64,000 nt of DNA, from NCBI RefSeq assembly GCF_001467525.1, contig NZ_LNXS01000042.1:1-64000 (forward strand), read 5' to 3'. The DNA comes from Legionella anisa. GTDB taxonomy: Bacteria > Pseudomonadota > Gammaproteobacteria > Legionellales > Legionellaceae. The translations under genes and the position numbers were made by a program. Under the pieces are notes generated by a model that saw nothing but the letters and a program-made list of their open reading frames with translations, did not search any database and was not told the DNA's origin. Shown one piece after another: positions 1-64,000 of this stretch (its first letter is position 1; each line of letters starts with the position of its first letter).

Positions 1-1
1 G

Positions 2-106
2 CTAAATGCTCAAGGGTTCAAAGTACTGCGTTTTTGGAACAATGATGTACTACAACAAACAGCGTCGGTTATTGAGGCCATCTTATACACATTAACCGAT
101 TCTTGA
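2..106 (+). CDS. DUF559-type protein, C-terminal fragment (cut by window edge)
   Basis: An open frame enters from the left edge and stops at TGA 104-106, giving the last 34 residues. The segment FKVLRFWNNDVL followed by a VIEAIL helix matches the C-terminal end of DUF559 (Vsr-like PD-(D/E)XK nuclease fold) proteins, where this strand-helix pair closes the domain. The start and any catalytic residues lie outside the window, so activity cannot be judged. The gene is followed directly by a palindromic intergenic element, an arrangement I have seen for this family. The call is by motif recognition over a short stretch. Confidence 0.6.
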   Translation, partial: LNAQGFKVLRFWNNDVLQQTASVIEAILYTLTDS

Positions 107-122
107 CATCCCCTCTCCCCAA

Positions 123-178
123 CCCTCTTCCCGCGAAAAACAGTATCTTACTATTCAAATTCCTTGCGCGGGAGAGGG
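123..178. repeat. Imperfect palindromic intergenic repeat
   Basis: The left arm CCCTCTTCCCGCG (123-135) pairs with CGCGGGAGAGGG (167-178), with one bulged T and a loop of about 31 nt. It lies just downstream of the DUF559 fragment and could act as a terminator-like hairpin or a REP-type element. There is no T-run after it. Confidence 0.5.
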
Positions 179-202
179 AGCAGATCGAAGCAAGATTAAG
201 TG

Positions 203-312
203 ATGTGCCTAGATGAATGCTGAAGAGCCTACAAAAAAAATTTAGGGACATTACCTATTGCAGGAGAGTAAAATTTTTACCGGACAGTAGTGTGCCTGCG
301 CAGGGATGACAG
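203..312. repeat. MITE-like element fragment, copy 1
   Basis: This stretch holds the same blocks as the larger element at 13775-14020: a GTGCCTAGATGAATGCTGA block with a downstream CTACAAAAAAA, a sequence reading ACCTATTGCAGGAGAG, and the end TTTTACCGGACAGTAGTGTG with GCAGGGATGACAG. The CTATTGCAGG block is inverted relative to copy 2. The rest of 313-645 holds no convincing gene; a 75-codon frame at 306-533 begins inside the repeat and resembles nothing. Confidence 0.6.
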
Positions 313-660
313 TCTTTTTAGGTATAACAGAAGACATAGAATATGTGTTTTCGTGTTTAAATTTTGTGAGGAGCTCTCAAGGACAAGCCGCGGGACGTTG
401 GAATAGAGCTGGACGGTTTTCAGCGATAAAAGATTCAGTTGCGTGCACCCCGGATTTACCAGAAGACAGTTTAAACGCGAGGAATAAATTCTACGTTATC
501 AGCCATAATAAGTTCAAAAAAATCATTTTTTGATCAAAATGAACAATTATAGTATAATTTGAATCTTTTTAATTATTAATTCATTTTCAGTGAAATCAGC
601 AACAAATTATATTTTGTAACTGCTGTTTTCTCTAATGAATAAAGATTGGGGAAACATTCA

Positions 661-2229
661 ATGAAAAAAATGGTTCTTAATTTTTTGATGCTTTTGATCA
701 CCTCAAGTCCTTCTTATGGTCAGACTCAAAATAAAACTACAGTGTCGGGTTGGCCAAACTACTTAGCTATGGGAACTATAACGAATGGAGCGCCGCAAGA
801 ACCGACTAATATTCGAATTGACTCTGTGTTTACCTATAATGGCGCGGGGGGTGACGGGGATCCTGGAAAAATAGAAACCCCTTATAAAATTTGGAATATG
901 ATTAACATGGCCAAAAATATAAAAACGAACACTGGCCACCCTGTTAATCCTGTGTTAGTTGAATACGGCTGGCAACTCAGCGGGGGCTGGAATACAGACA
1001 GCGTGACTCATTTAGAAGATCTCACGAAACATTTCTTTAATCTCATGTTTTTGTCTAAAACGTTGGAAGATAATGCATACAGCAATACAGGAACCTATGG
1101 CACCATCTTATTAAACCCAGATATGCTTGGCTACCTAGGAAATACAAATCGTGTAGAAACAGTACAGTCTTTAAATATACCAGTCGGTCAAGCGGTTGCG
1201 AATGCTTATTGCATGATGACTAAAAAAATGGATTACAATGCCTTGAACACACCTAATTGTACTTATGGCTGGGATAATAAACCGGTTATAGCCCGTGGTA
1301 CCCCAACTGATTTATTGGTATGGTTAAAGTCTAAAACGGATAATTATACTGCGGGGCAAGCTTTTTCCACGTGTATTAATGATTATGTGATGCCTCTTTG
1401 TTCCGCGGCAACTCCAAATAGTAACGTTCCTGATTTCTCAGATAATTTTAATGGTTGGTTACAAGCCCAAAACTGGATGGCTAAATACTTTGGGCCGCAT
1501 GTTGCCCTTGGTGTTCATGAAAATATTTCTGCAGCGCCAGAGGGGGGGTGGTGGATTCATCAGGGACCAACTGCGGTACAACCCTATGTTGATAAGGTTC
1601 TGGCCGATTTAAAGAGCTTTGAATTATTTACCGGTAAATACAAACCTGATTTTATTTATTTTGATCGCTATGGGGCTGATGATTACAGTAGTAAATTTCC
1701 CAGTTTACTCACGAATCAGGCAACGTTTTATAATGATGTTGCATGGCAGAACTTTCTAACGATGACTCAAAAAATTAGTGAGGGATTAGGACAACAAGCA
1801 GGTAAAAATTACATACCTGCCATGTTATGGCAAATCCCAGCAGCCCATATCCCCACTCAGAATGAGCCTATTTTAGAAGCACATGAAGAGGGTTCTGCTC
1901 CGGTGTATTTTTTTGGTGACCCGAACTTGCAATCGGATTTAAGCAATATTGCTTCCTGGATTAATGTTGATATTGCCCGGTTACCTAATGGTTATAGTTT
2001 GTGTGCTGGCAAAAACGCGATTCAGTGTTTGACTTTAAACAACTTTAATTGGGCTCATAATAATTCCGACCAATTAAAAGCAGCTGTCGATGCTCATGTA
2101 TTTTCAATTTTGTGGGGAGCAGGCGCTTTTGCAACAGGCGTTTGGGAAGTACCGGGAACAACTTTTCCAGATAACGGATGGATGGCAAAAAAACTGGGGA
2201 TTTATTATAAAAAGCCTCAATCTTTCTGA
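661..2229 (+). CDS. Secreted protein of unknown function, possibly glycoside-hydrolase-like
   Basis: This is a 522-residue protein with a Sec signal peptide (KKMVLNFLMLLITSSPSYG, cleavage near residue 21), so export to periplasm or medium is expected. A TTG at 646 is in frame, but ATG 661 is better because GGGG (648-651) sits at Shine-Dalgarno distance. The body is rich in aromatic residues (GWPNYLAMG, EYGWQLSGGW, WWIHQG, FIYFDRYGADDY, PAMLWQIPAAH), with acidic residues at strand-end-like positions. That pattern recalls TIM-barrel glycoside hydrolases, but I recognise no family signature and the catalytic residues are not assigned. Several cysteines could form disulfides. It is monocistronic, with a hairpin after the stop. 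Confidence 0.7.
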   Translation: MKKMVLNFLMLLITSSPSYGQTQNKTTVSGWPNYLAMGTITNGAPQEPTNIRIDSVFTYNGAGGDGDPGKIETPYKIWNMINMAKNIKTNTGHPVNPVLVEYGWQLSGGWNTDSVTHLEDLTKHFFNLMFLSKTLEDNAYSNTGTYGTILLNPDMLGYLGNTNRVETVQSLNIPVGQAVANAYCMMTKKMDYNALNTPNCTYGWDNKPVIARGTPTDLLVWLKSKTDNYTAGQAFSTCINDYVMPLCSAATPNSNVPDFSDNFNGWLQAQNWMAKYFGPHVALGVHENISAAPEGGWWIHQGPTAVQPYVDKVLADLKSFELFTGKYKPDFIYFDRYGADDYSSKFPSLLTNQATFYNDVAWQNFLTMTQKISEGLGQQAGKNYIPAMLWQIPAAHIPTQNEPILEAHEEGSAPVYFFGDPNLQSDLSNIASWINVDIARLPNGYSLCAGKNAIQCLTLNNFNWAHNNSDQLKAAVDAHVFSILWGAGAFATGVWEVPGTTFPDNGWMAKKLGIYYKKPQSF

Positions 2230-2236
2230 CTCACTG

Positions 2237-2269
2237 CCTACGTACTGCGAACAAGTCGCGGTACGTAGG
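2237..2269. terminator. Hairpin after the secreted-protein gene
   Basis: CCTACGTAC (2237-2245) pairs perfectly with GTACGTAGG (2261-2269) around a 15-nt loop, eight bases after the stop at 2229. No T-run follows, so it may be a repeat or an mRNA-stabilising hairpin and not an intrinsic terminator. Confidence 0.4.
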
Positions 2270-2313
2270 AGGGTCGGATGGTGGTATGAATCGTTTTAAT
2301 TTCTGATGGGCCT

Positions 2314-3147
2314 CTAAAAGTTTTTAAGTGTTAACCCAATTGCCGGGTCCAATTGAATTTGGCTTTCAATGTATAAGATGGCCTCTTTCACTTCACTCAC
2401 CGTTAGTTTTCCCAATGTAGAATGATGCTCTGGTGCGTTGTTTACAAAAATGGAAGGATCTATCCCCAGGGCTGCAACTTCAGCAGGTGTTAGCATAGTG
2501 GGTTTTTGATAAGGATTACTATTTATATTCTCGTAAGTGGGTAAGGGAATGTTTTCCCAGACCTCGCCTGTGAGTGAAAAGAAGAAATTGATATTTTTAG
2601 ATTCAAACCATACGCCTTTATGCCCTACGTTATAAGCATTACTTGCCGTTGTTTTGTATCCAATTTTTAATAAATAAAGAACGTGTAATAAACAAGGTCT
2701 TTCAATCAAGCGAATCATATTATTAATTTGTTGGTTAATAAAATCATCTTCATTGTGTTGATTTATTTTGTTTTTAAGCACATTTAAAAAGTGCTGATAA
2801 TATTCTTTGTAGATTTCTTGATTATTAAGATATTCTTCTTTTGAAATATATAGATAAGAAGTAGCATAATGCGCTACAGTCATATTTTTAAAATGTTTAT
2901 ATTGTTCTTGATGAAATCTTATGCGTACTTGATATCCTTCCATCCCGGGGTAATATAAGGGTTGTCTGCAGGTTTCAAAAATTCTACCTTCTTCGCAATA
3001 GAATTCATGAGAAAAATATTTATTATCTGGATTAGCCGCTTCGTTTTGATTCTCATAATTATTAGAATTTAGATACGAGGGATTAAAAATTAATGAAAAA
3101 TTAAAGAAGTTTTGTAAATCAAAAGTTTTTTCTAACTTTCTAAACAT
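2314..3147 (-). CDS. Orphan protein, Legionella-like, unknown function
   Basis: This is a 277-residue soluble protein without signal peptide or membrane segment. An in-frame TTG lies at 3165, but ATG 3147 has AGGG six to seven bases upstream and is preferred. The N-terminal half is rich in Tyr, Asn and His, and the C-terminal part contains TPAEVAALGIDPS followed by a KLTVSEVKEAILYIES helix. No catalytic motif is recognised. The composition is typical of genus-restricted, possibly Dot/Icm-secreted Legionella proteins, but nothing in the sequence proves secretion. It converges with the upstream secreted-protein gene. Confidence 0.6.
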   Translation of the reverse strand: MFRKLEKTFDLQNFFNFSLIFNPSYLNSNNYENQNEAANPDNKYFSHEFYCEEGRIFETCRQPLYYPGMEGYQVRIRFHQEQYKHFKNMTVAHYATSYLYISKEEYLNNQEIYKEYYQHFLNVLKNKINQHNEDDFINQQINNMIRLIERPCLLHVLYLLKIGYKTTASNAYNVGHKGVWFESKNINFFFSLTGEVWENIPLPTYENINSNPYQKPTMLTPAEVAALGIDPSIFVNNAPEHHSTLGKLTVSEVKEAILYIESQIQLDPAIGLTLKNF

Positions 3148-3230
3148 AATGGCCCTGTATAACAAAGTTTAAATAGCGTGTTAAAAAGAGAAAAGAAAAG
3201 CAAAATCATTTCCTAAGAGTGAGTTCTGAG

Positions 3231-3852
3231 ATGAAAAAAATCAATCCTTCATTAATTGATTTACCAATACCGATTGAGACGCCAAGACTTCTATTGCGGC
3301 CTCCCAAAAAAAGGTGATGGTATCATGTTAAATACTGCAGTTTTAGAGAGTTTCGATTTATTAAATAAATTTATGCCTTGGGCAAATGAAAAACCATCAC
3401 GAGACGACTCTGAAGAAATTGTAAGACGGGAAGCCGCAAATTGGCTATTTATAAAAAAGGAAGATCCTGAGCTCATGTTATTAATTTTAGATAAAAAAAC
3501 GAATGACTTCATTGGTGCAACGGGTTTTCATGATATAAATTGGGACGTTCCCTGTGTAGAAACTGGATATTGGGTTCGCAAAAAATATGCGGGGCAGGGA
3601 TTAATGACGGAAGCAATAAATGCCATTACCCAATATGCTTTTAAAGCATTAAAGGTAAAAAGAATTACGATTACTTGCGATATTGATAATGAACGGAGTA
3701 AGAAAATTCCAGAGCGCTTAGGATATCAACTCGAATCCATTATGAAATCAAATCGCGTAAAGCCTGTTAGCGGTGCAGTGACGGATACTTTAGTTTATGT
3801 ACGATTTGATGTAAGTAATTTACCTGAATTGAATGTTACCTGGGGGAACTAA
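3231..3852 (+). pseudogene. RimJ/RimL-type GNAT acetyltransferase, frameshifted in a poly-A run
   Basis: From ATG 3231 the frame reads a normal GNAT N-terminus ending in IETPRLLLRPP, then hits TGA at 3315 straight after seven A residues (3306-3312). The next frame continues without a break as KKGDGIMLNTAVLESFD and then the whole GNAT core: GYWVRKKYAGQGLMTEA for acetyl-CoA binding and ERLGYQLE at the C-terminus. With six A residues instead of seven the two parts join into one protein of about 206 residues. RimJ/RimL-like enzymes acetylate protein N-termini or small amines. The gene is either inactivated, misread in the homopolymer, or expressed at low level by slippage. A translation starting only at TTG 3256 gives an unnatural N-terminus. 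Confidence 0.75.
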
Positions 3853-4827
3853 CTATAAGCTTATCTTACACGGCTCAGTTTTTTCTTCGGGTGCAGTGAT
3901 TTGATGAGCGACACTCTTTGTATGTCTGCTCCAGAATATGGCTTTTGCCAAACTTTTGTATGAGAATATATCCTCATTCGTAAAAAATACATTCTTGCTA
4001 AGATACCTGGAAATAGATGGATTAATACCAGAAGAGTAGTTCTGCATGGCATTATTTTCCCCAATAAGATCCAGCTTTATGCCGTTTCGAGCCTCATTTT
4101 TGTGCACACCATACAAGTACAACTGTATATCGCTCAGAGAATGAGAAAGGTTGGATTCTAATTCCTGATCTATAAAAGCGTCATCCATTTGAGGAGAGTC
4201 CAGGCCAAAAGTCCTTGCGACGCGGGGCAAATGGAAGGCACTGGAAACAACGGCAATGTGTTTATGAGCGTGATGTTCGAGGTAATGGCGAAACGATTGA
4301 GCTTGTGCCACGGTATTTTGACCCATATTACTTTTCTTGGGATTATAAAGAGGGGCGATTGTAAATAATCGTGCAGGATAATAAGGAAGTGGCTCCAGAC
4401 CTAATTTTTTCTGTAGTTGGGGATCTCTTAAGGCTTTTTTTAAGTCTTCATTATGGATTTTTCTACCATTATAAAAAATAGGAATGACATAATCATTTTC
4501 AGTTAATTCTCCGGGCTTTTTGCCGGCACGCAGCGCACATACTTGGGTTGCAATCTCAATGCCAAGTTTCAGGCGATGAATGTCATCTACGCAATCGAAT
4601 TCCTCTTCTTTTCTTTTATTTTGTTGAATCAACTCGACATCGGCAATCTGACTTAAAACAGTTGTTCTTGCGGCGAGCACGTATACTAAATCAATTTCAG
4701 GAATTGGAGTGGGATTTGTTGTTAATGCACTTTTCTTTAAATCACGTGTAAATATGTTTTCTTCAGTAAATACATCTTCAAAATTCATTCCAAAAAATGA
4801 TGGTTTTTTAATTGATTTCTTGGGCAT
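3853..4827 (-). CDS. DUF218 (YdcF/SanA/ElyC-like) protein
   Basis: This is a 324-residue protein. The segment GQNTVAQAQSFRHYL followed by HIAVVSSAFHLPRVARTF is the typical DUF218 core (an N-T-x-x-x-A helix, then a strand ending in S-A-x-H-x-x-R). The strand LVYVLAARTT near residue 48 would be the first strand of the Rossmann-like fold. DUF218 proteins act in envelope-related or unknown phosphotransfer-like reactions. This one lacks the N-terminal membrane anchor of SanA/ElyC and is longer at both ends, so it may be cytoplasmic or secreted by another route. Its 3' end abuts the frameshifted GNAT gene (convergent, 3852/3853). Confidence 0.65.
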   Translation of the reverse strand: MPKKSIKKPSFFGMNFEDVFTEENIFTRDLKKSALTTNPTPIPEIDLVYVLAARTTVLSQIADVELIQQNKRKEEEFDCVDDIHRLKLGIEIATQVCALRAGKKPGELTENDYVIPIFYNGRKIHNEDLKKALRDPQLQKKLGLEPLPYYPARLFTIAPLYNPKKSNMGQNTVAQAQSFRHYLEHHAHKHIAVVSSAFHLPRVARTFGLDSPQMDDAFIDQELESNLSHSLSDIQLYLYGVHKNEARNGIKLDLIGENNAMQNYSSGINPSISRYLSKNVFFTNEDIFSYKSLAKAIFWSRHTKSVAHQITAPEEKTEPCKISL

Positions 4828-4858
4828 TTTCTAGTCTACAGTGATGTCTAAAAACCTA

Positions 4859-4883
4859 TCATCCCTACGCAGGCAGGGATCCA
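4859..4883. repeat. Short palindromic intergenic repeat
   Basis: ATCCCT-ACGCAGGC-AGGGAT lies between the DUF218 and acyltransferase genes. Related CCCTGC/GCAGGG arms occur near 13615, 15210 and 36852, so this looks like a dispersed REP-type remnant. Confidence 0.4.
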
Positions 4884-4890
4884 TGTTTAA

Positions 4891-6063
4891 TTATTCGGTG
4901 AGTAACCGATGTCTTCTCCGTACTAAATTTTTTATGAAAGCAAATTGACTCCAAAAAGTCCCTTTTATCCCAGGCAATTCAATCAACTTATAAGAAAGGG
5001 TAGCTACCGGAATTAATATGATACCAATACTAAAACAACTGATGAATTTTTGTATTGGATGAGTGAGTAGTGCGACAGGATGCATTAAGGTAAATTGCTG
5101 AACGGTGAATATTACAAGGTATTGAAGAAGATAAATACTGTAGCTTATCCGGCCAAGAAAGAGTAAAGGCTTGTAAGTTAATATTTTAGGTTTTGCGATG
5201 AGAATGCCGAGAAATAAAATACCTGCTAGAAAAAAATGTTTGAAATCGAATTCGCCGGGTGTTATGAGAGATAAGAGAAGCGCTAATAATGGTATAGTCC
5301 CTAAAAAGGGTTTTATCTTTGAATCCTGTAAGCTTGGATAATGACACATTAACCATGCGCCCAAACTTCCAATGATAAAAAACGGCCATGACGCATTGCC
5401 TAAAGTGTATAAATCACGAAAAGCTAATAGAAGAACGGATAAAACGATTGTAATCGCCATGAATGTGGACTGACGATATAGAAAATATAAAGGGGGGAGG
5501 ACTAAATAAAATTTCCATTCATAACTTAAAGTCCATGCAATACCAATAAAGGACAACGCATTGATACTACCAAAAGAGAGTACTCCATTACCTAAAAAGC
5601 CATATGAAAATATATCGATAATTCCTTTAAAATGAAGAGAGAAGTCATTCGATGTTTTTACGGACAGGTAAAAACATACAAGAATGGTCATTGAGGCAAC
5701 AAAAAGATAAAGAGGGACTATTCGTCTTACCCTTGCCATATAAAAAGAAGCGGGGTCGAGTTTATTTTCTAATGCTTTTTTAGTAAATAAGAAGGCAGTT
5801 AAAGCAAAAAATAACTGCACACTAATAAACCCTATGCGATTTCCAATTAGGGGTATGCCAGTGATACCAAAATAAGCAAGTAGATGATGATTCACATGAC
5901 ATGCTACAACACCCAATGCAGCTAACCCTCTTACGCCATCTAAATGCTTATATCGATGATCTTGATCGTCACTTATATTAAAAAGACGCTGACAAGGTAA
6001 TGCTATAATGAATGCGATAACAAAAAATCCAATAAAAAAAAGTGTCTGAATAATTTGATGCAT
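4891..6063 (-). CDS. Acyltransferase-3 (OafA/YrhL-like) integral membrane protein
   Basis: This is a 390-residue, very hydrophobic protein with about ten membrane segments. HLDGVRGLAALGVVACHVNHH (about residues 40-60) is the family signature. It contains the conserved Arg45-Gly-Leu and His56, the catalytic His of membrane O-acyltransferases. Further motifs are FALTAFLFTKK, ARRIVPLY in the form RVRRIVPLYLF, and SYEWKFYL. Such enzymes transfer acetyl or other acyl groups to extracytoplasmic sugars or lipids (O-antigen, peptidoglycan, glycolipids). A TTG at 6087 would add eight residues; ATG 6063 gives a natural start just before the first helix. The substrate cannot be deduced, because no glycan genes are adjacent. 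Confidence 0.85.
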   Translation of the reverse strand: MHQIIQTLFFIGFFVIAFIIALPCQRLFNISDDQDHRYKHLDGVRGLAALGVVACHVNHHLLAYFGITGIPLIGNRIGFISVQLFFALTAFLFTKKALENKLDPASFYMARVRRIVPLYLFVASMTILVCFYLSVKTSNDFSLHFKGIIDIFSYGFLGNGVLSFGSINALSFIGIAWTLSYEWKFYLVLPPLYFLYRQSTFMAITIVLSVLLLAFRDLYTLGNASWPFFIIGSLGAWLMCHYPSLQDSKIKPFLGTIPLLALLLSLITPGEFDFKHFFLAGILFLGILIAKPKILTYKPLLFLGRISYSIYLLQYLVIFTVQQFTLMHPVALLTHPIQKFISCFSIGIILIPVATLSYKLIELPGIKGTFWSQFAFIKNLVRRRHRLLTE

Positions 6064-6128
6064 AATTCGTGTTAAGCCTTTAGCCAATGAGTTAAGGCAA
6101 TTTACTTGAATGGAATAAAATATTCAAG

Positions 6129-6641
6129 TTAGCATTGCATCGGTGTCAATTCAGTATAGCTGGCGGCCAATTCATCCAATGCCTGGCCGCTAACTCGATG
6201 TACTGTCCATTCGTCCATTGGTTTGGCACCGAGCTTTTCATAAAACTTAATGGCTGTTTCATTCCAATCCAATACCCACCATTCAAAACGCCCATAACCT
6301 CTATCCTTCGCTAGCTTAGCTAAGTAGGCCAGCATAATTTGTCCTATCCCCTGTCCGCGTGCTTCGGGCTTAACATATAAATCTTCCAAATAAAGACCCG
6401 GTTTTGCTAAGAATGTTGAATAATTATGAAAAAATAACGCAAAACTCACTGGTTTTTCCTCAAGATAACCAATAATGACTTCAGCATAAGCCTTAGAACC
6501 AAATAGAGTCTTCAGTAATTGGTCTTCAGTAGCGACTACCTCATGCAATAATCGCTCATATTCAGCTAATTCTTTAATAAATTGTAAAATTAAGGGCGCA
6601 TCGGATGCTGTTGCAAATCTAATTTTTAAGGCATGACTCAT
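6129..6641 (-). CDS. GNAT N-acetyltransferase, SSAT/diamine acetyltransferase-like
   Basis: This is a 170-residue single GNAT domain. LYLEDLYVKPEARGQGIGQIML contains the acetyl-CoA pyrophosphate loop R-G-Q-G-I-G (residues 95-100), and FEWWVLDWNETAIKFYEKLGA is the motif B region. This arrangement, with the W-x-V-L-D-W-N segment, matches spermidine/spermine and thialysine N-acetyltransferase relatives. The likely role is cytoplasmic acetylation of polyamines or small amines. AGGA precedes ATG 6641. It lies upstream of the acyltransferase on the same strand, but a 65-base gap does not prove co-transcription. Confidence 0.85.
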   Translation of the reverse strand: MSHALKIRFATASDAPLILQFIKELAEYERLLHEVVATEDQLLKTLFGSKAYAEVIIGYLEEKPVSFALFFHNYSTFLAKPGLYLEDLYVKPEARGQGIGQIMLAYLAKLAKDRGYGRFEWWVLDWNETAIKFYEKLGAKPMDEWTVHRVSGQALDELAASYTELTPMQC

Positions 6642-6877
6642 TATAATTTTCCTGCAATTTACCTCTATAGTGGTGTTAATATTTTAACTCATTTCTGATT
6701 TATTAGGGACACCGCATAAGATCCATTCCCATTATATTTTTTGATAAGTGATTGATTTTTTATCTATTTGATGTTATAATATTCAGATTATTTTGAGCTC
6801 TAGCTTCGATCTTAGTAAGGCTGGCTCTGGTTCAAAATAAAAAAAATCAAAAAAAGTTTGTCTTTAGGGAGTAAATC

Positions 6878-7303
6878 ATGTGGTTCACCTTTGCTATTTT
6901 TGCTGCCATCTTATGGGGATTTAATTACGCTTTAGCAGAAAAAATATTAAACAGCATTTCCCCCATTACCTTATTGGCATTAGAAATGACCATTGGGGCT
7001 ATATTGTTTACCGGCATTTCTTTTTTTACTACGATGAAAAAAGACGTTGAGGTATTATCCACGGATTCTGGTTTGCTTTTATTAACAATAGCCGAGATTG
7101 CAATTGTACTCATCGCCAGTTATTTCATTGCTGCATCCATTACTCTTAAAAATGCTACGATTGCAGGGATTGTCGAATTAACTTATCCCATATTTACTAT
7201 TATTTTTACTTGGTTTTTGTTTAATCAAGCGCATGTGAATTTTTCAGTGATTATTGGTGGACTCTTAATTTTCATTGGTGTACTGGTAATCAGCTTGGCA
7301 TAA
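6878..7303 (+). CDS. EamA-family (DMT) small membrane protein, single-domain
   Basis: This is a 141-residue protein with four to five hydrophobic helices. FAAILWGFNYALAEKIL at the N-terminus and the helix NATIAGIVELTYPIFTIIFTWFLF are typical of one EamA unit of drug/metabolite transporters. Full-size members have two such units (about 300 residues), so this is a half-size form expected to work as a dimer, as SMR-like or DMT-1 proteins do. GGGAG lies well placed upstream of ATG 6878. The substrate is unknown. A strong hairpin follows the gene. Confidence 0.75.
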   Translation: MWFTFAIFAAILWGFNYALAEKILNSISPITLLALEMTIGAILFTGISFFTTMKKDVEVLSTDSGLLLLTIAEIAIVLIASYFIAASITLKNATIAGIVELTYPIFTIIFTWFLFNQAHVNFSVIIGGLLIFIGVLVISLA

Positions 7304-7355
7304 AGTTCTAAAAGTTAGGTTAAGGTCTGGTTACATTTTCCGCTCTTAAGAGGAT

Positions 7356-7388
7356 AATAATGACTCATTATTTTAATGAGTCATTATT
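7356..7388. terminator. Bidirectional terminator hairpin
   Basis: AATAATGACTCATTA (7356-7370) pairs perfectly over 15 bases with TAATGAGTCATTATT (7374-7388) around a 3-nt loop. It lies between the converging EamA gene (stop 7303) and the orphan gene on the minus strand (stop 7401). Confidence 0.7.
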
Positions 7389-7400
7389 TCAGTTTGAATA

Positions 7401-8555
7401 TCAGATACTAGCCGATGGATTGAAGGAAGGCGATGTTTTATCATTTTTGTCATTGCTGAAAAAAGAATAATAACTTGTGGTAATTGATGGTGTCGATTGA
7501 TTTTCACCTTTTATACATTCTCTAAAAATTGTACGAGCTTCTTCTGGAAGAAGCTTTAAAATGTCCTCTTGATCCTCTTCATCTTCTTTCTTAAAAAAAT
7601 CTAAATTGCTAATTAAAATTTGGAATCGATATTTCTCAGGAAATTTTTCCAATAATCGAGCTAACTCCCTGTAAGCATAGTGGTCTAATTTTAAATCCCC
7701 ATTTGAGATGGCAGATTGAATTATCATTTCTAATTGCGGTATGCACTCCTTTATATGAGAAACAGTCTGGTGTAACTTGGTTTTTAATATGGAATTTTCA
7801 CACAATTCAGATACTTGAATGTGTTTATAATGATCTACAGCATGAATCAAATCAGACTCAATCTCTATTATATGATTCAGTATTTTTAAAACGATTCCAT
7901 AATCTTTGGGTATAATAGGATGAATTTTTTTATTACCGGCCAAGAGAGCATCTAAGGATAAGGTATGTCCATTTAAATCTGCAGCACAATCAATAATGGC
8001 CGTATGTTTCTTTAAGCAAGGACCTTCTTCCCTGTAATGAGGTATTAAATGCTCTTGTTTCACATCGGTGATACCAAGCACGCGAACTACTAGGGATAAT
8101 GCTACCAATTCCTCTTCATTGGAAATTACTTTTTTAGATCGTTGATAACCAGCAACACTCAGTATTTTCGATGCTAATCCGTAGTTCGATAAAGGATCGA
8201 TAGGAAATGTTTCAGTAACTAATTCTCCCCCTTCACCTGATTTTATATGACGAGGAAAGGACTCACAATCAAGTTTTATGGGAAATGTTTCTGCTGCAAA
8301 AGTATCACCTAAAATCAGTTTTATTAAAGTAGCGCTCAGACATTCTAATACGATCATGTCATTTTCAGCTTTTGTAATTGCAGTCTCATAACCGCCGAGT
8401 TCACGTTTAACTACATACGTGCTTTCATCTCCCTTGCTGTATTTGCCAACAAACCCCCATCTCTTGCCCTCCGATTTTGGTGCTACTGATTGAAAATCAC
8501 TTAATTTTTTTTCATCAATAGAAATCAATTCGTGTATTTGTTCCTTGCTATTCAT
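7401..8555 (-). CDS. Orphan protein, candidate secreted effector
   Basis: This is a 384-residue soluble protein. An in-frame TTG at 8597 exists, but ATG 8555 with AGG upstream gives a natural start (NSKEQIHELISIDE). The N-terminal part (GKRWGFVGKYSKGDESTYVVKRE, then an LGDTFAAETFPIKLD segment) looks like a nucleotide- or phosphate-binding beta-sheet start, and HTAIIDCAADLNGHTLSLDALL recalls a kinase-like active-site region. I cannot assign a family. Near the C-terminus an acidic stretch (KKEDEEDQEDILKLLPEE) resembles the E-block of Dot/Icm substrates, and the last 30 residues are rich in Ser, Thr and Asn. Effector status is inferred from these features. Confidence 0.6.
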   Translation of the reverse strand: MNSKEQIHELISIDEKKLSDFQSVAPKSEGKRWGFVGKYSKGDESTYVVKRELGGYETAITKAENDMIVLECLSATLIKLILGDTFAAETFPIKLDCESFPRHIKSGEGGELVTETFPIDPLSNYGLASKILSVAGYQRSKKVISNEEELVALSLVVRVLGITDVKQEHLIPHYREEGPCLKKHTAIIDCAADLNGHTLSLDALLAGNKKIHPIIPKDYGIVLKILNHIIEIESDLIHAVDHYKHIQVSELCENSILKTKLHQTVSHIKECIPQLEMIIQSAISNGDLKLDHYAYRELARLLEKFPEKYRFQILISNLDFFKKEDEEDQEDILKLLPEEARTIFRECIKGENQSTPSITTSYYSFFSNDKNDKTSPSFNPSASI

Positions 8556-8837
8556 GGGTGTAGACCTAAAAAATGTGAGCACCACATAATTGTACAATAT
8601 TATAATTAAGTGATTATTAAATTGTTTTTATGTATATTAAATGATCTTTTATTGCATCAATATAAGGGGTAGTTGCGTACACTAGAGACAATTTTCCTAT
8701 GAGTAATTTTTATTTTTGTGGCCTTTAAGCTTTTTTGTTGATCTTTGATGAGAATAGGCATTTTGCCTGTTTATTTATTTATTGCTGCAGTATGATGTCG
8801 AGGGGTAAAACAGGAGTAACAACAAAAGGATTAGTCG

Positions 8838-10721
8838 ATGAAGGCAGAAACTGTAAAGAAGCAAATGAGTCGGTATGATCGAAAAAAAGGATATTTTAGG
8901 GTGCTCATGGATGAGTCGCATATTAAAGCGTTTCGCAAGTTTTGTACTAACAAGCTTGAAGGTATTGATACCTTATCCCCATCGTTACTTTTAGAATTGG
9001 CTACTATTCTGATTGGTAAGCAGGATAGGGATGGAGACTCATTGAGCAGCATTATCTTTAGGAAGCTTGTTGGTTATTTTGGGGGTTATGAAGCATTAGA
9101 CAGTTTAAGTAATCAGAAACAATTAACCGCCGAACATGTTGCGTTTTTGGAGAAAAATCATAAACACGGTAAAGCGTTAGCACCATTGTTAGCCTCTATC
9201 GGCAAAAAACTTTCCTTTTCTACGATGAGCATCGTGCTGCATGCAGCAGAAATGATGTCAGAACCAGAACGATTAGTAGAGATGTTCAAATATTTTGAGA
9301 AGTTTGCATGTGCAGAGAATGCTTTTCTTTATTTTGAAGCACTCAGCATTCTGAATGGTTATGGCATAAATACCGATGATGTGGTTCCGCTGCTATTAAG
9401 CGAAGTGACGCAGCTTTTGGGCAGGAAACGGGTATTGGAAATGTTGTATAAGATTAACCCGCAATTATGCACTCGTGATAATGTGATCAACATCCTGAAA
9501 CTACAAAATCCCTATTCTTTTTATAAAGTGTTAGAGCTTCTTCCTGATACGCAGGATAGCTTGAATAGGTTGTTTGCTGTTGATGGCATCCTCGATAAGT
9601 GTTCCTTTACCGATGAAATTAGCAAGAATTTTAAAAGTGCAGGTTGGGACCTACAGCCTTATTTGAACTATATTTTAAGTGCGGATCGAAATGGATTCGC
9701 TATAAAGTGTGCTACGGATAAGCTTAAAGAAATGGTCATCAATCCTGAGTTACTTCCCTTGATTTTAGAAACACTATTTGTCCGCTCCAATGAGAGTATC
9801 GCATTAGTCAATGCGGTGGCTATCTTAAATCAAGAGGGTTTGGAAGAGGATGCATTAAATCTAGCTTTTGCCACTCAATATCCTGATCGAGTTGCTGAAG
9901 CGATAGTCGCGCTTAAAAAGGCGAAGCTTTTCAATAATCAGACAACAGATGTGATTTGCTCTCATCCTGAGCATGCTATTGGATTAGCACAGGCCATGAT
10001 TCAATTGAGTTACCTCAACTGTGCTGTTAACGCAGCCTATGATGGATTAGATCAATACCCTCAAAGTGCCGACAAGGTAGCGAAGGTTATTGAGTACTTA
10101 AAAGAAAATTCGCTGATACATAATTCAAATAATAAACAAGGAACGGGTAACGGAAGAGTTCAACTGTCTACTGATGCGGTTGTTACCGCAGTGTGTAAAG
10201 CTGAATTAACAGATGGCTCTTTGCTTAAATTATGCGAAATAATGAAGGCAGTGAATCTCTTAGATATATATAATTTTCATAAGTTAATACCCAAGTTGAA
10301 ATATGTTAAAACGCTGGCTAGTGCTGCACAATGTTTAGCGAATAGTAACCAATTGGATCAATTAAATTTTGATAGCATAATCAGCGATCCGATTAATTCT
10401 ATAGACTTAGCAGAGAATTTAGGGGGAACTCCTTGCTCGGCTTCGTTACCTAAGATGATGGATGCAGGTGCTAAGGATTTTGTAGCAATCAGAACAGCTG
10501 CACAACTCTTGGCATCAGGACAGCGACGAGGACTTTTCTTTCCTAAGTTAGAACCAGAAAAAATCCAATCTTTCGAAAAAACGACACATCGAAAAATGGC
10601 TGCTGTACAAAATGAAGCAATGATGAAAATTGCTCGGTATACAAGTGAGCATCATCTAGATCGGGCTACGGAACATCATATAGCGAATACCTCTTATTTT
10701 TCTATATTGAATCCGAAGTAA
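8838..10721 (+). CDS. Large helical orphan protein, unknown function
   Basis: This is a 627-residue protein with no signal peptide or membrane segment, starting at ATG 8838 with AAGGA upstream. The sequence is almost wholly alpha-helical with recurring Leu/Ala-rich helices of about 35-40 residues (for example EALDSLSNQKQLTAEHVAFLE, VAEAIVALKKAKLFNNQT and IGLAQAMIQLSYLNCAVNAA). This suggests an irregular solenoid of the HEAT, TPR or ankyrin-like kind, but no clean repeat consensus is visible. Large helical solenoid proteins of this type are common among Legionella effectors. No catalytic motif is recognised. A 240-base AT-rich gap without visible features precedes it. Confidence 0.65.
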   Translation: MKAETVKKQMSRYDRKKGYFRVLMDESHIKAFRKFCTNKLEGIDTLSPSLLLELATILIGKQDRDGDSLSSIIFRKLVGYFGGYEALDSLSNQKQLTAEHVAFLEKNHKHGKALAPLLASIGKKLSFSTMSIVLHAAEMMSEPERLVEMFKYFEKFACAENAFLYFEALSILNGYGINTDDVVPLLLSEVTQLLGRKRVLEMLYKINPQLCTRDNVINILKLQNPYSFYKVLELLPDTQDSLNRLFAVDGILDKCSFTDEISKNFKSAGWDLQPYLNYILSADRNGFAIKCATDKLKEMVINPELLPLILETLFVRSNESIALVNAVAILNQEGLEEDALNLAFATQYPDRVAEAIVALKKAKLFNNQTTDVICSHPEHAIGLAQAMIQLSYLNCAVNAAYDGLDQYPQSADKVAKVIEYLKENSLIHNSNNKQGTGNGRVQLSTDAVVTAVCKAELTDGSLLKLCEIMKAVNLLDIYNFHKLIPKLKYVKTLASAAQCLANSNQLDQLNFDSIISDPINSIDLAENLGGTPCSASLPKMMDAGAKDFVAIRTAAQLLASGQRRGLFFPKLEPEKIQSFEKTTHRKMAAVQNEAMMKIARYTSEHHLDRATEHHIANTSYFSILNPK

Positions 10722-10725
10722 GAAA

Positions 10726-10764
10726 TAAAGCAAGAAAGTTGGATTTGCTCCATCTTCTTGCTTT
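10726..10764. terminator. Imperfect hairpin after the helical orphan gene
   Basis: AAAGCAAGAAAGTTGGA pairs with TCCATCTTCTTGCTTT a few bases after the stop at 10721, with one bulge and one mismatch. No T-run follows. It could serve as a terminator or RNA-stabilising stem. Confidence 0.35.
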
Positions 10765-10842
10765 CAACGCAGGCATAGACAGCACCCAATATAAAATAAG
10801 GTTATTAGCGAGTGTAAGGGTCTTGAGTTACGAGTTCATTTA

Positions 10843-11592
10843 TTAAGACCTGGTATTTTCAATGTGTTCATCGGGCGAAATCGCTAAAGCCTCACTAACT
10901 ATTTTACATGTTTGTTCCAGTTGTTCTAATTGGGCTTGTAAATGTTCCATGTGAATCGTATTTAATGATTTTCCTGACCAAAGGGTAGCGAATGCATTTC
11001 CCATATTGCATTTATTTGAAATTATGGGATCGTGATAAAGCGGATAAAAGATGGCCATACAAAATAATTTTAATAAGCTGGAAATCACTTCCATGATGCT
11101 TAGTGTTTGATGATCTTTAAGATTTTCTATATCAGTTTTTGTTATTACTTCACTTAATTCTTTGACTTGTTTTAACTTAAATCGAATTGCCTCCTCAACA
11201 GAATGTCCCTCAAATTTTTTGCCAAGAATATTATACAAATCCCCTATAAATTTTCTACGTAAATTAATGTAATCCATTTTTGTGGGTACATCATTGTTAT
11301 GAAGCCAATTTGACTGTCGAAAGAGTTGCTCATCAAGCACAGAAAAATAGTAAGCAAGAATCGCATTAAAAAGCGTTTTCTCATTAAGTATTTCTGATAA
11401 TCTGGATTCTGAAACTTTGTCATAGGCATCTATATTATTGTTTATGAGTATATGCCGAACAGCAACGCGTAATAGTCCCTTATCGAAGTCATAAGGATAT
11501 TTAGATAGAATTTTTTTTGCTTTTTTGGTTGTTTCTTTTACTCTTTGTTCGAAATCCTCATGAATTTCTGCATATATTTTTGCTAGTGACAT
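10843..11592 (-). CDS. Helical orphan protein, unknown function
   Basis: This is a 249-residue soluble protein, mostly alpha-helical and Lys/Glu-rich, with predicted coiled coil at the N-terminus (EIHEDFEQRVKETTKKAKKIL) and near the C-terminus (EHLQAQLEQLEQTCKIVSEAL). A hydrophobic segment LLKLFCMAIFYPLY around residue 170 could be a buried helix. There is no signal peptide and no recognised motif. AAGAGA precedes ATG 11592. The gene stands alone and is probably genus-restricted; a role as secreted protein is possible but not shown. Confidence 0.6.
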   Translation of the reverse strand: MSLAKIYAEIHEDFEQRVKETTKKAKKILSKYPYDFDKGLLRVAVRHILINNNIDAYDKVSESRLSEILNEKTLFNAILAYYFSVLDEQLFRQSNWLHNNDVPTKMDYINLRRKFIGDLYNILGKKFEGHSVEEAIRFKLKQVKELSEVITKTDIENLKDHQTLSIMEVISSLLKLFCMAIFYPLYHDPIISNKCNMGNAFATLWSGKSLNTIHMEHLQAQLEQLEQTCKIVSEALAISPDEHIENTRS

Positions 11593-11925
11593 CGTATTCT
11601 CTTAAAGGGTTCTTTTTAAATTTTCATTGATGATACATTTTTTGCAAATTTAAGTTAAGGAAATTTTTTTTAGAACAAATTGGATAATAAGTGACGCGTA
11701 AAGGAAGAAATAAAATTAGGAGATTAGGTCATAATCTTGGTAGCAAGCAACGGAATCTTCTACATATTCACCCAATCTGCACTCAAATATGACTTTTCGT
11801 CAAGACTTTTAACTTGCGACTAAGAGACAGTTGCAACAACCAGTACAGTACGACCTAGATTATAAGGCAGCTAAGGAATCAAATGTCCATTACATGGCTT
11901 TATTTTGTTTCAAATCAACCTTAGT
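11593..11925. other. Intergenic stretch without a recognised gene
   Basis: This AT-rich 333-base stretch lies between the helical orphan and the HerA/YjgR-like ATPase gene. No ORF, hairpin or repeat stands out. It lies upstream of the orphan and downstream of the ATPase gene, both on the minus strand. Confidence 0.4.
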
Positions 11926-13422
11926 CTAGCGTTTACGGCTTGTTAAACTCTTTAATAACCAACGGAAAAAATCCCGAACGACTTGTCTTACTAGAGTATT
12001 TTTACTCATTGTTACGAATATAGACGGTTCGGATGGAGTGGCTTTTTCTTGTGAAGCTTCGGGAGCGTCCGCAGTTGTGCCTTGTTTTTTTGCTGCAAGC
12101 ATTTCGGCAGCAGAGGGTGGATTTTCCCGACGAGAATAGCGTTGATATAAATGAGATTTGTTAAGTATCTGCTGGACTTCGGTCTCAGTTAATACGCCCA
12201 TTCTTGATTCTGGCGGTCTCACTAAGCAGTGAATTAACGGAGTGGGTTCTCCTTCTGCGTCAAGAGCGCTCAAAAGTGCCTCACCAATACCTAAAGAAGT
12301 TAACATGTTTTCTGTATCATAATGGGTTGATGGAGGAAAGTTTTGTGCGACTAATTTCATGGCTTGTCGATCTTTTGCTGTAAATGCACGCAGAGCATGC
12401 TGAATTTTCAATCCGAGTTGTCCTAAAACAGCCTCGGGAATATCGTTAGGTGTTTGCGTGCAAAAAATTATACCTACGCCTTTAGAGCGAATTAATTTAA
12501 CAATGGTGTCTAATGTGCTTAGTAAGGCTTTACTGGCATTTTTGAAAATCAAATGTGCTTCGTCAATAAATAAAACTAATTTTGGCTTATCGGGATCGCC
12601 TAACTCAGGGAGTTGACGATAAATATCGGTAAGTAACTTTAACATAAATGTAGAAAACAACTGGGGTCGATCCTGCATGTCCATTAAACGAATAATGGAG
12701 ATAATTCCTTGACCGTTTCCGTTATATTGTAATAAATCGTCAACTTTAAATGCAGGTTCACCAAAAAAATCTTCGCCACCTTGTGATTCCAGTTCAACAA
12801 TTTTACGCATAATGGAACCAATAGAAGCTGCAGCAACACCGCCATATTGCGACTCTATTTCTGCATTACCTTCTTTACTTTGTACGTATTGCAACAACGC
12901 TTTAAAATCCTGCAGGTCAATGAGCGGCATCGCATTGTCTTTAGCATATTCAAAAAGAATCGTGACCACCCCAGCCTGAGTTTCGTTGATCTCTAACATC
13001 CTCGAAAAGAGTAAGGCACCAAAATCAGAAATAGTTGCACGTAAAGGAACTCCTGGAACGCTGCTTAGGGTATATAACTCTACGGGGAAACCGCGAGGAG
13101 TAAAGGATAAGTGTAAGGATTTACACCGCTTCTCAATACCCGGATTGGTTTCTCCAGGCATTGCCAAACCAGAGACATCGCCTTTAATATCCATCACCAG
13201 GCAAGGAACTCCAGCTAAGGACAATTGCTCAGCAAGCACTTGTATGGTTTTTGTTTTCCCACTCCCCGTAGCTCCAGCAATCAATCCATGGCGGTTAAAT
13301 GATTTGAGTACGAGATTAACGGGTGCATTTTCTAACACCTTATCCTCAGCAAGAATGCCTCCCAGCTGTAACGAAGCAACATCTTTGGACGCTTGATAAG
13401 GAACAGTCAGATCTTCATACAT
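11926..13422 (-). CDS. HerA/YjgR-type ATPase (DUF853 family)
   Basis: This is a 498-residue P-loop ATPase. Walker A is GATGSGKTKT (Lys56) and Walker B is KLVLFIDEAHLIF (about residues 276-288). IIFCTQTPNDIPEAVLGQLGLKIQHALRAFT is a sensor/arginine-finger region typical of DUF853. The family is related to HerA/FtsK hexameric DNA translocases, and bacterial YjgR has no settled function. The protein is full length for the family, with a Pro/Glu/Ala-rich linker and a basic C-terminal tail (FFRWLLKSLTSRKR). AAGGA precedes ATG 13422. No nuclease partner such as NurA is adjacent, so a classical HerA-NurA resection pair is not supported. Confidence 0.9.
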   Translation of the reverse strand: MYEDLTVPYQASKDVASLQLGGILAEDKVLENAPVNLVLKSFNRHGLIAGATGSGKTKTIQVLAEQLSLAGVPCLVMDIKGDVSGLAMPGETNPGIEKRCKSLHLSFTPRGFPVELYTLSSVPGVPLRATISDFGALLFSRMLEINETQAGVVTILFEYAKDNAMPLIDLQDFKALLQYVQSKEGNAEIESQYGGVAAASIGSIMRKIVELESQGGEDFFGEPAFKVDDLLQYNGNGQGIISIIRLMDMQDRPQLFSTFMLKLLTDIYRQLPELGDPDKPKLVLFIDEAHLIFKNASKALLSTLDTIVKLIRSKGVGIIFCTQTPNDIPEAVLGQLGLKIQHALRAFTAKDRQAMKLVAQNFPPSTHYDTENMLTSLGIGEALLSALDAEGEPTPLIHCLVRPPESRMGVLTETEVQQILNKSHLYQRYSRRENPPSAAEMLAAKKQGTTADAPEASQEKATPSEPSIFVTMSKNTLVRQVVRDFFRWLLKSLTSRKR

Positions 13423-13774
13423 AAAAACATCCTTGTTTCAATGAATATTTATTAATTATACTCGTTATTTTAGATTATTGCTGGATATGTAATCTTCAAA
13501 CAAACGTTCAAAAAAATAGTTTCTTTGCTTTGAAAATACGCAGTCCGTAGCACGATTCAAGTTAACAATATGAAACGACTGTGTTATGGCGTCAATTTAT
13601 GCATACATTGTTATCCCTGCGAGGCAGGGAGCCATTTACAATGTACATCCTAAGCCTTAATAGGTATTCTTGCCCTCCATCTAGAAAAACTAAGCGGTCA
13701 CATGAAAAATTAACTTAATTGAGTGAACAACGCGCAGTGGATTACTTTGAGTTATGAACTATTTTGATGGATGG

Positions 13775-14020
13775 ATCCCTGCCTGCGCACACTACTGTCC
13801 GGTAAAAATTTTGCTCTCCTGCAATAGGTAATGTGCCTAGATGAATGCTGAGGAGTCTACAAAAAAATTAGATTTTAATGGTTCTTGAAAAACGCTATCT
13901 TTCACAGTACATCTTTGATCTAAATAGGGATTTAGGACACCATTCTTGGTGTTTTATCAAGGACGTGCAACTATTCCTTTGCTTTTACCGGACAGTAGTG
14001 TGCCTGCGCAGGGATGACAG
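13775..14020. mobile_element. MITE-like non-autonomous element, copy 2
   Basis: Near-inverted ends flank about 245 bases without an ORF. The left end reads CCCTGCCTGCGCACACTACTGTCCGGTAAAA in two parts (from 13778), and the right end carries TTTTACCGGACAGTAGTGTG (13983-14002) and GCCTGCGCAGGGATGACAG. The ends match over about 30 bases with a small internal rearrangement. Internal blocks recur in copy 1 at 203-312. No transposase is encoded, so it would be moved in trans. The flanking 13423-13774 holds a short palindromic REP-type remnant near 13610 and nothing else recognised. Confidence 0.6.
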
Positions 14021-14117
14021 AATATGGGGATCGTTCAGGCATAAAGCACGATGAGTAGGCAAAAAAGAGCTTAAATCACCAAACTAAATCATGTTTATAA
14101 AGCTTTAAGGGGTATAA

Positions 14118-15182
14118 ATGAGTAATGCAGTAGAAGCAAAAAAAATCATTATGAAACAATTGCAAGAATTTATGCATCACATCGAAATAGTTGATCTACC
14201 ATTTCAATTTAAAAATGATGATGGTGATTTATTAAGTTTTGAACTAAGTGAGATAAAAGTCTGTTTGAATCAGATGGAGGATGAATTATCTGTAATCAGT
14301 GCAGAGCCCTATGATTATTTACAATGGAGTATTTTAGTTCCTTATGCTGAGGCAAACGGGGGGCGATATTTTAACGTCAGAAAGATTGATTTAATTGAAG
14401 CCATAATTAATTATTGTTTTGGCCGCTCGACTTGTGAGGGAAGTCTCAAACCAGGGGTAGTCGTTTCTGAAAATCACGTAGCAGGAGCGGTTTATATTTA
14501 CAAGAATGGAATTGATAAAATTGTCGCAGGAGTAAAGGAATCTTTTCAAATAGCAGAAGATAAAGAGACAAGCACTATCGTTCACCCTATAGAAACCCGT
14601 CATGAGCAGTATGCTTCATTCAATACAACGACTGATACTCAATTACCAATAGAGGAAAATGCAACGCATTCGACTGTAAAAAAAGAGGATGAAGTTATAG
14701 CACTTGCCGATGTAGATACTAAAATAACCGCTTTTCAGGATGGAAGCGAATCGAATGATAAAACTTCGCATCTTAAAGTAGAAGCGCCAGGCTTGAATGA
14801 CTCGGAGGAACTCCAAAGAAATATAATCCGAAAATCTGCTCTTACTGCCCTCGCCAATTATCTGGATTGGTCAGAAAAAGGAAATAAACATCGTGGAGCT
14901 AATGGCTGGTTTACTTGGTTTAGACATTGGCAATCCGGCCGAGATCGTGCATATGATCTCCAGCGAAGTTTACAAAAAAATCCCTCTTTAGAAGATATCC
15001 AAATAATTATTAATGGCTTTTTGCAAAACAAAAAAACACATTTTAACCAACACTCCCTTGCCTCCTTTTTATTGGATGAATTATCAGTAATAGAAGATTC
15101 TCCATGGCAAGACACCAGTCAATATCCTGAATACAAAGTTTATGAGGAGACAGAATCGACACGATGCTGCTGGCCTTTTTAG
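14118..15182 (+). CDS. Orphan protein with C-terminal CCWPF, candidate effector
   Basis: This is a 354-residue soluble protein starting at ATG 14118 after AAGGGG. The N-terminal 140 residues form a mixed alpha/beta domain. Residues about 150-230 are polar and disordered-looking. The C-terminal domain (RKSALTALANYLDWSEKG, then RGANGWFTWFRHWQSGRDRAYDL) resembles a helical module that I recall recurring in Legionella effector-like proteins (an aromatic-rich W-F-x-W-F-R-H segment followed by an R-A-x-x-L helix). The protein ends in ESTRCCWPF, a double cysteine close to the C-terminus. This recalls prenylation sites of the CCxxx type, although the Pro is unfavourable. Function unknown. Confidence 0.65.
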   Translation: MSNAVEAKKIIMKQLQEFMHHIEIVDLPFQFKNDDGDLLSFELSEIKVCLNQMEDELSVISAEPYDYLQWSILVPYAEANGGRYFNVRKIDLIEAIINYCFGRSTCEGSLKPGVVVSENHVAGAVYIYKNGIDKIVAGVKESFQIAEDKETSTIVHPIETRHEQYASFNTTTDTQLPIEENATHSTVKKEDEVIALADVDTKITAFQDGSESNDKTSHLKVEAPGLNDSEELQRNIIRKSALTALANYLDWSEKGNKHRGANGWFTWFRHWQSGRDRAYDLQRSLQKNPSLEDIQIIINGFLQNKKTHFNQHSLASFLLDELSVIEDSPWQDTSQYPEYKVYEETESTRCCWPF

Positions 15183-15418
15183 GGGAATGGGCAAAAGGTT
15201 GTCATCCTTGCTCCTACGCAGAGATGACAATTTTGAGGATCTTTCAAGCATAAAGCGCGGTGCGGATTGAATGAGTTGCATTATTTCATGTTTCGTGTTT
15301 AGCTTAAAAAGACTAATTTTATAGTTATCCGTATTATTAAATATCAATAAGTTTATATTATTCCATTTTTGCGTCAGAGCATGTTCTATGAAATTTGCTA
15401 AAGAAAAGGGAGTTAACT

Positions 15419-16288
15419 ATGTGGGAGCGGATCTTCAATACGGCAAAGACAAAACAACCCATTTCCACCACAGGAATGTTTGCTCATACTTATTATTGGC
15501 TTATGTCACCCGCCGGGGATCAAACCTATCAGAATTCTTTCTACACGAATGAGCCAAATCAAGAATCAGGGACTGCAGTTTATTTTATTCATGGTACAGC
15601 GGATCAATCTTCAGCGTTTCAACGTGTTGCCGAACGCTTGATTCAGGCTGGACTTCCTAAGGATATTTCTTCCTTAAATTTACTTTCTTTTGGACAACGA
15701 TATCAGGGAAAAAGTATCGAGTTTTTTGCGGAACAACTTAGGGATAAAATAAAAGCAAATCATCATCGACGCGTTATTTTAATTGCTCATTCGCGTGGCG
15801 GTTTAGTTGCCTCATATTTCGCAGAGTTTTTGGCCAAATTAGCAGGGATTGAAGTACTTTTGATTATTACCGTGGGGACACCGTTTAATGGTTCTTATCT
15901 TGCCATGAAACCCTTGTCCTGGTTTTCTGATTCAATAAGGGAAATGGGAGTTGATAGTGAATTTCTGATACGGCTTAAAAGAAAAATAATGGAAAATTCA
16001 TCAAGCGCCTATCATTTTTTCATTGCAACAGAAGATGCAATTGTTCCAGGAGAATCCGGGTATATTAAGGAATATGTTGATAAGTATCCAAACTCACTTA
16101 GCATTTTAGATCGCCACGGTCATCTTTCGGTGATGTCTTCTCATCGCTTAGTGTCCCAAACGATCTATTTGCTCCGCAAATATTTAAATTCACCGCTTAT
16201 TAATTCAGAAGTCATCGTTTCTAAACTGGCAGACTTTACCCTAATTGAAGACTATGTTCCTGGGCAGCGTAAAAGTGCTGGCTCTTGA
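15419..16288 (+). CDS. Alpha/beta-hydrolase, lipase-like
   Basis: This is a 289-residue cytoplasmic protein. ATG 15419 has GGAG seven bases upstream and is preferred over TTG 15395. GTAVYFIHGTADQSSAF is the oxyanion-hole strand with HG, and VILIAHSRGGLVASYFAE is the nucleophile elbow with Ser125. ATEDAIVPGESGYI supplies the acid region, and DRHGHLSVMSS the late histidine. This is the fold of triacylglycerol lipases and PGAP1-like esterases. It reads into the biosynthesis-like cluster on the same strand, but 83 bases with a weak hairpin separate them. It could be an esterase of that pathway or independent. Confidence 0.8.
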   Translation: MWERIFNTAKTKQPISTTGMFAHTYYWLMSPAGDQTYQNSFYTNEPNQESGTAVYFIHGTADQSSAFQRVAERLIQAGLPKDISSLNLLSFGQRYQGKSIEFFAEQLRDKIKANHHRRVILIAHSRGGLVASYFAEFLAKLAGIEVLLIITVGTPFNGSYLAMKPLSWFSDSIREMGVDSEFLIRLKRKIMENSSSAYHFFIATEDAIVPGESGYIKEYVDKYPNSLSILDRHGHLSVMSSHRLVSQTIYLLRKYLNSPLINSEVIVSKLADFTLIEDYVPGQRKSAGS

Positions 16289-16309
16289 CATCTTAGTTCT
16301 TTAACAGGC

Positions 16310-16330
16310 AACATGAGTCTACATGTTTTT
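16310..16330 (+). terminator. Weak hairpin with T-run
   Basis: AACATG (16310-16315) pairs with CATGTT (16322-16327), followed directly by more T residues. The 6-bp stem is short, so termination after the hydrolase gene would be partial at best. Confidence 0.3.
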
Positions 16331-16371
16331 ACAATGCGGTTGTTTGTATTAATGCGGTAGTCATTAATTAT

Positions 16372-17541
16372 ATGAACTATGATCTCTATAAAAACATACC
16401 CCTATATGCGACCTTGTGGCAAGATGATTTTTTGCCCATTCTCGAAAAGTCTGCCATCGTCGCTAATTTCCCGCATAATTGGCTCACTCCAGAGATAGAA
16501 AATGCGCTGGGGAAAGGTGATGTAGAGTGGGTTGCTTCTTCTGGAACCACTTCAGAACGTATGCAAATTATGCGTCCCTCCAATTGGCGTCAGGATCAAT
16601 TAAATAAAACATTTAATCAACACACCCTTCTTAAAAAATGCTGGGATAGATCACTGACTCGAATCGCACTGACCACCACCGTGTGCTCGCAAACGGTTTG
16701 TTTTAAGGCGGATCACGGTGTAGACAAACGATTTATTGGAAGAACTTTATATATTAATTTGACACCTGATCCGCAAGCCTGGAGTGAAGGTGATATCGAA
16801 CGCATGCTCCGTGAAATAGCAGATGAGAACGATTACTTTTTAGATGCCGATCCTTATTATCTGGCGCTCTTTTTAAAACAATTAGAAAAATATCAATTAG
16901 AGAAAAATTTTGTTAAACCACAGGCCGTTACTTTGGGTTATGAGTTGGCTACGGCAAATATTCGTCGCTACATCGAACAAAAGCTTAACGTTCCCGTGAT
17001 TAATCTCTATGGAAGTACGGAATTAGGGTATCTGCTCATGGAAAAGGAACATGGCCAATTGGTGCTGTGCTCAGAATTGACGGAGGTTGAATTTTTACCT
17101 TTAGAATCAACCCAAAATTTATACAGTCTGATTGTCAGCTGCGTTAAAAATCCTTATATGCCTTTAGTTCGTTATCGCACAGGGGATTGCGTGCAAGTTG
17201 GTACTGACCATTCGCCGTTGTCGGTTCAGAGAATTTGTGGCCGCGAAAAAGAAATGATTGATACACCAGCTGGAACATGTGTGCCGCATGCTTTTGTTGA
17301 TGATCTCTTAGCGGTTTTAGCACCGACAATGCTTATCTATCAGCTGCAGGAATTGGGAAAAGACAAATTAGAATTAGCTTATACCACGTTCAATGATGAA
17401 CCGCTCCCGCCCGATTTTGGGCAGTTACAGGAACAATTAGTTCGATTATTAGGTAAGCCCTGTTCTTTTCAGCACAGGCAAAGCATCTCCCCAAGCGGAT
17501 CAGGAAAATTCTGTTGGTTAAAAAAGGAGGGGCAGTATTGA
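16372..17541 (+). CDS. Adenylate-forming enzyme, PaaK/CapK-like
   Basis: This is a 389-residue member of the AMP-forming ligase superfamily. WVASSGTTSERMQIMRP (Ser56-Thr60) is the phosphate-binding loop, INLYGSTELGYL the A5 motif (Y/G-x-T-E), and MPLVRYRTGDCVQVG the A7 hinge-proximal motif. The GREKEMID and SPSGSGKFCWLK segments correspond to the small C-terminal domain with the final catalytic Lys. It is shorter than phenylacetate-CoA ligases (about 430 residues). The expected reaction is activation of a carboxylic acid as acyl-AMP, then transfer to a thiol or amine. It opens a four-gene run and overlaps the next gene through its TGA. No clear ribosome-binding site is seen at ATG 16372. Confidence 0.85.
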   Translation: MNYDLYKNIPLYATLWQDDFLPILEKSAIVANFPHNWLTPEIENALGKGDVEWVASSGTTSERMQIMRPSNWRQDQLNKTFNQHTLLKKCWDRSLTRIALTTTVCSQTVCFKADHGVDKRFIGRTLYINLTPDPQAWSEGDIERMLREIADENDYFLDADPYYLALFLKQLEKYQLEKNFVKPQAVTLGYELATANIRRYIEQKLNVPVINLYGSTELGYLLMEKEHGQLVLCSELTEVEFLPLESTQNLYSLIVSCVKNPYMPLVRYRTGDCVQVGTDHSPLSVQRICGREKEMIDTPAGTCVPHAFVDDLLAVLAPTMLIYQLQELGKDKLELAYTTFNDEPLPPDFGQLQEQLVRLLGKPCSFQHRQSISPSGSGKFCWLKKEGQY

Positions 17542-18734
17542 ATGCTTATCAGAATGATTTTCCTATTATTCAAAATTTGTCCTTAGATACCCAGCCTTAT
17601 ATTTTTTTGGATAATGCTGCAACTACATTAAAGCCGCAAACTGTAATTGATGCGATAACCCATTACTATACTCATTGTGGCGCTACGGTTCATAGGGGAA
17701 GTTATAAGGAAAGTGAGCGGGCTACACTGATGTATGAGCACAGTCGCTCTTTGGTCGCTCAACTGATTAATGCAAAAAAACATGAAATCATTTTTACTAA
17801 AGGAACAACGGACAGCATCCACTATATTACCGAGTTACTGGAACTTAAAAAAACAGACATCGTGATTAATTGTCGTCAAGAGCATCACGCTAACTTTATT
17901 CCCTGGAGTGAGTACGCACAGTTGATAACCATTGATTTATCAAATGATGGGGTGATTGATTTAGCTGCATTGGAAATGCAACTTAAAAAAAACAAGGTCA
18001 AATTAGTAACCATTGCCTATGCTTCTAATGTCACGGGCAATGTACAACCGGTAAAAGAAATTGTTGCACTTGCCAAGCAATATAAGGCATTGACCTGTAT
18101 TGATGGCGCGCAAGTTATTAGTCATAGACCGGTAGATGTGGTGGAGTTGGATGTTGATTTTTTTGTCTTTTCCGCTCATAAATTATTCGGTCCATCCGGT
18201 GTCGGTATCTTATACATTCACGATTCTCTATTGATTGACTTACCTCATAAGCGATTTGGGGGTGGCATGGTTAATGTTTATAACGACAGCCAAAAACTCT
18301 TTAAACGTCCCCCTTTGGGTTTTGAGCCGGGAACGCCAGCCATAGAAGCAGTGATTGGCTTTGGAAAAGCGATTGAATACGTTCAAAAAGTTGGGTTTGA
18401 GGCAATCATGCACCATCATAGTGCTTGGTCAACGTATTTTTTACGACGATTGGAATGCAGCTCGTGGACGCTCGCTTTTCCTAAAAGCAAGGACAGTTTG
18501 GCTATTTTTACCTTGCGCCCTAAAAAAGCTCATGTTGATTTGTCCTATTTAACCCGCATGCTTTCTGATACATACAATATTGCGGTCAACGATGGCCAAC
18601 AATGTTGCGGCCCACTTTATTTTGCTGCTGATCTGTCAACAGGACTGAGGGTATCAGCACATCTTTATAATCCATTATCGGATGCAGATTACTTTTTTCA
18701 ATGTCTTAATCAATTAGAGTTTTTTATAGGATAA
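17538..18734 (+). CDS. Cysteine-desulfurase-like (SufS/CsdA family) PLP enzyme
   Basis: This is a 398-residue fold-type I aminotransferase class V protein. FLDNAATTLKP is the N-terminal signature. DGAQVISHRPVDV supplies the PLP Asp, FSAHKLFGPSGVG carries the Schiff-base Lys215, and NDGQQCCGPL aligns with the active-site Cys loop of SufS (Cys356 or Cys357). The start is TTG 17538, because GGAGG lies at ideal distance and the codon overlaps the preceding stop, giving translational coupling. SufS enzymes release sulfur from cysteine. Relatives act as selenocysteine lyases, epimerases or C-S lyases. No suf or isc genes are adjacent, so a dedicated role in the local pathway is more likely than Fe-S assembly. 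Confidence 0.85.
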   Translation: MNAYQNDFPIIQNLSLDTQPYIFLDNAATTLKPQTVIDAITHYYTHCGATVHRGSYKESERATLMYEHSRSLVAQLINAKKHEIIFTKGTTDSIHYITELLELKKTDIVINCRQEHHANFIPWSEYAQLITIDLSNDGVIDLAALEMQLKKNKVKLVTIAYASNVTGNVQPVKEIVALAKQYKALTCIDGAQVISHRPVDVVELDVDFFVFSAHKLFGPSGVGILYIHDSLLIDLPHKRFGGGMVNVYNDSQKLFKRPPLGFEPGTPAIEAVIGFGKAIEYVQKVGFEAIMHHHSAWSTYFLRRLECSSWTLAFPKSKDSLAIFTLRPKKAHVDLSYLTRMLSDTYNIAVNDGQQCCGPLYFAADLSTGLRVSAHLYNPLSDADYFFQCLNQLEFFIG

Positions 18735-18915
18735 GGTTGCTATGAATACATACTAAAGTTCGTTAGCACGCATTCGAAGAATAGAAATTGATAGGGAGCT
18801 GTGGGGGTATTTCCTTAAGGAAACCGATAACTTTGACCCTATTATTTTAGAAAAACGTCCTTATAGCCGTTTTATTATTGCCCATAAATTACAGGAAATT
18901 CTTGGGCAAAGCACG

Positions 18916-19650
18916 GTGAACATGCTCGTACACACGGTACAATCGCATGAGTTTGGCGGTGTTTTTATCACATATCCCTATGAAGAATATGATTTTTCTC
19001 ATCATTTGCGACTTGCTACAGCGGTTGCCTACACCCTTGGTGTCGCCTATTTTGATGAAATGAGCCAGCATTATTATGCAGCAATCAATTTAGGTCCAAA
19101 TACACAAGGTGATTCTTTTTTGTCAGAGCCTTACCATGATCTTCGTTTACATACTGATGGGACTTTTTATAAAAAACCAGTGGAATGGGTAGTATTAATC
19201 AAAACGAAACAACACGATGTTGATGGCGGTGAATTGACATTGCATCATTTAAACGACCTTGAGGCGCTTGATACTTTTCTCAGCCATCCATTGGCGTTGG
19301 CCCCTTTTTTATTTGAGGCCTCTGCAAGTAAACAATTAAATGCAGGAGTTCAGCAGGCCATTTTTTTTGAAAAAAACGGGATGCTTGGTATACGATTTAG
19401 CGATCAATTTTGTCAACCTCAATCATTAGAGCAGGCATTATTTTTACACCATCTATCGGATTGTTTCGAACAATCGGACGCTCGACTTGTCGATTTTTTT
19501 CCTCCTGGGCAAGTTGTGATATTGAATAACAGCTGTTGGTTGCACGGCCGACTAAAGATAATTCCTAAATTAAACTTTATGCGTCAATTGTTGCGTATAC
19601 GGGGTGCATTCACGATAGAAAAGGAGATGGAATGCAACAAAATGATATAG
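18916..19650 (+). CDS. CsiD/GlaH-family Fe(II)/2-oxoglutarate oxygenase, N-terminus interrupted
   Basis: The frame from GTG 18916 gives 244 residues that match CsiD/GlaH (glutarate 2-hydroxylase) in order. These are the LATAVAYTLG helix, LRLHTDGTFY with iron ligands His79 and Asp81, a DGGELTLHHLND strand, RFSDQFCQP, and NNSCWLHGR with iron ligand His210, followed by MRQLLRIRGAF. Family members are about 320 residues. The missing N-terminus is present upstream in the same frame (ELWGYFLKETDNFDP, then RPYSRFIIAHKLQEIL) back to ATG 18742, which has AAGG upstream. However, codon 5 of that reading is TAA (18754-18756). The gene is therefore nonsense-interrupted, or starts at an unusual codon. Its 3' end overlaps the next gene by 19 bases. 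Confidence 0.8.
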   Translation: MNMLVHTVQSHEFGGVFITYPYEEYDFSHHLRLATAVAYTLGVAYFDEMSQHYYAAINLGPNTQGDSFLSEPYHDLRLHTDGTFYKKPVEWVVLIKTKQHDVDGGELTLHHLNDLEALDTFLSHPLALAPFLFEASASKQLNAGVQQAIFFEKNGMLGIRFSDQFCQPQSLEQALFLHHLSDCFEQSDARLVDFFPPGQVVILNNSCWLHGRLKIIPKLNFMRQLLRIRGAFTIEKEMECNKMI

Positions 19651-21038
19651 ATTTATTTGAACATTTACTCTATAAAGAAACCCAGTATTTAAAGGAAATT
19701 GAAAGCCAAGGTTTGCTGTGCGAAGAGCCGCAATGGCAAATTGGCTTGGAATTAGAAGGATGGTTTATTGATCGTACTTTAATGCCTCAACCCTTGGCAC
19801 CTAAAATGATAGCTGAATTAAATCAGCCTGAGTTATCTGAAGAAATTACCCAAGATGTTTTTGAAATTAACCTTAATCCGATTAACGTCCAAGCTGGTTT
19901 TCTTACTCAGTTCGATAAAAATTTAACAACTCTTTATCAACTATGTAACGATTGGGCAAGTCAAAATAATACTCAAATCATCACCATAGGCATGTTGCCT
20001 CATTTATCCCCAAACCATTTTAAGCGTCATTTATTGACGAACAATCTACGCCATCATGTACTGAATGAATTGTTATTGAAACAACGAGATTTTCAGCCTT
20101 GGTCAATCAAAATCGAGGGAGAAGAAATAATAGAGCTGACCGCTGAGGATATTTGTCTTGAGGCGGCAACCACGTCGACGCAATTTCATTTAAAAGTCCC
20201 GCAACATCAAATGGTTCGTACTTATAATCGCGCCCAATTACTAGCCGCTCCTATGGTTGCATTAGCTGCCAATGCGCCTTATTTTAATAGTAAATCGTTA
20301 TGGCAGGACACACGTATTCCATGGGTACAGCAAACTGTTTCAGAACAGCTTCCGCCAAATTGTTGGATAAATCGAGAAGACAGAGTGCTCTTTGGACATG
20401 AATACGTACGAAACTCCATTACGGAGTTATTTCAAAGTAATCTTAAGTTTTCTTCCTTAGTACCTACAGTCAATTTGGAAAAGGCAGACCTGTTCCACCA
20501 CTTAAAACAACATAATGGTACGATTTGGCGTTGGAACCGGCCTGTAGTTGGTACGTGTGATCAATCAGGAGCGTATCATATCCGGTTGGAACATCGAGTT
20601 CAAAGTGCAGGGACATCGCCAAGCGATATCGCGGCACAGTTGGGCTTTTATGTTGGTATTCTTGCTTATTGGCAATTACATGATTTTAACCCGGTAGAAA
20701 AAATAGACTTTCAACACATAAGAAATAATTTCTATCAAGCAGCTCGTTTCGGTCTACAGACGGAAATCGTATGGGAAAATACTCGATCCGTAAAAATTTT
20801 TGATCTGCTTCATTTAGAGCTGCTGCCCAAAGCAAAATTAGGTTTGTTCTCTTTGGGGTTGTCTACTGCGGAGATTGCATTTTATTTGGATGAAATCTTA
20901 AACCAACGCCTTAAACAAGGATTGTCTGGTGCGATTTGGCAACAACAAAAAGTAAAAAAATACGGCAGTGTCCAAACAATGCTTGAACAATATCATGCTC
21001 ATCAGCAGACCTTAAAACCTTTATGGTGCTGGGATTAA
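19632..21038 (+). CDS. GCS2-type glutamate-cysteine-ligase-like carboxylate-amine ligase
   Basis: This is a 468-residue protein with the GCS2/YbdK-type pattern. GLELEGWFID near residue 38 (acidic metal-binding residues) and ITQDVFEINLNP (E-x-N) are the first ATP/Mg strands. LEAATTSTQFHLKVP forms the substrate-site strand, and RLEHRVQSAGTSPSD the late conserved Arg/Glu segment. Family members make amide bonds from a carboxylate and an amine using ATP, as in glutamate-cysteine ligase or EgtA. ATG 19632 has AAGGAG at good distance, inside the end of the oxygenase gene. It closes the four-gene set. Which amino acid is ligated cannot be read from the sequence. Confidence 0.8.
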   Translation: MQQNDIDLFEHLLYKETQYLKEIESQGLLCEEPQWQIGLELEGWFIDRTLMPQPLAPKMIAELNQPELSEEITQDVFEINLNPINVQAGFLTQFDKNLTTLYQLCNDWASQNNTQIITIGMLPHLSPNHFKRHLLTNNLRHHVLNELLLKQRDFQPWSIKIEGEEIIELTAEDICLEAATTSTQFHLKVPQHQMVRTYNRAQLLAAPMVALAANAPYFNSKSLWQDTRIPWVQQTVSEQLPPNCWINREDRVLFGHEYVRNSITELFQSNLKFSSLVPTVNLEKADLFHHLKQHNGTIWRWNRPVVGTCDQSGAYHIRLEHRVQSAGTSPSDIAAQLGFYVGILAYWQLHDFNPVEKIDFQHIRNNFYQAARFGLQTEIVWENTRSVKIFDLLHLELLPKAKLGLFSLGLSTAEIAFYLDEILNQRLKQGLSGAIWQQQKVKKYGSVQTMLEQYHAHQQTLKPLWCWD

Positions 21039-21269
21039 CGCTTCGAATTTGGTGTTAAGTAAATTCACGACAATCAATGTGTGAACTGCGGATCTAGAAC
21101 GAGCGCACATGCTTCATTTTATTTTTAATTTCTCGCTACATTCCAGGTTGTACTCCTATTTTAATGGATAATTTAAATCCTTGTTGTGTTTAATAAATTC
21201 TTAATGTTTTTTTGTTAACCTATGTTTTTTTAAATAAATAGATAAAAAAATATAGAGGGCAATAGGGGT

Positions 21270-22745
21270 ATGAGTAATTTATTTTTGTTAAATACAGCGA
21301 CTTTAGAAGATAAGGATATTTTAAATATTTTGATATTAGCGGGAATTACGAAAGAGATGGATTTTGATTCAGAGATTGCAAAAGCACCTGCGGGAGTGAA
21401 ACAATTTCTTGAGCTTGCGAAAATCTATTATGAGCGTAATGAAACAAGTACTTCCATTATGAAGTTTACTGTGAAGCCAGGTTTTGAGAGATGTGTCGTT
21501 GAGGATGTACCTGCAGAAAAAAATGAAATACGGCTGGTGTGTGATGAACATGATGGAAACAAATGGTATCTTGTTACGAAACAACCCGATGGAAGTCGTT
21601 TTGAAAAAGAAATTTCAAAAATTACCGAGGACGAAGCGCGAAAGAGCTTTCTTTGCGGGGTAAAATTAGATGAGCTAAAAAGCCATTTAAATCATCAAAC
21701 AGTAGACACGCTCAATTATCAAGTGTGGCCAAAACTGAAATCCAAATGTTTCTCGCATCCAAGTCCTCTTCACGAAATGGGTGATCTACTTAGAGCAAAT
21801 CTTGATAGCCCCAAAAGTGACCTGGAAAATCAGAAAATCAAAAACATTCGCAGGTATTTAAATAAAAAAGCCAAAGAGCAAAATGTGTCACTGATTATTT
21901 ATTCGAATAAGGCAGATGAGGATTCATGTGGACGTAAAGAGAGTCAGTATGTTAAAGAAAATTTGGAAAGAGAATTAAGCCAAGAGCAACAGTTACACAT
22001 ACTCTATATTGGTGGAGGGCATGGATGGCCTAAGCATAAATGGAATGGCATGTTATCTGCTCTGAAGACACAACATGTTGAGGAACTTCATAATTGCTTC
22101 ACAAAAAGGGACGTTGTGGTCAATAGCATCATTTTTGGAAGTTGCTTTAGCGCATCTTATGCAAATGACTTTTCTAACCTGCTTCATCCCCAATGCGGTG
22201 TTATGTTATCTTCGACAATTTCTCAAGGCGGGACTAATTTTTTTGAAAATGTAGTCTCGTTTGTGTTGAGCGAAGAAGATTCCTGTGATTTTTTTAAAAC
22301 AATCCCGCGAAGCCTGCAAGTTTCCCACGCGCCAAGTCCAACAGGAATTTGTATTTCTAACAAGGAAAAGCACTTTGGGTTAGAATTAAGCGAAGAGGAG
22401 ACGGGGTTACCCATTCATTCTGTAGAGGATGAATATGAATTAAGCTTAAGCATAGTAATACGGTTGAGAAAGGCAAAACCGGAGAGTATTTTTGGTATTT
22501 CATTGGATGAGTGTCATGATGAACACCAAAAAGTCGAATTCAACAAATTGCTCAGTAAAGCGCTCGACTTCCAAGAAGGTGATGAGGATATTGAAGATCT
22601 CCCCAGTAAGAAGATGGACAAACCTTCATCTGAAAAGGGCTGGAGTCCTTTAGCTAAATTTTCTTTATTTGCCGGAGGAGTCATTTTGATCGGAGGTAGT
22701 TGTTACCTTTTGAGCCAGTATAAAGGGGGATCAAGCGTCAAATAA
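21270..22745 (+). CDS. Putative clan CD (caspase/C11-like) cysteine peptidase with C-terminal membrane anchor
   Basis: This is a 491-residue protein starting at ATG 21270 behind AGGGG. In the central domain a hydrophobic strand ends in LYIGGGHGWP (His251). A second strand ends in SIIFGSCFSASYAND (Cys292), with 41 residues between them. This His-Gly / Ser-Cys geometry is the hallmark of clan CD peptidases (caspases, clostripain, MARTX CPD). The N-terminal 170 residues are unassigned. After an acidic linker, LAKFSLFAGGVILIGGSCYLL (about 463-483) is a single membrane helix followed by a short basic tail, a tail-anchor topology. There is no signal peptide. Activity and host targeting are inferred; no family match is certain. 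Confidence 0.6.
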   Translation: MSNLFLLNTATLEDKDILNILILAGITKEMDFDSEIAKAPAGVKQFLELAKIYYERNETSTSIMKFTVKPGFERCVVEDVPAEKNEIRLVCDEHDGNKWYLVTKQPDGSRFEKEISKITEDEARKSFLCGVKLDELKSHLNHQTVDTLNYQVWPKLKSKCFSHPSPLHEMGDLLRANLDSPKSDLENQKIKNIRRYLNKKAKEQNVSLIIYSNKADEDSCGRKESQYVKENLERELSQEQQLHILYIGGGHGWPKHKWNGMLSALKTQHVEELHNCFTKRDVVVNSIIFGSCFSASYANDFSNLLHPQCGVMLSSTISQGGTNFFENVVSFVLSEEDSCDFFKTIPRSLQVSHAPSPTGICISNKEKHFGLELSEEETGLPIHSVEDEYELSLSIVIRLRKAKPESIFGISLDECHDEHQKVEFNKLLSKALDFQEGDEDIEDLPSKKMDKPSSEKGWSPLAKFSLFAGGVILIGGSCYLLSQYKGGSSVK

Positions 22746-22817
22746 GTACCCGACCGGTTATATGGTAAATTTTATGCAGGATTATTAGAGGCTGTTTACC
22801 TTTCTACTGTCTTGACC

Positions 22818-22866
22818 AAACTGTCCTGATTTTCTGTGCTCCGGTACTCGAAAATCAGGACAGTTT
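22818..22866. repeat. Perfect 17-bp hairpin inserted in a dispersed repeat
   Basis: AAACTGTCCTGATTTTC (22818-22834) is the exact reverse complement of GAAAATCAGGACAGTTT (22850-22866) around a 15-nt loop. It interrupts a copy of the 60-bp repeat seen at 27113-27172, between TCTACTGTCTTGAC and GACTCAATCTAGCGA. GAC occurs on both sides. No T-run follows. Confidence 0.7.
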
Positions 22867-23003
22867 GACTCAATCTAGCGATGAATTGTTACATGGTATT
22901 TCAAATAAATGTGATAAATAAAATCGCACAATGGAAAGTATTAGACATAATTAGATTGGTTTTGATAGAGTTATCCTATTCTTTTAAAGTGATAAGAAAT
23001 CTA

Positions 23004-23897
23004 ATGGATGATACAAAACTTTATTCTAAAAGTTGGATAACTACTTACGAACCAGATCTCTTCGCTTTGTTACATCGTTTACCACATAAATCGGCAAATT
23101 CGCGTATTCGCCCTGTTCTAAACATTGTGCGTCAAATTGCTAGTGCACAAACAGCATTATCAGATTCCGTAACATCAGAGCTGAATACAGCCCATCAAAA
23201 GTTACTTAATGATCTCTACGAACAACTTCGCACATCACTGACTGAAAATAATTATGGCTCTACTTGGTTTACCCGGATTATTGAGGGTTATTGTTCTGGT
23301 GATCATGTGTTATACAAGCGGTTGAGTCACTTTATTCAGGGAGCAATTGGTCCAGTAATCAAATTATCAGAGTGTGTTAGGGACAAAAATAAATCATTGG
23401 CAATTGAGTTTCCTGATCAGGAAATGCGCGATATATTTTTGCATCGATCCGGTTTAAATAAAGAAACCGATTCAATAATCCTTCATGAAAATAGTGTTTA
23501 TCTCCCGGCTTTTTTGTCAAAAAATCAGCAGTTAGCCGTTACTTTTTCGACGATTAAATCTAAAGATAACTTTATTTATCTGCTTAATTTAGATAAAACA
23601 AGGCTTGTTGCTTCTAATACCGACGATTGCACACTTTATATCAATGATAGACGCATACATGACACTGCTTCAAAGTTTCATATCGCAGTACTATGTCCCT
23701 ATTTCGCCGAACGTCTTAAAATACAATATGTATCTCATATGCTTGCTCAAGCATATCGAGATGGTACTGGTTTTTTTAGTCAGACTAAATTTCCCATTGA
23801 GTTGGCAGTAAAAATTGCCTCGGATGCATCCTCATCTGAGGCAATTTCTATGGATGAGAAAACGCAAATTGCATCTTACAGTTTTCATCGACCTTAA
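23004..23897 (+). CDS. Orphan protein, unknown function
   Basis: The frame is open from ATG 22881, but that codon lies in the dispersed repeat, so ATG 23004 (DDTKLYSKSWITTYEPD) is the likelier start, giving 297 residues. No strong ribosome-binding site decides it. The protein is soluble, with a helical N-terminal half (RIRPVLNIVRQIASAQTAL) and a beta-rich C-terminal part (SIILHENSVYLPAFLS, FIYLLNLDKTRLVAS). Near the end, KFPIELAVKIASDA resembles the P-x-E-L-x-x-K-I helix often seen at C-termini of Legionella orphans and loosely in F-box motifs. The resemblance is weak. It converges tightly with the NAGPA-domain gene. Confidence 0.55.
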   Translation: MDDTKLYSKSWITTYEPDLFALLHRLPHKSANSRIRPVLNIVRQIASAQTALSDSVTSELNTAHQKLLNDLYEQLRTSLTENNYGSTWFTRIIEGYCSGDHVLYKRLSHFIQGAIGPVIKLSECVRDKNKSLAIEFPDQEMRDIFLHRSGLNKETDSIILHENSVYLPAFLSKNQQLAVTFSTIKSKDNFIYLLNLDKTRLVASNTDDCTLYINDRRIHDTASKFHIAVLCPYFAERLKIQYVSHMLAQAYRDGTGFFSQTKFPIELAVKIASDASSSEAISMDEKTQIASYSFHRP

Positions 23898-23898
23898 G

Positions 23899-25005
23899 TT
23901 AGCGTTTAATATAATAAGTATAGGTTACGTCATCATCTGTTTTGGCTGATGGTTTTTCATCAAAACTCCATTTCTTACTGGGGATATCTGAGTCATCCTT
24001 GGCAAATAAGGTATGCCGACCTACATTTTTAAAGCCCAAGCAATTAGGCTTTGGTCGCTCCGTTGCAGCTCCAGCATCACAGGTTTTTGTTTGCACAGTG
24101 ACTGTTTTTTTACCAAACGCACTTAATCCGTGGTAGTAAAACTCTACAGATCCACTATTATCCAAATTGATGGCATCAGTACAGCCGAGTGCTGCAAATA
24201 AATCCGCAAACTCTTCTGCAGTAACACCACAATTCCGATCAGGATTATGAATGACCATAATAACAACTTGAGTGCCATTATTTTTGTAGCCAACACCGGT
24301 ACGTGGCAATCGATTTGCATGGTTATTATTTAAATCGGGTGTTTTTAATTTCGTTTCATCCCTTAGAATAATAAATCCAGATACGGCATTTTTATCCTCA
24401 TAAAAATTGGGATTTGTTTGTAACGTATCATCAATATCCTGATGTGAGATGATAGATGCTGTTTTATTTCCAGTATCAAAAACGATGGTATCTAACCCAA
24501 CATTATTCTGATCAAGTACCTTATGGGTGGAAACCAGTTCACCACCGCTTACTGATAATCCAGCAATATAGGTGCGTGGTTGCGTTCTAGGGTTGATTTT
24601 TTCACCTTCATTAGGAACACCAGTTGTCCATACATTAAACCAATTCGCATTGACTAATAAATCGGGTATAGCACTACCAGGGTGACCTTGTGTCCAGTTG
24701 TCACGCCATTCTTTTAATGTGAATAATGGCGCATCGAATTGCCCACCAGTATAACTATTACCATAGCGGTCGGGAAATTTAGGACCATTGGGAACAAATG
24801 TTTCATATAGGGATAATGGAATCACAGCATAATAACCTTGAACTTTCTCACGATTCGGGTTTTGACTCAAAATTTCATCAAAATTTGGCAGAGAGCGGAT
24901 GTCTTGTACTTCTGTGGCAGGTATAATCCCAGCAATTTTTTCATTTACTTTATCAGTTTTTGTTTTTAGCTTACTAAACACAGGTTTATCCTCTTTATAA
25001 TTCAT
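23899..25005 (-). CDS. NAGPA/DUF2233 phosphodiester-glycosidase-domain protein
   Basis: This is a 368-residue protein. The C-terminal half reads RLPRTGVGYKNNGTQVVIMVIH, then GVTAEEFADLFAALG and CTDAINLDNSGSVEFYYHG. This is the order of the NAGPA (PF09992) core: a T-x-x-G strand, a metabolite-facing strand, a helix, then N-L-D-G-G-G-S. Here the last motif is N-L-D-N-S-G-S, a change in the usually Gly-rich loop. NAGPA-domain enzymes cleave sugar-phosphodiester bonds, including uncovering of mannose 6-phosphate in eukaryotes and exopolysaccharide roles in bacteria. No signal peptide is visible, unlike most bacterial members, so cytoplasmic location or secretion by another system is likely. Confidence 0.75.
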   Translation of the reverse strand: MNYKEDKPVFSKLKTKTDKVNEKIAGIIPATEVQDIRSLPNFDEILSQNPNREKVQGYYAVIPLSLYETFVPNGPKFPDRYGNSYTGGQFDAPLFTLKEWRDNWTQGHPGSAIPDLLVNANWFNVWTTGVPNEGEKINPRTQPRTYIAGLSVSGGELVSTHKVLDQNNVGLDTIVFDTGNKTASIISHQDIDDTLQTNPNFYEDKNAVSGFIILRDETKLKTPDLNNNHANRLPRTGVGYKNNGTQVVIMVIHNPDRNCGVTAEEFADLFAALGCTDAINLDNSGSVEFYYHGLSAFGKKTVTVQTKTCDAGAATERPKPNCLGFKNVGRHTLFAKDDSDIPSKKWSFDEKPSAKTDDDVTYTYYIKR

Positions 25006-25376
25006 TTTGTCTTTTTTTTGACAATAATATTCTCAATACATTAAGGAAATATTAAAAAAGATCAAATTGTTTATTTTTTGTTGTTTGTATGCATTGTAGC
25101 CTGGGTGCAGCGCAGCGAAACCCGGGTTCTGCTACGCTGCACCCAGGCTACAAATCTTTCTAGTAAGATGTGCCCAAACCAATTGTTCCCTTAGGGGTGA
25201 GCACTTACACTATTGCCGAACAATTCGGTGATCTCTTTATCTCAGTCACCACAATTAAAAATGGTATTCCGTGCACCCTCTACATTAGGTATATAATGGG
25301 CATGTTCTAACCTGGAGTGATGTAATTATCGATAAAATATGGTGTAATAAAAATTGCCACACACTTTGAGTTATAC
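25006..25376. other. Intergenic region between divergent genes
   Basis: The 371 bases separate the divergent NAGPA-domain and amidase genes. Apart from the palindromic repeat at 25094-25153 I see no gene. Promoters for both flanking genes must lie here, but no clear -35/-10 pair can be singled out. Confidence 0.4.
25094..25153. repeat. REP-like palindrome, perfect 19-bp arms
   Basis: TTGTAGCCTGGGTGCAGCG (25094-25112) pairs perfectly with CGCTGCACCCAGGCTACAA (25135-25153). The loop contains AACCCGGGTT, itself palindromic. Sequences of the GTAGCCTGGGTGCAGCG type are common intergenic repeats in gammaproteobacteria. It is GC-rich against an AT-rich surround. Confidence 0.75.
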
Positions 25377-27110
25377 ATGATGCCAAGTCGTTTGATTACA
25401 TTATTTTGTACTACTCTATTCAGTTGTCAGGTCTCCATTGCAAGTCCATCTAAAGTGTTTCCACTAGATTTTGAAGTTGCGACCATTCATTCGATTCATC
25501 ATGCACTTGCGCAGCATCAAATATCGTGTTTACAGCTCATCAATGCGTATCTGGAGCGTATTAAAAGATACAACTTGAGTGTAAAGAGCAAGGCACCAAT
25601 CAATGCTTTTAGTGAACTCAATCCTTCAGTGTTAACGTATGCACGACAGTTAGATGATTATTATAAAAAAACAGGTCAGGCATTAGGGCCGCTCCATTGT
25701 ATTCCCGTTATTTTGAAAGATAATATTGATTCTTTTGATATGACCACCACATCAGGATCTTATGCTTTATTGGGAAGTCAACCAATACACGATGCTTTTT
25801 TAGTGAAAAAATTACGCGATGCTGGCGCCATTATTTTGGGAAAAGGGGGAATGGATGAGTTTGCCTGGGGGATGTTCGGCATCAGCAGTCGTAGTGGTAG
25901 AATTGGTAATGCTTATGATCCCAACCAAAATCCTGGGGGATCGAGTGGTGGACCAGCCGCTGCAGTCAGCGCTCATTTTGCTTTGCTTGGTATAGGCACC
26001 GATAACAGTGGCTCGGTCAGAATACCTTCTGCATTTAATGGCTTGGTCGGACTACGCCCAAGTACTGGCTTAATCAGCCAGAGCGGTATTTTTCCAATGG
26101 GTAATCTTGATGGAACAGCAGGGCCAATTGCGCGGAGTACACAGGACTTGGCCATTTTACTCGATGTGATTGCGCAGCCTGATTCTCAGGATCATAAAAC
26201 ACTCAATATTCCTCGAGTAAACACTTATTCTAGGTTTCTGAAAAGCAATGGCTTAAATAACAAGAGAATTGGCATTGTACGTAATGTAAATGGTATTAAT
26301 CCATTCAATAAGATGTCCTTGCCCATTGAAGAAATAATAAACAAAGCCACAAAGGATATGCAGAAAATGGGTGCGACGTTCATCGATATCACGCTTCCAG
26401 ATTTCAATAATGATCGACAATTCAATCAAGCTGGAGAAATCCAGGACGTGAATCAATATCTTGCCTCATTTCCATCGACCAGGAAGAACTTTCGTGATAT
26501 TTGTGAATCGAACCGTACAAGAAATTTTGGTTCGATTAAAGATTGCCTGCATTTTATGAAAAACACTGCAAGCAAACTCAGCGTACCTTATCAAAAAGCT
26601 TTAGAAAATTTTAAGAAAAATAAGACATATGTTGAACAGATTATGGATAAAAATCAGTTGGATGCTTTACTCATGCCGATTACTTCGAATGGAACAGCGA
26701 CGTATGATGCGATGAAAGTGAATACTTGGCGAGCTCCAATCTCATCTAATTCTGGATTACCTGCGCTTAGTATTAATGTTGGCTATAGCCAAGATACGCA
26801 TATGCCTATTGGTGTTGAATTAATCAGTAAACAATATCAAGAGGGAACTTTGATTGAGATTGCATATGCTTATGAGATGCAGGCGAAGCAAAGCATTCTG
26901 CCACTTATGCCGGAAGAAAATTTGACTCTGTTACATTTTACTATTCCAGAATTAAATAATTTATTTACGCTCCTGGGTAAAAATGCCTATGAGAAATTTT
27001 TAATTCACAGCAAGAACTCCAGTCCTCTTTCGGATGACCTGACAGCGGAACGGTTTAGAAAGATAACAGCCAATACAATTCAGAAATATACGGAATTAAT
27101 TGGGAAATAA
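25377..27110 (+). CDS. Exported amidase (amidase-signature family)
   Basis: This is a 577-residue protein with a signal peptide (RLITLFCTTLFSCQVSIAS, cleavage about residue 23). The Ser-cisSer-Lys triad of amidase-signature enzymes is visible. Lys114 lies in PVILKDNID, cis-Ser189 in NPGGSSGGPAAAV, and nucleophile Ser213 in GTDNSGSVRIPSAFNG, with the usual 75- and 24-residue spacings. In GatA-like relatives the last motif is T-G-G-S; here it is N-S-G-S. The signal peptide argues against a role in Gln-tRNA synthesis and for periplasmic or secreted hydrolysis of amides or peptide amides. A C-terminal extension of about 70 residues is unassigned. The gene is transcribed alone. Confidence 0.88.
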   Translation: MMPSRLITLFCTTLFSCQVSIASPSKVFPLDFEVATIHSIHHALAQHQISCLQLINAYLERIKRYNLSVKSKAPINAFSELNPSVLTYARQLDDYYKKTGQALGPLHCIPVILKDNIDSFDMTTTSGSYALLGSQPIHDAFLVKKLRDAGAIILGKGGMDEFAWGMFGISSRSGRIGNAYDPNQNPGGSSGGPAAAVSAHFALLGIGTDNSGSVRIPSAFNGLVGLRPSTGLISQSGIFPMGNLDGTAGPIARSTQDLAILLDVIAQPDSQDHKTLNIPRVNTYSRFLKSNGLNNKRIGIVRNVNGINPFNKMSLPIEEIINKATKDMQKMGATFIDITLPDFNNDRQFNQAGEIQDVNQYLASFPSTRKNFRDICESNRTRNFGSIKDCLHFMKNTASKLSVPYQKALENFKKNKTYVEQIMDKNQLDALLMPITSNGTATYDAMKVNTWRAPISSNSGLPALSINVGYSQDTHMPIGVELISKQYQEGTLIEIAYAYEMQAKQSILPLMPEENLTLLHFTIPELNNLFTLLGKNAYEKFLIHSKNSSPLSDDLTAERFRKITANTIQKYTELIGK

Positions 27111-27112
27111 AT

Positions 27113-27172
27113 TAGGGTCTGTTTCCATTTCTACTATCTTGACTCAATCTAGCGAAATGTAAACAGACCCTA
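27113..27172. repeat. 60-bp dispersed repeat with 12-bp inverted ends
   Basis: TAGGGTCTGTTT (27113-27124) pairs with AAACAGACCCTA (27161-27172). The interior CTTGACTCAATCTAGCGAAATGT recurs, with changes, at 22801-22881 and 38890-38932. It sits directly after the amidase stop. It may be a miniature element or a mobile terminator-like repeat. Confidence 0.6.
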
Positions 27173-27330
27173 TTGTGACTCATTTATTTATAGTAGGTGC
27201 CTAGGGTCATAAATTACGTTATTTATTGGTATGATGTATTTCTTGTTCGTTACATAAAAGGCAGAATTAAGTATTCCAATAGTTCGAGCTTTATATAAAA
27301 TAGGATGGATTAATTTTTAAGGATAGGCAT

Positions 27331-27993
27331 GTGGTTAAACATCTAGTAGCAATATTCTTTTCGATGATTCTAAGCGACTTAATTTTTGCAGCAGGAACTG
27401 AAAAAAGCTGTAATAAAGCGGATTGGAGCTGTCATGGTTCTTTTTACATAACAGGCGGATATGTATTTGTGCACACTTTTTTCAATGACAATCAATTATC
27501 ATTATCTCCTCCCGAACAGCCAAGAATAAATTTTACACCTCAGGATGCGTTTCCCAACAATGGGAGCGGAATGCGTTGGGGATTTGGAGCAGGCCTTGGT
27601 GACAAATTACCCTTCACTTATGAATTGGATTACAATCAAATTTTCACTCATTCAAAAATAAGAGATGGATTAAAAATTTCCAGATCAAGTAAGTCATTGG
27701 TCGCTATCTTAGGTTATACTCTTAATCCTAAAAATAGATTAAGAGCCAGTTTGGTTGGTGGCGCCTCAGTTATCTCAACATACTTGACCGTGACTACGGT
27801 TGCTCCTCGTCAATTTTTTTCTCAGAATACAAACTCTGTTGACGTTGATCCTTTCCTTGGCGGCTCATTAGCTTATCAAATTAATTCCAGATTTGGGCTT
27901 CGGGCAGTAGAGTTTTATGATTTTGCTACTTACAACAGAAGCGCTAAAGGTGCTGCGGTGACCCTGATAATGCTTAATTATTATCCACAGTGA
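27331..27993 (+). CDS. Outer-membrane beta-barrel protein, OmpW/OmpA-barrel-like
   Basis: This is a 220-residue protein starting at GTG 27331, with AAGGA eight bases upstream. The nearby ATG in another frame stops at once. The signal peptide runs VKHLVAIFFSMILSDLIFAAG. The mature part shows alternating amphipathic strands (GSFYITGGYVFVHTFF, FTYELDYNQIF, SLVAILGYTLNPKNRLRASLVGGASV) and ends in the aromatic strand VTLIMLNYYPQ, in keeping with an eight-stranded barrel. Two cysteines near the mature N-terminus could form a disulfide. The function is unknown; small barrels act as channels, adhesins or structural proteins. Confidence 0.7.
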   Translation: MVKHLVAIFFSMILSDLIFAAGTEKSCNKADWSCHGSFYITGGYVFVHTFFNDNQLSLSPPEQPRINFTPQDAFPNNGSGMRWGFGAGLGDKLPFTYELDYNQIFTHSKIRDGLKISRSSKSLVAILGYTLNPKNRLRASLVGGASVISTYLTVTTVAPRQFFSQNTNSVDVDPFLGGSLAYQINSRFGLRAVEFYDFATYNRSAKGAAVTLIMLNYYPQ

Positions 27994-28229
27994 TTTGTTA
28001 TCCCTTTTGTTTGGGGCTGCTGCATACCCATACTTTTTTCTACAACATGTTTCATGCGGTAATCCACTTTAGGAATATGGAACATGAATAATGGTATATA
28101 CTCTATAAATATATGCGGGATTTACGGATAGAATAAATTTATTTCGCGAATATATACTTATTCGAGGTGCTTACGTTAGTTGAATCAATTATAATTTTTT
28201 TAATAAATTTTTCTCTATTGGGTAAACAA

Positions 28230-29456
28230 ATGATAAAGGAATGGATCTTATTTTCATTCAGCAGGAGTATTATTTTAATACTTCTTACTTTTGCTCAACT
28301 ATCATTTGCACAAGGAACTCCGCTCACAGTCAATCAATCACCTATTAGGATAGGAAGCAGCACTGCTTTGGAAGGTCCGGCACAAACGCTTGGACAGGGT
28401 ATGACACTTGGAATCAAAACGTATTTTGACAGAGTAAATGCTGCTGGTGGTATCAATGGTCAAAAAATAACATTTATTGTATATAATGATTCCTATGAGC
28501 CGTCGCTTGCTGCGCCCAACATGCGCAAATTAATTACGCAGGATCAGGTGCTCGCTGTCATCGGCAATGTAGGGTCGCCAACTGCTGTGGTTTCAGTACC
28601 TATTGCCCAAGAATTGCAGACACTGCTCTATGGTTGTTATGCTGGAACAGAAGTACTGCGTCAAAGCCCCCCGGATCGGTACGTTTTTAATTTTCGTGCA
28701 AGTTATGCAGAAGAAACTGCGGCTATGGTAAAAGGGTTATTGAAAGCAGGAATTAAACCCGATGAAATTGCATTTTTTACACAAAATGATTCGTTTGGGG
28801 ATTCCGGTTATTTTGGTGCCATAAAAGCGTTAAAGGAAGAAGGTTATCACGATTCAGAAAATTTAGTGCACGGTCGATTCACCAGAAATACAGTGAATGT
28901 GGAAGAGGGTTTATCAGAGATCCTGGACGCAAAAAAAATGCCAAAGGCAATTATTATAGTCGCTCCTTATCTTCCTGCTGCTCGGTTCATTAAGTTGGCG
29001 GTTGAAGACCTACCTAATACCCTGTTTCTCAATGTTTCTTTTGTGGGAAGTGAAACTTTGTTAAAGGAGATAGGAACATTGGGAGACAACCGCGTGATAG
29101 TGACTCAGGTTGTTCCTAGTTATGACTCAGATCTTCCTGCTGTCAAAGAGTATCGAGAGAGTCTAAAAAAATATGCAAATGATGCCCAACCAGGCTATAT
29201 CTCATTAGAGGGCTATCTCGCGACAAAGTTATTTGTCATAGCATTACAACGTGCAGCTGGCGCTAATAAATTAACGCGAGAAGGGCTTATTGATGTGATG
29301 CAAAACATGCGGGATGTGGATATAGGCATCGGTATTCCCATCAGTTATGATAAAAACAATCATCAGGCATTGCATACAGTCTGGCCTACTATATTAAGAA
29401 ACGGAAAATTTACCTCTCTTGATTGGACTGAACTGCATTCGTTTGTTAAAGAATAA
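28230..29456 (+). CDS. Periplasmic ligand-binding protein (branched-chain amino-acid/amide type)
   Basis: This is a 408-residue protein with signal peptide WILFSFSRSIILILLTFAQLSFAQ. ATG 28230 is chosen because the 21 upstream residues of the longer frame have no signal-peptide logic. IRIGSSTALEGPAQTLGQGM, then RVNAAGGINGQKITFIVYND and VIGNVGSPTAV, are the order of Peripla_BP_6 proteins (LivJ/AmiC-like). No permease or ATPase genes follow. Instead the next gene, one base after the stop, is a hybrid histidine kinase. The protein therefore probably serves as the ligand sensor of that kinase and not as a transport component. Ligand unknown. Confidence 0.88.
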   Translation: MIKEWILFSFSRSIILILLTFAQLSFAQGTPLTVNQSPIRIGSSTALEGPAQTLGQGMTLGIKTYFDRVNAAGGINGQKITFIVYNDSYEPSLAAPNMRKLITQDQVLAVIGNVGSPTAVVSVPIAQELQTLLYGCYAGTEVLRQSPPDRYVFNFRASYAEETAAMVKGLLKAGIKPDEIAFFTQNDSFGDSGYFGAIKALKEEGYHDSENLVHGRFTRNTVNVEEGLSEILDAKKMPKAIIIVAPYLPAARFIKLAVEDLPNTLFLNVSFVGSETLLKEIGTLGDNRVIVTQVVPSYDSDLPAVKEYRESLKKYANDAQPGYISLEGYLATKLFVIALQRAAGANKLTREGLIDVMQNMRDVDIGIGIPISYDKNNHQALHTVWPTILRNGKFTSLDWTELHSFVKE

Positions 29457-29471
29457 GTGGAAGGATTACTA

Positions 29472-32390
29472 ATGTACAGGAAACTAAGATTATCATTGGT
29501 AAATGTGTTTCTGTTATTTTATATTCTTACCGTTATTTTTACGATGATCCTTAGTTTTGCTGCACTCTATCTCAATCATCAACTGCTTCAAAATCAAAAC
29601 CTTTTATTAACTGTTAGTTCAATTGAAAACGCACGATTTAAAATGAGTAATGCACGCGCTCAATTTTTGGTGAGACAACAAAGTATTTTAACAGCACATG
29701 AAGAAAATGATTTATCCAAACTGGAGCCTCGTTTACCGATAGAGGCAATTTTTATTGAGGGTGAGGAAAAATTAGCTTCTGTTACCAATGAAGTTTCCTC
29801 TGTCTTGAAGGCACTGCAAAATCTTAAAGCGACCTATCAAGAATTTTTAAAAACTGATGATCGGTTGTTGGCATTGACCCAATCTTTTTTAAAAGCGAAA
29901 AACGAGTTAGCAAATCAAAAAAGAATTATTGATCAGCAAATTAAAGATATTCACAATCAATCAGAAAATATCAGTGGTATTTTAACCCATCAATATAAAA
30001 AAAACATACGTCAACTACGTGATTATTTCCAGGAGGGAAAACTGTCACAAAGCGACTTGTTTAAAGGAGCATTGGAGAGTCTGATCTTAAGTAATGCTAC
30101 GGATGCCCATCGCATTGACCAAAAAATTAATACAGAGCTGTCACAGCTCATGGCATTAATCGAGGAAATTGCAGATGAAGAAAATTCGGATGAATTGAAT
30201 AATTTAAAAGACAATCAACTGTTACAGCTCATTCCTTTAACACGCAGTAAATTGCAACAATTAAGTAATTTATTACAGAATAACCCACAACTACATCAAG
30301 CCGCATTGGACTTGGGCAATCAATTCAATTTGGTTGTTGATCAATTAACCAAAGGTTCAGGAAGCATCCTCGCCTTGCGAAAGGAGCTCAATGATCTCCA
30401 ATTGCAACTGCAAAAAAATCATATGGAAGTAAAAGAAAATTTAGCGTTGCTCTCAAAACAGTTTCAAAACCTAGATACAATAATAAAAGAGTTAGGGGAG
30501 CAATCACTACGGACTTTCCATAAGCTGATTACAACCAATCGTAATATTATGATTGTCTTGCCTCTGGGCATCCTTCTATTCATCAGTGTCGTAGGATACT
30601 TTTTATATCACGCTATTTCCAGGTCATTGGGAAGTTTAAGCGCTGCAATGCATAAGATCACCAAAGACAAAGTCGGATTAGAGCAGCGTTTAAGTATGAC
30701 ACCCTATGATGATCTTAATCGGGTCGTTGGAACCTTCAATAGTATGGCTGAAAGCCTACAATATACCCAAGAACATTTGCACGAATTAGTGGAGTCACGA
30801 ACTAAAGAGCTGAAAAATGTAAATCAGAATCTGGAACAGTTGGTGGTGCAATTAAATGAAGCTAAAAAAGATTCGGAAGTGGCCAATAAAGCGAAATCTG
30901 AGTTTATTGCTAACACCAGCCATGAGTTACGCACGCCGCTTAATGCCATTATCGGTTATTGCGAATTATTGCATGAAGAGATGGAAGATGAGGGACATGA
31001 GATGTATATAGAGGACCTCAAAAAAATAGAATCTTCTGCCAAACATTTGTTATTTCTCATCAACGACATACTGGATTTATCAAAAATCGAAGCGGGCAAG
31101 ATGGATATTTTCCTGGAGGATGTCAAAGTTCCCGATATGATTAAGGAGCTGGAAGCTATAATCACTCCTTTGATGAATAAAAATATGAATACTTTTAAAA
31201 CCGAGATTGATTCTAATGTTGATATCATGCATACCGATCTTGTGAAAGTCAGGCAATGTCTATTAAATTTAATAAGCAACGCAGCTAAATTTACTAAAGA
31301 AGGTACAATTACATTATCGGTGAAACCGATAACGAGTAATGGTAAAGCATACATGCAATTTGCTGTCAGTGATACCGGAATTGGTCTGACTCGAGAGCAA
31401 TTAGGTAGTTTGTTCAAGGCATTCTCTCAAGCTGAGTCTTCGACAACGCGTCGATTTGGTGGTACTGGATTAGGTTTGTATCTGACAAAAAGCTTCTCTA
31501 AAATCCTGGGAGGCGACGTGAGTATCGATAGTGAATATGGTAAGGGCTCCACATTTACTATTATTTTGCCGATGGTTAGTAAAGTGGGTGTTGAAAAAAG
31601 GTCTCAGGTAAAAGTACATGAACAACAAGTCCAGGGAGAAGAAGGGGCCAAAACGGTCCTAGTGGTTGATGATGATCCTAAAATACACGACATCATGCAA
31701 AAAGCCTTAGAGAAAACAGGTATTAGAGTGTTGCATGCATTTCATGGTGAGGAATGTCTTTCTTTGGCAAGAAAATATCAGCCTGACTTGATTACTCTTG
31801 ATGTGATTATGCCCATGATGGATGGATGGACTACCTTATCCGCATTAAAATCTGATCCTAATCTGGTTAATATTCCCGTGATTTTGGTTTCAATGCTGCT
31901 GGAAAAAGACTTGGGTTTTGCGTTAGGCGCTGTTGATTATCTCAACAAACCGGTTGAGCCTAAGACACTGATGGAAAAAATTGAGAGTATCATCCCTCGC
32001 GATACCATTAAATCAATATTAATTGTGGATGATGAGGCAGATTCACGCAACATTATTCGAAGAGTGATTAAAAAGTCGGGTTGGAGCGTGCTGGAGGCAA
32101 AAAATGGTCTTGAAGCGTTAGAGGTTTTAGCCCGCCAGACTCCTTCTCTTATTCTCCTTGATTTAATGATGCCAGAAATGGATGGTTTTGCTGTCATTCG
32201 GGAGTTACAAAAACACGAAAAATGGGCTCAAATTCCTGTAGTTATCTTCACTGCAAAGGATTTAACCCAGGAAGAACGAGATTTTCTGATGAATTCGAGT
32301 AAAGTAGTGCTACAAAAAAATTCCTACAGTCGGGAGCAACTTGTTGCCACGATAACGGGGCAGATTGAACAAATAATTAAAAATCGCTAG
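29472..32390 (+). CDS. Hybrid histidine kinase with two receiver domains
   Basis: This is a 972-residue inner-membrane sensor. ATG 29472 is preferred over GTG 29457 because GGAAGGA precedes it. TM1 is about residues 9-34, followed by a large helical periplasmic domain and TM2 about 358-382. HAMP and a coiled coil follow. His[18 protein letters not shown] carries His484. HATPase has DTGIGL and [13 protein letters not shown]1 carries Asp777 ([11 protein letters not shown]) and REC2 Asp897 ([11 protein letters not shown]). All phosphotransfer residues are intact. The helical periplasmic part could bind the partner solute-binding protein encoded just upstream, as in TorS/TorT or LuxQ/LuxP systems. 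Outputs are likely the two following genes. Confidence 0.93.
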
Positions 32391-32401
32391 GAGATAGTGC
32401 G

Positions 32402-32773
32402 ATGACGATAAAAATCTTAATTGTTGAAGATAATGAATTGAATCTTGATATGCTATCAAGACGTTTGCAACGTAAAGGATATGAGATTATTAGTGCGGTC
32501 GATGGGGAAAAAGGCGTGAGCATGGCACAATCTGAAAATCCCGATCTCATTTTAATGGATTTAAGCTTGCCCGTTTTGGATGGATACGATGCGACACGAC
32601 AACTTAAATCCGATCCAAAGACCAGCGCTATCCCGATTATTGCTCTAACAGCGCATGCTATGGTGGGGGATAGGGAAAAAGCGGTAGCCGCAGGCTGTGA
32701 TGATTATGAAGTGAAGCCTATTGATCTTCCTCGTCTTCTTGAAAAGATGGAGCGATTAGTGAAAGCCTGCTGA
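32402..32773 (+). CDS. Single-domain response regulator (DivK/CheY-like)
   Basis: This is a 123-residue lone receiver domain. The acidic pair is in ILIVEDNELN, phospho-acceptor Asp53 in LILMDLSLPVLDGY, the Thr in IPIIALTAHAMVGD and the Lys in DDYEVKPID. AGGAG precedes ATG 32402, and only 11 bases separate it from the kinase gene. It lacks an output domain, so it probably passes phosphate on or binds a partner such as the cyclase encoded next. Confidence 0.93.
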   Translation: MTIKILIVEDNELNLDMLSRRLQRKGYEIISAVDGEKGVSMAQSENPDLILMDLSLPVLDGYDATRQLKSDPKTSAIPIIALTAHAMVGDREKAVAAGCDDYEVKPIDLPRLLEKMERLVKAC

Positions 32774-32811
32774 GTCACAGTATATTTAACTCGATGAGAG
32801 GAACATAATTA

Positions 32812-34446
32812 ATGGATTTTGATAAAGAAACAAAAAAGGAGCGTAACTCAACCCTGATGCGTGAACGAGAGGCGTTATTTGCCAGTTTACGCAGTGAGTT
32901 TTCCACGCCTCTTGATGTCATTGTTGGCTATGCCGAAATCCTACTTGATGAACTTACCTTTCATCAGCTTGAAGCGTATAAGGATGATCTTAAAAAGATT
33001 TTACAATCGGGAAAACTCTTGCAAAGCCGTGTAGATGAGGTGTTACATTTCGACTCTTCTGCTCGAAAATCAGAAGCATTTAACTTGAAAACATTCAGCA
33101 GCGAATTGCAATTTAATTTACTTACGCCACTTAATTCAGTTATTGGTTATTGTGAGCTGCTTTTGGATGAAGAGCTTTCAGCCGAACAGGATGAGTTTAT
33201 TCATGATATTGGAAAAATTCTTCTCGCCGCGAAATTGTTTATTAGTTACATAAACGAAATAGATAAATTAGCTCAAATACAATGGAAAGGCACCGATCTA
33301 TTAGCACAATTTAAAAAATCGAACATTATAATTCATGATGTGATTATCTCTATTCCTCCGCTTGACAATAAAATTATCTATAAGCCTAAGCCTCCTAAAG
33401 GTTCTATTCTCGTTGTCGATGACAACGAAATGGCGAGAGATTTATTAATACGCCGTTTAAAGCATTATGGGTTTAATGCAACACCTTGTGGCAATGCCTC
33501 CAAAGTACTTGATGAGCTAAGTGCGGGTGATTTCGATTTAATACTTTTATCAATTATCACCTCAGGAGTAAGCGGCTTTGACGTTTTAAAACGAATCATG
33601 GGAGACAACCGTTATTATTATCTTCCTGTAATTGTTATTTCTCCTCTCAAAGAAATTGATGCAGTAGTACGTTGTCTCGAGATGGGGGCAGATGATTATC
33701 TTCTTAAACCATTTAATCCGGTTATTTTTAAAGCGCGCGTCGAAGCTTCCATAGAAAAAAAGATACTAAGGGATAAAGAAAAACTTTATCTTATCCAAAT
33801 ACAGGAAGGCAAGAAAAGATCCGATGATTTATTGCTTAGTATTGTGCCGAGTGCCATTGCAGAACGTTTAAAACTAGGTGAGCAAACAATCGTTGAGCGA
33901 TTTCCCTCTGTAACCGCTGTATTTATTGATATTGTTAACTTTTCTCATTTGGCAGATAAACTGAGTCCGGGTAAATTGATTGGGATGTTGAATACTATAT
34001 TTTCAAGCATGGATGAACTTACTGATCAATTCGGTCTTGAAAAAATTAAAACAATAGGCGATTGCTATATGGCAGTGGCAGGTGCTCCAATAAACAATCA
34101 ATTTCATGCTGAAGTCGTTGCTAATTTTGCATGCAGCGTACTTGAAAAGATAAATAGCATGAATGAAAGCCTTCGTTTTCCTATTCAAGTGCGCATAGGG
34201 ATTCATACTGGAGCTGTAGTGGGTGGTATCATCGGAAAGAAAAAATTTTCTTATGATCTATGGGGGAAAACCATTAACTTGGCAAGTCGAATGGAGTCTC
34301 ACGGCGAGCCAGGTCGAATCCATGTAAGTGAGGCAACGTACCAAATCCTGAAAGATCGATTCGAATTTGAAAAAAGAGGGACGATTTTGGTCAAGGGAGT
34401 TGGTGAGATGGCAACGTATTTTTTAATAAAGTGCCGCAATGGATAA
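32812..34446 (+). CDS. Class III adenylate/guanylate cyclase with degenerate HisKA-like and receiver domains
   Basis: This is a 544-residue cytoplasmic protein. Two HisKA-like segments occur (FSTPLDVIVGYAEILLDE near residue 32 and LLTPLNSVIGYCELLLDE near 105). They resemble the H-E-L-R-T-P-L-N motif, but the position of the phospho-His holds Ser and Phe. A receiver follows (GSILVVDDNEMARD to DDYLLKPFNP), whose acceptor Asp is replaced by Ser247 (LILLSIITSG). The C-terminal cyclase has metal Asp373 (FIDIVNFS) and Asp417 (KIKTIGDCY). Its base-specifying pair is Lys413 and Asp482 (YDLWGKTIN), pointing to adenylate cyclase, and Asn489 and Arg493 are also present. The enzyme should be active but regulated by binding and not by its own phosphorylation. 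Confidence 0.92.
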   Translation: MDFDKETKKERNSTLMREREALFASLRSEFSTPLDVIVGYAEILLDELTFHQLEAYKDDLKKILQSGKLLQSRVDEVLHFDSSARKSEAFNLKTFSSELQFNLLTPLNSVIGYCELLLDEELSAEQDEFIHDIGKILLAAKLFISYINEIDKLAQIQWKGTDLLAQFKKSNIIIHDVIISIPPLDNKIIYKPKPPKGSILVVDDNEMARDLLIRRLKHYGFNATPCGNASKVLDELSAGDFDLILLSIITSGVSGFDVLKRIMGDNRYYYLPVIVISPLKEIDAVVRCLEMGADDYLLKPFNPVIFKARVEASIEKKILRDKEKLYLIQIQEGKKRSDDLLLSIVPSAIAERLKLGEQTIVERFPSVTAVFIDIVNFSHLADKLSPGKLIGMLNTIFSSMDELTDQFGLEKIKTIGDCYMAVAGAPINNQFHAEVVANFACSVLEKINSMNESLRFPIQVRIGIHTGAVVGGIIGKKKFSYDLWGKTINLASRMESHGEPGRIHVSEATYQILKDRFEFEKRGTILVKGVGEMATYFLIKCRNG

Positions 34447-34789
34447 AGTGATAAATGCGCTGCTACCCCCCTTTCTATTTCAAATTTTACCGTAATTCCT
34501 TTTAAATTTATCTCATTTTTAAAAAGTTCTTTGTTTTTTCCTGGTCTATATTTTGTAGGATATTGAGCCTAACTCATTGATATATTGATAATTTAAATTT
34601 CTATAGGCTTCTGTTTCCACCGTAGTATCAAATATTTTCAAGTTAATTCACTTTAAATTTGCGGTCTTAATAATTTATTAAGAATGGTGTCTTATAATGC
34701 ACCACTACAAATTACAACTGGACATATTGTTATTCAGTTGCGCATATTGTTTTTATTGTGGTTAAACGGTTTTATTATGAGGAACTAAC
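34447..34789. other. Intergenic AT-rich stretch
   Basis: The 343 bases between the cyclase gene and the coiled-coil orphan are AT-rich and hold no credible ORF or strong hairpin. The promoter of the downstream gene must lie here. Confidence 0.4.
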
Positions 34790-36256
34790 ATGCTACATAA
34801 AATAATTTTAAACGGAAGAGTTATAGTGGGCCGAGGAAAAGAGAAGTTAAAAGAACTTAAGAATATGGATATTTATCCTAATCCGGAAATGGAAACCAAA
34901 ATAGAAATGGAAGTAGAAAAGAAAGTTGAAAAAGGAGTACTTCAAAAGGTAGAAGATAAAGTGAATGGAGTCCTTCAGCGATATGAGGAACGTCAACACC
35001 AAAAACAAGTAGAAAAATTAGAGAAGTTAAAGAGACAAAATGAAAGAGAACAAGCAAAATTGCTACAAGAGTTAGAGCGGATAACAACTCAAAGTGAATT
35101 ACAAACAGTTACTGTTCCAGAATCTGTCGTTCGGACTACTAGGAGAAGTTCTTCTGTTCTGAATATAAGAACTAGAAATCTTGTGAATAACGGTATTGAT
35201 TCATTGCCAAGTGAAAGCATCGGTAATGGAAGTTACAAGCAAATGCTTTTGCGATCTTTTGAAGAGTCAAATGAAGGTACAATGGCGTTAACGAAATGCA
35301 AAAAAGAAATTGATCAGGCATTTGCAAGATTGGATCAAATTGTTATAGAGTTCGGTTCCAAAGTAGATGGAGAAGTAACTAAAGGTCTTTTGAAAGAAGA
35401 AGCCAATCAGTTAATGAATTCTATTGTACGAATTATGGAAGAAAATCATGTAATCAGCGAGAAGCAAGCCAAAAAATTTATTGAGGCTGCATTAAAAAAA
35501 GATAAAGATTATTTTCAAAGACATGGTACAGATAAATTGGATTTGAGTAAAAAAGAAGATGTAAAACAATTCATGAAAGAATACATTCTAGACGTCCTCT
35601 ATACTCCAAAAGATCAAGTTAAAAAACTCTTAAAGACATGCATGAGATTTGGCTCTAAAACAGAAGGTGGTTTTGATCAAGAGTTATTAATAAGAAACTC
35701 AAAGTATTACTCCACTAAAACAGTTTCTAGAGCCGGAGCCTCTGTATATGTGAGTTATGAAGGCTATAAATATTATGCAGAAAAACAAATAGAGAAGCAA
35801 TCTAAGGTGCTAAGAGACTCTCTAGAACAAGGAGTGCAGTATTCTAGCGAACGTCTTGAGGATTTGGATAAACTGCAACAAAAACAATTAAAGGCTATCG
35901 ATAGCGATGTAAAAAAATTAAAATTAGTTTTGAAGCAAGAGAGTCAATATCAATTAGCTCTTGAGGCGATACAAGGGAAAGAAAGCGTCCATGAGGATAA
36001 GGAAGTACAAGCGATTATGGTTCGTTACTTAACGAAAACTCGCGGTATGATTTTCAATGATTTTGAAGCAGCTGAGCGCAAATTGAAGGAACGTTTAGAT
36101 AAGATAACTAGCCGTAAGGAAAGAATTAACAATAGGATTATAGAGAGCGAACAGCATCTAGACTCTTTGCAAGAGTTCCAAAGCAAGGAAAAATGTAATT
36201 TGGATAATCTGGAAAATCTAGAAAAACTGAGTAATTCATTCCAAAAAATGTTCTAA
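34790..36256 (+). CDS. Coiled-coil orphan protein, candidate effector
   Basis: This is a 488-residue soluble protein. Long charged heptad-rich stretches lie at residues about 20-100 (EMEVEKKVEKGVLQKVEDK, KQVEKLEKLKRQNEREQAKLL) and about 345-480, ending NLENLEKLSNSFQKMF. The middle part (residues about 160-340) is helical and may be globular, and contains RAGASVYVSYEGYKYYAEKQ. There is no signal peptide, membrane helix or catalytic motif. GGAAC precedes ATG 34790. An intrinsic terminator follows. The protein probably acts through protein contacts; secretion into host cells is possible by analogy with Legionella coiled-coil effectors but not shown. Confidence 0.65.
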   Translation: MLHKIILNGRVIVGRGKEKLKELKNMDIYPNPEMETKIEMEVEKKVEKGVLQKVEDKVNGVLQRYEERQHQKQVEKLEKLKRQNEREQAKLLQELERITTQSELQTVTVPESVVRTTRRSSSVLNIRTRNLVNNGIDSLPSESIGNGSYKQMLLRSFEESNEGTMALTKCKKEIDQAFARLDQIVIEFGSKVDGEVTKGLLKEEANQLMNSIVRIMEENHVISEKQAKKFIEAALKKDKDYFQRHGTDKLDLSKKEDVKQFMKEYILDVLYTPKDQVKKLLKTCMRFGSKTEGGFDQELLIRNSKYYSTKTVSRAGASVYVSYEGYKYYAEKQIEKQSKVLRDSLEQGVQYSSERLEDLDKLQQKQLKAIDSDVKKLKLVLKQESQYQLALEAIQGKESVHEDKEVQAIMVRYLTKTRGMIFNDFEAAERKLKERLDKITSRKERINNRIIESEQHLDSLQEFQSKEKCNLDNLENLEKLSNSFQKMF

Positions 36257-36264
36257 ACAAGACA

Positions 36265-36306
36265 CCAAGTCCTCAAATACACTGAGGACTTGGGTTTAAC
36301 TTTTTT
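36265..36306 (+). terminator. Intrinsic terminator after the coiled-coil gene
   Basis: CCAAGTCCTCA (36265-36275) pairs perfectly with TGAGGACTTGG (36283-36293), followed by GTTTAAC and six T residues (36301-36306). It lies nine bases after the stop at 36256. Confidence 0.8.
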
Positions 36307-36396
36307 CACTTCTACAGGATTTATTAACGACTTGCAAACAGTTAATAAATTTAAGACAATAGTGTACTTTTATTGGGCTATTTTGGAGGTGTTTCC

Positions 36397-36669
36397 ATGT
36401 TAGGTTACTTTATGAAAAAGAATAGGATTAAGGAAAATGACGAACAAAGCCAAAAAAATATAGAAAAAATTCACGAGATTCGTGAGAGATTGCATGAGTC
36501 GACTCAACATGCAAACACTAAAAGAATGGAAATTGATTCTAAATTAGAAAAAATTAATAAGTCATCATCGTACAGCAATCATAAAAATAACGTTTTTTTC
36601 CAGCCTTCAGTTGGTTCTGGCTGCAACCAGAGAAGCATACCTGGAGACTCCACTTTCACTATGAAGTGA
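36397..36669 (+). CDS. Small charged coiled-coil protein, unknown function
   Basis: This is a 90-residue protein. ATG 36397 has GGAGG at ideal distance and is preferred over an upstream TTG. Residues about 8-55 form a charged helix (KNRIKENDEQSQKNIEKIHEI), and the C-terminus is Ser/Asn-rich and probably disordered. It lies downstream of the coiled-coil orphan on the same strand, but a terminator separates them, so it has its own promoter or is read through. No family recognised. Confidence 0.6.
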   Translation: MLGYFMKKNRIKENDEQSQKNIEKIHEIRERLHESTQHANTKRMEIDSKLEKINKSSSYSNHKNNVFFQPSVGSGCNQRSIPGDSTFTMK

Positions 36670-36851
36670 TACAGTGATTAATATGCAACGCCAATGCACG
36701 AGTGGAATCGTTCATTGGTGCTTTGATCTCTTCCCCATTCTGCATAGATGACATGGCGACCCGTTCGGGCTGGTACAGTACAGCTCATATGAAATTTATT
36801 TTTTTATAATCAAGGCTAATGGTAATAATGCATTTTGATCTAAATTTATGT

Positions 36852-36873
36852 CATTCCCGCCTGCGCGGGAATG
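36852..36873. repeat. REP-like palindrome
   Basis: CATTCCCGC (36852-36860) and GCGGGAATG (36865-36873) pair perfectly around CTGC. This is a widespread intergenic palindrome type. It lies between the small coiled-coil gene and the convergent dehydrogenase gene; the rest of 36670-36953 shows only a weak hairpin near 36690-36720. Confidence 0.65.
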
Positions 36874-36953
36874 GAACGATATATAACCAATATGCTCACT
36901 GTATGAATAGTTAACTGCTCAAAAAAACTGACGATAACTCAGGTCCACAGACT

Positions 36954-38099
36954 CTACTTATGTTCGATCAAATAAATCACCCCATTAAAATCATCGGATA
37001 GATACAATTCACCATCTTTACCTTCGACGACATGCACCGGTCTGCCAATTACTTTACCGTTTTTGAGAAATCCAGTAATAAAATCATTTTGAGTGATCAC
37101 TCCATTTGCAAAAGTTAAACTAACGACTTTATAACCGACTTTAATTGAGCTATTCCATGAGCCATGAAAGGCAACCAGTGCCTTTTTATACAATGGAGAT
37201 TGAGGATTTTTTATAAAAGTGATGCCTAGGGGGGCCTGATGGGCGGCAAATTTGAAAACAGGAATTTGTGATTGATTAATTATTTGTTCTTGCCCCATGC
37301 CAAATTTGGGATCTGGAACTCGATCACCGTTTGCATAAGGCCACCCATAAAATTGATTTTCCTGAATCAGATTGAGTTCATCGGGTGGAAAATTGTCACC
37401 CAAATAATCACGACTATTTTCAGTCGCATAAAGTACTCCATCTGTAGGTGACCAATCAAATCCAACGGCATTTCGTAGCCCTTTGGCATAAATTGTCACA
37501 TGATCATCTCCTGGCTTAAACCGAGAGATAGAAGCCCTTAAAGGATTTTTTTCAATACAGACATTGCACGAAGAACCAATAGATACGTAGCCATATCCAT
37601 CAGGACCAAACTTAATGGTTCTGGTCCAATGGCCGCCGTCATCCGGAATATTTTTAATTATTCGTTCATAACGACCGATGGTGCGTCCATCTTTTGCATC
37701 ATATTTGATTCGTCCAATAGCATTTTCTTCTGCAACATATAAGTAGTTCTCGTAAACATCCATACTGTGTGGATTGTTCAAGCCCGAAAGCAGAACTCGT
37801 TTCTGGTTTGGTCTTTTATAAGGGATGAGGAGTACGTTTCCTTTTGGAGGTTCCGTTACAAGCAAATCTCCAGATTCCGTAACATACATAAATCGAGGGC
37901 TATCCAAATGCTGAACATAAGGCTTAAGTGTAAAATCGTTTTTTAGATCAATATCTTGAGGCGCTTGGGGTTTTAAGAATGGAAAAGATCGGCCTAATAC
38001 CTCAGAAATTGAAATATTAAACCCCAGAAAGGGTTGAACTAAATACAGTAACCCAATACCTACCAAAAATATCAACAGACTGTAAAACAGTTTTTTCAT
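36954..38099 (-). CDS. Membrane-anchored PQQ-type sugar (sorbosone/glucose) dehydrogenase-like beta-propeller
   Basis: This is a 381-residue protein with an N-terminal hydrophobic segment (FYSLLIFLVGIGLLYLVQPF, residues 4-23), a signal anchor or uncleaved signal. The rest is a beta-propeller with repeated strands. LDSPRFMYVTESGDLLVTEP opens it, LNNPHSMDVYENYLYVAE and HWTRTIKFGPDGYGYVSIGS follow, and NAVGFDWSPTDGVLYATENSRDYLGD with PPDELN is the typical sorbosone/glucose dehydrogenase core. The CNVC pair in the middle could form a disulfide. The family oxidises sugars in the periplasm with PQQ, but many members are uncharacterised. No PQQ synthesis genes are in the window. Confidence 0.85.
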   Translation of the reverse strand: MKKLFYSLLIFLVGIGLLYLVQPFLGFNISISEVLGRSFPFLKPQAPQDIDLKNDFTLKPYVQHLDSPRFMYVTESGDLLVTEPPKGNVLLIPYKRPNQKRVLLSGLNNPHSMDVYENYLYVAEENAIGRIKYDAKDGRTIGRYERIIKNIPDDGGHWTRTIKFGPDGYGYVSIGSSCNVCIEKNPLRASISRFKPGDDHVTIYAKGLRNAVGFDWSPTDGVLYATENSRDYLGDNFPPDELNLIQENQFYGWPYANGDRVPDPKFGMGQEQIINQSQIPVFKFAAHQAPLGITFIKNPQSPLYKKALVAFHGSWNSSIKVGYKVVSLTFANGVITQNDFITGFLKNGKVIGRPVHVVEGKDGELYLSDDFNGVIYLIEHK

Positions 38100-38456
38100 G
38101 TTAACATCCAGTTTATTAAATAGTGATAGGATCGATCGTTTAAACGTGCTGTATCGTTACCACTAATGTCCCCTTTAATAATATGCGTTCCTTCAATCTT
38201 AATAACTATAAGTATCTTAACGTATGAACGTACTAACAATAGATGATCTGAATCAAATATTTTCACCTGCAATAAAAACAAAATGCGAGTGAAAGTCAGT
38301 TAATCATAGCAAAGAATTCATAACTTCTAGAAAGAAATCTGTAGACAACAAGGAGTTAACTAAAAATGGGACGATTAAAGTTCAGATCACTATATTGATT
38401 TCTCGCTACTTTAAATATATTAATAAGTAATGGCTCATTTTAATTAATGGTCACTA
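38100..38456. other. Intergenic region between divergent genes
   Basis: The 357 AT-rich bases separate the dehydrogenase gene and the small orphan at 38457. A 61-codon TTG-initiated frame on the minus strand overlaps the dehydrogenase start but has no family resemblance. GATCGATCG near 38132 is a short palindrome. Nothing else is recognised. Confidence 0.35.
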
Positions 38457-38876
38457 ATGAAACTTATAATTAATAAAAAAAATAGTATGGAGTTAATCAC
38501 TCTGGATCTTGATGCAACAACGGGAGTTCATGAGTTGTTGTTCATTCTTTATGGTTATAGGGGTAAATTTTATGAGCGTTTTTCTTTTAATGAGTATCAA
38601 AAGTTTATTTCAATATATGAGTGTCTTTTATATGGGGATCGTTTTAAAAATAAATTGCGTCCTGGAACTCATTTAGCGGATTATCAACTGGAGGATCCAT
38701 GTAATTTGACATGGGAAGAATTCACTGAGAGTTACTATTTCAATCATCTCGGCTCAGATCGCATAGACAGTAGAGTCCTTTTTTGGCAAGCCAATATGAC
38801 ATCAAGTAAACCTAAGATTGAAAAAGAGTCTTTGTTGCTTCATAACAATGAGAGTATGAAACCAAGTATGCCTTAA
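38457..38876 (+). CDS. Small orphan protein, unknown function
   Basis: This 139-residue frame has protein-like composition (ELITLDLDATTGVHELLFILYGYRG, FYERFSFNEYQKFISIYECLLYG) and ends in a polar tail. No ribosome-binding site is evident at ATG 38457; an internal Met at codon 11 is an alternative start. There is no signal peptide and no recognised family. A dispersed-repeat remnant follows the stop. It is likely real but weakly supported. Confidence 0.5.
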   Translation: MKLIINKKNSMELITLDLDATTGVHELLFILYGYRGKFYERFSFNEYQKFISIYECLLYGDRFKNKLRPGTHLADYQLEDPCNLTWEEFTESYYFNHLGSDRIDSRVLFWQANMTSSKPKIEKESLLLHNNESMKPSMP

Positions 38877-38889
38877 TTGCTCTAAAATC

Positions 38890-38932
38890 CCAGTATTTTG
38901 GCTCAAGATAGCGAATTGTAAACAAACCCTGG
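38890..38932. repeat. Degenerate copy of the 60-bp repeat
   Basis: GGCTCAAGATAGCGAATTG followed by TAAACAAACCCT resembles the right half of the repeat at 27113-27172 (ACTCAATCTAGCGAAATG, TAAACAGACCCT). The left inverted end is not clear. Confidence 0.5.
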
Positions 38933-38964
38933 TTTTAATCGATTTCAGAGCAGAAGAAATGTGA

Positions 38965-41631
38965 TTAAAAAATATGACACGTTGCATCGTGTGAAGTTAC
39001 ATCCTGAGTGGGAAAAGAATAATTCTTTTCTTTAGGTTGAGCTGGTGAAAAGAAACGTTTTGTTTGGACACCCGTTGTGAAAGGTTCTGCTCCCACACTA
39101 TCAAGGCTTGATTTAAGCTGGGGGCGATAGCCTAAACCATTTAATAAATCGAAGGTTGTCTCTTCAGAAACAGCGTCCATTTCTACACTGTTATTACTTG
39201 ATTCGGTAGTTACAATGTCTTGGTGTTTAAAACGATATAGGTTCATTAAAACAATCGCCGATTCAAGCACCATCAATGCCACCCCAAGTGCAGGGTTAAG
39301 GGCAAAACCTAAAGCAACAAAAAATCCTGCCGCCACTAAAGTAATTGTTGAATTATAGGTTAAACTCACGCATAAATTTTGGATAATATTTTGTTTCGTT
39401 TTTGCTGCGATATCAAATGCTGTTGCAATAGAAAAGAGTCTTCCTTGCTGAACCACTATGCCTGCATATTGCTGTGTAATGTCATCACCAATTTTCGATT
39501 GAACAGCAATACCGAGATTGGAATGCCTAATGGCTGTGAGATCATTTGCTGCGTCACCTACCATAGCCACTTTATGGCCATCATGCTTTAACTGTTCAAT
39601 ATAACTTTCTTTAGATATCTCGCCAGTTCGCGTGACAACACCTACGGTGTTCGCAAAAATATTCTTTTTAGAAATACCCAATATTTTTGCATATTTTTCT
39701 GCAGTTTCCCGATCTGCACCGGTACAAATATGTACCGTTTTACCCAGACGTTTTAATTTGTTTACTGTAGCAATAGCATCTTCACGTAATGGATCCATTA
39801 AGGCGATTTGTCCTACTACTTTCCTTTCACGAACAATATAGATGGAACCGTCTTCAGGGTTATTATAGTTTCCAAAATCTGTGATATGATTCGCAGCAAG
39901 CATGTCTTTATTGCCGATTATGAATGTTTCACCCGTTATCTCCTCACCTTTTTTACCCTTAATTACAGCTTTAATGCCTGAATGATGGGGGTTCTCTTTA
40001 TCAACAGTTATGTCTAATTGATCATCTGCAATGAAGCCTCGAGATTCTATATGATTCTTAATAATTTCTGCTATTGGATGCTCAGATTTACTTTCTAATA
40101 ACGCGACACGATTCCAGAGCTTTTCATCATCAATTTTAAACTGCACTACTTGAACGTTGCCTTGAGTCAGCGTGCCATTTAAATCAAAAACAACGGTGTC
40201 AATATCAGCTGCTGCTTGTAATGCTTTGCCATTCTTAAAAATAATTCCATTTTCAGATGCCTTTTGCATACCGATTTTAACTGCTAAAGGGGTGATCAAG
40301 CTTAAAGCGCATGGACATGCACTCACAAGAACCGATATGACACATTGAATTGCAAGTGCGGGATTAAACACCGAACCTATAATAATGCCTGAGAGTAGGG
40401 CTATTCCAAGCAAACCAGGAATAAAATATTTCAATACCGTATTTGCAAAGACTTCAACAGGTGCTTTCTCCTCATCTGCTTTATTAATATTTTCTGCCAA
40501 TAGTGAAAGGTACGAGTTTTGATAGGTCTTTGTAACCCGCATTTCCAATGAAGGAATATGATCGGCTAAACGCATCCCGGCTTTGACTGCATCGCCTGAT
40601 TTAAACCTTTTGAGCTCAGGTGAACCATCAATTCGTGTGGTATAAAGTAATGCGTCTGTTGTTAATACCCCATCAACGGGGATAACACGTCCTTGCTTAA
40701 CGAGAATTATATCGTTAGGAATTAAGTGTTTAACTGAAATCTCCGCATTCGAACTTTTTAATTGGACTAATGGATCCACACAATCACGAACATCTAATTT
40801 TTTAGTGATTTTACCAATTAAAGTATGTTCAATGCCTTCGCCTAAATGCCAAAAGCCTAAAACCAAAGGTGCTGCCTCAAACATCATGGGCAGTCCGGGA
40901 ATAAACATACTTGCAATGGATACTGCAACGATGGTTAAGGTACTGATCGTATATAAAGTTGTGGTGTCCCATTTCTTTTCAAGTAATGCATACCATGATG
41001 ATTGATAAACAGTATATCCCAAATACAGGGTCATCAAAGTAGTTAGTCCGGTTAAGGCATAATAGACAAGAAGAGGGATATTAAAACTCCCCACAGCAAG
41101 AACGAGCATGCCTATTCCCCAAAGCAAACCTAATGCAGCTTTAACCCAATGATTTTCATGACCATGAGAGTGTCCGTGTGAGTGTCCGTGTGAATGTCCA
41201 TGTGAATGGTCGTGGGAGTGAGCGTGGGGCTGATCGTGAGAATGGTCGTGAGGGTGATCGTGAGTATGCTTATGCGGCGTTTTTTTTCTTTTCTTTTTAA
41301 CGCCGCCCGTATACATAGGCTTCACTAGCGGTATCTGATCGTTATGCGCTACTTCCTCTTCAAACCACAGTGCTTCTTCCTCCATTTCGTTGCACAACGT
41401 AATGTTTTCTTTCCACAAAATTTGGGTTACTGCAGATTCTATGGCTTGAGCATTTTTGGATTTACATAACAAACTGATGCTTTTATTTGGGCTGGTGAAA
41501 TCGAGTGCTGTACGTGTTAATCCAATGCCTTGGAGGTTATTTAACATGTGCTCAATTCGTTGTGCAGCCTCCTCAGGATCGGGAAACTGGATTTCATCTG
41601 GAAGGCGGAATCTATAATTATAAAAATACAT
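38965..41631 (-). CDS. Divergent heavy-metal P1B-type ATPase with His-rich N-terminus
   Basis: This is an 888-residue membrane protein. ATG 41631 has a perfect GGAGG and is preferred over ATG 41655. The N-terminal HMA-like region lacks CxxC and is followed by a His-rich stretch of HDHSHGH repeats (about residues 120-158). The membrane motif CPC (Cys439-Cys441) is intact. The catalytic loop reads VFDLNGTLTQG with Asp483, whereas nearly all P-type ATPases have D-K-T-G-T. The T-G-E actuator motif is replaced by IDGSPELKR. SEHPIA is kept, and the hinge reads GDAANDLTA instead of G-D-G-x-N-D. It could be an altered zinc/copper pump or a non-transporting regulator. Divergent from a Fur-family gene. 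Confidence 0.85.
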   Translation of the reverse strand: MYFYNYRFRLPDEIQFPDPEEAAQRIEHMLNNLQGIGLTRTALDFTSPNKSISLLCKSKNAQAIESAVTQILWKENITLCNEMEEEALWFEEEVAHNDQIPLVKPMYTGGVKKKRKKTPHKHTHDHPHDHSHDQPHAHSHDHSHGHSHGHSHGHSHGHENHWVKAALGLLWGIGMLVLAVGSFNIPLLVYYALTGLTTLMTLYLGYTVYQSSWYALLEKKWDTTTLYTISTLTIVAVSIASMFIPGLPMMFEAAPLVLGFWHLGEGIEHTLIGKITKKLDVRDCVDPLVQLKSSNAEISVKHLIPNDIILVKQGRVIPVDGVLTTDALLYTTRIDGSPELKRFKSGDAVKAGMRLADHIPSLEMRVTKTYQNSYLSLLAENINKADEEKAPVEVFANTVLKYFIPGLLGIALLSGIIIGSVFNPALAIQCVISVLVSACPCALSLITPLAVKIGMQKASENGIIFKNGKALQAAADIDTVVFDLNGTLTQGNVQVVQFKIDDEKLWNRVALLESKSEHPIAEIIKNHIESRGFIADDQLDITVDKENPHHSGIKAVIKGKKGEEITGETFIIGNKDMLAANHITDFGNYNNPEDGSIYIVRERKVVGQIALMDPLREDAIATVNKLKRLGKTVHICTGADRETAEKYAKILGISKKNIFANTVGVVTRTGEISKESYIEQLKHDGHKVAMVGDAANDLTAIRHSNLGIAVQSKIGDDITQQYAGIVVQQGRLFSIATAFDIAAKTKQNIIQNLCVSLTYNSTITLVAAGFFVALGFALNPALGVALMVLESAIVLMNLYRFKHQDIVTTESSNNSVEMDAVSEETTFDLLNGLGYRPQLKSSLDSVGAEPFTTGVQTKRFFSPAQPKEKNYSFPTQDVTSHDATCHIF

Positions 41632-41840
41632 TGGTTTCCTCCATTTGAAGGACATTAAAAGCGGACTTTCCTGACTTAATCAGTTGTACATCAATATGAA
41701 TTTCAGATAAGTCATTGACAATCACAGTAGCTTTTAAAACCTTAAAATTAGATAAGATCCAGTAAGCAAAGAAGATGTCCTGTCCTTAAAATCTATAGGA
41801 CATTGATTATTAATTATTTTGCAAACCAACCTTTCGAAAG

Positions 41841-41855
41841 TGTTACATTGTAACA
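41841..41855. promoter_or_regulatory. Zur/Fur-box-like palindrome
   Basis: TGTTACATTGTAACA is a palindrome with T-G-T-T-A and T-A-A-C-A half-sites spaced by five, exactly as in the enterobacterial Zur consensus; GAAAG precedes and TTC follows. It lies in the 372-base region between the divergent ATPase and Fur-family genes, about 150 bases from the Fur-family start. Confidence 0.6.
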
Positions 41856-42003
41856 TTCTATTGCCAAAGAACAAGTCACATTTGGTAATTTTTATGCCAA
41901 TAGGATTTCTGTTAGATATTTAGCGGCATTTGTTTAATTATTTTTCGGTAAAATAATGACTGTGATACAATAGCATTTAATCTATTAAACTTAAAAATGA
42001 TTG

Positions 42004-42459
42004 ATGAAATATAATTTGCTGGACAAGGCGTATAAGCATTGCATAATGCATGGTTATCGATTTACAGAACCGAGAGAGCGTGTCCTCAAAATTTTAGTAG
42101 AAGAGAGAAAGCCTCTTGGAGCTTATGAAATCCTGCAAAAACTATCCGAACAAACTGCAAACCCCAAGCCACCTACAGTGTATCGTGCCATTCAGTTTTG
42201 GCATCAAGAGGGATTTATTCATTGTATCGATAGTCTGAAATCTTATGTTGCTTGTCTGCATGGACATCATATGGGACAGGCCCAATTCCTCATTTGCAGC
42301 CAATGTGGTTTTGTCAAAGAATTAGAATGTGTTGTGGATTTCTCTACCCTTACAGAATTTGCGAATTCGATTCAATTTTCAATTATAAATTGTACTGTAG
42401 AAATTAAAGGCTTATGTGCCCGTTGCAAGCGGAATCAAGAAGTTAAGATTGCGCCATAA
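42004..42459 (+). CDS. Fur-family regulator, Zur-like
   Basis: This is a 151-residue protein; ATG 42004 is preferred over TTG 42001. The winged helix reads YRFTEPRERVLKILVEERKPLGAYEIL, then PKPPTVYRAIQFWHQEGFIHCI. The dimerisation/metal part has HGHHMGQAQFLICSQCGFVKELE, with one CxxC, and LCARCKRNQ with a second CxxC, the structural zinc site of Zur. It probably senses zinc and represses the divergent P-type ATPase gene and its own gene through the palindrome at 41841. The annotation as Zur and not Fur is by these features and context. Confidence 0.85.
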   Translation: MKYNLLDKAYKHCIMHGYRFTEPRERVLKILVEERKPLGAYEILQKLSEQTANPKPPTVYRAIQFWHQEGFIHCIDSLKSYVACLHGHHMGQAQFLICSQCGFVKELECVVDFSTLTEFANSIQFSIINCTVEIKGLCARCKRNQEVKIAP

Positions 42460-42578
42460 AAATTACAGCAATTACAATAAAACCGAATGTTCAATCCATA
42501 TTAGATAATTCATTTCTGTCAATTTTAGTCATCGGTACTATTATTATAAATAATAAGTAATCGAGGAGCGCTATAATC

Positions 42579-43748
42579 ATGGCAGAAGAAGAAATAACAA
42601 CAACTTCATGGTTTTCTCGATTAAAAGATGCTTTTCTTGGCATTTTTGTTGGTATTGCCTTAATTGTTGGCGCTATTGTTCTTGTGTTTTGGAATGAAGG
42701 ATACAGTTTACATATGGCCCAATCTTTGGAGCAAACCAAAAACGTTCTAATTTCAGTACCTTGCACCCCTATAAACAAGCAAAATAATCTTAAAGTGGTT
42801 TATTTAAGCGGCTTGGCGACTACCAAAGATAATTTAGTCGACACGTTGTTAGGAGTGACAATAAATGCCATCAATCTCCATCGCAAGGTTGAAATGTATC
42901 AATGGAAACAAAAAACTGAAACGCGAACTGAATCACAACTAGGCGGGTCGGAAAAACATATAACAACCTATACCTATGACAAAGTTTGGTCTGAAAGTGC
43001 AATCGACAGCTCTAGTTTTAAAAATCCCACAGGACATCAAAATCCAACCATGCCTATTCAGTCACAAACAGACTATGCGAAAACAGTAACCGTAGGTGAT
43101 TTTTTGCTGCCCGATGCTTTAATAAAACAAATTGATGTCAGTAAACCAGTCAATTTAGCTCAGGTTAATAAAGAAACCCTAAAGAATAAATTGAATAAGC
43201 CAGTCACTCTGATGAATAATGAATTATATGTGGGACAAGACGCTCAAAACCCTCAATTGGGTGACCTGCGGATTAATCTAACGGTTGTTGAACCCCAAAC
43301 AGTGAGTATTATCGCACAACAAACAGGAGCGACTTTTCAGCCCTATTTTGCCCCTGCAGGAAAAAGTATTATGCTCTTATCAACAGGGCGACATTCATCG
43401 GATGAAATGATAGCTGAGGCTCAATCAGAAAATACTCTGCTTGCATGGGTTTTGCGTTTCTTTTCTTTACTCATGTTGATTGGTGGATTTTCTCTAATCA
43501 TGAAACCACTGGTTATTTTAGCGGATGTAATCCCTTTTTTAGGATCCATTGTAGGATTTGGCACTGGATTTATAGCGTTCCTCTTAGGGTTGTGTGTGTG
43601 GCTCATTGTTACTGCAATTGCCTGGTTTGCTATACGCCCGCTCCTCTCCATTAGTTTATTAATTATTGCAGTCGTTGGTGGTTATCTATTGATTCAGTTA
43701 AAGGCTAAGAAGGCTAAGGATTCCCTTCCAGAAACAGGGCGTAATTAG
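42579..43748 (+). CDS. TMEM43-family membrane protein
   Basis: This is a 389-residue protein. TM1 is about residues 19-42 (FLGIFVGIALIVGAIVLVFWNEGY, with the N-E-G typical of TMEM43). A large soluble domain follows, containing YLSGLATT, RKVEMYQWKQ, YTYDKVWSESAIDSSSF and FKNPTGHQNP, and then several C-terminal helices from about residue 285. The W-S-x-x-x-I-D-S-S-x-F segment is a hallmark of TMEM43 (LUMA), an inner-nuclear/ER membrane protein in animals that also has bacterial relatives. Function in bacteria is unknown. GGAG precedes ATG 42579. It lies downstream of the Fur-family gene with a 119-base gap. Confidence 0.88.
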   Translation: MAEEEITTTSWFSRLKDAFLGIFVGIALIVGAIVLVFWNEGYSLHMAQSLEQTKNVLISVPCTPINKQNNLKVVYLSGLATTKDNLVDTLLGVTINAINLHRKVEMYQWKQKTETRTESQLGGSEKHITTYTYDKVWSESAIDSSSFKNPTGHQNPTMPIQSQTDYAKTVTVGDFLLPDALIKQIDVSKPVNLAQVNKETLKNKLNKPVTLMNNELYVGQDAQNPQLGDLRINLTVVEPQTVSIIAQQTGATFQPYFAPAGKSIMLLSTGRHSSDEMIAEAQSENTLLAWVLRFFSLLMLIGGFSLIMKPLVILADVIPFLGSIVGFGTGFIAFLLGLCVWLIVTAIAWFAIRPLLSISLLIIAVVGGYLLIQLKAKKAKDSLPETGRN

Positions 43749-43853
43749 TGTGAGCCTTTATATGGGTGTGCTGCATCTCTTTAAGGTGTAACAGATACCA
43801 CGCATCTGAAGCTGCTCATGTTTGTTGCACTGATTGCATCGTATATAAAGCCT

Positions 43854-44759
43854 TCAGTAAGAGGGGTAAAATCTATAACTCGTTGGTTTTGAATCCGCAG
43901 GATGGGTTAGCTCGCTGATTTTTTGTTGCAGTTCGCTAATGGTCTCTTGCTGTTGATCAATTACTGTTTTTTGCTTTTGTTCTCTCGCTTGCAGCCTTTT
44001 AAAGAGAATGTAAAAAATATAAAGAGCCGTGTAGTGTTTTGTAGAGGTAGTTTCCAATTTTTTTTGATTTTCTGCCTGTTGGTTTGTTAATGAATGGAGT
44101 TCGTGCTCTTGTTCTAAATTTATCCTTTTTTGAAGTTCATTTTGTGCTATGAGTTCAGGTACTAAAAGTGCATGTTGATGCTCCATGCAAATTTGCTCAG
44201 CAATATCTCTAATTCGCTCATTGGAAGTGTAGGCGCATATATTAAATCGCTTTAAAACTTCATCATTTAAAATTTCCCCGGAATTACAAAGATCACTGCC
44301 AATATAACCATCATTTTTTAAACCGGATAAATCAAGGGTAGCCTTTTTGGTTTCTTCGGGTCTACTGTAGGTTATTCTATACGTTTTGTGTTTTGGAGTA
44401 TCTAAAAGGAGCTTAAGATCGATTAATAATTGAGAAATTTGATTCTTATTCTCTTTTAATTTTGAGGGCTCAAAAGAAGTTTTTTGGTCAAATAGTTCTT
44501 TTAGGGAAGTTATTTCATGCAAAATATAATATAAGAAAGGTCTTCGGCCACTGTCTGAGCATTGTTTAATGAGATCATTCAAGCGTATTTTAAAATGGAT
44601 GTCTTGATTCTGAATTATTTCTTTAGCGCAAGAGAGTGATTTTTCTTTGAGAAGATTTTCATCAGTTGCAACGACCAATTTTTTCACTTTTGGTTGACTG
44701 TCGTGATAGCGGACTACAACAGCAGTCAAAGAATAAAGTAATTCTTCCAGTTTTGTCAT
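43854..44759 (-). CDS. Coiled-coil orphan protein, candidate effector
   Basis: This is a 301-residue soluble protein with AAGGA before ATG 44759. The N-terminal part is helical (LEELLYSLTAVVVRYHD). The middle contains YTSNERIRDIAEQICMEHQHALLVPELIAQ. Residues about 205-285 are a strong coiled coil rich in Gln and Glu (KQKTVIDQQQETISELQQKI). The C-terminal ten residues are Ser/Tyr/Pro-rich. No domain is recognised. The YTS-x-E-R-I-R-x-I helix looks like patterns shared among Legionella orphans, but this is impression only. Confidence 0.6.
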   Translation of the reverse strand: MTKLEELLYSLTAVVVRYHDSQPKVKKLVVATDENLLKEKSLSCAKEIIQNQDIHFKIRLNDLIKQCSDSGRRPFLYYILHEITSLKELFDQKTSFEPSKLKENKNQISQLLIDLKLLLDTPKHKTYRITYSRPEETKKATLDLSGLKNDGYIGSDLCNSGEILNDEVLKRFNICAYTSNERIRDIAEQICMEHQHALLVPELIAQNELQKRINLEQEHELHSLTNQQAENQKKLETTSTKHYTALYIFYILFKRLQAREQKQKTVIDQQQETISELQQKISELTHPADSKPTSYRFYPSY

Positions 44760-44900
44760 GTAAAATTCCTTATAAAGCTAAATCTATAGTCTAAATGTGG
44801 AACTACATACCAACTTGATATTTCACTATATTGGATGTTTTGCAGAAGTGCAAGTTCTTGTACTCGTACGATTTAATAGACTTCTTCGGAAACTCGTTGT

Positions 44901-46265
44901 CTAATGTGTCCCTAAGTTTCTTAATTTAACTCCATCAAGAAGTCTTTTCTCAATCGCTTCTAATGTTTGGTTTTTGGTTTCCGGGCAAAATAGGAGACAA
45001 ATAAATAAAGCGATTGCGCAAACAAAAGCAAACCCCAAAAATAATCGGCTTATTCCTATATATTCTATGAGTATAGGGTAAGCAAAAGTGACAAGCGCAT
45101 TAATTCCCCACGCAGTGGCTGAGGCAATGCCCATTCCGATGGTCCTTAATCGTATGGGAAAAAGTTCAGACATAAGCACATAGGGGATGGGTCCCATACT
45201 TACAGCAAAGGACATGACAAATAATAATAACATCAAAGCACTTATCCATCGCATCGCAGGATATAGGGCGATGTAGGGATGAAAAAAACTAAATCCAATA
45301 AGGCTTAAGGTCATGAATAAAAGACCAATAATTGTAATAGGTCTTCTTCCTAAATGATCAATTAACCACATGGATAAAAGAGTCGCCAAAATATTAATAA
45401 TACCAATTAAAATGGCAACTGCGAGTCCACTTTGTAGACTGGTAAAACCAGATTGAGTAAAAATAATGGGCGCATAATATAAAATAGCATCAATGCCGCT
45501 TAAGTTCTGAAATAAAAATAAACCGCAAGCAAATAATAAAACAGGAAAAATAATGGGATGAAGAAGTTCCCTAAAATGGCAATGAGTTTCTATTGGCGGT
45601 TGGATTATCTCTAATTCAGCCCATTTGATGCCATGTAATTTAAAAAAAACACTTTTTGCTTCATCTACTCGATTTTTAAGGAATAACCAACGAGGACTTT
45701 CCAATTGCAGGGGAACAATGATTAGCAATAAGAGTGCAGGCAGGGTACCGAGAGCAAACATCATTTGCCAATTTTGAGTGGGTGCGAAATAGTAACTGAT
45801 AACATAAGCCAACAAAATACCTATAGTAATCGCTAACTGCACGCTACTGACGAGAAATCCTCGAGAATTATCTGAGGCAGTTTCTGCTGTATACATTGGG
45901 GCAATGACGGTAGTGATCCCTACTGCCAATCCTACAAAAAACCGGGCGCTAAGAAGAGATAGAAAATCCACTGATAGAGCACTCCATACTGAACCTGCAA
46001 TAAAAGCAAGAGCAACTAGGGTCAACGTTTTTTTATGCCCTAAAGCTGGAATTATTCGGTTACATAAAAGCGAACCTAAAAACCCTCCGACTAAAATAAT
46101 TGAAACCAAAACACCTTGTTGCCAAACATCAAGGTTAAACTGTTTGTTAATTATAGGAAGCACACCAGCAATAACGGTCGTTATATATCCCACTAGGAGT
46201 CCTGAACACATTGCAACGGTCAAAATCCCCAATGGGCGCCAGAGTGTTGATAAGGCTCGGTTCAT
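44901..46265 (-). CDS. MFS sugar porter (inner membrane)
   Basis: This is a 454-residue protein with 12 membrane helices and the sugar-porter signatures: D-H-L-G-R-R between TM8 and TM9, LESPRWLFLKNR after TM6, QNLSGIDAILYYAP in TM7 and CPETKNQTLEAIEKRL at the C-terminus. Such proteins take up hexoses, pentoses or inositol, mostly with protons. Its ATG overlaps the stop of the aminotransferase gene (ATGA), so it is the last gene of a coupled operon. It may import the substrate or export the product of the pathway. Confidence 0.93.
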   Translation of the reverse strand: MNRALSTLWRPLGILTVAMCSGLLVGYITTVIAGVLPIINKQFNLDVWQQGVLVSIILVGGFLGSLLCNRIIPALGHKKTLTLVALAFIAGSVWSALSVDFLSLLSARFFVGLAVGITTVIAPMYTAETASDNSRGFLVSSVQLAITIGILLAYVISYYFAPTQNWQMMFALGTLPALLLLIIVPLQLESPRWLFLKNRVDEAKSVFFKLHGIKWAELEIIQPPIETHCHFRELLHPIIFPVLLFACGLFLFQNLSGIDAILYYAPIIFTQSGFTSLQSGLAVAILIGIINILATLLSMWLIDHLGRRPITIIGLLFMTLSLIGFSFFHPYIALYPAMRWISALMLLLFVMSFAVSMGPIPYVLMSELFPIRLRTIGMGIASATAWGINALVTFAYPILIEYIGISRLFLGFAFVCAIALFICLLFCPETKNQTLEAIEKRLLDGVKLRNLGTH

Positions 46266-47539
46266 TTGAGTACTCGTTTCGCTGCAATTTTAAATGCAGA
46301 AATAATTTGTTCACAGTCTTCAGCCGCCAAATTGGATGCAATAGTCAATAAAGCAGAGCACTCATGTAACATGTCACAATGGGGTAATGTACCAAGACCG
46401 TAATGAATTTTTTGTGCGAACTCATTTCGAGGATGGCTCCAGGGAAATCCATCCGAACAAAGCGATTTTTTCTTCACAAGACTTATATTATTAAAATACC
46501 AATGCAAACCCCATTCGCGCATGGTAATGCACGCTAAGCTACCTGGTTGACCTTTTATTCCTAAGTTGCGCAACTCTTCAGTAAAATCCTGGCACTGAGT
46601 TGGATCCCGATAAATACTAATCAGAAAAGGACCTGTATCTCCTTTAGGATCAGGTATCTTGCGAAATGCTAATCCTTTTATTTCACTTAATGCTTCGCGT
46701 ATACGCCATTTTGACTGCCGCATGGACCCAGTAATTTTATCGAGTTTTCCTAATTGTGCTAAAGCAAACGCTGCTGTTAGTTCGGACATTCTGGAACCAA
46801 TGCCCCATAATTGGAATTCTTCATTTAAAGTATCCAGCCGTCCCGATTCATTGCGCGGATAGCCAAGATCATGGATAGCAAAACAGCGTTGGTATAAGAA
46901 CTTTTTCTTGCAAACAATCATACCTCCTTCACCACTGGTCATATTTTTATTCAGTTGAAAGCTAAAAATAGCAAGATCACCAAAGCTGCCGAGCGGTTTA
47001 TCATGATAGTAGCCCCCGGCTGCTTGGGCACAATCCTCTAATAAATAGAGATTATTTTTTTTAGCAATGGTTGCAATTTTATCAATATATCCTGAGGCAC
47101 CACTCATATGAACACATAGGATCGCCTTAGAACGAGAAGTGATTTTACGTTCTAAGTCATTGGGGTCCATACAAAAAGTATTATCGATATCAACTAAAAT
47201 AGGGATAGCCCCAAGTCTTACGATTGCAGAAAGACAGCTAACCCACATATAACCAGGGACTAAAACTTCATCCCCTGGCCCCACGCCAAAGGCAGCCATT
47301 CCAATATGTAACGCTGCAGTTCCAGAATTAACACCTAGAGCATATGGAACGCCAATTTTTTTGCAAAACTCTGTTTCCAGTTTTTCAACCATATTTTGTA
47401 AATCAGGGCCATAATAACGAAATGGACTATGGGATTTGACTACCTCATCGACCAATCGTTGCTCTTCATCATCAATCCAGTGCGCACCTGGAAACTCCCA
47501 AGGTAATCCTTCGGTACGCACTGGTTTCTCCTTACCCAT
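46262..47539 (-). CDS. DegT/DnrJ/EryC1/StrS-family PLP aminotransferase
   Basis: This is a 425-residue sugar/cyclitol aminotransferase. NSGTAALHIGMAAFGVGPGDEVLVP is the cofactor phosphate region, LLEDCAQAAGGYYHDKPLGSFGDLAIFSF supplies Asp169 for the PLP nitrogen, and QLNKNMTSGEGG carries Schiff-base Lys198. The N-terminus (LPWEFPGAHWIDDEE, SPFRYYGPDL) resembles the glutamine:scyllo-inosose/StsC-like and kanosamine-type branches more than the nucleotide-sugar branch. The likely reaction is transamination of a keto-sugar or keto-cyclitol. It lies four bases after the GMC oxidoreductase gene, which could make that keto group. Confidence 0.93.
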   Translation of the reverse strand: MGKEKPVRTEGLPWEFPGAHWIDDEEQRLVDEVVKSHSPFRYYGPDLQNMVEKLETEFCKKIGVPYALGVNSGTAALHIGMAAFGVGPGDEVLVPGYMWVSCLSAIVRLGAIPILVDIDNTFCMDPNDLERKITSRSKAILCVHMSGASGYIDKIATIAKKNNLYLLEDCAQAAGGYYHDKPLGSFGDLAIFSFQLNKNMTSGEGGMIVCKKKFLYQRCFAIHDLGYPRNESGRLDTLNEEFQLWGIGSRMSELTAAFALAQLGKLDKITGSMRQSKWRIREALSEIKGLAFRKIPDPKGDTGPFLISIYRDPTQCQDFTEELRNLGIKGQPGSLACITMREWGLHWYFNNISLVKKKSLCSDGFPWSHPRNEFAQKIHYGLGTLPHCDMLHECSALLTIASNLAAEDCEQIISAFKIAAKRVLK

Positions 47540-47543
47540 GTCT

Positions 47544-49163
47544 TTATCCTCGCGTCTGAAATTCGTTAATAAGATGTGTTGCCAGTCGATCAGCTAAAGC
47601 CATAATTGTCAATGTCAAATGCTTGTCAGGTAAATGGGGAATTACCCCACCATCACAAAGATATAAGTTATTGTGAGCAAAAGTCTTAAGATTTGCATCG
47701 ACGATTGATTCTTTTTCATCGTTCCCCATGCGCGATGTGCCGGCATAATGAATACCTGTTCCATCATTACTGAAATCCTCTGTAATGTGAGTTGATGAAG
47801 CCCTCCTTAAGACCTTTCGACCAAACTCTGCCATTTTTTTCATACGCGCCAAGGTAGTTTCTGAGCTGGTGTAATGAATATCCACTTGTGGAATCCCATA
47901 ATTATCCACAGAATCTGAAGGTTTGATTCGATTTGATGCTAACAAATCCCCTTCGCAGAATAATCCCAAAGTAACAAATGAGTTAAACATTGCTTTCACG
48001 ATAAATGGTTTTATCGATCGTGGAAGCCAGTTTATATCTGCAAGATAATAAGGAACGTCAGGGGGTGCCGAAATTGAATGTCCTATGAAGCGAAAGGGTT
48101 CTCCGTGAGGCAAATTAGCTTGACCAAGCAGGATCAGTAAGTCGCCATATCCTATGTCAGCAGGTCTTTTGTTAAACCATAATTTATAAAGTGAAGTGGC
48201 TTGGACTACTTTGGGATTATCTTGTAAATACCAACCTAATGTACCATTTTGATTGGCCAAGCCCTGTGGGAAATACGGATCATGTGAATGAAACAAAATT
48301 CGTGGGGTTTCTATAGCTCCTGCACTCAGGATAAAAAAACGAGCGCGTATTTTTTTTCGCTCTCTTGATTTTAAACAAAGATATTCCAAAGACTGAATTT
48401 GATTGTTCTTATGGTTACAAATTAAACGAATTACTTTGGCATTTAACAGCAAAGTATAATTTGGCAAATCACGAATTAACGGTAAAAGTCGCGCAGAAAA
48501 TTTATAGACAGCCCCAACGGGACAACCAAAAGTACATATTCCAGTACTGGCGCAATGATTGGGTTTGTCCATTCTTGTCTCAATTGCTTTACGATTTGGA
48601 ATGGCATGGCAATTGGGCCAACCTAAATGTTGGACTGCTTTAATGATCAAATGGTCTGCTGGTCTTAAAGGTTTAGGTGGGATATATTCTCCATCAGGTA
48701 ATTCATCTAATTTTTCTTGAGTACCGCACACTCCGATCCGTCGCTCAACGGCGCTGTAATGCGGGGCGATGTCTAAATAACGAATAGGCCAGGTAGAAAA
48801 GTCGGTTTCACTAAAGCGAACGGAGACTCCATTCCATAAATTTTGCAAGCCATTTAATGCATAAATTTGAAATTGACGAAAAACCTTTTCGGATTGCTGA
48901 TTGCTGGATCGAGTATGGTGATCAGCAAACAGATCATGAATGAATAACGCATCGGCAACATTAGGTGGAAAAGTGGTTTTGGGTTTAATTCCATACCATT
49001 TTTTTACGCCTGGAGGATTTTTTTCACTAAAATAATCTGCTTCAAGCTCATCACCTTGTTCAATCGAGATGACTTTAAGGCCAGCAGAAGCGAGTCTGTG
49101 TGCAAGAATCCCTCCTGCAGCACCAGTACCCACAATACAACAATCATAAAGTTCATTATTCAA
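47544..49163 (-). CDS. GMC-family FAD oxidoreductase
   Basis: This is a 539-residue protein. YDCCIVGTGAAGGILAHRLASAGLKV is the N-terminal FAD dinucleotide fold, CTFGCPVGAV and FILSAGAIETPRILF are further GMC motifs, and the C-terminus has GTSRMG and NLYLCDGGVIPHLPDKHLTLTIMALADRLA. This architecture matches the sugar/gluconate dehydrogenase large subunits and pyranose-oxidase relatives. The start is TTG 49163, preceded by AAGGGA and overlapping the TGA of the small upstream gene. No Tat signal is seen. The expected role is oxidation of a sugar or polyol alcohol to a ketone; electrons go to oxygen or a membrane acceptor. Confidence 0.92.
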   Translation of the reverse strand: MNNELYDCCIVGTGAAGGILAHRLASAGLKVISIEQGDELEADYFSEKNPPGVKKWYGIKPKTTFPPNVADALFIHDLFADHHTRSSNQQSEKVFRQFQIYALNGLQNLWNGVSVRFSETDFSTWPIRYLDIAPHYSAVERRIGVCGTQEKLDELPDGEYIPPKPLRPADHLIIKAVQHLGWPNCHAIPNRKAIETRMDKPNHCASTGICTFGCPVGAVYKFSARLLPLIRDLPNYTLLLNAKVIRLICNHKNNQIQSLEYLCLKSRERKKIRARFFILSAGAIETPRILFHSHDPYFPQGLANQNGTLGWYLQDNPKVVQATSLYKLWFNKRPADIGYGDLLILLGQANLPHGEPFRFIGHSISAPPDVPYYLADINWLPRSIKPFIVKAMFNSFVTLGLFCEGDLLASNRIKPSDSVDNYGIPQVDIHYTSSETTLARMKKMAEFGRKVLRRASSTHITEDFSNDGTGIHYAGTSRMGNDEKESIVDANLKTFAHNNLYLCDGGVIPHLPDKHLTLTIMALADRLATHLINEFQTRG

Positions 49164-49447
49164 TCTACGTCCCTTAGAAATTGTGGTGAAGTAAAATACA
49201 AATAATCAAAAAAACAGTTGATTATTTTCCTTTGAACCGAATTTAATTCAGACCAATTGACTTGATGATTGGTCTGAAAATTATTTTTATTCGCGATTTC
49301 TTCAAGTGTTTGCCGCAACTGCTCATTCAGAGCAATAAAAGAAGCCAATTCAGAAATTAGCGGAATGATTTGTGTTGCATAATAATGTTTGGTAACTAGC
49401 TGATTAAGCATTTCTACCATTATTTCACCGGTTATTGGCGTACTCAT
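49160..49447 (-). CDS. Small protein, putative subunit of the GMC dehydrogenase
   Basis: This is a 95-residue helical protein (EMLNQLVTKHYYATQIIPLISEL, SVQRKIINCFFDYLYFTSPQF). Its gene overlaps the GMC gene start, and small helical partners (gluconate 2-dehydrogenase subunit 3-like) often precede such flavoproteins. The sequence itself has no Tat signal and no firm family match. It is the first gene of the operon; its start faces the divergent sugar porter 66 bases away. Confidence 0.65.
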   Translation of the reverse strand: MSTPITGEIMVEMLNQLVTKHYYATQIIPLISELASFIALNEQLRQTLEEIANKNNFQTNHQVNWSELNSVQRKIINCFFDYLYFTSPQFLRDVD

Positions 49448-49474
49448 TGCTTATTCATTGATAATTACTTTAAA

Positions 49475-49502
49475 ATTAGTATAGTATAATTTAATTACTA
49501 AT
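49475..49502. promoter_or_regulatory. Inverted repeat between divergent sugar genes
   Basis: ATTAGTA (49475-49481) and TACTAAT (49496-49502) are inverted repeats with centres 21 bases apart, and TATAAT lies between them. The position, in the only gap between the operon and the divergent porter, suits an operator/promoter. No local regulator gene is known. Confidence 0.35.
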
Positions 49503-49554
49503 CGATCGAATAATGATCTTTTACTGTGGATTTAACTCAAAAAGGATGACTATT

Positions 49555-50919
49555 ATGGCTTGGTTAGTTGCAATAATTGGCTCATTAGCTGGTTTTTTAT
49601 TTGGCTATGACGAAGGTATCATTGCTGGTTCTCTTGAACTCTTAAAACACTATTTCCATATGTCTAATACTGGAGTAGGAGTAATGACTTCTGCTCTCCC
49701 ATTTGGTGCCTTATTTGGTTCCATGCTGATTGGTTCCCTATTAGCCTCGCGGTTGGTAAAACATGTGGGACGTAAACTTTGTCTCATTTTTTCTGGAACC
49801 TTATTCTTGTTGGGTGCTTTGGGGGCCACTTTTGCATTTTATGAGTGGGTTTTGGTGTCTGCGCGTTTTATTCTTGGATTGGCAATTGGGGTAGCTGCAG
49901 TGACTACGCCTCTATATTTGGCTGAAACAGCACCAACTCATTTAAGAGGAGCAATGGTTGCGTTATATCAATTAGCAATTACTATAGGCATCGTATGTTC
50001 TTACACAGTAAATTACCTGTTAATTGATTATGGCTCATGGAGAGAAATGTTTGCCTCCAGCTGTATTCCTGCATTAATGCTGATTATTGGTATCCTATTT
50101 ATGCCGGAGTCACCGCGCTGGCTTCTTTATGAAGGCCGACGTGAGGAAGCAAAAAAATCATTGGATCAATTACGCAAGGGTATTGGCGTAGAAGAGGAAC
50201 TCAATGAAATTCAAATCGCCATATCCCAAGAACCGCTACAAAAAAACTGGCGGTTATTATTTAAAAATCCCCTGTTACCTGCATTATCTTTAGGCGTCAT
50301 TCTTTTTTGTTTGCAACAGTTAAGCGGCATTAATGTAATTATTTACTATGCACCTGCTCTTTTCAAAAATCTGGGTTTTTCGTCAGCACATGGACAAATT
50401 TTAGCAACGATGGGTATTGGCCTTGTCAATATGTTGGTTACTATTCTGGCTGTAATGTATGTGGATAAAATTGGAAGAAGGAATTTGTTGTTATTCGGTT
50501 TTGCAGGGACAAGTATCAGCTTGACAGCGATCGGAATTTTTTCTTATTTTCATGTGGGTTGGCTCGCTTATTTATCGTTGCTCTTTCTTACTCTTTATAT
50601 TTTCTCATTTGCGATTAGTTTAGGTCCTATTCCCTATATTGCAATGGCAGAAATTTTTCCTTTATATGCGCGTGGCGCAGGTATGGGCCTGTCGTCTATT
50701 AGTAACTGGGGATTTAATGGGATTGTTGTTTTTACTTTTCCTCTCTTATTTTATACTGTTGGCATTGAATATACTTTTTTGATTTATGCAGTCATTTGTT
50801 TTATCGGGTTTATTTATACATATCTTTATATGCCAGAAACTAAAGGTTTGAGTCTTGAGCATATTGAAGAATATATTGTCAGCGGTAAATCACTAAGGTT
50901 TCTAGGGAGAAAAAAGTGA
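49555..50919 (+). CDS. MFS sugar porter (inner membrane), second copy
   Basis: This is a 455-residue protein with 12 membrane helices. ATG 49555 with AAAGGA eight bases upstream is preferred over ATG 49513. Sugar-porter motifs are present: FGYDEGIIAGSLELL in TM1, GRKLCLIFSG, MPESPRWLLYEGRREEA, LQQLSGINVIIYYAP, DKIGRRNLLLFG and MPETKGLSLEHIEEYI. It resembles the porter at 44901-46265, and the two probably arose by duplication. Divergent placement from the oxidoreductase/aminotransferase operon suggests it brings in the substrate of that pathway. XylE/GalP/IolT-like substrates are possible. Confidence 0.93.
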   Translation: MAWLVAIIGSLAGFLFGYDEGIIAGSLELLKHYFHMSNTGVGVMTSALPFGALFGSMLIGSLLASRLVKHVGRKLCLIFSGTLFLLGALGATFAFYEWVLVSARFILGLAIGVAAVTTPLYLAETAPTHLRGAMVALYQLAITIGIVCSYTVNYLLIDYGSWREMFASSCIPALMLIIGILFMPESPRWLLYEGRREEAKKSLDQLRKGIGVEEELNEIQIAISQEPLQKNWRLLFKNPLLPALSLGVILFCLQQLSGINVIIYYAPALFKNLGFSSAHGQILATMGIGLVNMLVTILAVMYVDKIGRRNLLLFGFAGTSISLTAIGIFSYFHVGWLAYLSLLFLTLYIFSFAISLGPIPYIAMAEIFPLYARGAGMGLSSISNWGFNGIVVFTFPLLFYTVGIEYTFLIYAVICFIGFIYTYLYMPETKGLSLEHIEEYIVSGKSLRFLGRKK

Positions 50920-50960
50920 TATATCTCGAATTCATCGTATAGTTCTCGAAATTTGCTCTC

Positions 50961-51010
50961 AACATAGGGAGTTAATGCCGATGCTCTTTCAACCCTATGT
51001 TCTTTTATTT
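50961..51010. terminator. Convergent terminator hairpin
   Basis: AACATAGGG (50961-50969) pairs with CCCTATGTT (50993-51001), followed by CTTTTATTT. The 23-nt loop is long. It lies between the converging sugar-porter and outer-membrane-protein genes. Confidence 0.5.
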
Positions 51011-51721
51011 AGGGACAAAATAGTTCATTTTAGCTATTTGCTGTGGCATATTGACTCGAAGGCCAATTAAGACAGTATTTACATTCGGCTTATAATTTCC
51101 TCGTAAAGTATCCCCGGATAAGGGTTCAATTTGAGTTCGTTCCATGCTGTTGTATTGAGTGAATTGATAGGTTAAAAGCAGATCCAGGTTATTGTTGAGT
51201 TTGGTAATTGCTCCTGCCTTTAATCCGCCGCCGGTTAGCCATTGCTTGAAATTCGCGCTCACTCCCACATTACCTGCGGTATTGTCCGTTTTAACTGCAA
51301 AACGGCTCCATGAAATCCCTGGTCCTGCAAAGAAACGAACCGTCTCGTTGTATTGATATGCTGGCAGTAAAAAAAGAGCGAAGCCATATTCTAACTTCTC
51401 TTTTGCATCAACATCTTCATTGAAAAACCATTCATTGATTTTATAGTGTGACGTTCCAGTGAATAAATCCGCGTCCCCTTCTAGGGCAGTAGAAAATTTT
51501 GCGTTAAAGAGATATTCATATCCTGCGAGCAATTGCCCGTGAAAATTGGTATATGCGTTGTTAAAACTGGAAGATGTGGGTATCGCCTCCTCAAGAGGAT
51601 AGCGGAGGTCTTTATGTATAGTGACTGTATTAATACCTAAATTAATACCTGAATAAATGCCAGTATAGGCATTGCATGACAGCATCCACGCGATAATTGT
51701 TGAGATGTAATGTTTATTCAT
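51005..51721 (-). CDS. Outer-membrane beta-barrel protein
   Basis: This is a 238-residue protein with a signal peptide (YISTIIAWMLSCNAYTG). The mature part has regularly spaced amphipathic strands (GIYSGINLGINTV, FHGQLLAGYEYLF, FSTALEGDADLFTG, NNLDLLLTYQFTQYN, NTVLIGLRVNMPQ), as in small OmpA-like/surface-antigen barrels of Legionella and Coxiella type. AAGG precedes ATG 51721. It lies 12 bases downstream of the metalloprotease gene on the same strand, so the two are probably co-transcribed. Confidence 0.75.
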   Translation of the reverse strand: MNKHYISTIIAWMLSCNAYTGIYSGINLGINTVTIHKDLRYPLEEAIPTSSSFNNAYTNFHGQLLAGYEYLFNAKFSTALEGDADLFTGTSHYKINEWFFNEDVDAKEKLEYGFALFLLPAYQYNETVRFFAGPGISWSRFAVKTDNTAGNVGVSANFKQWLTGGGLKAGAITKLNNNLDLLLTYQFTQYNSMERTQIEPLSGDTLRGNYKPNVNTVLIGLRVNMPQQIAKMNYFVPK

Positions 51722-51733
51722 ATTCAGCCTTGT

Positions 51734-53941
51734 CTATAAAATACTGGGAATAGTAATTGGGTTTGAGGTTATACTGACCTTATTTCTATCAGTTGCCGTA
51801 ATTGTGACATGAGATACTCTTTTCGGTGTGTGGATGTTTTTTATGACGAAACGCTGGTTTTGGCCATCCAATGTCACAGTTGCCCCAGGTAAGCCATTTA
51901 CTGTATAGACGTCACCGGATAGTGGGGCACAACCCGCATAGAAGACATATGCTTCATCGGTATTCATTGGATTGCGTTCGGCTGTCGTCAATACAGGCGC
52001 TCTAGGCGGGACTGCAATGATTGAGAAATTATTTTTTGAAATATTAAAAAAGGATCCATTATTTGCCTGTACAATAATCCGCGCTGTATTGGTGTTCAGA
52101 TTAGGGACACAAATTTGCCCGTATCCATTATTTGGCGTATTTAATAAGAGAGGATAGGGAAATGTTTTTCCTCCATCAAGAGACAAAAAGATGCTTACAT
52201 AAAAGGCATTAATGGGATTCAAATTAGTATTAGCTACATCCCAGGTGATTGCTTGTGGTGATAGGCCTGTCCAAATGGTACCTGGACTCGTTGGGGATGT
52301 CACTATAAAAGGGCCAGCACTACTTATCGTGGTTACTGCAGTATCGGTGTATGCATTACAAGAGCCACCAGGAGTATTTCTCCGTACGGAAACTCTGAAG
52401 TTCATGATACGAGAAACTGAAGGTAACACTTCCCAGGTAAAAGGGCCTCCATTACTCAGTGCATTGAGATTAGGGAAGAAGCGTGTACCTACAGTTTGAG
52501 GCGAAAAACTTCTAAAATTTGGACCGCCAGTTGCGGTACTCACTGGCGGTTGGCGAGAGACCTCATTGTTCATCTGCTCCCAGCTATAAGTTAATATGCC
52601 ACCCCCAGTTTTCGTTGCTGATGCAATCAAGGCAAAAGGAGTTTGTGCAGGAATAAATCCCCCATTGACGAAATTAATTACAGGAGCACTGACAATCGGT
52701 GTGGTTACAGGACAGGTATGCGAAGGGCTGGAGACAAAATTTCCCATTTCCTGTAGGCTAATCCCGTTAAAATAAGCATCCGAATTCATTTGAACATTAG
52801 GGGGGCAAATCCCTGCGTAGCTCATAATCGTGCTACCGCTTCCAGGTTCTACAGCTGTTGGGCCATTCCGCTGACAGTTATTGTTTTGTACGTGATTTGC
52901 TCCAAATTGATGACCTATTTCGTGAGCAACATAGTCAATATCGAAAGGATCTCCTATAGGATTTGTTCGACCAGTAACTCCACTGGCTTTAATCTGATTA
53001 TTACAAACGCTGGCTAATGCTGCAAGACCGCTTCCAGCGGAATCAACAACATGGCCAATATCATAATTAAGCGGACCAATAACTTGGTTAACATTCTCTT
53101 GATTCTCATCAATCATACTTTCGGGATCGCCGTGTGTATAAGGTTGATTATTAGGATCGGTATAGATAATGAGATAGTTATTGGCAATAATTTGCATGGT
53201 TATGGCCATATCGATTTCATAAACGCCGTTTACCCTGTTTATTGTGGTTGCTTGGGCGCCCAATGCCGCGCCTACTGTCCCGCCAAAGTATTGTGTGTAT
53301 TGAGCTGTTGCTGCCATAGCTAAACGGTATTTTTTGAGTTGGCACGGATTAAAAGAAGCAAAATGCTTTGAGCGAACAGGCGAGGTTGCAAATGGACTTT
53401 GACTGTGTACCCCACATTTTAAGCGTTTTGAAGTAATGAAATCTTTTTTATTATAAATAATATAATATTGAGTATTCCCTTTTTTTAAAGGATCAATAAA
53501 AACAGGGTCTTTTCCTGGTCTGAAAATCATTGCATGGAACCCTTGGGGGGTGAGGTCCATTTTGACAAGTTCGCCGGGTTCAGTAACTCCATAAGCATCA
53601 TAGGTTTTAATTTGGGGGAATTTTGCGCTGAGTTCCGGATGCAGCGTACTATTTTCCTCAACCTGATACAGCTTCGTCGTTTTATCTGGCAGAGGAAGCT
53701 CAATTTGTAGTGCTTCCCCTGATTTTAATTCATCTCGATGGGGAACATTCTCCAACTCAGCATAGAGTTGACTCAGGTCAATCTCAACAAGGCGAAAATG
53801 ACTTGCCTGTATGTTATTTTTTATTGTAGAAGAAATTTCCGATGGATCCACATCTTTAAAAAAATTCTGGATCACTCTATCTTGGGCAGAAGCAATAGAC
53901 CAAAATAGGATGAGTGATAGAGTAAAAAGCGTCCTTGTCAT
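51734..53941 (-). CDS. Secreted reprolysin-like (M12B) zinc metalloprotease
   Basis: This is a 735-residue protein with a signal peptide (LFTLSLILFWSIASAQ). A propeptide-like region of about 170 residues is followed by the catalytic domain starting near KKYRLAMAATAQYTQYFGG. YVAHEIGHQFGANHVQ is the extended zinc site H-E-x-x-H-x-x-G-x-x-H (His340, Glu341), and STIMSYAGIC the Met-turn. The C-terminal third consists of beta-sandwich/fibronectin-like modules (PFIVTSPTSPGTIWTGLSPQAITWDV). Metzincins of this type degrade host matrix or surface proteins. It is most likely a type II secretion substrate, by analogy only. Confidence 0.9.
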   Translation of the reverse strand: MTRTLFTLSLILFWSIASAQDRVIQNFFKDVDPSEISSTIKNNIQASHFRLVEIDLSQLYAELENVPHRDELKSGEALQIELPLPDKTTKLYQVEENSTLHPELSAKFPQIKTYDAYGVTEPGELVKMDLTPQGFHAMIFRPGKDPVFIDPLKKGNTQYYIIYNKKDFITSKRLKCGVHSQSPFATSPVRSKHFASFNPCQLKKYRLAMAATAQYTQYFGGTVGAALGAQATTINRVNGVYEIDMAITMQIIANNYLIIYTDPNNQPYTHGDPESMIDENQENVNQVIGPLNYDIGHVVDSAGSGLAALASVCNNQIKASGVTGRTNPIGDPFDIDYVAHEIGHQFGANHVQNNNCQRNGPTAVEPGSGSTIMSYAGICPPNVQMNSDAYFNGISLQEMGNFVSSPSHTCPVTTPIVSAPVINFVNGGFIPAQTPFALIASATKTGGGILTYSWEQMNNEVSRQPPVSTATGGPNFRSFSPQTVGTRFFPNLNALSNGGPFTWEVLPSVSRIMNFRVSVRRNTPGGSCNAYTDTAVTTISSAGPFIVTSPTSPGTIWTGLSPQAITWDVANTNLNPINAFYVSIFLSLDGGKTFPYPLLLNTPNNGYGQICVPNLNTNTARIIVQANNGSFFNISKNNFSIIAVPPRAPVLTTAERNPMNTDEAYVFYAGCAPLSGDVYTVNGLPGATVTLDGQNQRFVIKNIHTPKRVSHVTITATDRNKVSITSNPITIPSIL

Positions 53942-54042
53942 TGTATTTTATCTCTAATGAAGAAGAGAAAGAATTTATCATTAGAATAAAAGGAATTCAA
54001 TTTGAAAAAAGAGTTTTTGGCTTTTGGGCAAAGAAGGACATT

Positions 54043-57000
54043 CTACATATTTTTTTTCAATTGCATGTTTTTTAAAAGGGTTTCACATGCCTCAACAGTT
54101 AATGGATGAGAATAATAATATCCTTGGATGCAATCAATACCTTGTTTGTGTAAGAACTGAAGCTGCAATTCATTTTCAACGCCTTCGGCCACAACATTAA
54201 TATTTAATTTATGAGCAATTGTGGCAATTGCTTTAATAATCGTTTGATCTAAATAATCCTTATGGCAATTATTAATAAAGGCTTTATCTATTTTTATTTT
54301 CTTAATCGGTAGGTTTTTTAAGTAAGACAAACTCGAATAGCCCGTTCCAAAATCATCAATTACTAAATGAATACCCATTCCTTTTAATGCGTCAATTTCT
54401 TTATACAGCTTATCATTGTACTCAATGAAAACGGATTCCGTAATTTCCAATTCAATACATGATCCATCCAGTTGATCTTCAGCTAAAGCATCGGCAACGA
54501 TTTTGCTCAGTGAATGTTGAATGAATTGTATTGTTGATATGTTGATTGCAATGGGGCCTGGTAGTATTTTTTGATCGCACCATATTTTTGCTTGATGACA
54601 GGTGTTTTTAATAATCCATTCGCTAACAGGAATCATTAATGAGCTTTTTTCTAAACTATGAATGAATTTTGATGCTTCTATGATTCCTTTTTCAGGGTGA
54701 TTCCAACGCAATAAAGATTCAAGCCCTATGATATGTCCATCTGTGGTGTAAAACGGTTGATACATTAAGAAGAACTCTTGTTTATCATAAGCTTGTTGTA
54801 ACTCTTTACCCAGGCCATGAGTTTGCTGATATTCTTCATACAACTCTGTTGAATAATAATGAAATTGATTCCTACCCTTTTCTTTCGCTTGATAAAGAGC
54901 GGTATCCGCTAACTTAAGAAGCGTTTTAATATCTTGGCCATCCTCAGGGAAAATACTGATTCCCATACTGGATGCAATTCGAATTAAATGTCCGTCAATT
55001 GGAACAGGTTTCGAAATTTCACTTAATAATTTTTTTACTATCATAGTGATTTGATTTTTGGAGTTGATATTGGACAGTATGATTGTAAATTCGTCTCCGC
55101 CCAGGCGCGTGGCAAAATCACATTCACGCAAACATGAATTAATCGTTTTGGCAATATGAATCAATAACTTATCTCCATTATCATGCCCCAAGGTATCGTT
55201 TATTACTTTAAAATAATCGATATCTAGGAATAATAATGCAACTTTCTCATTAAAATGCGTTATTTGTTTGGTCATTTGTTGAAAAAATTCATACAGCATA
55301 TTTCGATTGGCCAATCCGGTTAAAGGATCGTGAGTTGCTTGATAATAGAGTTTCGCATTTTCAAGCGAAATCATTGCTTGGGAGGCAAGTAATTGAAGAC
55401 TGTCCAAATGGTTTGGTGTAAATGTATGACTTGTACTGTTATTCTCTAAATACAACACTCGGCACAAATTTCCTTTGTAAAACAGAGGCATCATTAAAAG
55501 CGAACGTGGATTTTCTCCCTGAACGTATTCGTCTTGAAAAGTTAATTCTGACTGAATGGCATCATTTAAAATAATCGGTTTTTGTGTTCGCTGAACATAA
55601 TTTAAAATGGAAACCGGATATTTGATTTCTCTCTCTGTATCTTCAGAGTCACTAAGATAAATACTCTGCTGCTCTAAATCGCCTTCAGCTTCGACAACCC
55701 ATTTCTCACTGTTTTTAGTTAAAATAATACTTCGCTGTGCTCCGGCATGTTCTAATACAATAACTAAAAGATTCTGCAGTAATTTATCTAAACGAATTTC
55801 ACTGGAGATAAGTTGAGTAAATTTTAAAATGGTCAACATATCAATTGTCTGATTTTTTGCTTTAGCTTGCGTTGTTGGGAGCATATGCGTAGAAGTGGAA
55901 AGGTCTGATGTCGCTGGAAGACTCATTGGCTCCAACAGCTTCACTTTGGTATTTGCTCCCCAATCTTTAAAATAACAATGTGCATTATGAAAATAAATTT
56001 TTGCGATTTGGTTTAAGTTAAGCTCAAGGCAATAATATGCAGCGCGTTCATTTGCAATGGCGGCTATTAAAATGAGTCCTCCTACCGATGCTGTTTCTAT
56101 CGCTTGCTCATAAAGTGCAAGAGCTTTTTCATGCCGCCTGTCCAAACGTGAGAATTCAGCCTCAAGAAGTATGAAATAGGATTTAAAGTTTTCCGGACAC
56201 CAATGAGTATATTTTTTAATAAAAAGATCCAGTTGTTTTAATTTTTTTAAAGCAAGCCGGTACGTAGATTTGGATAAATAAGGCAATTGGCAAAATAGGG
56301 ATAAAGCATAGAAAAACTTACCATCTAAATGACTTATCAAACCTTTATCGTATTCAGAATGACGCTCATGATTTGTTCCTGCTTTAATTGCCTCAGAAAA
56401 ATTTCCAAGCAGGAAATGTAATAAGGTCAAAGAGCTATAGAAAAAGCTTAATTCGGTTTTATTTCTTCCTTTAATAATATTTTCTTCGAATAAGGATATT
56501 TGTTTAATCTTTGTGGAGCCTGGCTTTTCCAAACATTGGCATAAATAATCCCAAAATTTTGCTACTTCAATAAAATCAGAAATTTTAACGCGTGACATAA
56601 AAGCCAGTGCAGACTGCACGTTCTTTTTAACCTCATCAAGTTTTTTTCCTGCTGAAAGCGAATGAAGAACCAAAAGTAAGTTACTGTAATTACTGTATAC
56701 TAAATCTCCAACCTCACAACACAGTCTAAATGCTTTAGTAATTGTGTTATTACAAAGATGCATTGACCTTTGATAAGGTTCAATAAAAGAGCCTAATACA
56801 AATTGGTTTTTTCCTTCGAAATTTGATGCTCCGTATTTTTGTTTTAGGTTGTTATAAAGTGTTACAAAGGAAAGTGCTTCATGATAAAGATTTAATGAGT
56901 GCATTATTATAAATGCATAAACCGGGATGGACATTGAGGTACTTTCGGTATAACCATACTTTAAACTTAAACTAATATTTTTGCAGGTGAGAATAACAAA

Positions 57001-59778
57001 AAGCTGTTGATTCGTGATAAATGCGCTATTGAATAATTGAGTAATTAAATTCACAAGCGCTATTTGTTTTGAATCGTTCATTAAAGGTAAATTTATAGCT
57101 TCTACTTTAGTATTTCTTAGTTGGAGTTTTACTTTATAAACAGCAATTAAAACATGTATTAAATTGGGTTTTTTAGGTAGTTTGATGCCAAAATTTCGCA
57201 ATGTACTCAATCCCATTTCTAAGGCTTCAGCATGTTTACCCAAGGCGGATAACATCTCAATTTTTAAACGATAGATTTCAATTTTATCGAGTGCATTTTT
57301 TGCGTGGTGTAACAGTTCAGAAAAAAATTTATCTGCTGCTTTAAAATCACCAATTAAATATCTACAAACAGCTAATTCTTTGTGAAGCTGGAATGTTAAA
57401 TTATATTTTTTTTCCCAAGTATTCGGTTTTAATAATTCAATACCTGCTGACAAATACTCATTAGCCGCATAATAAGCAGATGCGAGTTTTGCTTTTTGAC
57501 CAGCCCATAAATTGTATTGAGCTAGTTTTAGTCTTTCTTTGGAATCACGAATTAAGGCAACACTTTGGTTAAAGTGCTCGAGTACATCAAATAATCGTTC
57601 ATCATTTTCTATTAAGGGTTTGTCTTTTAATAATAAACGACCAATTTTTAAATGAATACTTGGTCTGTCTTGTACATCAATAAGTTCATAAGCTGCTTGC
57701 TGAATGCGATCATGAGAAAAATTATACCGTAGTGAGTTTGTATCGACAGTGGCAACCTGTTCATTAAGTCCCATTAGACCCAATGTTTTATAACTTTCTT
57801 CAAGTGGATAAATAAGATTTGCTTTAATTGCCTGACACAGTTGTTCTGCAATTTGACTCGTTGATTCATTACTAATAACTTTTAAGGTATTAAAATCAAA
57901 TTGATAACCAAAGCATGAGCCGAGTTTTAAAATTTCCTGGGTAGTATTGGGAAGTAAATGAATTTTGGAAGTTAACAAATCAATGACATTATCTGTAGCA
58001 CTTTGTTGTTGAACTTTGGCTAAATCCCATTCCCATGCACCTCGTTTATAAGAAAAATTAAGTATGTTTTGCTCATAAATGTTTCTAAGAAATGCGTTAA
58101 TAAAAAAAGGGTTTCCCTGTGTTTTATCATAAATACATTGAGCAAGTCCTTGGATTTTTCTTTGTGAACCGGACAATGTATCGAGTAAAAGTTCTTGGAC
58201 ATTATTTAATCGCAAAGGTTTTAGAGTTAGAGTACTTAGATTCGCTTTATTTTTATTTAAATTACTTATGCTTAATTGCAATGGGTGATTCTCATTAATT
58301 TCATTATTTCGATAAGCCCCAATAATAAGTAAATAATTTGTTTCCCGATCGTGTAATAAGTTTTCTATGAAATTTAGTGACGAATTATCCGCCCATTGTA
58401 AATCATCCAAAAACAGAACTAGTGGATGCTCAGGTTGAGCAAATACGCGTACAAAATTTTGAAATGCTAGGTTAAAGCGAATTTGGGCTTCAGTAGGATT
58501 CAAAGAGTGTATGGGAGCTTGCTTTCCTATGATTAACTCAACATCTGGAATTACATCGATAACAACCTGTCCCACATTGCCCAATGAATAAATAAGAAGT
58601 TTTTTTATTTTTTCTAATCGCTCTTCACTTTCGGAAAGGACTTGTTTGACCAAATTTTTAAAGGCAGTAACAATGGCACTATAGGGAATACTTCGCTGTA
58701 ACTGGTCAAATTTACCTTGGATGCAATAGCCTTTATGCTGGATAATAGGTTTATGCACCTCTTTAACTAAAGACGTTTTGCCAATGCCAGAATAACCCGC
58801 AACAAAGATCATTTCTTTAGTACCTTGACAAACTCGGTTAAATACTTTGATTAGCTGGTTAACTTGCTTTTCTCGACCATATAAATTGTGAGAAATGATT
58901 AAGTGATCGCGAATATCATGTGTACCCAGTGAAAAGTCACTAATCGAGCCTTTAAGTCGCCATTGTTTAAAACACTCCTGAAGATCGGACTTCAATCCAA
59001 TAATGCTTGAATAACGTTCTTCCGGCATTTTGCCTAATAACTTATCGATAATAGCCGCGAGCATTTTGGGTGTATCTGGCCTAACGTGTAATACGGTTGG
59101 TGGTTTTTTCGCAATATGGCAATGTACTAACTCAAGCGCATCAACTGCTTGAAATGGCAATTGATTTGCCAGCATTTCATAGAAGGTAATACCCAATGAA
59201 TAAAAATCAGTACGATAGTCAATAGGCCGGTTTATCCTTCCAGTTTGCTCAGGTGAAATATAAGCCAGGCCTTCTTCAAATTCGCTTAGATTGAGATAAT
59301 CAAACGTTTCTTCGGTAAGCTTTGTTGAAGCGCTTAAGTCCACCAATTTAAGAACCATATTTTCAGGATCTATAACAATGTTGGATGGATTAATTTCTTT
59401 ATGAATAATTTGGCGTTGATGCAATTCTCCTAAAATATCAACGAGTTGCAATGCTAAGTTAAAAAAATCGCCAATATTTAATTGATGCATTAAAAGATAG
59501 GAAGTGAGCAACTGTCCTTTTACATCCTCTAGGATTAAAACAGGTGCCTGGGTATTTTGCAGAAAATCATAAGCTTTGATGATCGTAGGCGTTTCAATCA
59601 TATTCAGTAAATGAAATTCATGTTGTAAAATGGCTAAATTTTCAGAGCTCGAATGAAATTTATTGGGGGTTTTTAGCAGGACTCTGCACCTATCTTTTAA
59701 TCGTAGGGCATAATAGGTATCAATATTGTGGTTGCGGCGCATTTTTTCGCATAATGCATATCCGGATATAGAAATCAT
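54043..59778 (-). CDS. Kinase-like/AAA ATPase/GAF/GGDEF/EAL multidomain signalling protein
   Basis: This is a 1911-residue cytoplasmic protein with GAAAGGA before ATG 59778. The N-terminal protein-kinase-like domain (about 1-285) has IIHKEINPSNIV, where the catalytic Asp is Glu128, and VDLSAS in place of D-F-G. An AAA/MalT-like ATPase has Walker A GYSGIGKTS (Lys334) and Walker B LVLFLDDLQWAD (453-463). A long helical TPR-like region follows. GAF is at about 1313-1475. GGDEF has an intact RLGGDEF at about 1559, and EAL carries GLESLLRW at about 1688 with ITES, DDFGTGYSSL and EGVEN kept. It should both make and break c-di-GMP, gated by the upstream sensor modules. In the better-known homologues the output is a histidine kinase. 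Confidence 0.92.
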   Translation of the reverse strand: MISISGYALCEKMRRNHNIDTYYALRLKDRCRVLLKTPNKFHSSSENLAILQHEFHLLNMIETPTIIKAYDFLQNTQAPVLILEDVKGQLLTSYLLMHQLNIGDFFNLALQLVDILGELHQRQIIHKEINPSNIVIDPENMVLKLVDLSASTKLTEETFDYLNLSEFEEGLAYISPEQTGRINRPIDYRTDFYSLGITFYEMLANQLPFQAVDALELVHCHIAKKPPTVLHVRPDTPKMLAAIIDKLLGKMPEERYSSIIGLKSDLQECFKQWRLKGSISDFSLGTHDIRDHLIISHNLYGREKQVNQLIKVFNRVCQGTKEMIFVAGYSGIGKTSLVKEVHKPIIQHKGYCIQGKFDQLQRSIPYSAIVTAFKNLVKQVLSESEERLEKIKKLLIYSLGNVGQVVIDVIPDVELIIGKQAPIHSLNPTEAQIRFNLAFQNFVRVFAQPEHPLVLFLDDLQWADNSSLNFIENLLHDRETNYLLIIGAYRNNEINENHPLQLSISNLNKNKANLSTLTLKPLRLNNVQELLLDTLSGSQRKIQGLAQCIYDKTQGNPFFINAFLRNIYEQNILNFSYKRGAWEWDLAKVQQQSATDNVIDLLTSKIHLLPNTTQEILKLGSCFGYQFDFNTLKVISNESTSQIAEQLCQAIKANLIYPLEESYKTLGLMGLNEQVATVDTNSLRYNFSHDRIQQAAYELIDVQDRPSIHLKIGRLLLKDKPLIENDERLFDVLEHFNQSVALIRDSKERLKLAQYNLWAGQKAKLASAYYAANEYLSAGIELLKPNTWEKKYNLTFQLHKELAVCRYLIGDFKAADKFFSELLHHAKNALDKIEIYRLKIEMLSALGKHAEALEMGLSTLRNFGIKLPKKPNLIHVLIAVYKVKLQLRNTKVEAINLPLMNDSKQIALVNLITQLFNSAFITNQQLFVILTCKNISLSLKYGYTESTSMSIPVYAFIIMHSLNLYHEALSFVTLYNNLKQKYGASNFEGKNQFVLGSFIEPYQRSMHLCNNTITKAFRLCCEVGDLVYSNYSNLLLVLHSLSAGKKLDEVKKNVQSALAFMSRVKISDFIEVAKFWDYLCQCLEKPGSTKIKQISLFEENIIKGRNKTELSFFYSSLTLLHFLLGNFSEAIKAGTNHERHSEYDKGLISHLDGKFFYALSLFCQLPYLSKSTYRLALKKLKQLDLFIKKYTHWCPENFKSYFILLEAEFSRLDRRHEKALALYEQAIETASVGGLILIAAIANERAAYYCLELNLNQIAKIYFHNAHCYFKDWGANTKVKLLEPMSLPATSDLSTSTHMLPTTQAKAKNQTIDMLTILKFTQLISSEIRLDKLLQNLLVIVLEHAGAQRSIILTKNSEKWVVEAEGDLEQQSIYLSDSEDTEREIKYPVSILNYVQRTQKPIILNDAIQSELTFQDEYVQGENPRSLLMMPLFYKGNLCRVLYLENNSTSHTFTPNHLDSLQLLASQAMISLENAKLYYQATHDPLTGLANRNMLYEFFQQMTKQITHFNEKVALLFLDIDYFKVINDTLGHDNGDKLLIHIAKTINSCLRECDFATRLGGDEFTIILSNINSKNQITMIVKKLLSEISKPVPIDGHLIRIASSMGISIFPEDGQDIKTLLKLADTALYQAKEKGRNQFHYYSTELYEEYQQTHGLGKELQQAYDKQEFFLMYQPFYTTDGHIIGLESLLRWNHPEKGIIEASKFIHSLEKSSLMIPVSEWIIKNTCHQAKIWCDQKILPGPIAINISTIQFIQHSLSKIVADALAEDQLDGSCIELEITESVFIEYNDKLYKEIDALKGMGIHLVIDDFGTGYSSLSYLKNLPIKKIKIDKAFINNCHKDYLDQTIIKAIATIAHKLNINVVAEGVENELQLQFLHKQGIDCIQGYYYSHPLTVEACETLLKNMQLKKNM

Positions 59779-59971
59779 TTATGTCCTTTCCATCATTCGA
59801 CAGCGTGTAGCTCTTAAAGCGAAGGACGCTTCTTTTTATTATAGAAGACATTTGTGGTTGATTTGAAATTGTACAGTTTTTATTTGTAAAAAAATGACTT
59901 TTGAAAAAATAAATGCTGATATATCAATAGCCTATTTGATGTGCAAACCGCTTCGGATTCAAGAGATTCTT

Positions 59972-60430
59972 CTATTTTTGTTTTTTATAATAAGTTCCGT
60001 CGGCATAAACATTATGACCAAAACCACAATCCGCATCAGAGCCTTCTTGTTTGACAGACAACATGCCGGGTTTGATGAAGGTTAGGGTAATGGTACATTG
60101 GCCGTATTCAGAAGAGGAGTAAACCGCAGTGTCTCCTTTAATAGAAGCAATACCGGATAACTCTCCTGTATTGGCTTGAAGTTCACCGTTTACCTCATAA
60201 GGGTAGACTAAATTAAAAGAAATATTAATTTTGCCACCGCCAAGAGCACGAACGGTCAGAGTATTGGAAAGATCGTTATGGGGTGCAGGAAATTTCATAA
60301 TGAAGGTACCATTTACTTCTTCTTTAGAAACACTGTCCCTATGGGTTTCAGTAAAACCCAAAGCTGAATAAACAATCAATAGACTGAATAAGGTAGTTTT
60401 TATAATCCAGTTGTTCATCACGTAAGTCAT
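59972..60430 (-). CDS. Small exported protein, unknown function
   Basis: This is a 152-residue protein with a signal peptide (NNWIIKTTLFSLLIVYSALGF). ATG 60430 and ATG 60418 are both possible starts. The mature part is beta-rich (GTFIMKFPAPHNDLSNTLTVRALGGGKINISFNL, in parts; GELSGIASIKGDTAVYSSSEYGQCTITLTFIKPGMLSV) with two Cys that may form a disulfide. The pattern recalls small lysozyme-inhibitor- or DUF-type periplasmic beta-barrels, where a ligand is scored by a Y-x-x-C-x-I-T-x-x-F strand, but no certain family. It stands alone between the large signalling gene and a transporter gene. Confidence 0.65.
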   Translation of the reverse strand: MTYVMNNWIIKTTLFSLLIVYSALGFTETHRDSVSKEEVNGTFIMKFPAPHNDLSNTLTVRALGGGKINISFNLVYPYEVNGELQANTGELSGIASIKGDTAVYSSSEYGQCTITLTFIKPGMLSVKQEGSDADCGFGHNVYADGTYYKKQK

Positions 60431-60521
60431 TCTGTTTGCTTTCTATAAAGCTAACATACCTAGATGAGTAAGACTACTCACTGACATTTTTTTATTTTTG
60501 GCGTAATTCGGCATAGCCATT

Positions 60522-61778
60522 TTAGTCTAACTTATCAAGATAAGTCTCTCGCGCAAAGCGAGCAGCAATAATAGCTATAATCACCCAAAATAGAATATAA
60601 AACGCAGGAGCATATTTATTTCCAGTTAATTCAACTAAAGTTAAAGAAACCAAAGGTATTGTTCCACCAAAAACCGCTTGGCCAATATTATAGCCAATAG
60701 ATACTCCACTGGCGCGAATCGCTGTGGGAAACATCTCTGCAAGCATGGTAGGAACGGCCGCATTCAATGGTGCAAGTATGATTGCCAAGACGATTTCTCC
60801 TAAGAGTATTTGCCACCAAATGCCGCTTGAAAAAAGAATAAATAGGGGATAAATAAAAATGAAAATACCCAGTGCACCCAACAAAAAAATGGGCTTCCTG
60901 CCGAAATAATCTGATAATAAACCCATCAAAGGAATTAATAGTGTTAAAACGAGTAGTGCAATAAAATTAGCTACTAAAGCATCTTTTAATAAAAATCCTT
61001 CTGATTTCACTAGAAAACTCGTTATATAAGCGATGAGTAGGTAGTTACTCATTGCCATAATGCTCGTAAAAATAATGGCTAACACTAATTTGCGCGTATA
61101 ACCAAAAAACACAATTTTTGCAGGAAGTTCTGTGGTATGCTTGGCTTTCAAAAAGGTAGCAGGCTCAACACTTGTAATGCGTAAATAAATTCCTATTAAT
61201 CCCAGGAATGCACCGATTAAATAGGCCAAACGCCATCCCCAGGCCCGAAGCGTGTCTTCAGTCAATAAAACACTAAGTAAAGAGGCAGTCAATGAACCCA
61301 AAAAAATGCCTAGAAAAGCAGTGCTTAATACTAAGCTTCCCGCAAAACCACGCCTATGATCTGCCATATGTTCAATAAGAAAAGTGGTTGAACCTGGAAG
61401 TTCTCCTCCTACTGCAATTCCTTGAATTAATCTAAAAAAAATAAATAATACAGGAGCAATAATACCTATAGAATTAAAATCGGGAATCAAAGCAATACAT
61501 GCAGTTGAAGAGGTCATAATAGATACGGAGAGAATTAGGGTTTTTCGTCTGCCAATTTGATCTGCATAATGTCCCAGTAATATACCTCCTAATGGACGCA
61601 TAAAAAAACCGACCGAAAATACCCCAAAGGTGAGGAGTAGAGAAATAAAATACTCGTCTGAGGGAAAGAATAATTGAGCAAATAGGGGGGTAAAATTGGC
61701 GTAAAGAAGAAAATCGAACCACTCTAAAGTATTTCCATATAAACCAGCAAAAATACTTTTCCTCTTTGTTGAATCCAT
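60522..61778 (-). CDS. MFS transporter, metabolite:H+ symporter (ProP-like) family
   Basis: This is a 418-residue protein with 12 membrane helices. GLYGNTLEWFDFLLYANF in TM1 and FFMRPLGGILLGHYADQIGRRKTLILS between TM2 and TM3 are the signatures of the MHS family (ProP, KgtP, ShiA). VGGELPGSTTFLIEH in TM4-5 is also typical. These import compatible solutes, dicarboxylates or shikimate with protons. It lacks the long C-terminal coiled coil of osmosensing ProP, so osmotic regulation is unlikely. The substrate cannot be named. Legionella genomes carry many such paralogues. Confidence 0.92.
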   Translation of the reverse strand: MDSTKRKSIFAGLYGNTLEWFDFLLYANFTPLFAQLFFPSDEYFISLLLTFGVFSVGFFMRPLGGILLGHYADQIGRRKTLILSVSIMTSSTACIALIPDFNSIGIIAPVLFIFFRLIQGIAVGGELPGSTTFLIEHMADHRRGFAGSLVLSTAFLGIFLGSLTASLLSVLLTEDTLRAWGWRLAYLIGAFLGLIGIYLRITSVEPATFLKAKHTTELPAKIVFFGYTRKLVLAIIFTSIMAMSNYLLIAYITSFLVKSEGFLLKDALVANFIALLVLTLLIPLMGLLSDYFGRKPIFLLGALGIFIFIYPLFILFSSGIWWQILLGEIVLAIILAPLNAAVPTMLAEMFPTAIRASGVSIGYNIGQAVFGGTIPLVSLTLVELTGNKYAPAFYILFWVIIAIIAARFARETYLDKLD

Positions 61779-61896
61779 AATCGTTTTTAAATAGGTCTCT
61801 TATTTTTTTATTTTAGGGGTAAATATTTTTTTTGGGAATACGCGGGTGACGGTTATAACGTTTCTTCAGAAACAATTTATTAGTGAGTGATGAATA

Positions 61897-61939
61897 AAAA
61901 GGTACATAAGCCAATTTTTCAAAGGCTTATGTACCTTTT
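61897..61939 (-). terminator. Intrinsic terminator of the Rab-like GTPase gene
   Basis: AAAAGGTACATAAGCC (61897-61912) and GGCTTATGTACCTTTT (61924-61939) form a perfect 16-bp stem. Read on the minus strand it follows the GTPase stop at 61948 and ends in TTTTTATT. It also separates that gene from the ProP-like gene. Confidence 0.85.
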
Positions 61940-61947
61940 CATTCATA

Positions 61948-62847
61948 TCAAAGTTGTAATTTTAAATGAGCTAACTCGGATAAATCGACAAAGTACTTTG
62001 TCGCTTTATGTAAATCAGATAATATGTTTTTCAATGTTTTTGATAAAGGACTTGCAGCTACAATGCTTAAAAGTGGATTTTCACTGGCAAAAAGAAGGTC
62101 TGCTCGTTCAATAATATGTGATGTTTCTCTAAAAAAATCCTTTAGTTCTTCCACACTACTGGCTTGGATTAATTTATCAAAATGACTTTTATATTCATCT
62201 TTTAAAATCTCCTCCTTTGTACTTCGACTGATAAAGATACCAGGATAATTGTTGGATGAGGGTAATTTCAAATAATCATTCAGGTGTTGCTCCAAAACGG
62301 GTTTCACTTTGTTGAGTGCAGCTAAAAAGTACATTTGCTGCATTATTTGCATAAAAGGTTCTTTTACATTGATCTCTTTATGACTTGATGTTTCAAAATA
62401 GGGAAGCCCTAATCGTTCTGCCAGTTTGTTTATTTGTTCTGTACTGATTGAACGTGTATGAGTTAAATCACCCTTACAACCAATAAGAAATATGGGAATA
62501 TTGGTCTTAATAGCCCTAATTTTTTTAATTTGGTTTTCTACATTTTCAAAAGAAAAAGGATATGTGATATCAAAACAGACAAACGCACCTTCAGCAATGC
62601 GAAGATATTCTTTCAGTAAAAACTCAAACCCAGGGTTACCGCCGACATCATAAATACGTAGTTTTATTCGACTATTAAAAAAAGGGACTATCTTTTCTTT
62701 TACATCGACCCCTGAACTCGCATTATAAAAGTCATCGCAAGGTTCACCGACAAATTTGTGCAATAGAGTACTTTTTCCTACGCGGCTATTACCTAACAGA
62801 AGTATTTTAAACTGAGTATCATATTTATTTTCTTGTCTTTGTTGCAT
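61948..62847 (-). CDS. Rab/Ras-like small GTPase, candidate effector
   Basis: This is a 299-residue protein with AGGGG before ATG 62847. The GTPase domain (about 12-175) has G1 GNSRVGKST (Lys25), G3 YDVGGNPGFE (Asp67, with Asn71 at the catalytic Gln position), G4 IGCKGDL (C-K-G-D where N-K-x-D is usual) and G5 FETSSH. The strand order and effector-loop region match Rab proteins, while D-V-G-G recalls Arf. A helical C-terminal extension of about 120 residues has no lipidation site. Eukaryotic-like Rab GTPases are known among Legionella effectors. The changed Gln suggests slow GTP hydrolysis, and the changed G4 altered base contact. Confidence 0.85.
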   Translation of the reverse strand: MQQRQENKYDTQFKILLLGNSRVGKSTLLHKFVGEPCDDFYNASSGVDVKEKIVPFFNSRIKLRIYDVGGNPGFEFLLKEYLRIAEGAFVCFDITYPFSFENVENQIKKIRAIKTNIPIFLIGCKGDLTHTRSISTEQINKLAERLGLPYFETSSHKEINVKEPFMQIMQQMYFLAALNKVKPVLEQHLNDYLKLPSSNNYPGIFISRSTKEEILKDEYKSHFDKLIQASSVEELKDFFRETSHIIERADLLFASENPLLSIVAASPLSKTLKNILSDLHKATKYFVDLSELAHLKLQL

Positions 62848-63290
62848 AGCAGAACCCCTAAAACAATGCAGAATCCAGTAGATTGCGGCATAGAACTTAT
62901 TTCTTTATTTCTGTTTCTCTAAACCATGAAACATCGCAGTGGAAAAGTAAAAACCTTTCTTGCAAATTTTGATTAATAATTATTGAGGAACTGTATCTTA
63001 GCATGATGTTTTTGTTGCACGCATTAGATATTTAAGAAACAGGTTGCGACACTTTGTTACAAAAATTGAAGGAGTGATGCTGTATCGATTTTTTGTTTCG
63101 TAAAAACAGAGGGTTAGTATCTTAACTTATTAACTATATCCATCTGGGCCTCCCATTGTGGAACTGGAGTCGGTGGTTTTTTCGGAAGATAATGCGTACC
63201 AAGCTCAAAATGAAGGGTTGTCGGCTATAGATCCACCACTATCCATTACCACTTCGATTCGAGCAAGCATATGTCAGCTTTAACTCAATC
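62848..63290. other. Intergenic region with a degraded coding remnant
   Basis: The 443 bases between the GTPase gene and the last orphan hold no intact gene. The part at 63114-63223 is described separately as a possible remnant. The promoter of the GTPase gene should lie in 62848-63060, which is AT-rich. Confidence 0.35.
63114..63223 (-). pseudogene. Possible C-terminal remnant of a decayed gene
   Basis: Read on the minus strand this stretch gives PTTLHFELGTHYLPKKPPTP, then VPQWEAQMDIVNKLRY and a stop at 63114-63116. The composition looks like a true protein C-terminus, but in-frame stops lie directly upstream and no start is available. It may be what is left of a deleted gene. The evidence is only composition. 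Confidence 0.3.
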
Positions 63291-64000
63291 CTACATTGAT
63301 GCTTGTGAACCATGTCTAAGAGCTTCTTCAGGGTATAATTCCTGAATATTAATTAAGAGTTTTTCAGCCTTGTTAAAAAGCTTTCCAATTTCGCTTTGCT
63401 CTTTTTTAAAGAAAGACAAAAAGGAATCATCCTCTGTAACTTGTTTAAAATAGGGAAGTTTTTTCATCTCTTGTAAGGACTTCAGATCACCAGCCCCCAC
63501 TACCCTGGATAAGTCCTCTAAGAACAGACATTCATTAAGCGCTTTTATATCTTCTTTAGATCCTTGGTCAAATTTGGATTTGTATCGCACTAACACATTG
63601 TTTAGCGTCTGAACCATAGGGTCTGTTATCATTTTGACCATCTCTCTTCGATCTTTTTGCTGCCTCTCCAGCTCTTGTTGTTGGGCTTCCAATATTTTTT
63701 GAGCTTTTTCCATTTGCTCTAGATCAAATCTTTGTTGGTATTTTTCTAAGAGTTTTCCATCATAATCTATGGGAAAGGATTTTATATTATTGAGGCATTG
63801 TGTAGTGGTCCAACCGGAATGCTCAAATATTTCTTCGTCGGTTTGATAATCTGCTAATTTGATTTTAACTACTTGACCATAATGGAAACACGTCATCCCT
63901 TGTTCTGTAACGGCTACGCTGTCAACCCCAACCATATTCAGCATGGTAATATCAAAGTTTATGGGGATATGAGCAATTTCAGGATATAATTGTTTAATTT
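63291..64000 (-). CDS. Orphan protein, 5' end beyond the window
   Basis: The frame is open from the right edge: 18 further codons (IKQLYPEIAHIPINFDIT) lie upstream of the first ATG at 63944, so the gene starts outside the window. The visible 235 residues are soluble. The part around MLNMVGVDSVAVTEQG, then FHYGQVVKIKLADY, looks beta-rich. It is followed by HSGWTTTQCLNNIK and a charged coiled coil (QMEKAQKILEAQQQELERQQKD), and ends in a helical region. No family recognised; the style fits other Legionella orphans. Confidence 0.6.
   Translation of the reverse strand, partial: IKQLYPEIAHIPINFDITMLNMVGVDSVAVTEQGMTCFHYGQVVKIKLADYQTDEEIFEHSGWTTTQCLNNIKSFPIDYDGKLLEKYQQRFDLEQMEKAQKILEAQQQELERQQKDRREMVKMITDPMVQTLNNVLVRYKSKFDQGSKEDIKALNECLFLEDLSRVVGAGDLKSLQEMKKLPYFKQVTEDDSFLSFFKKEQSEIGKLFNKAEKLLINIQELYPEEALRHGSQASM

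What the first reader, a model, noticed from the sequence alone, without database searches (positions are those of the whole stretch)
16372..21038. Uncharacterised four-gene biosynthesis-like operon
Seen: an adenylate-forming enzyme, a cysteine-desulfurase-like PLP enzyme, a CsiD/GlaH-type 2-oxoglutarate oxygenase and a GCS2-type ligase follow each other on one strand, with overlaps between genes 1 and 2 (TTG inside TGA) and between genes 3 and 4 (19 bases). Known: these families activate acids, act on C-S or amino groups, hydroxylate aliphatic carbons and form amide bonds. Inferred: together they could build a small modified amino-acid or thio-containing metabolite. GCS2 and PLP lyase members also occur in ergothioneine synthesis, but EgtB and EgtD are absent. 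I know no described pathway with this set. The lipase-like gene at 15419 may belong.
Basis: partly seen in the sequence, partly recalled or inferred. Interest (0 to 1): 0.75.

Follow-up and report, generated by a model that had tools for sequence, protein, structure and literature searches.

The report
Four-enzyme thio-amide operon in Legionella
Four neighbouring enzyme genes in a Legionella form one block that the sister species searched lack, pairs of them recur side by side in other bacteria, and together they are predicted to build an unknown small sulfur-containing molecule, although here the third gene has a stop codon close to its likely start.

Summary
In detail: a PaaK-type adenylating enzyme, a SufS-type desulfurase, a CsiD-type oxygenase and a GCS2/YbdK-type ligase follow each other at 16372-21038. 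Sister species searched lack the four-gene block; the lipase-like gene is older and does not belong. The genes are rare but recur together: PaaK+SufS in G067, CsiD+GCS2 in G058, and seven public contigs, matched only by identical length, pair CsiD with PaaK or GCS2, one with both. Catalytic residues are kept, including those that hold glutarate in CsiD. Best reading (inferred): PaaK-like and SufS-like turn an acid into a thioacid; CsiD-like hydroxylates a glutarate-like acid, which GCS2-like joins to an amine. The product is unknown. Side finding: distant PaaK-like relatives in Streptomyces, Sorangium and Paraburkholderia sit beside peptides with GCIS repeats, an apparently undescribed RiPP-like family, which makes a RiPP-related role a serious rival.

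The parts
16372..17541 (+). Gene 1: PaaK-type ANL adenylating enzyme (389 aa), with CSxxxC at residues 105-110 and the C-terminal Lys 379
   Evidence: model pLDDT 89, best PDB match PaaK1 2y27; no Pfam family
17538..18734 (+). Gene 2: SufS-type cysteine desulfurase-like PLP enzyme (398 aa from TTG 17538; the ORF caller starts at TTG 17514)
   Evidence: PLP Lys, His, Cys and Arg kept; QQCC in place of HHCA; start with AAGGAGG upstream
18742..18756 (+). Likely original start of gene 3 (ATG 18742) followed by an in-frame stop TAA at 18754-18756
   Evidence: relatives carry this N-terminal region uninterrupted
18757..19650 (+). Gene 3: open frame of the CsiD/GlaH-type Fe(II)/2-oxoglutarate oxygenase; GTG start used by the ORF caller at 18916
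   Evidence: Fe, 2OG and glutarate-carboxylate residues kept (H79, D81, G82, H210, R227, R229 of the 244-aa form)
19632..21038 (+). Gene 4: GCS2/YbdK-type carboxylate-amine ligase (468 aa)
16334..21168 (.). Smallest block absent from relatives, combined from two of them: homology to G024 ends at 16333 (G004: 16289) and homology to G041 begins at 21169. No single relative has both flanking genes without the block

Best explanation
The four genes sit as one block that the sister species searched lack, and they are predicted to make a small sulfur-containing amide in which the PaaK-like enzyme would adenylate a carboxylic acid, the SufS-like enzyme would donate cysteine sulfur to turn it into a thioacid, the CsiD-like oxygenase would hydroxylate a glutarate-like five-carbon acid, and the GCS2-like ligase would join that acid through its distal carboxyl to an amine. 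Shown: gene content, order and overlaps; absence of the block from the relatives; PaaK next to SufS and CsiD next to GCS2 in other genomes; catalytic residues kept. Inferred from equal contig lengths: CsiD together with PaaK. Inferred: horizontal gain; the direction of sulfur flow (the CSxxxC loop of the PaaK-like enzymes could accept persulfide sulfur); the use of L-2-hydroxyglutarate, which is L-glutamate with OH in place of NH2, as the acid that the glutamate-type ligase takes; the order of steps; the product. In this strain the interrupted start of the oxygenase gene may lower or abolish that step.
For: Relatives lack the block: G024, G004 and G025 have the lipase-like gene next to gene 22881 without it, and G041 has gene 21270 next to HerA without it. 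CsiD: Fe ligands His160/Asp162/His292, 2OG Arg309, glutarate Arg311 and Gly163 (passages of PMC6265302) all map to columns invariant in 14 rows. SufS-like catalytic residues kept. CSxxxC in 14 of 14 Legionella-type PaaK-like proteins and in 3 of 3 other Legionellaceae loci (one of them also among the 14), but in 0 of 78 loci of the RiPP-linked branch; the loop has pLDDT under 50. GCS2 fold nearest YbdK and glutamate-cysteine ligases.
Against: No biochemistry exists. G149 has the PaaK-like gene alone, and G067 lacks CsiD and GCS2 beside the pair. The oxygenase frame is interrupted near its start in the window. The CSxxxC pattern could follow phylogeny or bind a metal rather than carry sulfur; 6 of 106 other listed homologues also have it. 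Among the 14 window proteins scanned with Pfam none is a transporter, carrier protein or regulator that would fit the pathway.
Confidence: 0.42

Rival explanations
1. The enzymes are part of a RiPP-type pathway: they modify a ribosomal Cys-containing peptide encoded elsewhere in the genome, as distant PaaK-like and CsiD-like relatives appear to do.
For: PaaK-like relatives in Streptomyces, Sorangium, Paraburkholderia and others sit downstream of a peptide with GCIS or GCVS motifs in 78 of 78 loci outside Legionellaceae (any start codon; 68 of 78 under a stricter start rule, 0 of 1338 control regions on either strand); these 78 are among the best 80 of 133 loci found. A 25% CsiD-like relative in G048 follows a Cys-rich 37-aa peptide and a relative of the DEIWH protein of those loci. 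In G156 the PaaK+SufS pair is divergent from a YcaO gene.
Against: No such peptide lies beside the four genes: a profile of the GCIS peptides finds nothing better than E 0.5 in the window, L046, L047, L048, L135, L002 and L003, and candidates with two C-terminal Cys near the operon lie only on the other strand. The rest of the genome was not scanned.
Confidence: 0.25
2. A low-molecular-weight thiol pathway analogous to ergothioneine: GCS2 makes gamma-glutamylcysteine, an iron enzyme couples it, and the PLP enzyme cleaves the C-S bond.
For: The same enzyme classes (gamma-glutamyl ligase, iron enzyme, PLP enzyme) occur in ergothioneine synthesis (recalled).
Against: Gene 2 is SufS-type (359 bits against 77 for EgtE, cut-off 400) with the persulfide cysteine kept; the iron enzyme is CsiD-type; the adenylating enzyme has no place in that pathway (recalled); no EgtB- or EgtD-type family among the 14 window proteins scanned with Pfam. 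The rest of the genome was not searched for EgtB or EgtD.
Confidence: 0.08
3. A decaying passenger: the block was acquired horizontally, and in this lineage the pathway is already broken at the oxygenase gene, so it makes nothing or only an intermediate.
For: In-frame TAA as the fifth codon after the best start; a public protein of the same gene (P0241, 99% identical, 28 contigs) also starts at the codon that is ATT in the window; sporadic distribution.
Against: The rest of the oxygenase frame (297 codons) and the other three genes are fully open, and the GCS2 protein is 97% identical to its L. anisa counterpart; reinitiation downstream is possible.
Confidence: 0.2
4. Unrelated housekeeping paralogues that happen to be neighbours.
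For: All four belong to large families with housekeeping members; G149 has the PaaK-like gene alone.
Against: Pairs recur in independent genomes and contigs; each protein scores under the curated cut-off of the characterised family it resembles; the genome has other desulfurases and another GCS2 protein.
Confidence: 0.05

Closest known systems
CsiD/GlaH glutarate 2-hydroxylase (E. coli, lysine degradation; PMC6265302)
   Same: Sequence family; Fe, 2-oxoglutarate and glutarate-carboxylate residues
   Different: Under the GlaH equivalog cut-off (206 bits; 218-241 in four full-length relatives; cut-off 333); sits with PaaK, SufS and GCS2 genes; interrupted start here
SufS cysteine desulfurase
   Same: PLP Lys, His, Cys and Arg of the active site
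   Different: 359 bits against a cut-off of 475; QQCC instead of HHCA at the catalytic cysteine; linked to an adenylating enzyme; the genome has a separate copy, 35% identical
PaaK-type AMP ligases of natural-product synthesis (NatL2, ClxA; their CoA-free role is recalled)
   Same: ANL fold; Foldseek matches at E about 1e-15
   Different: Under 20% identity; CSxxxC loop; linked to a desulfurase
YbdK and glutamate-cysteine ligases (GCS2 clan)
   Different: About 15% identity to these; about 100 residues longer than the YbdK model; sits beside a CsiD-type oxygenase gene
Paulomycin paulic acid genes (desulfurase Pau31, ThiF-like Pau30, acyl-CoA synthase Pau34; passages of PMC4425429)
   Same: A desulfurase and an acyl-activating enzyme proposed to put sulfur into a natural product
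   Different: Proposed to use a ThiF-like protein and a recruited sulfur carrier; no CsiD or GCS2 gene is named in the passages read

Membership tests
GlaH glutarate 2-hydroxylase | Fe ligands His160, Asp162, His292; 2OG Arg309; glutarate Arg311 | tested here: met
   Mapped by alignment to 1jr7/6gpe and invariant in 14 rows
GlaH glutarate 2-hydroxylase | NCBIfam NF002814 equivalog cut-off 333 bits | tested here: not met
   205.8 bits; four full-length relatives 218-241
SufS cysteine desulfurase | PLP Lys, His, catalytic Cys, substrate Arg | tested here: met
   Alignment to 5xt5; the roles of these residues are recalled
SufS cysteine desulfurase | TIGR01979 cut-off 475.1 bits | tested here: not met
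   358.9 bits
PaaK phenylacetate-CoA ligase | ANL fold with P-loop and C-terminal Lys | tested here: met
   Fold; G58 T59 and K379 in 14 of 14 close homologues; motif roles recalled
PaaK phenylacetate-CoA ligase | TIGR02155 cut-off 646.3 bits | tested here: not met
   28.5 bits
YbdK carboxylate-amine ligase / GCS2 | GCS2 fold | tested here: met
YbdK carboxylate-amine ligase / GCS2 | Curated cut-offs (Pfam 21, TIGR02050 176.4) | tested here: not met
   20.4 and 17.4 bits; most close homologues carry a precomputed PF04107, P0005 does not
Ergothioneine pathway | EgtE-type PLP lyase | tested here: not met
   77.4 bits, cut-off 400
Ergothioneine pathway | EgtB and EgtD present in the genome | not tested
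   Only 14 window proteins were scanned with Pfam
RiPP gene cluster | Precursor peptide beside the enzymes | tested here: not met
   Profile and Cys-tail scans; rest of the genome not scanned
Phosphorothioation defence (Dnd/Ssp) | DndA/SspA with partner proteins | tested here: not met
   Gene 2 matches DndA/SspA models; no PADLOC match for the other 6 proteins scanned

The most novel reading that the evidence does not exclude
The operon is a ribosome-free branch of a RiPP chemistry: GCS2 builds a hydroxyglutaryl- or glutamyl-cysteine unit that replaces the ribosomal GCIS-type peptide, and PaaK-like plus SufS-like, through the CSxxxC loop, convert its C-terminal carboxylate to a thioacid without any ThiS-type carrier, giving a new class of thiocarboxylate peptide, perhaps a metal chelator.
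Probability: 0.1. Interest if true: 0.85.

Novelty: new variant of a known kind. Interest (0 to 1): 0.58.

Why it matters
A compact set of four enzymes with no carrier protein, NRPS, PKS or visible precursor beside it could be missed by rules that look for those marks. If the PaaK-like and SufS-like enzymes make a thioacid directly, that would be a carrier-free route to thiocarboxylates. The glutarate-type oxygenase beside a glutamate-type ligase suggests a testable substrate chain. The linked GCIS peptides in Streptomyces and others look like an undescribed RiPP-like family that can be tested in harmless hosts.

Tried and rejected
Ergothioneine-type pathway: disfavoured by the EgtE score and the desulfurase residues. 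Plasmid origin: no match in the plasmid collection (one blastn search). Viral contigs: no relative of the PaaK-like or CsiD-like protein. Defence system: only generic DndA/SspA similarity. Lipase-like gene as a fifth member: rejected. Precursor peptide beside the operon: not found. Further PaaK+SufS pairs: the G156 PaaK-like protein as query gave 3 of 143 family genomes at 1e-40 (G156, G149, own) and 1 of 369 class genomes at 1e-30 (own). Promoters and terminators: no more matches than shuffles, uninformative.

Literature: ten searches of the held library. Those aimed at this combination listed no title or abstract start about it: RiPP with phenylacetate-CoA ligase (the second held no paper), GCIS with precursor peptide (one unrelated paper), Legionella clusters with a desulfurase (15 of 22 listed), CsiD with gene clusters, L. 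anisa with gene clusters. The others were 10 of 25 listed; 6 of 87 listed. Of PMC6265302, PMC4425429 and PMC5126622 I read passages; all others were listings. PMC5126622 ran antiSMASH with ClusterFinder on Legionella genomes including L. anisa and reports bacteriocin clusters in all species; its supplementary table was not seen, so this operon could be in it among putative clusters.
Full report

The third gene. Homology to CsiD relatives runs about 50 residues upstream of the GTG at 18916. The best start is ATG 18742 with AAGG upstream, and that frame meets TAA at 18754. Relatives carry the N-terminal region uninterrupted. A 99% identical public protein on 28 contigs begins at the codon that is ATT in the window. 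Whether this gene is translated here from a rare or internal start, or is impaired, cannot be told. I left the frame as it is.

The block. Six stretches of relatives were compared. In G024 (L154), G004 (L155) and G025 (L156) the lipase-like gene and gene 22881 are neighbours without the four genes and without gene 21270; in G041 (L158) HerA, gene 21270 and gene 22881 follow each other without the lipase-like gene and without the four genes; L157 and L159 hold only one of the genes each and tell nothing. Nucleotide homology ends at 16333 (G024) and 16289 (G004) on the left, and on the right begins at 21169 for G041 but only at 22945 and 22899 for G024 and G004. The smallest block absent from relatives, about 4.8 kb, thus holds exactly the four genes, but its two edges come from different relatives and no single one has both flanking genes without it. 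I read it as gained here because close homologues of genes 1 to 3 are rare in the family; loss in the others is not formally excluded. The lipase-like gene is present in 16 of 45 genus genomes, gene 21270 in 4 of 45. Among 14 window proteins scanned with Pfam none was a recombinase or transposase. GC is 0.39-0.42 for the four genes against 0.37 for the window.

Distribution. Among 140 genomes (relatives), PaaK-like matches at E <= 0.001 occur in 16, but only G000 and G067 are strong. With a divergent query, 4 of 143 genomes match at 1e-30: G000, G149, G067, G156. SufS-like at 1e-90: 2 of 143, G000 and G067. CsiD-like at 0.001: 4 of 140, G000, G035, G048, G058. GCS2 at 0.001: 40 of 140, but only G058 is close (60%); the other non-self matches are at most 37% identical. 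A profile search in 369 genomes of the class at 1e-40 found only the own genome. Strains of what is probably the same species do carry the genes: P0121 and P0241 stand for 30 and 28 contigs.

Co-occurrence. G067 has PaaK-like and SufS-like genes overlapping in the same way, with no CsiD or GCS2 beside them. G156 has a more distant PaaK+SufS pair (27% and 35% identity). G058 has a CsiD C-terminal fragment (67% over 49 residues) at its contig end, 105 bp upstream of GCS2 on the same strand. G149 (the same contig as L048, judged by coordinates) has PaaK alone. In the protein database, 5 of 13 Legionella-type PaaK homologues (P0122-P0134) share an identical longest-contig length with one of 16 CsiD homologues that have a length given, and 3 of 120 listed GCS2 homologues do so, all among the best 8; the length 101,998 is shared by all three proteins. 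PaaK homologues from P0135 on were not compared. Same-length pairs are rare: 1 of 7140 among the 120 GCS2 hits. The contigs themselves could not be opened, so the SufS gene and the order are not known there. Only the longest contig of each cluster is given, so misses mean little.

Catalytic residues. Passages of PMC6265302 give for CsiD the Fe ligands His160, Asp162, His292, the 2-oxoglutarate analogue on Arg309, and glutarate on Arg311 and the Gly163 amide. These map to H79, D81, H210, R227, R229 and G82 of the 244-aa form, all invariant in 14 sequences. The protein should therefore still take an acid with a carboxylate placed as in glutarate (inference). It scores under the GlaH cut-off (206 against 333; 218-241 for four full-length relatives), so I do not file it as GlaH. 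The SufS-like protein keeps the PLP lysine, the HHAN histidine, the cysteine and the arginine (roles recalled), with QQCC at the cysteine in the window and G067 and QHCC in G156, against HHCA in the genome's nearest other desulfurase. The PaaK-like proteins of the Legionella type carry CSxxxC (residues 105-110) in 14 of 14 sequences; so do three of three other Legionellaceae loci (L046, listed twice as L049 and also among the 14; L048; and the 27% identical partner in G156); 0 of 78 loci of the RiPP-linked branch have it, and 6 of 106 other listed homologues do. This loop is one of two stretches of the model with pLDDT under 50. A sulfur relay is one reading; a metal site or shared ancestry are others.

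Mechanism. I infer that gene 1 adenylates an acid, gene 2 supplies sulfur to give a thioacid, gene 3 hydroxylates a glutarate-like acid, and gene 4 uses that acid in place of glutamate to make an amide. L-2-hydroxyglutarate is L-glutamate with OH for NH2, which would explain why a glutarate-type hydroxylase sits beside a glutamate-type ligase. None of these steps was tested.

RiPP link. Of the best 80 of 133 loci of the PaaK-like family in the genome collection, 78 lie outside Legionellaceae (mostly Streptomyces; also Sorangium, Paraburkholderia, Burkholderia, Amycolatopsis, Kutzneria and a few others). All 78 have, upstream of the PaaK-like gene, a peptide of the type MEQLIKKMAQDDVWxxWVAANSA...KDGCISA..KSGCISA..KxGCIS, most but not all ending in GCIS; under a stricter rule for the start codon 68 of 78, against 0 of 1338 control regions on either strand. 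A protein of about 170 residues with the motif IDEIWH follows in 71 of 78 by motif; by blastp 77 of the 82 sources compared have a match to it. One representative, from L098, has no Pfam or NCBIfam match. In G048 a relative of this protein (E 2e-5 in a small set) overlaps a CsiD-like gene and follows a 37-residue peptide ending CHPCIGCA. So PaaK-like and CsiD-like enzymes both occur in RiPP-like settings. No precursor was found beside the window operon. Two searches of the held library found no paper on the GCIS peptides.

Verdict. A real, rare, probably horizontally gained biosynthetic operon of known families in a combination that my searches did not find described; product unknown; one gene possibly impaired here.

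Noticed in passing
L050-L127 (e.g. L057:9500-9751, L054:9727-9876): Peptides with GCIS/GCVS repeats upstream of PaaK-like genes in Streptomyces, Sorangium, Paraburkholderia and others, mostly followed by a DEIWH-motif protein: an apparently undescribed RiPP-like family.
   Followed up: partly
L137:1871-3160 (G048): A 37-aa peptide ending CHPCIGCA, a DEIWH-type protein and a CsiD-like oxygenase in a row, downstream of what looks by eye like a tRNA-Leu gene.
   Followed up: partly
L135:4533-8133 (G156): YcaO gene (best NCBIfam matches: YcaO-type domain and McrA-glycine thioamidation protein, the latter under its cut-off) divergent from a distant PaaK-like + SufS-like pair.
   Followed up: partly
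L002:1489-3758 (G000 contig C6): The genome's other GCS2 protein lies beside a gene that resembles class II glutamine amidotransferases (by eye, EgtC-like; recalled, not tested).
   Followed up: no
21270-22745: A protein of 491 aa with no Pfam match, found in only 4 of 45 genus genomes (own included); it lies between HerA and gene 22881 in G041.
   Followed up: no
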